A stretch of DNA of 26,040 nt from the IMG/VR virus record IMGVR_UViG_3300049825_000428, positions 1 through 26,040 of that record. One strand, 5' to 3'. The notes beneath the pieces are model-generated. The model was not told the DNA's origin. It worked only from the letters and a program-made list of their open reading frames with translations, and searched no databases. The stretch comes from a virus. The position numbers and the translations under genes are program-made. Numbering within the stretch: the first letter of the stretch is position 1; every line of letters starts with the position of its first letter. Below are positions 1 to 26,040 of this stretch, piece after piece.

Positions 1-296
1 CCCAGCTCCGCCTTGAGGCCCAGGAGGGGCGCCAGGGCCTCGCCAGCGGCGTCGTCGAGCTGACGCCCCAGGTCGAGGATGGGGGCCTTGAGTCGCTTGC
101 GGTCGGCTTCGATGTCGCGCGCGGCCGTGGTAACCTTGGCCAGGATGGCGTCGGCGGACTGGTACTGCTCCAGCGTCTCGACCGTGACCAGGACCGCGCC
201 CTCGGACACCAGGAGGGCCAGGGACGCCACGGCCTCTTCGCTCAGGGCGACGATGGCCGGCGGCAGGGGATTGGAGATGGTAACGGCGGCGCTCAC
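1..296 (-). CDS. Phage early protein, partial at left edge
   Basis: This reading frame starts at a GTG at 296 and runs off the left edge, so only about 98 N-terminal residues are seen. The start overlaps the stop of the upstream gene as GTGA, the coupling used throughout this operon. The visible part is helical and charged, with a segment reading ADAILAKVTTAARDIEADRK followed by a K-x-P-x-LD-x-G pattern. Heptad-like spacing suggests a coiled coil. There is no signal peptide or membrane segment. I do not recognise the family with certainty. Its position right after a conserved early gene suggests a role in early phage DNA metabolism or recombination, but this is inference only. Confidence 0.75.
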   Translation of the reverse strand, partial: MSAAVTISNPLPPAIVALSEEAVASLALLVSEGAVLVTVETLEQYQSADAILAKVTTAARDIEADRKRLKAPILDLGRQLDDAAGEALAPLLGLKAEL

Positions 297-751
297 TTGG
301 ACGCCTCCGCCAGCACATCCCATTTCCGGGCGAGGTGCCCCAGGGCGTCGATGATGTCGGTGGGGGCCTCGCCCGTGGTTTCCTTCCGGAGCTTGGCTAC
401 CTCGGCAGTCGCTACGGCACCATGGGCACAGATGGCATCGGCAAGGGCCTTGGCTTCGGTCTTCTGCTCCGCGCTCCATGCAGCAGATGGGGCAGTGCTC
501 GGCGCGGGTGCTTGCTCCGGCTCACGGTCGAAGCCTTCGGCCGGGACTTCCTCGGCCGGGGTGGTGCTGTACTTGGTGCCGTGGCCGGCATTCATGGCCA
601 CGACCACGTGCGCGAAGGCAGAGCGGCATGCCCGGCTGATGGCCCGGGTCTGCGCCATGGCGCGGCGCGCGTACATTGGGCGGCCGGCCCACATCTTTTC
701 GTCCGTGCCGACGAAGCCCTCGGCCTGGCCCAGGATGGCGCCATCAATCAA
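293..751 (-). pseudogene. C-terminal part of a conserved phage early protein (frameshifted)
   Basis: This frame carries the C-terminal part of a protein whose N-terminal part lies in another frame at 744-980. It opens with a TTG at 751 and reads LIDGAILGQAEGFVGTDEKM, then W-A-x-R-P-x-Y-A-R-R-A-M-A-Q-T-R-A-I-S-R-A and later TPAEEVP. From general knowledge, I associate this arrangement (an Arg-rich A-x-x-R-A-x-x-Q-T-R-A block followed by a TPAEE-P motif) with a phage early protein family of unclear function, often near recombination genes. A Pro/Ala-rich linker precedes a helical C-terminus. The TTG overlaps the upstream stop, so reinitiation is possible. However, residues expected between the two halves appear to be missing, which favours a small out-of-frame deletion or a sequence error. 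Confidence 0.6.
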
Positions 752-980
752 GCGGCGGATGGTCGATGACGGTGACCGTGTCAGCGCTGGCGGTGCATCC
801 GTGGGCGGCAGCGATGGCCTGCCAGCCCTCGACCTTGATGTAGGCGCGCCCTTGGATCGTCATGGCGCTAGCGCCGACGATGGCCTTGCAGGCACCGGCG
901 ACGTTATTGACCGTGGCGATGATGTGGGCCGGCGTGTCCTCGCGGATGGCGACGGCGGTGGTGGTGGGTGCGGTGCTCAT
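744..980 (-). pseudogene. N-terminal part of a conserved phage early protein (frameshifted)
   Basis: The frame starts at ATG 980, with a strong ribosome binding site (GGGAGGG) a few bases upstream. It gives 78 residues ending VTVIDHPPLD. Residues about 42-65 read TIQGRAYIKVEGWQAIAAAH, which is the start of the same protein whose middle and end continue in the next frame at 293-751. After VTVID the frame goes wrong and stops, while the other frame reads IRRLIDGAILGQ. The joined protein would be about 230 residues. I judge it one broken gene, but two coupled polypeptides made by reinitiation at the overlapping TTG cannot be excluded. Confidence 0.6.
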
Positions 981-1159
981 TGGTGTCCCTCCCAGGACGG
1001 TTGGTTGGTAGAAAAAAGCTGCGCCGGTGGATTCGACGACCTACACCACACGCGAGGCGGGTTCGGCGCAGCAGAAAGAAAAGCCGTTATCGACCGGCAA
1101 ACGCGGGCCGCTTTTGGGAGGTTGAGGTGGAAGCGGCCGACCACCCGAACCGGAAAGAA

Positions 1160-1552
1160 TCAGCGCAGCCAGTGGCCCATGGCGAAGCCGATCACGCCAG
1201 CAGCGAGGAGCATGAGGCAGCACGTCAGCATCAGGGCGATGGCGTCGGCCTCGGCGTGGGCGTCGTCGACCCCCTCCTGGATGGCCCGGACCTCGGGCGA
1301 GGGGCTGATGCGCACGCTGATGCGCCGGCTCGATTGGGCAGGCTCGGCGTGGATGGCTTGCTGTTGCAGGGCGGGGGCGAGGTCGTTGGGCATGGTCGTC
1401 TCAGCGAAGGGGGATGTGTGGACGCTGCGCTGCTCATCGCTGGGAAGCTGAGCTTCCTGGTGGCGGCGGACAGCCTTGTCCTTGAGGGTCTGGGACATGA
1501 CGGCGCTGCGCTCGCGTTGGCGCTGGATCTCTTCGGCTAGGGGCAGGCTCAC
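1160..1552 (-). CDS. Small tail-anchored membrane protein, unknown function
   Basis: A 130-residue protein starting at GTG 1552, overlapping the stop of the preceding gene as GTGA. The first 100 residues are polar and charged, with Gln/Glu/Arg-rich stretches likely to be helical. Residues about 105-127 form one hydrophobic segment (ALMLTCCLMLLAAGVIGFAM) followed by a short H-W-L-R tail. This is the layout of a C-terminally anchored membrane protein with most of its mass in the cytoplasm. I do not recognise the family. Being in the early operon it could act on host membranes or exclusion, but nothing in the sequence shows this. About 180 bp without a convincing gene follow before the next gene at 980. 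Confidence 0.6.
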   Translation of the reverse strand: MSLPLAEEIQRQRERSAVMSQTLKDKAVRRHQEAQLPSDEQRSVHTSPFAETTMPNDLAPALQQQAIHAEPAQSSRRISVRISPSPEVRAIQEGVDDAHAEADAIALMLTCCLMLLAAGVIGFAMGHWLR

Positions 1553-1782
1553 TTGCGCTTCGCCTTCTCGGAAGCGCTCATGCTTATATTCATATTGCTG
1601 AGGTTGATCGGCCTTCCCGCGAGCTTTGCGATGGCATCCAGCGCCACGAGCTTGACGCCGTCGCTGGTGTGCGCGGTCGCAATGTTGGCGATGAGTTCCG
1701 CCAGCTTCACGTCCTCGGCGTTGTGCCCGCCGTTGATGGAAACGCCGATAGAGGTGTGGGCAGCAGGCGGGATGGGGTCCAT
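1549..1782 (-). CDS. Small early phage protein, unknown
   Basis: A 77-residue protein from ATG 1782. Its stop overlaps the GTG of the next gene, which supports both starts. The N-terminus is Pro/Gly-rich (MDPIPPAAHTSIGVSINGGH), the middle is helical (VKLAELIANIATAHTSDGVK) and the C-terminus is basic (ASEKAKRK). The basic tail could contact nucleic acid, but no known DNA-binding fold can be recognised. A gap of about 44 bp separates it from the gene upstream. I cannot assign a function. Confidence 0.6.
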   Translation of the reverse strand: MDPIPPAAHTSIGVSINGGHNAEDVKLAELIANIATAHTSDGVKLVALDAIAKLAGRPINLSNMNISMSASEKAKRK

Positions 1783-1826
1783 GATTTACCTGTGGGTTGA
1801 TGTGTCAGGGTTGGTGATTGGGACGA

Positions 1827-2051
1827 TTACGACGCCACCAGTTCGGCCGGGCGGTATTCGCCCAGGGCCAGACGACGGAGGCCCCGGTCTTCGGCACCGG
1901 GGGGCAGGGCGGCCAGACGTTCGGCCTCGGCGCGGGTGGCGGGGTCCAGGTCGCGGGCCAGGACCATTTGGGCCATGACCTGATGACCACGGAGCAGGAT
2001 GGCATCGCCTTCGGCCTTGCGGGCGGCGATCCAGGGGCGGGTGGCGATCAT
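1827..2051 (-). CDS. Small early phage protein, unknown
   Basis: A 74-residue protein. The ATG at 2051 overlaps the stop of the upstream gene as ATGA, so I prefer this start to longer versions of the same frame, which would run antisense-like through the upstream gene. The sequence is helical and rich in Ala, Arg and Leu (WIAARKAEGDAILLRGHQVM; TRAEAERLAALPPGAEDRGL). There are no membrane segments or cysteines. Function unknown; the operon position suggests an accessory early role. Confidence 0.6.
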   Translation of the reverse strand: MIATRPWIAARKAEGDAILLRGHQVMAQMVLARDLDPATRAEAERLAALPPGAEDRGLRRLALGEYRPAELVAS

Positions 2052-2353
2052 CCGCGCACCATTTCCAGAAAGCGGTCGACTTGGCGCTCGGCCCAGCCAT
2101 CGGCAGCGGCCTCGCGGCGGGTCATGGGCTCGGGCTGGTATTCGGGCCGGTACTCGGCCTTGAGCTTGGCGGCGGCCTGACGGATCGCGGCGCATCCCTG
2201 CCAGGGGTTGGCCTCGACCGCATCGGCCACCAGCACCAGCGCCTTGGCGACCCGGTCGGCTTGGTCCTGGGCGGGTTCGCTGCCGGCCTTGGCGACGGCG
2301 GCGATTGAGTCGGCGTCGGTGAGGATGGAGAGGGCGGAGGCGAGGGCGCTCAT
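2048..2353 (-). CDS. Small early phage protein, unknown
   Basis: A 101-residue protein starting at ATG 2353, inside the ATGA overlap with the Cro-like gene. A longer reading in the same frame exists, but its extra N-terminus lies wholly over the HTH gene and looks non-coding. The protein is mainly helical. Its first half is Ala/Asp/Val-rich (SALASALSILTDADSIAAVA) and its second half contains W-x-x-R motifs (DGWAERQVDRFLEMVRG). No known domain is recognised. The second gene after the early promoter is a usual place for regulators or host-takeover proteins; that is only a positional hint. Confidence 0.65.
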   Translation of the reverse strand: MSALASALSILTDADSIAAVAKAGSEPAQDQADRVAKALVLVADAVEANPWQGCAAIRQAAAKLKAEYRPEYQPEPMTRREAAADGWAERQVDRFLEMVRG

Positions 2354-2601
2354 TTGGCATCCTTCGCGTAGGCGGCGATGATTTTGCGGGACATGGGGAT
2401 GGAGGGGGCCTTTTTGCCGGTCGCAAATGAGCTGATTAATGCCTGGGCGATGCGGACCTTGGCGCCGACTTCCCGTTGGGTCAGGCCGGCTTCTAGGTCT
2501 TTGCAGATGAGAGAGACGGCGCACTCTCCTAGTTCGGCCCGGGTACGGAGGGCAGCCATGGGGCTGCGGCCTGATTTGCATTTAGGTATCATGATTTGCA
2601 T
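2350..2601 (-). CDS. Cro-like helix-turn-helix regulator
   Basis: An 83-residue protein with a helix-turn-helix of the Cro/CI (XRE) type at about residues 36-64. It reads LTQREVGAKVRIAQALISSF, where the T-Q-x-E-x-A/G spacing and the I-x-x-x-L-I-S-x-F recognition helix are typical. It is the first gene of the leftward operon and is divergent from the CI-like gene at 2673, the classical place for Cro. The first ATG (2601) has a weak AGG upstream; internal ATGs at residues 4 and 15 are alternatives. It would bind operators in the 2585-2664 interval and repress the repressor gene during lytic growth. That role is inferred from position and fold. Confidence 0.8.
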   Translation of the reverse strand: MQIMIPKCKSGRSPMAALRTRAELGECAVSLICKDLEAGLTQREVGAKVRIAQALISSFATGKKAPSIPMSRKIIAAYAKDAK

Positions 2602-2664
2602 GATGACGCCTGATACCGATAGCGCAATCTAATTCGTATTACCAATCCGCGATCAGGTACTAAT
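2585..2664. promoter_or_regulatory. Divergent early operator/promoter region
   Basis: This lies between the divergent Cro-like and CI-like genes and overlaps the 5' end of the former. Four related half-sites are visible: GGTATCAT (2585-2592, plus), GGTATCAG (2617-2610, minus), GGTAATAC (2643-2636, minus) and GGTACTAA (2656-2663, plus). GGTATCA at 2585-2591 and TGATACC at 2611-2617 form a perfect inverted repeat. A possible leftward promoter is TTGGTA (2645-2640) with a 17-base spacer to CTATCG (2622-2617). A possible rightward -10 is TACTAA at 2658-2663, ten bases before the GTG of the repressor gene. The promoters are weak guesses; the repeats are seen directly. Confidence 0.45.
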
Positions 2665-2672
2665 CTGCCGTC

Positions 2673-3158
2673 GTGCGTGAGTTAACCACCTTTGCCCGTC
2701 TGCTCCGCAATGTCCTCGACAATAGCGGACTAAATCAGCGCGATTTCGCGGATAAATGCGGAATTCCGCAGCCGACTCTATCGCAATTCTTAACGGGTGA
2801 GCGGAGGCCAAAAGAGGATCGCTTGCGCCGTGTAATACAGTCTTTGGGGCTTCCGGAAACTGAAGCTTCTGCGCTCCGTGAGGCCGCCGCGCAAGCCCAC
2901 GTCCCCGCCGGGCTGCGTAAGCATCTCAAGGGAGCGAGTGGGGCCAATGCGCTGATGTTGGCTGCTCTACTGGAGCAATCGGAGGCCAGGCAGGCCGCGT
3001 GGGCGGCTGTCGACCGGGCCGAAATTATGGACCGCTTGGAGAAGATGCCGCTTCGAGCGCTTTTAGAAGAGGCTGCAAAATACGCGACGGCAAATCGTGT
3101 TCTTCTTGATGAGATCGCACAGCTTCGATCAAGATTAGGGGAGGACGCATCCCTGTGA
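2673..3158 (+). CDS. CI-like repressor (XRE family HTH)
   Basis: A 161-residue protein starting at GTG 2673. The HTH at about residues 18-45 reads LNQRDFADKCGIPQPTLSQF and is followed by LTGERRP, a typical XRE repressor pattern. The middle is Ala-rich and helical, and residues about 125-157 look like a coiled coil that could mediate dimerisation. It lacks the S24/LexA-type autoprotease domain of lambda CI, so RecA-stimulated self-cleavage is not expected. No ribosome binding site precedes the GTG, and the possible -10 at 2658-2663 would place the transcript start close to the start codon, as for leaderless lambda cI from PRM. Codon use is more AT-rich than in the late genes. Confidence 0.8.
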   Translation: MRELTTFARLLRNVLDNSGLNQRDFADKCGIPQPTLSQFLTGERRPKEDRLRRVIQSLGLPETEASALREAAAQAHVPAGLRKHLKGASGANALMLAALLEQSEARQAAWAAVDRAEIMDRLEKMPLRALLEEAAKYATANRVLLDEIAQLRSRLGEDASL

Positions 3159-3413
3159 GCTTGAACATGCGCAGCGCAAAGCCGGCGCTTTCGATTAATT
3201 CTGCCTCTGCCTCATCACCGCCGTTCGCTGCGTACGTTATTCCCTGCTCAAAAACTGCGGGGCGAACTGCGCTCGACTCTTCTTGTGTGTATGAAGCGGG
3301 CATTCTTGCACACTACTGCATATCGCAGTGACAGCCAAACCCTTTTTGACGCATCATATGGAGCGGGCGATGATTTCCGCATCATGCGTCGGTATTTTGG
3401 AGACGTGACACGC

Positions 3414-3845
3414 ATGAAGACCTTTTGTGCTGCAGCGCTTCTCGCTCTCTTTATCACCAATGCCCGTGCCGCTGCAAATGAGTACGGTGTTCTGGAGCTT
3501 TCCAAGTCCGCACACATTTCAAAAAATGGGCAAGAAATTCAGTATTTTCTAGCCGTGAACTTTGATACAAATAAGGGTCGAGTCTACCATTTTTACGAGT
3601 CCGCTAAGGGAGAAAACACCGACCTTAACCTTCAGACGCACTGCATCGCCGACTTAAAGGCTAAATTTCCTGATAAATTCGAGCCTTATGCGGTCGTTGA
3701 CGTAATCTCATTCGAATCTGTTGTGCTCTCTGCAGTATTAGCCGACTGGAATGTGTATTCCGTAATCACTCAGAGGGGGCCGGGTGATCCCGAACTGAAT
3801 AATGCCACAAAATTTCGTGTTGTGCGGCAGGTGAATGGTCCATGA
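3414..3845 (+). CDS. Secreted low-GC accessory protein (moron candidate)
   Basis: A 143-residue protein from ATG 3414. The frame is open upstream to 3285, but the ATG at 3414 gives a textbook Sec signal peptide: MKT, a hydrophobic core (FCAAALLALFITN) and an A-R-A cleavage site. The mature part is small and beta-rich looking, with no recognised domain; one cysteine remains (THCIAD). GC is far below the structural genes (22 of 60 at 3541-3600 by hand count), suggesting separate acquisition. It lies between the repressor and integrase on the plus strand, a usual place for genes expressed from a prophage that alter the host. Its stop overlaps the next gene as ATGA. A periplasmic role is inferred; the function is unknown. 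Confidence 0.7.
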   Translation: MKTFCAAALLALFITNARAAANEYGVLELSKSAHISKNGQEIQYFLAVNFDTNKGRVYHFYESAKGENTDLNLQTHCIADLKAKFPDKFEPYAVVDVISFESVVLSAVLADWNVYSVITQRGPGDPELNNATKFRVVRQVNGP

Positions 3846-4093
3846 CCGAAGCCCCCATCACCCCCGATCACGAGAAGCACCAGGTGTGGTGCGTGGTGTC
3901 CGGCGCCCACCGCGCCATGGACATGCTCTGGATTGCCGGCGTGCCTACTCTGGTGCTGGAGTGGATGGACGTTCGCGATGGGGAGGTGCCGGCGGTGACG
4001 GTGCGGCTGGATCCGCGTCATCTGTCGCCGTTGGATCCGATCCTCTGGCAGGGGGCGGACCTGCTGTACGCGCTGCCTGTAGAGCGGCCATGA
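3842..4093 (+). CDS. Small phage protein, unknown
   Basis: An 83-residue protein whose ATG at 3842 overlaps the stop of the secreted-protein gene. It is high-GC like the rest of the phage, unlike its upstream neighbour. The sequence has a compact mixed composition (VWCVVSGAHRAMDMLWIAGV; then LVLEWMDVRDGEVPAVTVRL). The pattern of short strands and helices suggests a small folded cytoplasmic protein. No signal or membrane segment is seen. A possible gene on the other strand (3945-4151) overlaps its 3' part. Function unknown. Confidence 0.65.
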   Translation: MTEAPITPDHEKHQVWCVVSGAHRAMDMLWIAGVPTLVLEWMDVRDGEVPAVTVRLDPRHLSPLDPILWQGADLLYALPVERP

Positions 4094-4151
4094 GCGCATC
4101 GAACCGTGCAATGTCCGCCGGATCGGTGATGATGGTGGAGCCGCTGCGCAT
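3945..4151 (-). CDS. Possible small antisense phage gene
   Basis: A minus-strand frame starting at ATG 4151 with AGGA about nine bases upstream (a second ATG is at 4169). Its first 25-30 residues (MRSGSTIITDPADIARFDAL) look like real protein: an I-I-x-D-P-x-D-I-A-R/K-F pattern recalls small phage proteins. The remaining half is Pro/Ala/Asp-rich and lies antisense to the 3842-4093 gene, as expected for a shadow frame. The true N-terminal part covers an interval (4094-4186) otherwise without a gene. I keep it as a possible gene, not a firm one. Confidence 0.35.
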   Translation of the reverse strand: MRSGSTIITDPADIARFDALMAALQAARTAGPPPARGSDPTATDDADPAAPSPPAPPHRERPSTPAPE

Positions 4152-4186
4152 ATTCCAATATCCTGGCATGATTCTGGGATAATGGA

Positions 4187-5206
4187 ATGGCGAGCATCCA
4201 ACCCAACGGCCACGGCTTCCGCGTGGTCTACCGCAAGGACGGCAAGCAACTCAAAAGCCCCACCGTGCCCACACGCGAGGCGGCGGACTTGTGGATGCGC
4301 GACCATCTGCCGGCGGCGCAGGCGCGGAGCATCTTGGCCCTGGTGGATGCATGGCGGGATGAGGTGCCCAGCACGCACCGCACTGAGGCGGCCCTGGTGC
4401 TGGCGCGGGTGGTGACCATGCGGGGATGGCTGGACCCTACGCGATTGACGGCGGCGGACCTGCATACCTGGACCCTGGCGCATGACGGATTCCGGCGGCC
4501 ACTCCAGTACCTGCTGACGGTGCTGCGCTGGGCGGCGGTCAACCATGGCGCGGCGATCCGGCCGGAGGTGCTGGCCTGGAAGCCGAAGACGAAGGCCAAG
4601 CGCAAGCCCCGGGCCATCCTGCTGACGGAGGAACAGGTGCAGGCCATTCGGGACTGTGCCGGTGGGTATGGCCCCAAGGCCTTCGCCGTGATTGATTACC
4701 TGGCCACCTATGCCGCCCGGCCCATCACTGCATGCCGGCTGACCATGGACGACCTGGATCCGGTGCATGGGCGGTTGACCATCCCCGATGCCAAGCATTC
4801 CGGAGGCTGGCGGCACCTGCTGATGCCGGAGCATGTGGACAAGTGGATGGCCCTGGAGCGTGGTCCGAAATGCAAGGCCCTGTTCCCGCATTACAAGGAA
4901 GACCGCGCCTGGAAGCTGGTGCGGGGGAGCGCCGGCGAGCTGAATTCCTGGTTTAGGAACACGATTAGGAAAAAGCTCAAGCTGCGGGCGAGCATCTACG
5001 ACCTGAAGCGGTACGCGATCACCACGATGCTGGCACGGGGGATTGATCCGGCGACCGTGGCGGAATTCTCGGGCCACCTGGACTTGCAGCAGGTGCTGAC
5101 CTATGCCGCGTCCAATGAGGTACGGCAGGGCCGTGCCTTGGGCCTGATGGCTGCACCTGGTGCCGTTCCTAGCCCCGTGCCTGTGTGCCTACCACTTTCG
5201 ACGTAA
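4187..5206 (+). CDS. int: Tyrosine recombinase (phage integrase)
   Basis: A 339-residue site-specific recombinase that would insert and excise the phage at its attachment site. Residues 1-45 look like an arm-binding beta region (GFRVVYRKDGKQLKSPTVPT). About 48-125 is a helical core-binding domain, and 145-320 the catalytic domain. Visible catalytic candidates are R178 (TYAARPITACRL), K203, H297 (SGHLD) and the nucleophile Y306 (VLTYAAS). Box II is atypical: where H-x-L-R is usual, this protein has Y271-D-L-K274-R275, so the second arginine may be R275, shifted by one, and the first histidine is a tyrosine. The ATG at 4187 has only a weak GGA upstream. A tRNA-Arg-like sequence begins nine bases after its stop, a typical integrase/attP arrangement. 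Confidence 0.9.
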   Translation: MASIQPNGHGFRVVYRKDGKQLKSPTVPTREAADLWMRDHLPAAQARSILALVDAWRDEVPSTHRTEAALVLARVVTMRGWLDPTRLTAADLHTWTLAHDGFRRPLQYLLTVLRWAAVNHGAAIRPEVLAWKPKTKAKRKPRAILLTEEQVQAIRDCAGGYGPKAFAVIDYLATYAARPITACRLTMDDLDPVHGRLTIPDAKHSGGWRHLLMPEHVDKWMALERGPKCKALFPHYKEDRAWKLVRGSAGELNSWFRNTIRKKLKLRASIYDLKRYAITTMLARGIDPATVAEFSGHLDLQQVLTYAASNEVRQGRALGLMAAPGAVPSPVPVCLPLST

Positions 5207-5214
5207 CTCATTGT

Positions 5215-5258
5215 GACCCCGTAGCTCAGCTGGATAGAGCGTTGGTTTCCTAAACTAG
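5215..5258 (+). other. 5' half of tRNA-Arg(CCT): putative attP core
   Basis: Just after the integrase lies a nearly perfect 5' half tRNA: acceptor strand GACCCCG, D-arm GCTC...GAGC and an anticodon arm TTGGT/ACTAG around the loop TTCCTAA with anticodon CCT (5249-5251). The expected variable loop and T-arm (GGTTCGAATCC-like) do not follow; the sequence drifts away after about 5258. A CGGGGTC at 5314-5320 can pair with the acceptor strand, but also forms its own short hairpin ACCCC-TGAC-GGGGT (5307-5319). I read this as the attP identity block shared with a host tRNA-Arg(CCT) gene. A decayed phage tRNA is the alternative. Confidence 0.6.
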
Positions 5259-5338
5259 GTCATAGCTTAATGGGCAACGGTTTATGGCTTATGAGATTCC
5301 TGTCCACCCCTGACGGGGTCGGTGCCCTGCGGCCACCA

Positions 5339-5371
5339 ACGACAAACCCCGGCTTGTGGCCGGGGCGTCGT
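5339..5371. repeat. Hairpin copy 1 (ACGAC...GTCGT)
   Basis: The stem is ACGAC pairing with GTCGT, then an AAA/C internal loop, then CCCCGGC pairing with GCCGGGG around a TTGTG loop. It shares the 13-base start AACGACAAACCCC (5338-5350) and overall shape with a second hairpin at 5451-5487. No T-run follows, so a simple terminator is unlikely in this orientation. Confidence 0.6.
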
Positions 5372-5401
5372 GATCGGCCCCGGGATCAGCGGAGCGAAGG
5401 A

Positions 5402-5442
5402 GCGCGGAATTGAACCGCACGTTAGCAACCAGCCCTCTACCC
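5402..5442 (-). other. tRNA-like relic on minus strand
   Basis: Read on the minus strand, three tRNA landmarks follow in order: a D-loop-like GGGTAGAGGG (5442-5433), CTGG plus an anticodon loop TTGCTAA (5432-5422), and a T-arm GTGCGG-TTCAATT-CCGCGC (5420-5402) containing a good B-box, GGTTCAATTCC. The 3' strand of the anticodon stem and the 5' acceptor strand are missing, so it cannot fold as a full tRNA. It lies between the two related hairpins. Confidence 0.4.
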
Positions 5443-5450
5443 TTACAGAA

Positions 5451-5487
5451 ACGACAAACCCCAGGCGTTCTAGCCATGGGGTGTCGT
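5451..5487. repeat. Hairpin copy 2 (ACGAC...GTCGT)
   Basis: It has the same outer stem ACGAC/GTCGT and the same AAA internal loop (opposite a single T) as copy 1. The inner stem is CCCCAGGC pairing with GCC-A-TGGGG around GTTCTA. Outer parts are conserved while the tip differs in sequence but still pairs, which suggests that the fold is maintained. Confidence 0.6.
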
Positions 5488-5730
5488 GCCGGTCTTTGCC
5501 GACTGTCACCGGCTTGCCTTGCGGCTGCCGCGCTGGCCAGACTGGTAGGAGTGGCTACCCGCGCGGTCTGATATGTCGCATTCCGTTCAGCAACCTTGCG
5601 GCTAGCTCCCGTACCACCTGCGACGGGCAGGGTTTCCGGTTGCCCGGTGGCGGGATTAAGAACGGCTCCGGTGGCGGATGGGGTGGTCCCCTGGCGCGGC
5701 TTATACGCGCCTTCCCTGGACCGTCAATGA

Positions 5731-5772
5731 TAATTCTTGAATACTAGAATCTAATTCTAGAATACGAGAATG
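5731..5772 (+). repeat. AT-rich 21-bp tandem repeat with palindromes, likely operator/promoter
   Basis: Two 21-base copies (5731-5751 and 5752-5772) differ at three positions. Copy 2 holds the perfect palindrome ATTCTAGAAT (5754-5763), copy 1 the near-palindrome ATTCTTGAAT (5733-5742), and together CTAGAAT-CTA-ATTCTAG (5744-5760) is a perfect inverted repeat. The block ends at the ATG at 5770. TAGAAT at 5758-5763 could serve as a -10 six bases before that ATG. It is an AT-rich island in GC-rich surroundings, so a regulator or terminase binding site is plausible. Confidence 0.55.
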
Positions 5773-6084
5773 CCGAACCCGTGCGAGTGCTCGCTGTGGG
5801 AAGATTGCATCGAAGCGCAGATGCGGCGGGATGCGCTGCGGGCATGGCGAGAGGCGGCCTACGAGGCGCTGCTATCCGGTGCCCTGGTGGCCGAGGATCT
5901 GGGCCGGCGGATTGACCCGGGCAGCATGGCGAGCGCAAAAGAGTTGGCCGGGGTGACCACGTGGCGGGCGAGGTTGTACCCGCGCTATTTTTCGGTGCGG
6001 GTGATGCCGAGGGGGAAGTTGCGCAGGCGGCGGACGATTGTGGATCTGGTGGCGTGGGATTATCACCGAACGGGGGCGATGTGA
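5770..6084 (+). CDS. Small phage protein ahead of terminase, unknown
   Basis: A 104-residue protein that starts within the AT-rich tandem repeat, with no clear ribosome binding site, so a leaderless transcript is possible. Two early cysteines (C5 and C7 in MPNPCECSLWEDC, plus C13) could bind metal. The middle is helical (ALRAWREAAYEALLSGALVA). The C-terminus is basic (MPRGKLRRRRTIVDLVAWDY) and could bind nucleic acid. Its stop overlaps the GTG start of the next gene. It opens the block leading into terminase, so a DNA-binding or regulatory role is a reasonable guess, but no family is recognised. Confidence 0.6.
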   Translation: MPNPCECSLWEDCIEAQMRRDALRAWREAAYEALLSGALVAEDLGRRIDPGSMASAKELAGVTTWRARLYPRYFSVRVMPRGKLRRRRTIVDLVAWDYHRTGAM

Positions 6085-6338
6085 AGAAACGCACAACGAA
6101 GCGGAAAACAATCAGAATGGTTTTTCGTAAGCCGATTGCCATGAGCCAATTTCATGCGCGTGGATGGGGGCACTCCCCATTGGAGACGTTTGTAAAAGAC
6201 CTTGACCTGCGCGCTTGGCGGAGGTTTTGCGATTCTGAAAACCGCAGGGCACACCCCCTGGTCATCATGCCCACCGGCAAGGGGCGTCTGGAAGATTTCA
6301 ATCGCAGGCATGCCGCGCAAAATCCGGGGGCGATGTGA
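6081..6338 (+). CDS. Small basic phage protein, unknown
   Basis: An 85-residue protein from GTG 6081, chosen because it overlaps the previous stop as GTGA; an ATG at 6117 would give a shorter form. The N-terminus is very basic (VKKRTTKRKTIRMVFRKP). The middle contains GWGHSPLETFVKDLDLRAW, and the protein ends with NPGAM. No domain is recognised. The junction with the following gene copies the junction with the previous one (CGGGGGCGATGTGA at both), suggesting duplication of a coupling element or of a small-gene cassette. Confidence 0.55.
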   Translation: MKKRTTKRKTIRMVFRKPIAMSQFHARGWGHSPLETFVKDLDLRAWRRFCDSENRRAHPLVIMPTGKGRLEDFNRRHAAQNPGAM

Positions 6339-6559
6339 GCAAGCGAACGACGGTGGACACAACCACGATGACATATTCCGGCGTTTACTGCGATCCCATG
6401 GGCTATTTTGGGCAGGTTTCTGACCCCTCGTCCTATTTCATCCGATGGGAAGAGGCGAACACCAAGAAGCGGCCACGGTGGACTCCATTGGATGTTTCGG
6501 CCAGTGGGCTTGCGATTCCCCGCAAGCGGTATGTGCGGGCGCTTGTGGTGACGAAATGA
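6335..6559 (+). CDS. Small phage protein, unknown
   Basis: A 74-residue protein starting at GTG 6335, overlapping the upstream stop. Its first residues (MSKRTT) resemble the VKKRTT start of the gene before it. The rest has aromatic and polar residues (MTYSGVYCDPMGYFGQVSDP) and a basic end (PRKRYVRALVVTK). No domain recognised. Its stop overlaps the ATG of the terminase small subunit as ATGA, so it is part of the same translationally coupled string. Confidence 0.55.
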   Translation: MSKRTTVDTTTMTYSGVYCDPMGYFGQVSDPSSYFIRWEEANTKKRPRWTPLDVSASGLAIPRKRYVRALVVTK

Positions 6560-7020
6560 CCGCTAAGCGACCACTGCAACGTAAGGGGCTGGACAAGCAC
6601 GCCCTGATGACGGCGTTGTGCGAGCACATCGCCAATGGGGAGAGCCTACGGAAGGCCTGTCAGCATGACGGGATGCCCGACAAGGCGACGGTATTGCGGT
6701 GGATGGGGGGAGAGGGGGCAGAGGCAAAATTACTACGCGACCATTACGCGCGCGTAAAGGAAGAGAGTGCCGAGGTATACGCTGACGAGATCGTGGAAAT
6801 TGCTGACGAGGACCCGGGCCGTAATGAGTTGACCGGCACCGTAGACGCTGGCGCGGTGGCACACCAGCGGCTGCGCGTTGATGCGCGGAAGTGGGTGGCC
6901 TCAAAGCTTAAGCCGAAGAAATACGGCGACCGCCAAGAGATCGAGCACAGCGGCGGCATCGACCTGACCGTTGCGCTGGCCGATCGGCTGGCCAAGGCGC
7001 GGGCACGTGCCGGCGGTTGA
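6556..7020 (+). CDS. terS: Terminase small subunit
   Basis: A 154-residue protein that would recognise phage DNA and recruit the packaging motor. I chose ATG 6556 because it overlaps the previous stop; the frame is open further upstream but non-coding in character. Residues about 10-50 form a helix-turn-helix typical of the family (SLRKACQHDGMPDKATVLRW: a short-wait-then-W pattern). A helical middle follows (EVYADEIVEIADEDPGRNEL). The C-terminal signature LRVDARKWVASKLKPKKYGD is common to this family of small terminases. It immediately precedes and overlaps the large subunit gene. Oligomerisation into a ring is family knowledge, not seen here. Confidence 0.88.
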   Translation: MTAKRPLQRKGLDKHALMTALCEHIANGESLRKACQHDGMPDKATVLRWMGGEGAEAKLLRDHYARVKEESAEVYADEIVEIADEDPGRNELTGTVDAGAVAHQRLRVDARKWVASKLKPKKYGDRQEIEHSGGIDLTVALADRLAKARARAGG

Positions 7021-8461
7021 TCACGAGGCGGAGCTGGTCGACTTCATCGGGCAGTTTGCTTGCGATCCGCTGGGCTATGTGCGGGCGGCATTCCCATGGG
7101 GTGAGCCTGGGCAGTTGGAGCAGGAGGCCGGGCCGCGTCAGTGGCAGGTGGACGTGCTGGAGCACATCGGCAAGGAACTGCGGGCCGGCAAGAGCCTGGG
7201 CGCCACCATCCAGACGGCGATTGCCAGCGGCCACGGTATCGGCAAGTCCGCCCTGGTGTCGTGGGTCATCATCTGGGCCATCAGCACCTGTCCCCACACG
7301 CGCGGCGTCATCACGGCCAACACTGAAACGCAGCTGCGGACCAAGACGTGGCCCGAGGTGCGGAAGTGGCATGCCTTAGCCATTAACAAACACTGGTTCA
7401 CGTGCGCGGCCACGTCATTGCATGCGGTCGGCGAAGCGGAAAAGACATGGCGCATCGACGCCATCCCTTGGAGCGAGCACAACACCGAAGCCTTCGCTGG
7501 GCTTCACAACAAGGGCAGCCGCATTCTGGTGATCTTTGATGAGGCGTCGGCCATCAGTGACAAGATTTGGGAGGTAACCGAGGGCGCATTGACCGATGAG
7601 AACACCGAGATCATCTGGTGCACTTTCGGCAATCCCACGCGCAATGCTGGTCGCTTCCGGGAATGCTTCTCGCGCTACTCGCACCGTTGGTATCATCAGC
7701 AGATTGATAGCCGCGATGTGCCGGGCACCAACAAGACCCAGATCGCCAAATGGGAGCAGGACTACGGCATTGATTCCGACTTCTTCAAGGTGCGCGTGCG
7801 CGGGATGTTCCCCCTCACGTCCTTCCGGCAGTTCATCAGCGCGGAAGATGTGGATGCAGCCTTTGGCAAGCATCTGCTGCTCACGCAATACGACTTCGCC
7901 CCCAAGGTGATCACCGTGGACCCGGCGTGGACTGGCGAGGACGATCTGGTGATCGGCATGCGGCAGGGCTTGGGCTTCAAGATCCTGCGCGTCATGCCCA
8001 AGAACGACAATGATGTGCTGATCGCCAACATCGTGGCGCAGTATGAGGACGAGCACCAGGCGGACGGCGTGATCGTGGACGGCGGCTATGGAACGGGAAT
8101 CGTCAGCGTCGGCAAGACCATGGGCCGCGATTGGCACCTGGTCTGGTTTAGTTCCGCATCGCCAGACATCGGCTGCCTCAACATGCGGGCGCACATGTGG
8201 AACAAGGCGAAACAGTGGCTTAAATCAGGCGGCGCGATCCCGGCAGACCATGCGTTGCGTGATGAGTTGCTTGGACCGGAGACGGTGCCGCGTCTGGATG
8301 GGAAGATCCAGATTGAGAGTAAGGAAGATATGAAGTCCCGTGGCTTGCGCTCGCCAAACCGCGCTGATGCGCTGGTGCTGAGCTTTGCCCGGGACATCGT
8401 ACGGAAGGGGCTGCGGCAGGCGCATGCGCAGGCGGTAACCGCGTTCGATCCATTTGCATGA
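7007..8461 (+). CDS. terL: Terminase large subunit (packaging ATPase-nuclease)
   Basis: A 484-residue packaging motor from GTG 7007, overlapping terS by 14 bases with an AAGG upstream; the same frame is open to 6971. Motifs are clear: Walker A-type SGHGIGKS at 74-81, Walker B with catalytic acid ILVIFDEAS at 173-181, and a coupling-motif-like FGNPTRNAGRF near 207-217. The nuclease half has acidic residues in VITVDPAW (D305) and VIVDGGYGTG (D358), and NRADALVLSF near the C-terminus. ATPase and RNase H-like nuclease domains are both complete, so the protein looks functional. Headful or cos packaging cannot be decided from this sequence. Confidence 0.95.
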   Translation: MPAVDHEAELVDFIGQFACDPLGYVRAAFPWGEPGQLEQEAGPRQWQVDVLEHIGKELRAGKSLGATIQTAIASGHGIGKSALVSWVIIWAISTCPHTRGVITANTETQLRTKTWPEVRKWHALAINKHWFTCAATSLHAVGEAEKTWRIDAIPWSEHNTEAFAGLHNKGSRILVIFDEASAISDKIWEVTEGALTDENTEIIWCTFGNPTRNAGRFRECFSRYSHRWYHQQIDSRDVPGTNKTQIAKWEQDYGIDSDFFKVRVRGMFPLTSFRQFISAEDVDAAFGKHLLLTQYDFAPKVITVDPAWTGEDDLVIGMRQGLGFKILRVMPKNDNDVLIANIVAQYEDEHQADGVIVDGGYGTGIVSVGKTMGRDWHLVWFSSASPDIGCLNMRAHMWNKAKQWLKSGGAIPADHALRDELLGPETVPRLDGKIQIESKEDMKSRGLRSPNRADALVLSFARDIVRKGLRQAHAQAVTAFDPFA

Positions 8462-8471
8462 TGAGGTGGCC

Positions 8472-8684
8472 ATGAATACCAGTCTTCCGCCCTTTTCATT
8501 CCGTCCGCTACGGCCCGAGGAGGGGCCGCAGGGCGAGTTGATCCCAAATGATGTCCTGGAAGGTGCCCACGTCATCGTCGGTCGCGGCTTGTTCGTGGTG
8601 AACGGCGGAAGCGAGGATGATATCCGGACTATCGAGGCGGCTACGCGCGTTATCGCCCGGATCGCCAAGAAGAAATCCAAGTAA
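8472..8684 (+). CDS. Small phage protein, unknown
   Basis: A 70-residue protein. I chose ATG 8472 because GAGGTGG lies just upstream; a TTG at 8454 in the same frame overlaps the terminase end. It starts with a Pro-rich segment (NTSLPPFSFRPLRPEEGPQG), has a central strand-like part (GAHVIVGRGLFVVNGG) and ends in a basic helix (ARIAKKKSK). No known domain. It follows terminase directly and lies before the promoter-like block at 8768. Confidence 0.65.
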   Translation: MNTSLPPFSFRPLRPEEGPQGELIPNDVLEGAHVIVGRGLFVVNGGSEDDIRTIEAATRVIARIAKKKSK

Positions 8685-8767
8685 CTCCGGAACCGGCTCC
8701 CAGTCCCATCCGCTGACGCTAGGGGTACAGGGGATTTCGCCGGAGCAAAGGTAGCGCGTCCGCCAGC

Positions 8768-8803
8768 GCACTGCCTATGCTCCCCCGGTTGCGCGGTATA
8801 GTG
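8768..8803 (+). promoter_or_regulatory. Phage promoter, copy A (leaderless type)
   Basis: The block GCACTGCCTATGCTCCC (8768-8784), an 11-base spacer and GTATAGTG (8796-8803) recurs at 15316-15351 with the same spacing and only one change in the 25 conserved positions. TATAGT fits a -10 hexamer, and the expected transcript start falls at about 8809-8810, on the ATG at 8810. No good TTGACA-like -35 is present; the conserved CCTATG occupies that place. No ribosome binding site precedes the ATG. Confidence 0.65.
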
Positions 8804-8809
8804 CGCCAC

Positions 8810-9271
8810 ATGGGCAAGCCGTGCATCAGCTTTGCATCGGAGCGGTGGGCGGATGCCTGGCGCGATGCCGAGGCCCTGGTGGCGGCGCACTATGCCGAGG
8901 TGTCGGGGGCCGATGAGCCGGCGGTGGCGGTGGTGCCGTCGATCTACACGGAAGCCGATGACCTGGGCCGGATGGCGGTGTTTACCGTGCGTCTGGCTGG
9001 TGAACTGATCGGCTATGCCTGGTTCTTCACATATCAGGACCCGCACCATGGTGGCGAGCTGGTGGCCACGGCGGACGCGCTGTACCTGCGGCCGGAGTGC
9101 CGAGTGGGGCAGACGGGCGCCGACCTGATCCGCTATTGCTGGGGCGAGCTGCTGGCGCGTGGCGTGCGGTCGGTGGCCATTGGTGTGCGTCCGCTGCGCG
9201 ACTTCGGGCCGGTCTTGCATCGCTTGGGCTTCGCGCCGGCTGAAACCACCTGGGTCAGGCGGGCCGCATGA
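8810..9271 (+). CDS. GNAT-type acetyltransferase
   Basis: A 153-residue protein from ATG 8810, directly downstream of the promoter-like block with no ribosome binding site; an ATG at 8777 would include the promoter and is less likely. The order of elements fits GNAT enzymes: an N-terminal helix pair, a strand (MAVFTVRLAGELIGYAWFFT), a second strand (ELVATADALYLRPECRVGQT) where the acetyl-CoA loop is expected, a helix (GADLIRYCWGELLARGV), and the C-terminal HRLGFAPAETTWVR. The pyrophosphate loop is a variant (R-V-G-Q-T-G instead of Q-x-x-G-x-G/A). Such proteins occur in podovirus gene sets between terminase and portal; the substrate is unknown. Confidence 0.75.
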   Translation: MGKPCISFASERWADAWRDAEALVAAHYAEVSGADEPAVAVVPSIYTEADDLGRMAVFTVRLAGELIGYAWFFTYQDPHHGGELVATADALYLRPECRVGQTGADLIRYCWGELLARGVRSVAIGVRPLRDFGPVLHRLGFAPAETTWVRRAA

Positions 9272-9459
9272 GCACCCTCGCCCAACTATCGGCCGCTGCC
9301 CATGCCGCCCTTGAAGACGCCGACCGCTGCAAGGCTCGGGTTGCGGCGCAATTCCTTCGCGTGCAGATCAAAGAGCTGTTCCGCCTGGCCCATCAGTCCA
9401 AGGGCCGGCACGAATCACACGCCGACCGGCATCCCGCCGAGGACAAAGACCATGGTTAA
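9268..9459 (+). CDS. Small helical phage protein, unknown
   Basis: A 63-residue protein whose ATG overlaps the stop of the acetyltransferase gene as ATGA. The first 45 residues look like a single amphipathic helix (AQLSAAAHAALEDADRCKAR; then AAQFLRVQIKELFRLAHQSK). The end is rich in His, Asp and Lys. No domain is recognised. The end overlaps the start of the next gene by a few bases. The small size and tight coupling suggest a virion or lysis accessory role, without proof. Confidence 0.6.
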   Translation: MSTLAQLSAAAHAALEDADRCKARVAAQFLRVQIKELFRLAHQSKGRHESHADRHPAEDKDHG

Positions 9460-9703
9460 GCCCCTCCACGAACAAACCCCGGTGCGCATTACGGCAGGGA
9501 TGGCGGTGTCCGCGCTACTGTTCGCCCTGGGCTACCTGTACGGGTCAATGATCGACCATGAAAAACGAATCATCATCTTGGAGCAGCGGGACTTTTCCGC
9601 CCGCGATGCCTTCGCCGCGCTGGACCACCGGCTTGAGCGCATCGAGAGCAAGCTGGACCAGCGCACCACCTCCATCGGCATGCCCTACAACCTTGGACCA
9701 TGA
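9452..9703 (+). CDS. Small membrane protein with coiled coil
   Basis: An 83-residue protein starting at ATG 9452. Residues about 12-32 form one membrane segment (ITAGMAVSALLFALGYLYGS). Residues about 35-72 are a charged heptad-like coiled coil (HEKRIIILEQRDFSARDAFA; DHRLERIESKLDQR). This layout, an N-terminal anchor with a following coiled coil, is seen in inner-membrane spanins and some holin-like proteins, and the next gene encodes a lipoprotein. A lysis role is possible but uncertain, since no endolysin is visible nearby. Confidence 0.65.
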   Translation: MVKPLHEQTPVRITAGMAVSALLFALGYLYGSMIDHEKRIIILEQRDFSARDAFAALDHRLERIESKLDQRTTSIGMPYNLGP

Positions 9704-9704
9704 T

Positions 9705-10202
9705 ATGAAACTTCGCCCGCTCATCCTTCTGTTGGTGTGCCTGTTGGCGCTGCTATGCCTGCTTTTCACTGGCTGCACCCAGGGCGACGTGGCCCGGGTC
9801 GAGGCCCAGTTGACCGTCCTGCAACAGCGGGGCGACCAGCTGTCGGCGTTGATCGTGCAGACGCAGGCGGCACTGGCGGCGGCCAAGCAGGCCGGCCTGA
9901 CCCTGGAGACTGCCCGACTGGAGGGCGTGCTGACCGCTGCCCAGGCGGCGCTGCCGCAGGTGCAGGAGGCGATCACCGTGACCCGCGATGAGCTGGCCAA
10001 GGTCAAGGCCGATGCAGACGGCAGCGTCCCATGGTATGCCGTGCTGCTGCCGGTGGTGGCGCAGGTGGCCCCGCGGCTACTGACCCTGATCCCTGGCCTG
10101 GGCATTTTGGCTGAGCCATTGGCCGCGCTGGTGGCTAATCTGCACTGGAGCGCCACGGCGACCCGCAAGCAGAAGGAAGACGACAAGGCGGTGACGCCAT
10201 GA
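9705..10202 (+). CDS. Phage lipoprotein with coiled coil and C-terminal hydrophobic segment
   Basis: A 165-residue protein from ATG 9705. It has a lipoprotein signal: MKLR, a Leu-rich core and a lipobox LLFTGC with the acylated cysteine at residue 24. Residues about 28-105 are a long Ala/Gln/Leu-rich coiled coil. Residues about 108-142 are hydrophobic (WYAVLLPVVAQVAPRLLTLI; LGILAEPLAALVANLHW) and may contact membrane, and the end is basic. Together with the small membrane protein before it, this may form an envelope complex. A spanin-like role is only one idea; the protein is larger than most outer spanins and not Pro-rich. Its stop overlaps the next start. Confidence 0.7.
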   Translation: MKLRPLILLLVCLLALLCLLFTGCTQGDVARVEAQLTVLQQRGDQLSALIVQTQAALAAAKQAGLTLETARLEGVLTAAQAALPQVQEAITVTRDELAKVKADADGSVPWYAVLLPVVAQVAPRLLTLIPGLGILAEPLAALVANLHWSATATRKQKEDDKAVTP

Positions 10203-10576
10203 GTAACTTTGCTGGGAAGGTGGCCAAGCTCGGCAAGAAGGCCGGCAACACCGTGGCCGGCACATCCATGGATACCGTGGGCAAGCTGCTGCCCAAGGAG
10301 GTTGACGACATCAACCGCCAGGCGCAGCAGGATATGGGCCGCATTGGCCCAGAGTCCGACGTGGTCAGCCAGCGCGCCGACCCGCAGCAGTGGGCGAAGC
10401 AAACCGCCCCCATCCTGCCCAACACGCCCACCGATGTCAGCCCTGAGGTGCTGAAGCAGCTGCGCCGCCAGAAGATGCTGGCCGCCTATGGGCGCAGCTC
10501 GACCTTCCTCAACGGCACGGCCGGTACCTCTGGCCAGCTCGGTGCAGGCGCAGGGAATGCGATGCTCGGCGCCTGA
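10199..10576 (+). CDS. Small phage protein upstream of portal
   Basis: A 125-residue protein whose ATG overlaps the lipoprotein stop. The N-terminus is Lys/Gly-rich (GKVAKLGKKAGNTVAG). The C-terminal part has R-R-Q-K-M-L-A-A-Y-G-R-S-S-T-F-L, then a Gly/Ala-rich tail ending MLGA. The arrangement of an L-x-A-x-G-R-x-S-T-x-L motif with a Gly-rich tail just before portal is familiar from phages with this type of head module. Its exact function is unknown to me; a virion-associated role is likely by position. Confidence 0.65.
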   Translation: MSNFAGKVAKLGKKAGNTVAGTSMDTVGKLLPKEVDDINRQAQQDMGRIGPESDVVSQRADPQQWAKQTAPILPNTPTDVSPEVLKQLRRQKMLAAYGRSSTFLNGTAGTSGQLGAGAGNAMLGA

Positions 10577-10593
10577 TCCAATCACCCGTAAGT

Positions 10594-10614
10594 CGACCCT
10601 GGCGGGTCGCAGGA
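10594..10614 (+). promoter_or_regulatory. RBS-linked hairpin before portal
   Basis: The stem CGACCC/GGGTCG (10594-10599 and 10604-10609) with a TGGC loop is followed directly by CAGGA, the ribosome binding site of the portal gene. The same element precedes the capsid (16004-16024) and cement (17062-17082) genes with compensatory stem changes. Confidence 0.65.
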
Positions 10615-10618
10615 TACC

Positions 10619-12301
10619 ATGCAAAAACCATCACTCCGTGCGCGCGTCTCCCAGATGCGGTCTTCGCTCCTTAAAGAGCGGAGCACGTGGGAGCCGCATT
10701 GGCGTGACGTAGACCAGTGGCTGCTGCCTGATCGTGTCCAGTTCAACAAGACGGACTCGAACCAGGGGCAGATCAAAAACACCAGCATCATCGACAGCAC
10801 CCCGACGATGGCGGTCGGGAGCCTGGGCGCTGGCCTGATGTCGGGCATCACCAGCCCGGCGCGTCCCTGGTTCCGCCTGGCGCCATCGCTGGCAGCCCTG
10901 GCCGAGGATCTGGAAGTGCGCCAGTGGCTGGACGAGTGCCAGCAGATCATGATGGACCACTTCCGGTCCTCGAACCTGTACCAGGCGCTTCCCAACTGTT
11001 ACGAGAATCTTGGGGCCTTTGGCGTTGATGCCGTCTTCTTCGATGAGGAGCAGGACGCGGAGCAGGGAGAAGCCTTCCGCTTCTACAACCTGCCCCTGGG
11101 GTCCTATTCGCTGTCCGCAAACGCTCGCGGCGTGATCGACTGCATTGTCCGCGACCTGACCATGACCGTCCGTCAGACGGTGGAGCAGTTCGGGGAAAGG
11201 GCCGTGTGCCCCGCCACCAAGGCGGCCCACGACAACGGGCAGTACGAGAACCCGGTGAACATCGTCCACGCGGTGATCCCCAGCCCGGATTACGTCAAGG
11301 GTAGCCCCTTGGCCGTGGCGATGCGCTACATCTCGGTGTTCTACGAGGAGGCATCAGACGGTGACGCCATCCTGGCCCGCACGGGCTATCGCCAATTCCC
11401 GGTGCTCTGCCCGCGCTGGAAGGTGACCGGGCGCAACGTCTACGGCTTCGGCCCTGGTCGGACCATCATCGGTGACTGCAAGGCGCTGCAAAGCTATGAG
11501 CGCAAGACGGCCGAGGCGGTGGCCAAGGAAGTCAACCCGCCGCTGCTGATGCCGTCCAGCTTGCGCGGCAAGGAGGTGTCGCTCATCCCTGGCGGCATCA
11601 CCTACTACGACGAGACGGACACCAAGCCGGGCGCGCGCAGCCTGTATGAGAGCCGTTTCAACATCGACGGCGCCGAGATGAAGGCGAATGGATGCCGTGG
11701 GCGCATCCAACGGGCGATGTTCGAGGACCTGTTTCTGATGCTGGCCAACAGCGACCGGCGCCAGGTCACGGCGGAAGAGATCCGCGCCAAGCAGGAGGAG
11801 AAGATTCTGGCCTTGGGGCCGGTGCTCGAACGGCTGAATGACGAGTTGCTGGATCCCCTGATTGACCGCGCCTTCGACATCCTGAGCCGTCGCGGCGCCT
11901 TCCCGCCGCCGCCCGAGGTGATCGCCGGGCAGCCGATCAACGTGGAGTACATCAGCATTCTGGGCCAGGCCCAGAAGATGCTGCAACTCGGCACCGTCGA
12001 CCGGCTCTTGCAGGTGGTGGGCAACATGGCCGCCGCCAATTCGACCATTTTGGACAAGGTCGATATGGAAGAGACCATTGAGTTTTACAGCGATGCCCTG
12101 GGCGCCCCATCGAAACTGCTCAAGACCAAGGAGCAGTTCGCCGCGATCCAGCAGGCCCGCGCCCAGGCGGCCGCAAAGCAGCAGATGCAGGCCGATGCCG
12201 CCAATCAGGCACAGGTGGCCAACACCCTGAGCCAAACCCCGACCGGCGGTGACACCGCTCTGTCCGCGCTGATCCAGCAGCAGACGGGAGCGGTAGCATG
12301 A
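10619..12301 (+). CDS. Portal protein (T7-type head-to-tail connector)
   Basis: A 560-residue portal that forms the dodecameric ring at the packaging vertex (family knowledge). The start at ATG 10619 is fixed by AGGA just upstream. The N-terminus has the family pattern R-S-T-W-E-P-H-W-R-D-V-D-Q-W-L-L-P, followed by IIDSTPTMAVGSLGAGLMSG and SPARPWFRL, both characteristic of podovirus connectors. The middle (VDAVFFDEEQDAEQGEAFRF; CPRWKVTGRNVYGFGPG) fits the wing and stem regions, and RQVTAEEIRAKQEEKILALG the C-terminal stem helix. The last 60 residues are Gln/Ala-rich, like the barrel region. The length is within the usual range, and the next gene overlaps its stop. Confidence 0.95.
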   Translation: MQKPSLRARVSQMRSSLLKERSTWEPHWRDVDQWLLPDRVQFNKTDSNQGQIKNTSIIDSTPTMAVGSLGAGLMSGITSPARPWFRLAPSLAALAEDLEVRQWLDECQQIMMDHFRSSNLYQALPNCYENLGAFGVDAVFFDEEQDAEQGEAFRFYNLPLGSYSLSANARGVIDCIVRDLTMTVRQTVEQFGERAVCPATKAAHDNGQYENPVNIVHAVIPSPDYVKGSPLAVAMRYISVFYEEASDGDAILARTGYRQFPVLCPRWKVTGRNVYGFGPGRTIIGDCKALQSYERKTAEAVAKEVNPPLLMPSSLRGKEVSLIPGGITYYDETDTKPGARSLYESRFNIDGAEMKANGCRGRIQRAMFEDLFLMLANSDRRQVTAEEIRAKQEEKILALGPVLERLNDELLDPLIDRAFDILSRRGAFPPPPEVIAGQPINVEYISILGQAQKMLQLGTVDRLLQVVGNMAAANSTILDKVDMEETIEFYSDALGAPSKLLKTKEQFAAIQQARAQAAAKQQMQADAANQAQVANTLSQTPTGGDTALSALIQQQTGAVA

Positions 12302-12612
12302 CCGATCCCCTGGACCATGACGCCTTGCTGGCTGATCAGCAGGAGTCCGCCCAGCGCATCGCCGCCTTGCAGGAATCCGATCTGCGCACCGTGCTGGCCG
12401 TGCCGGCAGCGCGCCGCTTCCTGCGCGAGGTGATCTTCAAGCGCTGCCGCCTGGTGCGGTCCACGTTCCATGAGGACCCGCGCATCGACGCCGTGTGCCA
12501 GGGCGAGCGCAATGTGGGAATCTGGCTGCTGGCCGAGCTGAGCCGCGTCGATCCCGCCGCCATCGTCACCCTGCTGAATACCCAAGACCTGACCGAAGAG
12601 GCTACGCCATGA
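12298..12612 (+). CDS. Bbp19-like phage protein
   Basis: A 104-residue protein overlapping the portal stop. Residues about 28-85 match the small Bbp19-type domain known from Bordetella phage BPP-1 and relatives: a conserved order of V-P-A-A-R-R-F-L-R-E-V-I, then C-x-x-x-R-S-T-F, and G-E-R-N-V-G-I-W-L-L-A-E-L. All three motifs are present, with usual spacing. The exact role in the virion is not established to my knowledge; it is always near portal and capsid genes. The next gene overlaps its stop as ATGA. Confidence 0.8.
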   Translation: MTDPLDHDALLADQQESAQRIAALQESDLRTVLAVPAARRFLREVIFKRCRLVRSTFHEDPRIDAVCQGERNVGIWLLAELSRVDPAAIVTLLNTQDLTEEATP

Positions 12613-12905
12613 GTGTCATCAATCCCAAGAACCAATACGACATCCAGATTTGTTCTGCGGCGTCGACCACGCAGACCCTGCCCGAGGCAGCGTCCGGCGT
12701 GTTCATGATCTTCGTGTGGGGCACCCTGTCGGGAACGGTCAGCCTTGAGGGGTCGCCTGACGACGGCACGACCTGGCTGCCCTACGGCGTCACCTTCACG
12801 GCTACCGGCGGTATCGCCGGTCCCATCTTCCTTGCCCGTGGTCAGCGCAGTCGGCTGGTCATCGCGGGCGGAACGGTCAGCGCCATCCTTTCCCCGGTGC
12901 CATAA
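12609..12905 (+). CDS. Small beta-rich virion protein, unknown
   Basis: A 98-residue protein starting at ATG 12609 in an ATGA overlap. It is beta-rich, with Gly/Thr/Ser turns (SGVFMIFVWGTLSGTVSLEG; RLVIAGGTVSAILSPVP). SPDDGTTWLPYG resembles short beta-sandwich modules of phage decoration or tail proteins. There is no signal peptide. It stands between a Bbp19-like gene and the tailspike-like gene, so it may be a head decoration or spike adaptor protein. No family is assigned. Confidence 0.65.
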   Translation: MSVINPKNQYDIQICSAASTTQTLPEAASGVFMIFVWGTLSGTVSLEGSPDDGTTWLPYGVTFTATGGIAGPIFLARGQRSRLVIAGGTVSAILSPVP

Positions 12906-12908
12906 GCC

Positions 12909-12983
12909 ATGGGTATCTAAGTCAGCCGCAACGGCATCGACCCGCGCTTCTTCGGCGCCAATATCGCCACACTGCCCGGCTAC
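12909..12983 (+). other. Interrupted start of the tailspike gene (in-frame TAA)
   Basis: An ATG at 12909 is followed by GGT ATC and an in-frame TAA at 12918-12920. The same frame then reads VSRNGIDPRFFGANIATLPG and joins the tailspike-like frame without further stops. The 21 residues look coding: D-P-R-F-F-G-A is the usual opening of phage beta-helix spikes. TAA is also used as a normal stop in this phage (12903-12905), so code change is unlikely. Confidence 0.55.
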
Positions 12984-15314
12984 GTGTCGGGCCTGCGTAC
13001 CGATGGCCTGGGGGACAATTACACCCTGGTCGCGGCAGCGCTGGCCCTGGGCGGACAGATCATCTTCCCCCCGGGTGACATCCGCATCGTCCCGCCGGCC
13101 GGCAACGGCTATGTGCTCACGCTGCTCAGCGCATCGCGGGTCAGCTCCATCGGCGGCAAACAGGGCACGCGCCTGATCTTCGAGGGCACGACCGTCAGCG
13201 GTGGCACCATGGTGCTATTGGGCATCCAGGGCAACGTGGTGTGCGACGGTATCTGCGTCGTCAATCGACTGGTGACCGGATCAGCAGCGGCAACGCCAGT
13301 TATCGGCATCGAGTTCCTGGGCAGCGGGTCCAACCTGTGGAACGGCTATCTGGACGGCGGCACCATCACCACCTGGGGCGTCAGCGGCATTACGCAGGCC
13401 AACCCGGCGGTCGTCACCACCACCAACACCCACAACATCACCGGGCCGCTGACCATCACGGCGGCGTCCAAGGCGACCAACTGCCAGGTGACGGCCACGG
13501 CGCACGGGGTGCTTCAGGCTGGCGGCACGTTCGTCATCAGCGGCGTTGTTGGCATGGTCGAACTGAACGGCCTTACGGTCACGATCAATTCTATTGTCGA
13601 CGCCAATACCCTGACCTTGTCCGTCAATTCGACCGCGTTCTCCACCTACACCAGCGGCGGCACCATGAAGCAGTATTGCGTCATGGCCAGCGTGGGCGGC
13701 ATGACGCAGATCAATGGCATGCAGTTGGTCAACGCGGTCACGTCGAACACCATCACCCTGGCGGTGGATTCGTCGGCATTCACTACCTACACCAGCGGCG
13801 GGACCATCGACTTCGGCAAGCGTGACCGCACCTGCCTGGGCATTTCGATGAATGCCAGCCTGGTGTACGACGACATCGAAAGCGATCACTTCAACGTGAC
13901 CGGGTGTAGCTTCGGAATTTTCCAGTCGAACAGCAATACCTACCGCAAGACGAACTTCCGCGTTCAGACCTGCAAATACTACGGCAACTTCTTCGAGGAC
14001 GTGTCGCCCAACTGCCCGAACGCCAAGAATGGTGACTTCACCGTCACCAACTGCGATGTCTACAACGGGCAGACGCACCGCATGTGGAACGAATATCCGA
14101 ACCAGGGGCATCTGTGCATCAGCGCCGCATCGGTGAAGCGGTTGAAGGCATACGGCAATCGCCTCAAGGTGCGCGACACCGCCGGGCGCTTCTGCAAGGC
14201 CCTACACTTCGAGGAATGGTGCGAGGATTTCATCATCAACGGCAATACCGCCATCGTCGACGGCCAGACCGGGACGGCGGCTTACGGCTTCTATTTCCTT
14301 GATGCCAATGTGAGCGGCACCCGCCGCGCTCCGACCGGGCAGTGCGCCAACAACATCGCCATCCGCTGGGGCGGCTATGCCGCTACCTGGGCGCGCAGTG
14401 GCACCACCTGCACCATCACCAGCGTGGCGCACCCGTACAACACGGGCGATGAGATCTCCATTACCGTCACGTCCGATGCCACGGCGGTGCCGCTCACTTC
14501 GACCGTGGCCTATTTCGGCGTCTACACCTGCACCAAGCTGACGGACGACACCTTCACCATCACTGTGCCCAATGCCGGCGGCGCCAGCGGCACCTGCACG
14601 GTCGGCAAGGCGGGCGGGCAAGGGTTCACCCACAACGAGTCGGCCACCGGGCCGAAAGGCGTCCAGTGCACCAGCAACGCCGCGCAGGGGCGATTCACCT
14701 GGGGCTTTAACTGGCCCAACATGATGGAGAGCACGACCGAGTCGACCACGTTCAACTGCCTGATGGATAACCTTTCCCAGGGCTGCGTGGGCGGGTATCG
14801 CATCGTCCAGGGCGGCATGTCGATCCGCCGCAACGTGTCGGTGGATTGCGATACCCACGTGTTGCTGGTATCCGGCATCATGAACGGCCACTTCTTCAAG
14901 GGGTCGGCGGCCACGGCGTACATCACCATCACGCTTCCCGGCCAGATCATCGACCCTGAGTTTGAGGTGAAGGGGACGGATCTGGCCAGCGGCGTCAATA
15001 CCATCGTGCTGGCCAACTACACGGCCAACTGCGCACTTGCCGGGCGCGCAAACATGTTTGCCCTCGCTCCATTCAGCGTATCGCCGTCGCAGCCAGGCCC
15101 CAGCACCGTCCAGCGGTCGCAGGTGTACAGTGGCACCGGAACCACCTGCACGCCGAATGCCACCGATGCGGTCACCGTGACCAGCGGCGCCCTGCTGACC
15201 GACATTGCCCTGAGCACCACCGGCCCGCAGTTGCGCTGCACGGTGACGACCAGCGCCATTTCGGTGAAGGTTATCACGTCGGTGAAGATCCAGGGCGCGA
15301 TCCTCTTCAAGTGA
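12984..15314 (+). CDS. Tailspike/tail fibre-like beta-helix protein (start disrupted)
   Basis: At least 776 residues are open from a GTG at 12984, which has no ribosome binding site; the real N-terminus is probably about 25 residues further upstream, where an in-frame TAA interrupts it. The opening (DGLGDNYTLVAAALALGGQI then IFPPGDIRI) matches the first coils of pectate-lyase-like phage tailspikes. Residues about 150-275 hold FCCH-type modules, each ending (T/Y)TSGGT, the second a partial tandem copy 47 codons after the first. Parallel beta-helix-like segments follow (TYRKTNFRVQTCKYYGNFFE; IIDPEFEVKG). A third variant module (TCTITSVAHPYNTGDEISIT) lies near residues 475-550. The role is receptor recognition or capsule degradation, by analogy. 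Confidence 0.75.
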   Translation: MSGLRTDGLGDNYTLVAAALALGGQIIFPPGDIRIVPPAGNGYVLTLLSASRVSSIGGKQGTRLIFEGTTVSGGTMVLLGIQGNVVCDGICVVNRLVTGSAAATPVIGIEFLGSGSNLWNGYLDGGTITTWGVSGITQANPAVVTTTNTHNITGPLTITAASKATNCQVTATAHGVLQAGGTFVISGVVGMVELNGLTVTINSIVDANTLTLSVNSTAFSTYTSGGTMKQYCVMASVGGMTQINGMQLVNAVTSNTITLAVDSSAFTTYTSGGTIDFGKRDRTCLGISMNASLVYDDIESDHFNVTGCSFGIFQSNSNTYRKTNFRVQTCKYYGNFFEDVSPNCPNAKNGDFTVTNCDVYNGQTHRMWNEYPNQGHLCISAASVKRLKAYGNRLKVRDTAGRFCKALHFEEWCEDFIINGNTAIVDGQTGTAAYGFYFLDANVSGTRRAPTGQCANNIAIRWGGYAATWARSGTTCTITSVAHPYNTGDEISITVTSDATAVPLTSTVAYFGVYTCTKLTDDTFTITVPNAGGASGTCTVGKAGGQGFTHNESATGPKGVQCTSNAAQGRFTWGFNWPNMMESTTESTTFNCLMDNLSQGCVGGYRIVQGGMSIRRNVSVDCDTHVLLVSGIMNGHFFKGSAATAYITITLPGQIIDPEFEVKGTDLASGVNTIVLANYTANCALAGRANMFALAPFSVSPSQPGPSTVQRSQVYSGTGTTCTPNATDAVTVTSGALLTDIALSTTGPQLRCTVTTSAISVKVITSVKIQGAILFK

Positions 15315-15315
15315 G

Positions 15316-15351
15316 GCACTACCTATGCTCCCGCATCATGCCTGTATAGTG
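15316..15351 (+). promoter_or_regulatory. Phage promoter, copy B (leaderless type)
   Basis: GCACTACCTATGCTCCC (15316-15332), an 11-base spacer and GTATAGTG (15344-15351) repeat the block at 8768-8803. It starts immediately after the tailspike stop (15312-15314), and the ATG of the scaffold-like gene is at 15360. The expected transcript start is at or a few bases before that ATG. No ribosome binding site is present. The spacer sequences of the two copies are unrelated, which argues for selection on the conserved parts. Confidence 0.65.
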
Positions 15352-15359
15352 ACCGTATC

Positions 15360-15947
15360 ATGACCGAACCAGCACCCGCCGCTGCTCCCGTCTCTGCTGA
15401 TGCTGCGCCCAGTGCGCCGCCAGTGGTGCCGGCGGCTGCGGTGACGCCGGTTGCGGTCGCCCCGGTCACTCCTGCGCCGTCCGCTCCGTGGTCCGCCACG
15501 CTGCCCAAGGATTCGCTGCTGGATGCCGGCTTCGTGACCGGCTTGCAGGACCTGGCCAAGACCAAGGGCATTCCCGGCGAGCACGCCCAGGCCTTTGCCG
15601 AGTTCGGCCATGCCCAGGCCCTGGCCATGATCGAGCAGGCCAAGACCGAGCGCGCCCAGTGGGACGCTGAGTTGTCCAGCGATCCGGCCATCGGGTCGCG
15701 CCTGGCCGAGGTCAAGTCCACGGCCCTGGCAGCGGCCGACAATCTCTTCGGCCCCCAGGCCGCCGCTTTCAAAGCCCTGCTGACTCAGACCGGCTACGGC
15801 AACCATCCGGTGATCGTCCGCGCCCTGGCCCATGCCGCTACCCTGATGCGCAGCGATTCCATCGCGGGCGCCCAAGGTGGCACCGGCAGCGCTCCGACCG
15901 AAGACCAGCAGCTGCGCCAGCGCTACCCGCTGATGTACAGCGCCTAA
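15360..15947 (+). CDS. Scaffold-like protein ahead of major capsid
   Basis: A 195-residue protein starting directly downstream of promoter copy B. The first 45 residues are almost entirely Ala, Pro and Val, a disordered linker. After this a helical domain begins (LLDAGFVTGLQDLAKTKGIP; HAQAFAEFGHAQALAMIEQA), continuing with a long charged helix. It ends in a polar segment and LRQRYPLMYSA; a Y-P-x-M-Y ending is usual in this kind of pre-capsid gene. Disordered start, helical body and location directly before the major capsid gene suggest the scaffolding protein. Scaffolds diverge quickly, so the call relies on context. Confidence 0.7.
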   Translation: MTEPAPAAAPVSADAAPSAPPVVPAAAVTPVAVAPVTPAPSAPWSATLPKDSLLDAGFVTGLQDLAKTKGIPGEHAQAFAEFGHAQALAMIEQAKTERAQWDAELSSDPAIGSRLAEVKSTALAAADNLFGPQAAAFKALLTQTGYGNHPVIVRALAHAATLMRSDSIAGAQGGTGSAPTEDQQLRQRYPLMYSA

Positions 15948-15955
15948 CCTTTCCC

Positions 15956-15970
15956 TGGCCTACGGGCCGG
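15956..15970 (+). terminator. Possible weak terminator/attenuator
   Basis: The short stem CTGGC/GCCGG around TACGG is followed by a pyrimidine tract (CTCTTTCTCTCTTCTTCT). The stem is only five pairs with one G-T, and the tract is mixed C and T, so termination would be weak. It lies between the scaffold-like and capsid genes and could tune their ratio. Confidence 0.3.
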
Positions 15971-16003
15971 CTCTTTCTCTCTTCTTCTCCCCCTTCCATC
16001 AGT

Positions 16004-16024
16004 CGGCCCCGGCGGGTCGCAGGA
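16004..16024 (+). promoter_or_regulatory. RBS-linked hairpin before major capsid
   Basis: CGGCCC/GGGTCG (16004-16009 and 16014-16019; one G-T pair) with a CGGC loop is followed by CAGGA, the ribosome binding site for the ATG at 16032. The 24 bases 16001-16024 match 10591-10614 at all but two positions. Confidence 0.65.
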
Positions 16025-16031
16025 GTGCATC

Positions 16032-17033
16032 ATGGCCACTATCGCGGCCCTCTATCCCACGCTCGTTGATGTGGTCAAGCGGACCGACCCCAACGGCCAG
16101 CTTTCCCGCACGGCGGAGCTGCTGTCCAAGGTCAACCCGATCATCCAGGACGTGCCCATGGTCGAGGGCAACCTGCCGACCGGCCACCGCCTGACCGGGC
16201 GCAATCTGCTGCCCGCCCTGGGCTGGCGCCGGTACAATGGCGGCATCGCCCCCAGCAAGTCGGGCACCGAGCAGTACGACGAAACCTGCGGCATGCTGAA
16301 CGGCTTCAGCATCGTCGACTGCGACCTAGCCAAGCTGAACGGCAACGCTGCCGCTTTCCGCGCGGACGAGGACAACGCCTTCCTCGCCTCGGCCAACATC
16401 GAAATTGCCACCGGCATCTTCTACCACAACACCGCCACCGTGGCCGAGAAGTTCCTGGGCCTGTCGCCCCGCTTCAACGCGACCAGCGGCAATCCCGCAG
16501 CGGCCCAGATCATCAAGGCCGACGCCAGCGCTTCGGGCGCGGACCAGACCAGCGTCTGGTTGGTGGGCTGGAGCCCCCAGACCGTGTTTGGCATCTACCC
16601 CAAGGGCCAGGCCGGCGGCTTGGCGACCGAGGACCAGGGCAAGCAGCGCATTGTTGATGCGTCGGGCAACGTGTACATGGCCTGGCAGACCGAAATCAAA
16701 TGGAACTTCGGCGTGGCCGTGCGCGATCACCGCTACGTGGTGCGCCTCTGCAACGTCGACACCTCGGCCTGGAAGGCCGACCTGTCGGCCGGCGCTGACC
16801 TGGTCGATGGCCTGATCCAGATGCGTGCCGCCCTCTGGGAAACCGACACCGTCAACCCGGTGTACTACATGAACCGCTCGGCGTTCAGCATGCTGAATCG
16901 TCAGTTGGCGAAGAAGGCCACCACCAACTTCCTTGAGTGGATTGGTGAGGGCAAGGGCCGCATCGCGGTCTTCCTGGGCATCCCCATCCGCATCGTCGAT
17001 GCGATCACCAGCACCGAAAGCGTTGTGTCCTAA
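16032..17033 (+). CDS. Major capsid protein (GP7/Bbp17 type)
   Basis: A 333-residue capsid protein with its start fixed by AGGAG upstream. The family order is complete: ATIAALYPTLVDVVKRTDPN at the N-terminus, VEGNLPTGHRLTGRNLLPAL at about 43-62, SKSGTEQYDETCGMLNGFSI, and AAAFRADEDNAFLASANIEI. Later come F-Y-H-N, GLSPRFN, SVWLVGWSPQTVFGIYPKGQ, and VAVRDHRYVVRLCNVDTSAW near the C-terminus. This is the HK97-fold capsid type I know from BPP-1-like podoviruses and several other phages. No insertion or truncation is seen. It should be the most abundant late product, consistent with its own hairpin-linked ribosome site. Confidence 0.93.
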   Translation: MATIAALYPTLVDVVKRTDPNGQLSRTAELLSKVNPIIQDVPMVEGNLPTGHRLTGRNLLPALGWRRYNGGIAPSKSGTEQYDETCGMLNGFSIVDCDLAKLNGNAAAFRADEDNAFLASANIEIATGIFYHNTATVAEKFLGLSPRFNATSGNPAAAQIIKADASASGADQTSVWLVGWSPQTVFGIYPKGQAGGLATEDQGKQRIVDASGNVYMAWQTEIKWNFGVAVRDHRYVVRLCNVDTSAWKADLSAGADLVDGLIQMRAALWETDTVNPVYYMNRSAFSMLNRQLAKKATTNFLEWIGEGKGRIAVFLGIPIRIVDAITSTESVVS

Positions 17034-17061
17034 GCCGGACGCCGACGCCAACCCTTTCAGC

Positions 17062-17082
17062 CGGCCCTCGCGGGCCGCAGGA
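17062..17082 (+). promoter_or_regulatory. RBS-linked hairpin before cement protein
   Basis: CGGCCC/GGGCCG (17062-17067 and 17072-17077) with a TCGC loop is followed by CAGGA (17078-17082) and ATG 17092. Compared with the capsid copy, the G-T pair has become G-C; compared with the portal copy, A-T has become G-C. These changes preserve the stem. Confidence 0.65.
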
Positions 17083-17091
17083 GTTCCCTCT

Positions 17092-17496
17092 ATGATGCTC
17101 GATCAAAACCTTGTGCTGAGCGATGCGCAGGCCCTGACTGTCACCGCCAACTCCACCAACGTCATCGACCTGGGCGCGGCCAAGTCGCTGGGGGCTGGCG
17201 ATGTGCTGATCCCCATGGTGCTGATCACCGCCGTGGGTGGCACCTCGCCCACCCTGACGGTGACCATTCAGGGCGCGGACGACGTGGGCATTTCCACCAA
17301 CGTCATCACCCTCGCCACCGCCACCCCGACCCTGGTCAGCGGCACCGCCTACGGCTTCGTGCGCATGGCCTTCCATGCCCACATGCCCAAGCGCTACATC
17401 CGTGCGACCTACACCCTCGGCGGCACCTCACCGACCATGACCATCACCACGTCGATCGTGGAAGACCAGCAGACCGAGTACACCCGGGCGACCTGA
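17092..17496 (+). CDS. Bbp16-like capsid cement protein
   Basis: A 134-residue protein starting at ATG 17092 (a second ATG follows at once). It opens with MLDQNLVLSDAQALTVTANS and TNVIDLG, the hallmark of the Bbp16 family of capsid cement (decoration) proteins. It continues as a Thr/Val-rich beta-sandwich (VLITAVGGTSPTLTVTIQGA; PKRYIRATYTLGGTSPTMTI). The location right after the major capsid gene and the length agree with the family. By family knowledge it would trimerise on the shell and stabilise the expanded head. Confidence 0.88.
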   Translation: MMLDQNLVLSDAQALTVTANSTNVIDLGAAKSLGAGDVLIPMVLITAVGGTSPTLTVTIQGADDVGISTNVITLATATPTLVSGTAYGFVRMAFHAHMPKRYIRATYTLGGTSPTMTITTSIVEDQQTEYTRAT

Positions 17497-17530
17497 TTCC
17501 GAGGTGGTCATCCTTGGCGGGATTCCCCTC

Positions 17531-17570
17531 CCTGGTCCCCAGGTGCCGTATGGCCCCTGGGTTTCCCAGG
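17531..17570 (+). repeat. Two adjacent small hairpins before a virion gene
   Basis: CCTGG-TCC-CCAGG (17531-17543) is followed by CCTGGG-TTT-CCCAGG (17556-17570), both perfect. They fill the leader between the cement gene and the start at 17589, with AAGGA at 17573-17577. They differ from the CGRCCC-type element but occupy the same place relative to the gene start. Confidence 0.45.
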
Positions 17571-17588
17571 CAAAGGACACATCCCACC

Positions 17589-17945
17589 ATGCGCTTCGCC
17601 ATCACTTCATCGTCATTCATCCTGGGTCAGCTGATCAACGGCACGCCCCAGACCCCGGCCATCATCGAATTGCCCGACGACACCGACACCGACCACCTCA
17701 GTCGCGCCTGGTCGCCGCTGGATGAAGCAGCGGTTGCCGGCCTCAAGCGGCTGGACGCTGACGCCATCGAGTTCCGCAAGAACGGCCGCCCTGGTGCCGG
17801 TCCGGTGGTAGTCGCCGGCAAGCGCGTGGTGGTTCCCGCCCCGGCGGGCGCCGCTGTCGTGCCTGTGCGCGGCGATGAAGGCGCGGTCCAGGTCAGCCCG
17901 GTCCGCAAGGCCACCGCTGGCGCCGTGACCGTCCTGGGCAAGTAA
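17589..17945 (+). CDS. Small virion-module protein, unknown
   Basis: A 118-residue protein; ATG 17589 was chosen over upstream starts because the region before it forms hairpins and a ribosome site (AAGGA) lies ahead. The first 60 residues look folded (MRFAITSSSFILGQLINGTP; AAVAGLKRLDADAIEFRKNG). The rest is Pro/Val/Ala-rich and low-complexity (VVVPAPAGAAVVPVRGDEGA), probably extended. Position between cement and tail tubular A suggests a head-completion or minor capsid protein; no family is recognised. Confidence 0.65.
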   Translation: MRFAITSSSFILGQLINGTPQTPAIIELPDDTDTDHLSRAWSPLDEAAVAGLKRLDADAIEFRKNGRPGAGPVVVAGKRVVVPAPAGAAVVPVRGDEGAVQVSPVRKATAGAVTVLGK

Positions 17946-17960
17946 CCTGGCGGCGCCACC

Positions 17961-17986
17961 GCGCTGCCCTCATGCCTGGAGGGCGC
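17961..17986 (+). promoter_or_regulatory. Hairpin hiding the RBS of tail tubular A
   Basis: GCCCTC (17966-17971) pairs with GAGGGC (17979-17984), and two more pairs form past a bulged T. The ribosome binding site GGAGG (17978-17982) is largely inside the stem, five bases from the GTG start at 17988. This could limit translation of the tail gene compared with capsid. Confidence 0.4.
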
Positions 17987-17987
17987 T

Positions 17988-18608
17988 GTGTCCAGTCAGA
18001 TCGAAATCTGCAACCTTGCGCTGATCCATGCCGGGCAATCCCAGAGCATCGCCGCATTGAACGAGAGCAGCACGGCCGCCGCCGTGTTGACCACCGTCTG
18101 GCCCATGGCCCGCGATGCTGCCATCATGGCCGCCCCGTGGGACTTTGCTCAGCGGTGGGGCGCCTTGGCGCAGTTGCCAGCCTCGCCCACCACGGACTGG
18201 CTATATGCCTACGCCTGGCCCACCGACTGCTTGCAGATCAATCGCATCCTGTCGGGGGCCGGTCGCATCGAGGCGGCCCCGGTGGCCTTTGCCTGCGGCA
18301 ATTCCGGCGGCCAGTCCCTGGTGCTGACGGATCAGCCGGACGCAGTGGCGGACTACACCATCCGCGTCACCGATGCCAGCCAGTACCCGCCCGACTTCGT
18401 CATGGCCCTGTCCATGTACCTGGCATCCCTGATCTGCCCGGCCCTATCGGTGAAGTTCGACGTGGCCCAGGGGCTGCGCGCCGAGTACAAGCGCCTGATC
18501 ACGGCGGCCATCACCAGCGCCGCCAATCGGCAGGTTCCCGGCGAGGCTGCGGCCTGTGAGTTCCTGGCGGTGCGGGATGCCACCTGGCCCGCCACCTGGC
18601 CCGCGTGA
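17988..18608 (+). CDS. Tail tubular protein A-like (head-tail adaptor)
   Basis: A 206-residue protein from GTG 17988 with GGAGG upstream. The N-terminal part follows the family pattern: IEICNLALIHAGQSQSIAAL, then A-V-L-x-x-V-W-P-M-A-R-D-A-A-I-M-A-A-P-W-D-F-A, which is the signature of T7 gp11-like and P22 gp4-like adaptor proteins. The middle (YAYAWPTDCLQINRILSGAG) and the end (YPPDFVMALSMYLASLICPA) also fit. It would form the ring between portal and tail nozzle. The final residues carry a short repeat, ATWPATWPA. Complete by length. Confidence 0.88.
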   Translation: MSSQIEICNLALIHAGQSQSIAALNESSTAAAVLTTVWPMARDAAIMAAPWDFAQRWGALAQLPASPTTDWLYAYAWPTDCLQINRILSGAGRIEAAPVAFACGNSGGQSLVLTDQPDAVADYTIRVTDASQYPPDFVMALSMYLASLICPALSVKFDVAQGLRAEYKRLITAAITSAANRQVPGEAAACEFLAVRDATWPATWPA

Positions 18609-18611
18609 CGC

Positions 18612-21290
18612 ATGCCAACCAGCGCCATCAATCTTACCTTTGCCGGCGGTGAGGTCGCCCCGGAATTGTACAACCGGGCGGACCAGACCAAATATCAGAG
18701 CGGCCTCGCCCAGTGCCAAAACTTCCTGGTTCAGCGCTTCGGCACGCTGACCAACCGGGCCGGCACCGTCTATCTTGGCCCCTGCGCCCAGTGGATCAGC
18801 GGGGCCAAGGCCTCGCGCATGCTGCCGTTCATCTACAGCGCCAGTGTCACCTACGTCCTGGAGCTGACGCACCAGCGTTTCCGGCTGCTGGCGGATGGCG
18901 CCTATGTGACCGTCACGCCTACCGCATGGTCCAATGTCACCGCCTATGTGATTGGCGATCTGGTCAGCCTGAGCGGGACCAACTACTACTGCCGGCAGGC
19001 GCACACCAACCAGTCGCCGCCCAGTGCGGCCTATTGGATGGCCATGACCGGCAGCTATCTGGAGGTGCCAACCCCCTGGAGCGCGTCCGATCTGCCCTTG
19101 CTGCAAACGGTGCAGAGCGCCGACGTGGTCACGGCCACGCATCAGTCGTACCAGCCCTACGAGATCCGCCGCTACAGCGGCACCAAGTGGACCGTCCAGC
19201 GGGCGGCCATCGTGCCGTCGATCATCGGCCCCACCTCGATTTCGTCGACGGTTGGCGTTGCTGGCGCGGAGGTCTACCTCTACAAGGTCACGGCTGTCGG
19301 TACCGACACCTTCGAGGAGAGCCTGGCCGGCACCATCGCGCCCAAGGTGATCACCGGCATCACCCTGGCGGCTACCGCTGTCGTCACCTCGGTGGCCCAC
19401 GGCTTTGCCAATGGCGATGAAGTGGCGCTGGCTGCCGTGGTCGGCATGGTCGAGATCAATGGGCTGTATGCCACCGTTGCCAATGTGACGGCTAACACCT
19501 TCGAGCTGCTGGGCGTCGATTCCAGCGCCTGGACGGCCTACGTCAGCGGCGGGACGGCGGCCAAGACCGCGTACTCCGTCACCTGCGGGGTTCCCGGCGC
19601 GACCACTCCCAACGTGGTCAGCTGGACCGCGTCGGCAGGGGCCGGCTCGTACAATGTGTACCGCGCCATCAACGGCGTTTTCGGCTTCATCGGCATCGCC
19701 CAGGGCGCCAGCTTCCGCGATACCGGCATCAATCCCAGTACCAGCTACACCCCGCCCACCTACCGAAACCCCTTCATCGGCAGCACCAGCTTGCCGGCGT
19801 GCGTGGCCTACTACCAGCAGCGGCTGATGTTCGCCAACACGACGGCCAAGCCCGAAACCATCTGGGGCAGCCGCATCGGCAACTTCCGCAACTTCACCAT
19901 GTCGCTGCCCGTCCAGGACGACGACGCCGTGACCTGGACCATGGCCGGGCGCCAGGTGCAGACCGTGCGGCACATGATCGAGCTGGGTAAGCTGATCGTC
20001 TTCACCGATGCCGGCGTCTGGACCATCGAGGGCGACACGGACGGCGCGTTGAAGCCGACCGCGATCAACCCCAAGCAGCAGGCCTATGGCGGGGTGGGCA
20101 CGGTGCCGCCCGAAGTGGTGCAGAATACCGTGATTTATGCCTCGGCCCGTGGGGCCGTGCTGCGCGATCTGCGCTACGACTTCCAGGCGGACGGCTACCA
20201 GGGGCGCGACCTGACCGCCTTTGCCCCGCACCTGTTCCAGGGGCGGTCCATCGTCCGCATCGCCTATCAGGAAATGCCGCATAGCGTGCTGTGGGTGGTG
20301 CGGGATGACGGCGTCCTGCTGGGCCTGACCTACGTGCGCGAGCATGACATTTGGGCCTGGCACCGGCATGTGACCGATGGTCTGGTCCTGGACGCATGCG
20401 TGGTGCCGGAAGGCGATGAGGACGCCCTCTACCTGATCGTCCAGCGGACCATCAACGGGGTGGTCCAGCGCTATATCGAGCACGTGGCCGGGCGCACCGT
20501 TGAGGACCTGGCCGTGGATGCCCACTTCGTCGATTGCGGCGTGGTCTACAACGGGCGCAACGCCACGGCGACGACCCTCACCGCTTCGGGTGGCAGCACC
20601 TGGGCCTATGGCGAGTCGTTCACCCTGACGGCCAGCGCGGCGCTGTTCTCGGGTGGCGACGTGGGCAAGTCCTGGCGCTTGACCGGGGCCGATGCCCTGA
20701 CGGTGGATCTGTTGGTGATGGCCTACGGGTCGTCCACCTCGGTCACGGTCACGCCGGCCACCACCGTCCCGGCCAGCCTGCGCGCGGTCGCCACCGCCAC
20801 CTGGTCGGCCCTGATCACCACGATGTCCGGCCTGTCGCACCTGGAAGGCAAGACCGTGGCCATCCTGGCAGATGCCGCCGTGCTGTCCCCGGTGGTGGTC
20901 AGCGGTGGCGCGGTGGCCCTGGGCCGAGCCTATGCCGTGGTCCATGCAGGCTTACCGTACACCAGCCGTGCCCAGACCCTGGATCTGGCGACCGTGCAGG
21001 CGGAAACCTTGGTCGACAAGCAGAAGATCATCCCCCGCGTGACGCTGTCCTTCAAGGATAGTCGCGGTGGCTTTGCCGGCAGTGATCCGGCGGGCGCGAC
21101 CCTGCGCGAGGTCAAGCAGACCCCGGGATCGTCGGTCTTTGGCGCACCCATCGGCCTGTATAGCGGGACGGCAGACGTGGACGTTGGCGCCCAGTGGAGC
21201 CGCACCGGCCGCGTCACGGTGGAGCAGCGCGACCCGCTGCCCATGACCTTGCTGGCGATCATCCCCCGCCTTGAGCAGGGCGGGACCTGA
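18612..21290 (+). CDS. Tail tubular protein B-like (tail nozzle)
   Basis: An 892-residue nozzle protein starting three bases after tail tubular A. The start INLTFAGGEVAPELYNRADQ, followed by K-Y-x-x-G-L-A-Q-C-Q-N-F-L-V-Q-R-F-G, is the T7 gp12-type signature. Two inserted modules are visible. Residues about 104-146 (AWSNVTAYVIGDLVSLSGTN then YYCRQAHTNQSPP) resemble a carbohydrate-binding module of the chitin-binding CBM5/12 kind. Residues about 245-320 (VAHGFANGDEVALAAVVGMV then EINGLYATV, ending YVSGGT) are an FCCH-like module also found in the tailspike. The remainder is a beta-propeller-like body (PETIWGSRIGNFRNFTMSLP). It closes the tail and may touch the host surface. Confidence 0.9.
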   Translation: MPTSAINLTFAGGEVAPELYNRADQTKYQSGLAQCQNFLVQRFGTLTNRAGTVYLGPCAQWISGAKASRMLPFIYSASVTYVLELTHQRFRLLADGAYVTVTPTAWSNVTAYVIGDLVSLSGTNYYCRQAHTNQSPPSAAYWMAMTGSYLEVPTPWSASDLPLLQTVQSADVVTATHQSYQPYEIRRYSGTKWTVQRAAIVPSIIGPTSISSTVGVAGAEVYLYKVTAVGTDTFEESLAGTIAPKVITGITLAATAVVTSVAHGFANGDEVALAAVVGMVEINGLYATVANVTANTFELLGVDSSAWTAYVSGGTAAKTAYSVTCGVPGATTPNVVSWTASAGAGSYNVYRAINGVFGFIGIAQGASFRDTGINPSTSYTPPTYRNPFIGSTSLPACVAYYQQRLMFANTTAKPETIWGSRIGNFRNFTMSLPVQDDDAVTWTMAGRQVQTVRHMIELGKLIVFTDAGVWTIEGDTDGALKPTAINPKQQAYGGVGTVPPEVVQNTVIYASARGAVLRDLRYDFQADGYQGRDLTAFAPHLFQGRSIVRIAYQEMPHSVLWVVRDDGVLLGLTYVREHDIWAWHRHVTDGLVLDACVVPEGDEDALYLIVQRTINGVVQRYIEHVAGRTVEDLAVDAHFVDCGVVYNGRNATATTLTASGGSTWAYGESFTLTASAALFSGGDVGKSWRLTGADALTVDLLVMAYGSSTSVTVTPATTVPASLRAVATATWSALITTMSGLSHLEGKTVAILADAAVLSPVVVSGGAVALGRAYAVVHAGLPYTSRAQTLDLATVQAETLVDKQKIIPRVTLSFKDSRGGFAGSDPAGATLREVKQTPGSSVFGAPIGLYSGTADVDVGAQWSRTGRVTVEQRDPLPMTLLAIIPRLEQGGT

Positions 21291-21291
21291 T

Positions 21292-21771
21292 ATGGCCCTG
21301 GCCCCCCTAGCCCTGTCCCTGGTCGGCACCGGGATGCAGATGAATGCCCAGCGTCAAGCTGGGCAGGCGAACCAGCGCGCCAACAATTTCAACGCGGCGG
21401 TGTCCGAGCAGGAAGCCCGCGATGCGCTCGCCCGTGGCGAAGAGACGGCGGCCAACTACGGCACCCAGATCAAGGGCCTGATCGGCAAGCAGAAGGCGTC
21501 CTACGCGGCCCAAGGGATCGAGGTCAACAGCGGATCAGCGGCCGACGTGCAGGAGAGCGCCCAGGTCATCGGGGACCGCGACCTGCGTACCATCCGGCTG
21601 AACGCCATGCGCGAGTCCTGGGGCTACAAGATGCAGGCCAAGAACTACAAGATTGCCGGCAAGAATGCGGCGACCGCTGGCAACTTCAATGCCGCTGGCA
21701 CCGCGCTGCAAGGCGCTGGCGATGCCTACGGTAAGTATACCGACTACAAGACGCGCACGGCGGGGGCCTGA
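21292..21771 (+). CDS. Internal virion protein (gp14-like)
   Basis: A 159-residue protein; ATG 21292 follows the nozzle stop by one base. The N-terminus is hydrophobic (MALAPLALSLVGTGMQM), then a long Gln/Ala-rich helix follows. The segment GKQKASYAAQGIEVNSGSAA, followed by R-D-L-R-T-I-R-L-N-A-M-R-E-S-W-G-Y, is the conserved core of podovirus core/ejection proteins of the T7 gp14 kind. Such proteins are stored in the head and enter the host envelope with the DNA. Position before two larger ejection genes agrees. Confidence 0.82.
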   Translation: MALAPLALSLVGTGMQMNAQRQAGQANQRANNFNAAVSEQEARDALARGEETAANYGTQIKGLIGKQKASYAAQGIEVNSGSAADVQESAQVIGDRDLRTIRLNAMRESWGYKMQAKNYKIAGKNAATAGNFNAAGTALQGAGDAYGKYTDYKTRTAGA

Positions 21772-21774
21772 GCC

Positions 21775-23484
21775 ATGCCGACCGCCCCCACCCTTGACGG
21801 CCAGCAGATCCAGACCGCGCCCCTGCGCGGCGGCAAGCGGGACGCCAACGTGTCGCCGGATGTCTATGGCGCCGGCATGGCCCAGGGCGTGTCCAGCCTG
21901 GCCAACGACACCCAGCGCATCTGGAACCAAGCCCAGGACCAGGCCAACCAGTCGGCGCTGAACGATGCCCAGGCCCAGGCGGATGCCCAGGCCAACGACC
22001 TGCAACGCGAGCACCAGGGCCTGAGCGGCGAGAACGCGATCAGTCAGGCCGACGCCATCAAGGCCAAGTGGGCCACGGCTACGGGCGACATCGTCAAGAA
22101 GACCCTGACCAACGGCGCCCAGCGTCAGGCCTTCGCCCAGTGGCAGGCGCACCGCACCAACAGCTTCAATTCGGCCATCGACGACCACGCCTTGCGCGAA
22201 GGGCAGCAGCAGCAGGGCGCCGACTATCAGGCGCGGGTGGCCACGGCGGTGCAGCGGGCGGTGTTGAACAAGGACAGCCCCGAGCAGCAGGCCGCCGCCT
22301 TTGCCGACATGGACGCCGCCACCCAGGGCTTTGCCGCTGTGCGGGGCGCCACGCCCGTCCAGGTGCAGGCCCTGTCCCAGCAGAATGCCGGCGCGTTCTA
22401 TGGCGGGATCATCACGGCCCACCTCGATGCCGGCAATGATCTGGCAGCGGCCCGCGTCCTGGACGCGCACAAGGGCGAGATGGACGCCCAGACGGTGTTG
22501 CAGATGTCCAAGGCCACGGACATGGGCAGCACGATGGGCGAGGGTCAGCGCCAAGCCGCTGCGATCTACAGCCCGGGCAAGACCCTAGAGGCGATGTACG
22601 CAGAAGCGGACGGCATCGAAAACCAGAAGGTTCAGGAGGAAACGAAGGCCCGGATTGCCACCAAGTACCGCATTCACAAGCAGACGGTCGCCGACGATCA
22701 GGACCAGTCGTTTCAAGAGGGATGGAAGACCCTGATCACCACGGGCGATCTGTCAGCGATCACCGCGCCCGAACGGGTCCGGATGGGCGATGACAAGTTC
22801 GGTGCCCTGGATGCTGCGGCGGCACGCATGAACAGGCGCGAGGAGGTGAAATCGGACGGATACCGCTTCTACGAGCTGCAAACGCTCTCGTCAGTGTCCG
22901 CGACCCGTGACGACTTCTTGAAGACGAATCTGGCACAGGAGTACGCCAAGGGGAATATTGATCGGTCCGAGTTCAAGGATCTGTCCGGCCTTCAGACCAG
23001 TCTGCGAAATACCGCCGACAAGGCCAGGCAGGACCAGCTTACCTCAGGCATCACCACCCGTAACGAGGTGGTCAACCGCGCCATGGTGGCGGCGGGGCTT
23101 GACCCCGAGGACTATGTCCGCGTCAAAGGGAAGGTGGTGTCGAATCCCAAGTCCATCGAGTTCCGCCGCCAGCTTGACCGCGCACTGGCTGGGATGGTGG
23201 AACCAGGGAAGGAGCCGACGCCCGACCAGGTGCAGGCGGCGGCGGACGGGCTGCTCATCGACCATCCCGAGGTCATCACGGGGTACATCTGGAACACCCC
23301 CAAGCACACGCGCGCCTTTGAGATGCCCGGCGCTGGGCAGGTTGCCTACAGCCCACGACAGGTGCCCAAAGAGTTCTGGGACCAGAAGGTCAGCGCTGCC
23401 GACGCTCGCGGCGAGCAGCTGAGCGATACCGACATTATGGCCATGTGGAATGCCTCAGTAGTCGGTGGCGCCCATGCCAAATGA
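21775..23484 (+). CDS. Internal virion/ejection protein (gp15-like position)
   Basis: A 569-residue protein from ATG 21775, almost entirely helical with high Ala, Gln and Asp content. Residues about 30-130 are Gln/Asn-rich (QRIWNQAQDQANQSALNDAQ), and the middle holds repeated helices, including AARVLDAHKGEMDAQTVLQM, similar to helical-repeat ejection proteins. The C-terminal 150 residues are more mixed (YVRVKGKVVSNPKSIEFRRQ). There is no enzyme motif. It occupies the place of T7 gp15 between the gp14-like and the largest internal proteins. The gene overlaps the next one by 11 bases. The call rests on order and composition. Confidence 0.75.
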   Translation: MPTAPTLDGQQIQTAPLRGGKRDANVSPDVYGAGMAQGVSSLANDTQRIWNQAQDQANQSALNDAQAQADAQANDLQREHQGLSGENAISQADAIKAKWATATGDIVKKTLTNGAQRQAFAQWQAHRTNSFNSAIDDHALREGQQQQGADYQARVATAVQRAVLNKDSPEQQAAAFADMDAATQGFAAVRGATPVQVQALSQQNAGAFYGGIITAHLDAGNDLAAARVLDAHKGEMDAQTVLQMSKATDMGSTMGEGQRQAAAIYSPGKTLEAMYAEADGIENQKVQEETKARIATKYRIHKQTVADDQDQSFQEGWKTLITTGDLSAITAPERVRMGDDKFGALDAAAARMNRREEVKSDGYRFYELQTLSSVSATRDDFLKTNLAQEYAKGNIDRSEFKDLSGLQTSLRNTADKARQDQLTSGITTRNEVVNRAMVAAGLDPEDYVRVKGKVVSNPKSIEFRRQLDRALAGMVEPGKEPTPDQVQAAADGLLIDHPEVITGYIWNTPKHTRAFEMPGAGQVAYSPRQVPKEFWDQKVSAADARGEQLSDTDIMAMWNASVVGGAHAK

Positions 23485-24004
23485 TCTGATCGGCAGTGTC
23501 ACCAGTGGCGCGTTGGCGGCACCTGTCCCCGACCCGGCCCCGCTTGCCCAGGACGTGCCCGACACGACCCAGCCCGAGCGCGACGACCTGTTGGACCAGG
23601 TGATCGGCGCGCGGCGCGCACGGTTGGACGCCAGTCTCCGGAATGCGGTGCGGCAGACGCCGGACACCCATGCGGAAATCCTTGCCCTGTCGACTGCCAC
23701 ACGCTTGCCGGCGGAACTGGTCGCACGCAACCTGGACACCATCCGGCAGAAAGTCCGCCTGAGCGGCATTGATCAGGAGCGTATCCGCAAGGATCATCCT
23801 GAACTAGGCACCTGGCTTGCGGATCCGGATAACTCGGCCATCGGCAGCGACGATGTCCCGGGCCTGGAGAATGTTCACCGGGCCATGCGGCAGCTGGGCG
23901 CCGGCCCCAAGGACGACCCCTGGGCCTACTCCCCCCGGGCTTCCGCTTCGATGAGGCCGGGCACATCCTGGAGCCGCAGGGCGATGGTCTGGCCACGCGC
24001 CTGA
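23474..24004 (+). CDS. N-terminal part of the large ejection/polyvalent protein (frame 1)
   Basis: This frame starts at ATG 23474 and gives 176 residues. The first 154 codons look coding: a helical segment LLDQVIGARRARLDASLRNA, then ILALSTATRLPAELVARNLD and VRLSGIDQERIRKDHPELGT, a usual opening for very large podovirus ejection proteins. After a run of six C at 23931-23936 the frame turns into an Arg/Ser-rich tail and stops at 24004. In the -1 frame the sequence continues as a clear long protein (next entry) without its own start. I conclude that one gene covers both, joined by a sequence error, mutation or programmed slip. Confidence 0.65.
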   Translation: MPNDLIGSVTSGALAAPVPDPAPLAQDVPDTTQPERDDLLDQVIGARRARLDASLRNAVRQTPDTHAEILALSTATRLPAELVARNLDTIRQKVRLSGIDQERIRKDHPELGTWLADPDNSAIGSDDVPGLENVHRAMRQLGAGPKDDPWAYSPRASASMRPGTSWSRRAMVWPRA

Positions 24005-26040
24005 ATGGCATCCCCGAGCTGCAAGCCGAACTGCGCCGCCGGGGCGACGACGCCGCCGCCGAGGCGATGGACCGGGCGCAGAACGTCAGCGACTTGGGGC
24101 AACGCTTTGGCATCTGGTCGGACTACGTGGCGGGCATGGCCTCGTCCACGCTTGCTACCCGGCGCATGCTGGGCACGGATACCTACGACGACCGAACTGC
24201 GACGGGGGATCTTGCCCAGGCGAGCGCGGACCGCTCCCCGGGCATCATGGGTGACCTGCGGCGCGGCATCGGCGGCGTGGCGGGCGATGCTCCCCTCCTG
24301 GCCATCGGTGGCGTTTTTGGCCGCGTTTCTTCTGGTCTGATGCAAGCCACCCGTGCCCGGGCTATCCTGGAGCCGCTCCTGGGCCGGGCCGGCGCCAAGT
24401 ACGCCGGCAATGCCGCCCTCGCCGCCGCTTCGGTTCAGCCCCTGGCCATCCGCGAGGGCATCAATGATGCGGACCAGCAGGGCGCGGCCTATGGCGCCAT
24501 GTCCTGGCTGATCGAGACGGCGGTTCCTGGTGCCTTCGGACGTACCGGTATCCAGCGTGTCCTGACCCCGGGGGTTGACGACCTGTCCGCCGCCTGGACT
24601 GGCGCTGGCCGCCACTTGCTGACCCATGCCGGGCTTGAGGCCGGGGATGAGACGGCGACCGAGTTAGGCCACGCCTTGCAGGAGTCCTTCAGCGGTGCCA
24701 ATCCCAACGCCCTGGACCCTGACCAGTTGATGCGCCGGTTGACCGTCGCCGGCCTGCTGGGCGGTGCCATGGGTGGCGTTCTGACCGCGCCCGAGGCCAT
24801 CCGTGGGCGCATGGAGGAGCAGGCCCTGAACCTGCGGCAGTCAGCCCGGGAAGCCGTTGCCCTGCGTCAGGCATTCGCTGCGGTCCAGGCGACGCCGGTC
24901 CGCGAACGCTCCCCCGAGCGCCTGGCCGATCTTGCCACCGCGTCGACCGGCGGAACGGGCGAGCGGGTCTATTTCCAGCAGAAGGCATGGGACGACCACT
25001 GGCGCGGGCGCGGGCAAGATCCGGATGCCATGGCCCGAGCGATGGGCGTTGACCCCCAAGCCCTGGCCACCGCGCGCGGGTCGGGTGCCCAGATCGCCGT
25101 CCCTACCGGGCGCTTCCTGTCCCAGACGGGCAGCGAGGATGCGCCACTGATCGAACAAGCCACCATGCGGCCCGAGGCTGTGGCCGGCGCCAACCTGGAC
25201 GACGGGTCCAACGCCCTGCGCGCCCAGGTCGAGGGGCTGATGGCTGGCCAGGTGGGGCAGGCCACCAAGGACCAGCCGGACGCCAGCGCCGCCACCCAGA
25301 CCGATGCCCAGCGCATCCATACGGCTGTCGCTGACCAGCTTGCCACCGCAGGAGCCAGCGAGCGCACCACCCGCCATCAGGCGGCCCTCTGGTCCGAGGC
25401 CTTCGCAACCTTCGCTGACCGTTTCAATGCTGGGCGCCGGGCCAAGGTCGAGGACGCCGCCGCCAAGCAGTGGGCCAAGGATCACAGCGGCAACCAGCCA
25501 ATGAAGACCGGCGCCGATGGCGCGGTCAATCCCGATTGGCAGCAGACCCTGGACGCCGCAGAAGCCGCCACCCCCAAGGTGTCGGCCTGGGACCTGTTCA
25601 GCCGGTATCAGCTCACGGTGGCCAAGCGGCGCTTGGCGGATGCGCCGCAGGCGGGGCGGAATCTTGCCCAGCCGGCGTACCATGGGACGGGCAACAGCGA
25701 GCCGTACGACCGCTTTGCCTATGACAAGGTCGGCGGGCCGGGTGGTGAGGGCGCGCAGGCCTTCGGGCATGGGCTCTACTTCACCGGGAAGAAGGAGATT
25801 GCTGCTCATTATCGGGCCGCTCTCTCCAAGGCGGCTTTCCCCGATGGTGATCCGCGCAACGGCATTGCGACCCTCCTGGCGGCCAAAGGCGAGGAGGCTT
25901 TGGCGACGATCCGTAAGGCATACGCGAGCTTGGGGGACCAGTTAGAGTCTGCCATCATCGAAGCTCGCGCCGCCAACGAGAAACGCGGGCGAATCTACAC
26001 TGCCGAGATCCCCGATGACCACGAAATGCTGGCGTGGGAC
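23935..26040 (+). CDS. Large ejection/polyvalent protein, continuation with ADP-ribosyltransferase-like domain (partial)
   Basis: This frame is open from the C-run to the window end (about 702 codons) with no credible start, so it is the continuation of the 23474 gene by -1 frame change. It begins GFRFDEAGHILEPQGDGLAT. Hydrophobic Gly/Ala-rich helices near 24240-24540 (GIGGVAGDAPLLAIGGVFGR) could insert into membranes. Near 24960-25190 comes a module common in large phage polyvalent proteins (RVYFQQKAWDDHW...IAVPTGRFL). From about 25675 the motifs AYHGTGNSEPYDRFAYDKVG, AFGHGLYFTGKKEIAAHY and YTAEIPDDHEMLAWD match the ART-PolyVal type of ADP-ribosyltransferase; H-G-T and G-L-Y-F are the NAD-binding strand signatures. 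The end is outside the window. Confidence 0.8.

Follow-up and report, generated by a model that had tools for sequence, protein, structure and literature searches.

Organization of the locus

The window, by which we mean the whole stretch of DNA analysed, is a virus record taken in full, 26,040 bases long. Judged from its other genes, the contig comes from a temperate short-tailed phage, since genes for an HTH repressor, a tyrosine integrase, a small terminase, a portal and a major capsid protein are present. Its right edge holds part of a giant-protein gene with an ADP-ribosyltransferase (ART)-like domain. The features that concern us are:

2673-3158, HTH repressor
4187-5206, tyrosine integrase
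6445-7020, Sf6-like small terminase
10619-12301, portal
16032-17033, major capsid protein
17988..18608, + strand, tail tubular protein A type (phrog_394, E=3e-41)
18612..21290, + strand, tail tubular protein B type (phrog_376, E=5e-193)
21271..21771, + strand, gp14-like internal virion protein (phrog_418 'internal virion protein', E=4.2e-33)
21775..23484, + strand, gp15-like ejection (internal virion) protein, helical nearly throughout (phrog_10475, E=9.5e-21)
23465..24004, + strand, N-terminal piece of the giant protein, in a different frame from the ART, with LPD22 at about 23630-23905
24067..>26040, + strand, polyvalent/ejection protein ORF, 658 aa seen, with a Gly/Ala-rich middle region followed by the ART
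25669..26040, + strand, N-terminal half of the ART domain (protein P0001, residues 535-658), placed by alignments, by profile scores against shuffles and by column conservation

The portal is 38-42% identical to portals of Vibrio, Cobetia, Pseudomonas and Salmonella phages. A GNAT acetyltransferase-like gene (8777-9271) lies between the large terminase and portal genes. E1_FCCH repeats are common to two virion proteins: the 776-aa protein at 12984-15314 has two (PF16190), and the tail-B protein (18612-21290) has one, together with a chitin-binding CBM_5_12 segment.

The gene order in the window is tail A, tail B, gp14-like, gp15-like and giant protein. The gp14-like protein also matches Pfam T7_gp14 (E=6.4e-6), scoring 26.6 bits where the cut-off is 27. 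An AlphaFold model of the gp15-like protein (pLDDT 82) has its best PDB match in 9jyy_G, a T7 core protein (prob 0.89); its fold matches also include 7k5c_A, the tunnel of the T7 ejectosome. The E-values are weak. The same order recurs in relatives: in all 37 relative loci with a gp14-like ORF, this ORF precedes the ART ORF on its strand, tail B does so in 35 of 35, and a gp15-like ORF stands directly before the ART ORF in 30, counts that include a few loci that are overlapping pieces of one contig. Because the tail A, tail B, gp14-like and gp15-like genes precede it in this recurrent order, the ART gene occupies the position of T7 gp16, a podovirus ejection protein, and the ejection-protein cluster assumed in the sequence-only reading is supported. 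A fibre or tailspike gene follows the giant-protein gene; it is visible only in the relatives.

The product of 23465..24004 matches LPD22 (PF18834, E=3.4e-16, 59.7 bits) and phrog_9880 (E=1.7e-9), and lies in a different frame from the ART piece of the giant protein (23465-24067). Since homology to the closest relative, L002, extends through both pieces in order, and a single frame holds both LPD22 and the C-terminal core in L002 and in nine cultured phages, the window copy is either truly interrupted or carries an error of sequencing or assembly. To judge from the frames, the phage could carry a defective copy of the gene; alternatively, the break may be a sequencing error.

The ART half-domain at the right edge

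The frame 24067..26040 is stop-free up to the contig end and already open upstream of 24067. All the peptides on which the domain was originally recognised, YHGTG and two more, lie in this one open + frame, within the last 124 of its 658 residues. The YHGTG motif is Y538-H539-G-T-G, from base 25678, with H539 at 25681-25683. Y571 (25777-25779) lies within GEGAQAFGHGLYF, and Y582 (25810-25812), 11 residues further, within IAAHY. The peptide AFGHGLYFTGKKEIAAHY is encoded in the same frame as YHGTG, and YTAEIPDDHEMLAWD forms the final residues before the contig end. Because the window is the complete record, the domain is cut about halfway and the remainder is unreadable here; among viral contigs, none extends the sequence beyond 26040.

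Direct Pfam and NCBIfam scans of the ART protein gave no matches, its PHROG match is weak and to a family of unknown function, and a tblastn search of cultured phages with all 658 aa returned nothing. A search for a close copy of its linker found none.

Relatives and conservation

L002, found using the window domain, is about 60% (60-61%) identical to it over the shared ART part and carries a complete 246-residue ART domain inside a single 2,444-aa frame. The ART is the best-kept part between the two: the linker, LPD22 and gp15-like parts are 30-36% identical, and a separate alignment of the linker of the window ORF (residues 49-459) with the L002 protein gives 37%. Over the ART part dN is 0.37 and dS 1.90, the latter near saturation, and purifying selection on this part is therefore indicated.

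With the intact L002 domain as query, 13 loci were found, and their alignment led to hundreds more: as a query it gave at least 555 confirmed matching stretches in one virus collection. There are also 71 matching stretches in bacterial genome contigs from many phyla. The chromosome of a cultured gut bacterium, Phocaeicola vulgatus ATCC 8482, has two related ART copies (L155 and L157).

A profile (HMM) was built from 78 relatives, with the window and L002 left out. The window protein scores 79.7 bits against it, and the highest of 1,000 shuffles of the same protein reaches 4.5 bits; the match to this ART subfamily is far above chance. Wherever the 80 relatives agree without exception (H, G, F, G-E-G, Q, G, G, Y and Y), the window has the same residue.

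Fold and family membership

Since the window copy is split and cut, structure predictions and searches used intact relatives. In a PDB fold search with the AlphaFold model of the L002 ART domain (pLDDT 89), the leading matches are almost all ADP-ribosyltransferases. The best is 9k3a_B of cyanophage A4 (prob 0.99), a pre-ejectosome according to the PDB title, followed by MbcT (prob 0.91-0.94), ParT, ExoA, tankyrase, PARP2 and PARP15. Single E-values are weak (0.007 and up, thus above 0.001) and TM-scores low, perhaps, going by the model, due to a long helical insertion between strands 2 and 3. Despite these weak single values, the agreement on ARTs among the matches to the predicted structure is not a matter of chance. 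Among viral structure models, 35 match at E<0.001, several of them named ART-PolyVal-like. A single-sequence search gave a PARP14 match (E 0.03) in which HGT is aligned with HGT and YGWGLYFA with YGKGTYFA, and a profile search of PDB sequences gave chance-level matches only. Taking profile and fold together, we regard the identification of an ART-like domain, as first suggested, as nearly certain.

The more specific assignment, to the ART-PolyVal domains of phage polyvalent proteins, is supported with a qualification. ART-PolyVal (PF18760) matches 70 of the 80 relatives at E<0.01 (best 1.8e-8), and DUF3990 matches 20, but Pfam ART-PolyVal gives no match to the window's own truncated domain, and L002 reaches 17.4 bits as a domain, under the curated cut-off of 31.2 bits. 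The link to ART-PolyVal therefore runs via other members of the subfamily. That the protein is of the polyvalent kind is seen from LPD22 in the window and from LPD22, the ART and a HESGH zincin motif together in L002.

The catalytic motif

The His of strand 1, in an HG[ST] motif, is H539 in the window; it is found in 80 of 80 aligned sequences and falls in strand 6-12 of the model. The Tyr of strand 2, in GxG(L)YF, is Y571, likewise 80/80, in strand 41-44. A second Tyr, 11 residues after the first, is conserved in the relatives. PARP1 has the same 11-residue spacing (Y896, Y907).

The third motif residue lies beyond the end of the window. The downstream catalytic Glu or Gln that had been anticipated is contradicted by the relatives, whose strand 5, mostly x-N-[YF]-V-[IV]-[FYW], has an invariant Asn (79/79; N233 of the model) and not the Glu, Asp or Gln of H-Y clade ARTs. 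From the pattern NYVIFD against EYIVYD, we infer that this Asn occupies the place of the PARP1 catalytic Glu. For the Tox-ART-HYD2 clade an Asp has been reported in strand 5 (PMC5512222). In the relatives of the window ART an Asp near this strand is variable: it follows the strand in 53 of 79 and is found in the sequence KYLD in 65 of 79, the KYLD Asp being missing from L002 and L009. Among the relatives the His and both Tyr are invariant, and the third residue is Asn, not an acid. Since mono-ARTs whose third acidic residue is replaced are active via substrate-assisted catalysis (PMC4695847), the Asn is compatible with activity but speaks against poly-ADP-ribosylation.

A common scaffold with variable cargo

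The C-terminal core of L002 is common to 40 cultured or named phage records, including Bordetella BPP-1 Bbp10, and the N-terminal LPD22 was found in all nine giants scanned from these records. In L002, SR18 and BPP-1 the core begins at a ...LSTxLHE(A/S)GH zincin motif. What precedes the core differs. In L002 and vir555 it is an ART of the same subfamily as that of the window; in Caulobacter SR18 (79 bits), ctEw122 and DC33 it is a classical ART-PolyVal, above the cut-off; in BPP-1 it is PBECR1, in Carin1 PBECR5 and in AF LPD23; and in CP2, HU1 and PS25B the domain scan recognised none. The cargo domain ends at most about 60 residues before the core in SR18 and BPP-1, and lies further upstream in Carin1, ctEw122, AF and DC33.

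The idea that the HESGH zincin motif is a speciality of the ART proteins was considered and rejected. Because the motif begins the core in phages without this ART too, the zincin belongs to the scaffold; among 85 giants, a narrow search located a HESGH-type motif in 19, no more than 200 aa beyond the ART. Since the region before the zincin varies among ART-PolyVal, PBECR nuclease and nothing recognised, the ART looks like exchangeable cargo. Swapping of enzymatic domains is what defines the concept of polyvalent proteins (PMC5512222); the arrangement is therefore a clear example of that principle, not a new one.

Two side observations concern other giants of this kind. One relative (L036:5401-14895) has a methyltransferase domain directly before the ART. 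Bbp10 of BPP-1 (L174) carries the annotation of a crystallin-motif protein; ahead of its zincin-led core it has LPD22 and a domain resembling PBECR1 nucleases, and it might be an RNase that this well-studied phage injects.

It is tempting to propose, though only tentatively, that a conserved podovirus ejection scaffold, with LPD22 at its N-terminus and a zincin-led core at its C-terminus, carries ahead of the zincin exchangeable cargo for attack on the host (H-Y-N ARTs, ART-PolyVal, PBECR nucleases, methyltransferases), that the zincin perhaps frees this cargo once it has been ejected, and that the cargo here is a mono-ADP-ribosyltransferase in which an Asn takes the place of the catalytic acid.

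Proposed function

Among the predicted protein-modifying domains of polyvalent phage proteins, ARTs are reported to be the most frequent, and the prediction is that they enter the host by injection and modify its proteins (PMC5512222); we found no experimental test of a polyvalent-protein ART in the literature. Considering the ART-type sequence and fold, the conserved His and Tyr residues, the domain order in intact relatives and the ejection-gene synteny, we think that the gene probably encodes a giant ejection protein, in the T7 gp16 position, that takes into the cell an ART able to mono-ADP-ribosylate a host target. The ORF would be the middle of a giant ejection protein (about 2,400 aa in L002) of a temperate short-tailed phage, laid out as LPD22, the ART as cargo in the middle, a zincin-type peptidase motif and the C-terminal core, the last two taken from the relatives. 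This protein would be packaged in the head alongside the gp14- and gp15-like proteins and ejected before or together with the DNA; its delivery into the host is likely. Inside the cell the ART might be released through cleavage by the giant protein's own zincin. It would then bind NAD+ through its His/Tyr/Tyr motif and mono-ADP-ribosylate its host target at the start of infection. Modification of a host protein is the most probable function of the ART, with a somewhat better than even chance of being the right one.

Could the domain, once injected, consume NAD+ as an NADase or NAD+ phosphorylase instead of acting as a transferase, depleting or re-routing NAD+, for instance against NAD-dependent defences? 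The second-best fold match, MbcT, is an NAD+ phosphorylase, and the third motif is without the usual acidic residue. NADase or NAD+ phosphorylase activity of viral ARTs has also been discussed (PMC9503650). Nevertheless, we consider this unlikely, as the sequence motifs are of the PARP type (HGT, GxGxYFA, Tyr+11), ParT, which is also a fold match, is a transferase, and mono-ARTs with a non-acidic third residue are active (PMC4695847).

The ART fold might also be a structural part of the ejection apparatus, without catalytic activity, since in cyanophage A4 the solved pre-ejectosome incorporates the ART-like gp27 and certain ART-fold domains, e.g. that of PARP13, are inactive (PMC7955679). The invariance of the His, both Tyr, the G-E-G-x-Q loop and the Asn over about 80 divergent relatives makes this quite improbable; moreover, related scaffolds hold other enzymes or nothing recognised at this place, which fits cargo better. 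A third alternative is that the ART is not injected but works in the cell that makes the phage, or on the phage's own proteins, for virion maturation or superinfection exclusion. This would suit a gene within the structural block, which is normally expressed late, but fits poorly with the fusion of the ART to LPD22 and an ejection scaffold in the gp16 position, and T4 Alt is a known injected ART (PMC5512222); we give this possibility very little weight.

Comparison with known systems

The nearest family is ART-PolyVal (PF18760; Tox-ART-HYD2 clade, Iyer et al. 2017), with which the present subfamily shares the strand 1 His (YHGT) and the strand 2 Tyr (GxGLYF); in both, the ART is part of giant phage proteins that also contain LPD domains and a zincin. 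The present subfamily differs in its length of about 246 residues, with the long helical insertion, and in the invariant Asn of strand 5, where Iyer et al. describe Asp. T4 Alt offers a functional precedent, being a head-carried, injected ART, but it belongs to the R-S-E clade and is a dedicated protein outside the polyvalent proteins (PMC5512222).

Cyanophage A4 is likewise short-tailed and has a giant protein, gp27, adjoining tail and internal-protein genes. A4 gene 27 encodes the chain 9k3a_B (an identical, full-length match); the protein contains YHGT...GSGTYF, and its gene adjoins an 'internal protein' gene. A fold relative of the window ART is visible in a solved pre-ejectosome. In contrast to the proteins described here, gp27 is shorter (1,717 aa) and its host is cyanobacterial; compared with the subfamily profile, it gives no detectable match.

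Bordetella BPP-1 Bbp10 and its relatives (phrog_9880 scaffold) have the LPD22 N-terminus and the C-terminal core, which begins at a ...LSTFLHE(A/S)GH zincin motif, and the Bbp10 gene comes after internal virion and transglycosylase genes, but just before the core Bbp10 has a PBECR1 nuclease domain and no ART. Such scaffold phages are concrete, cultivable systems for asking whether podoviruses inject host-modifying enzymes within their DNA-ejection machine. The ART subfamily is large and goes together with a T7-like order of ejection genes, and the domain in the window adds one more example to an established class, that of ART cargo in a giant polyvalent podovirus ejection protein.
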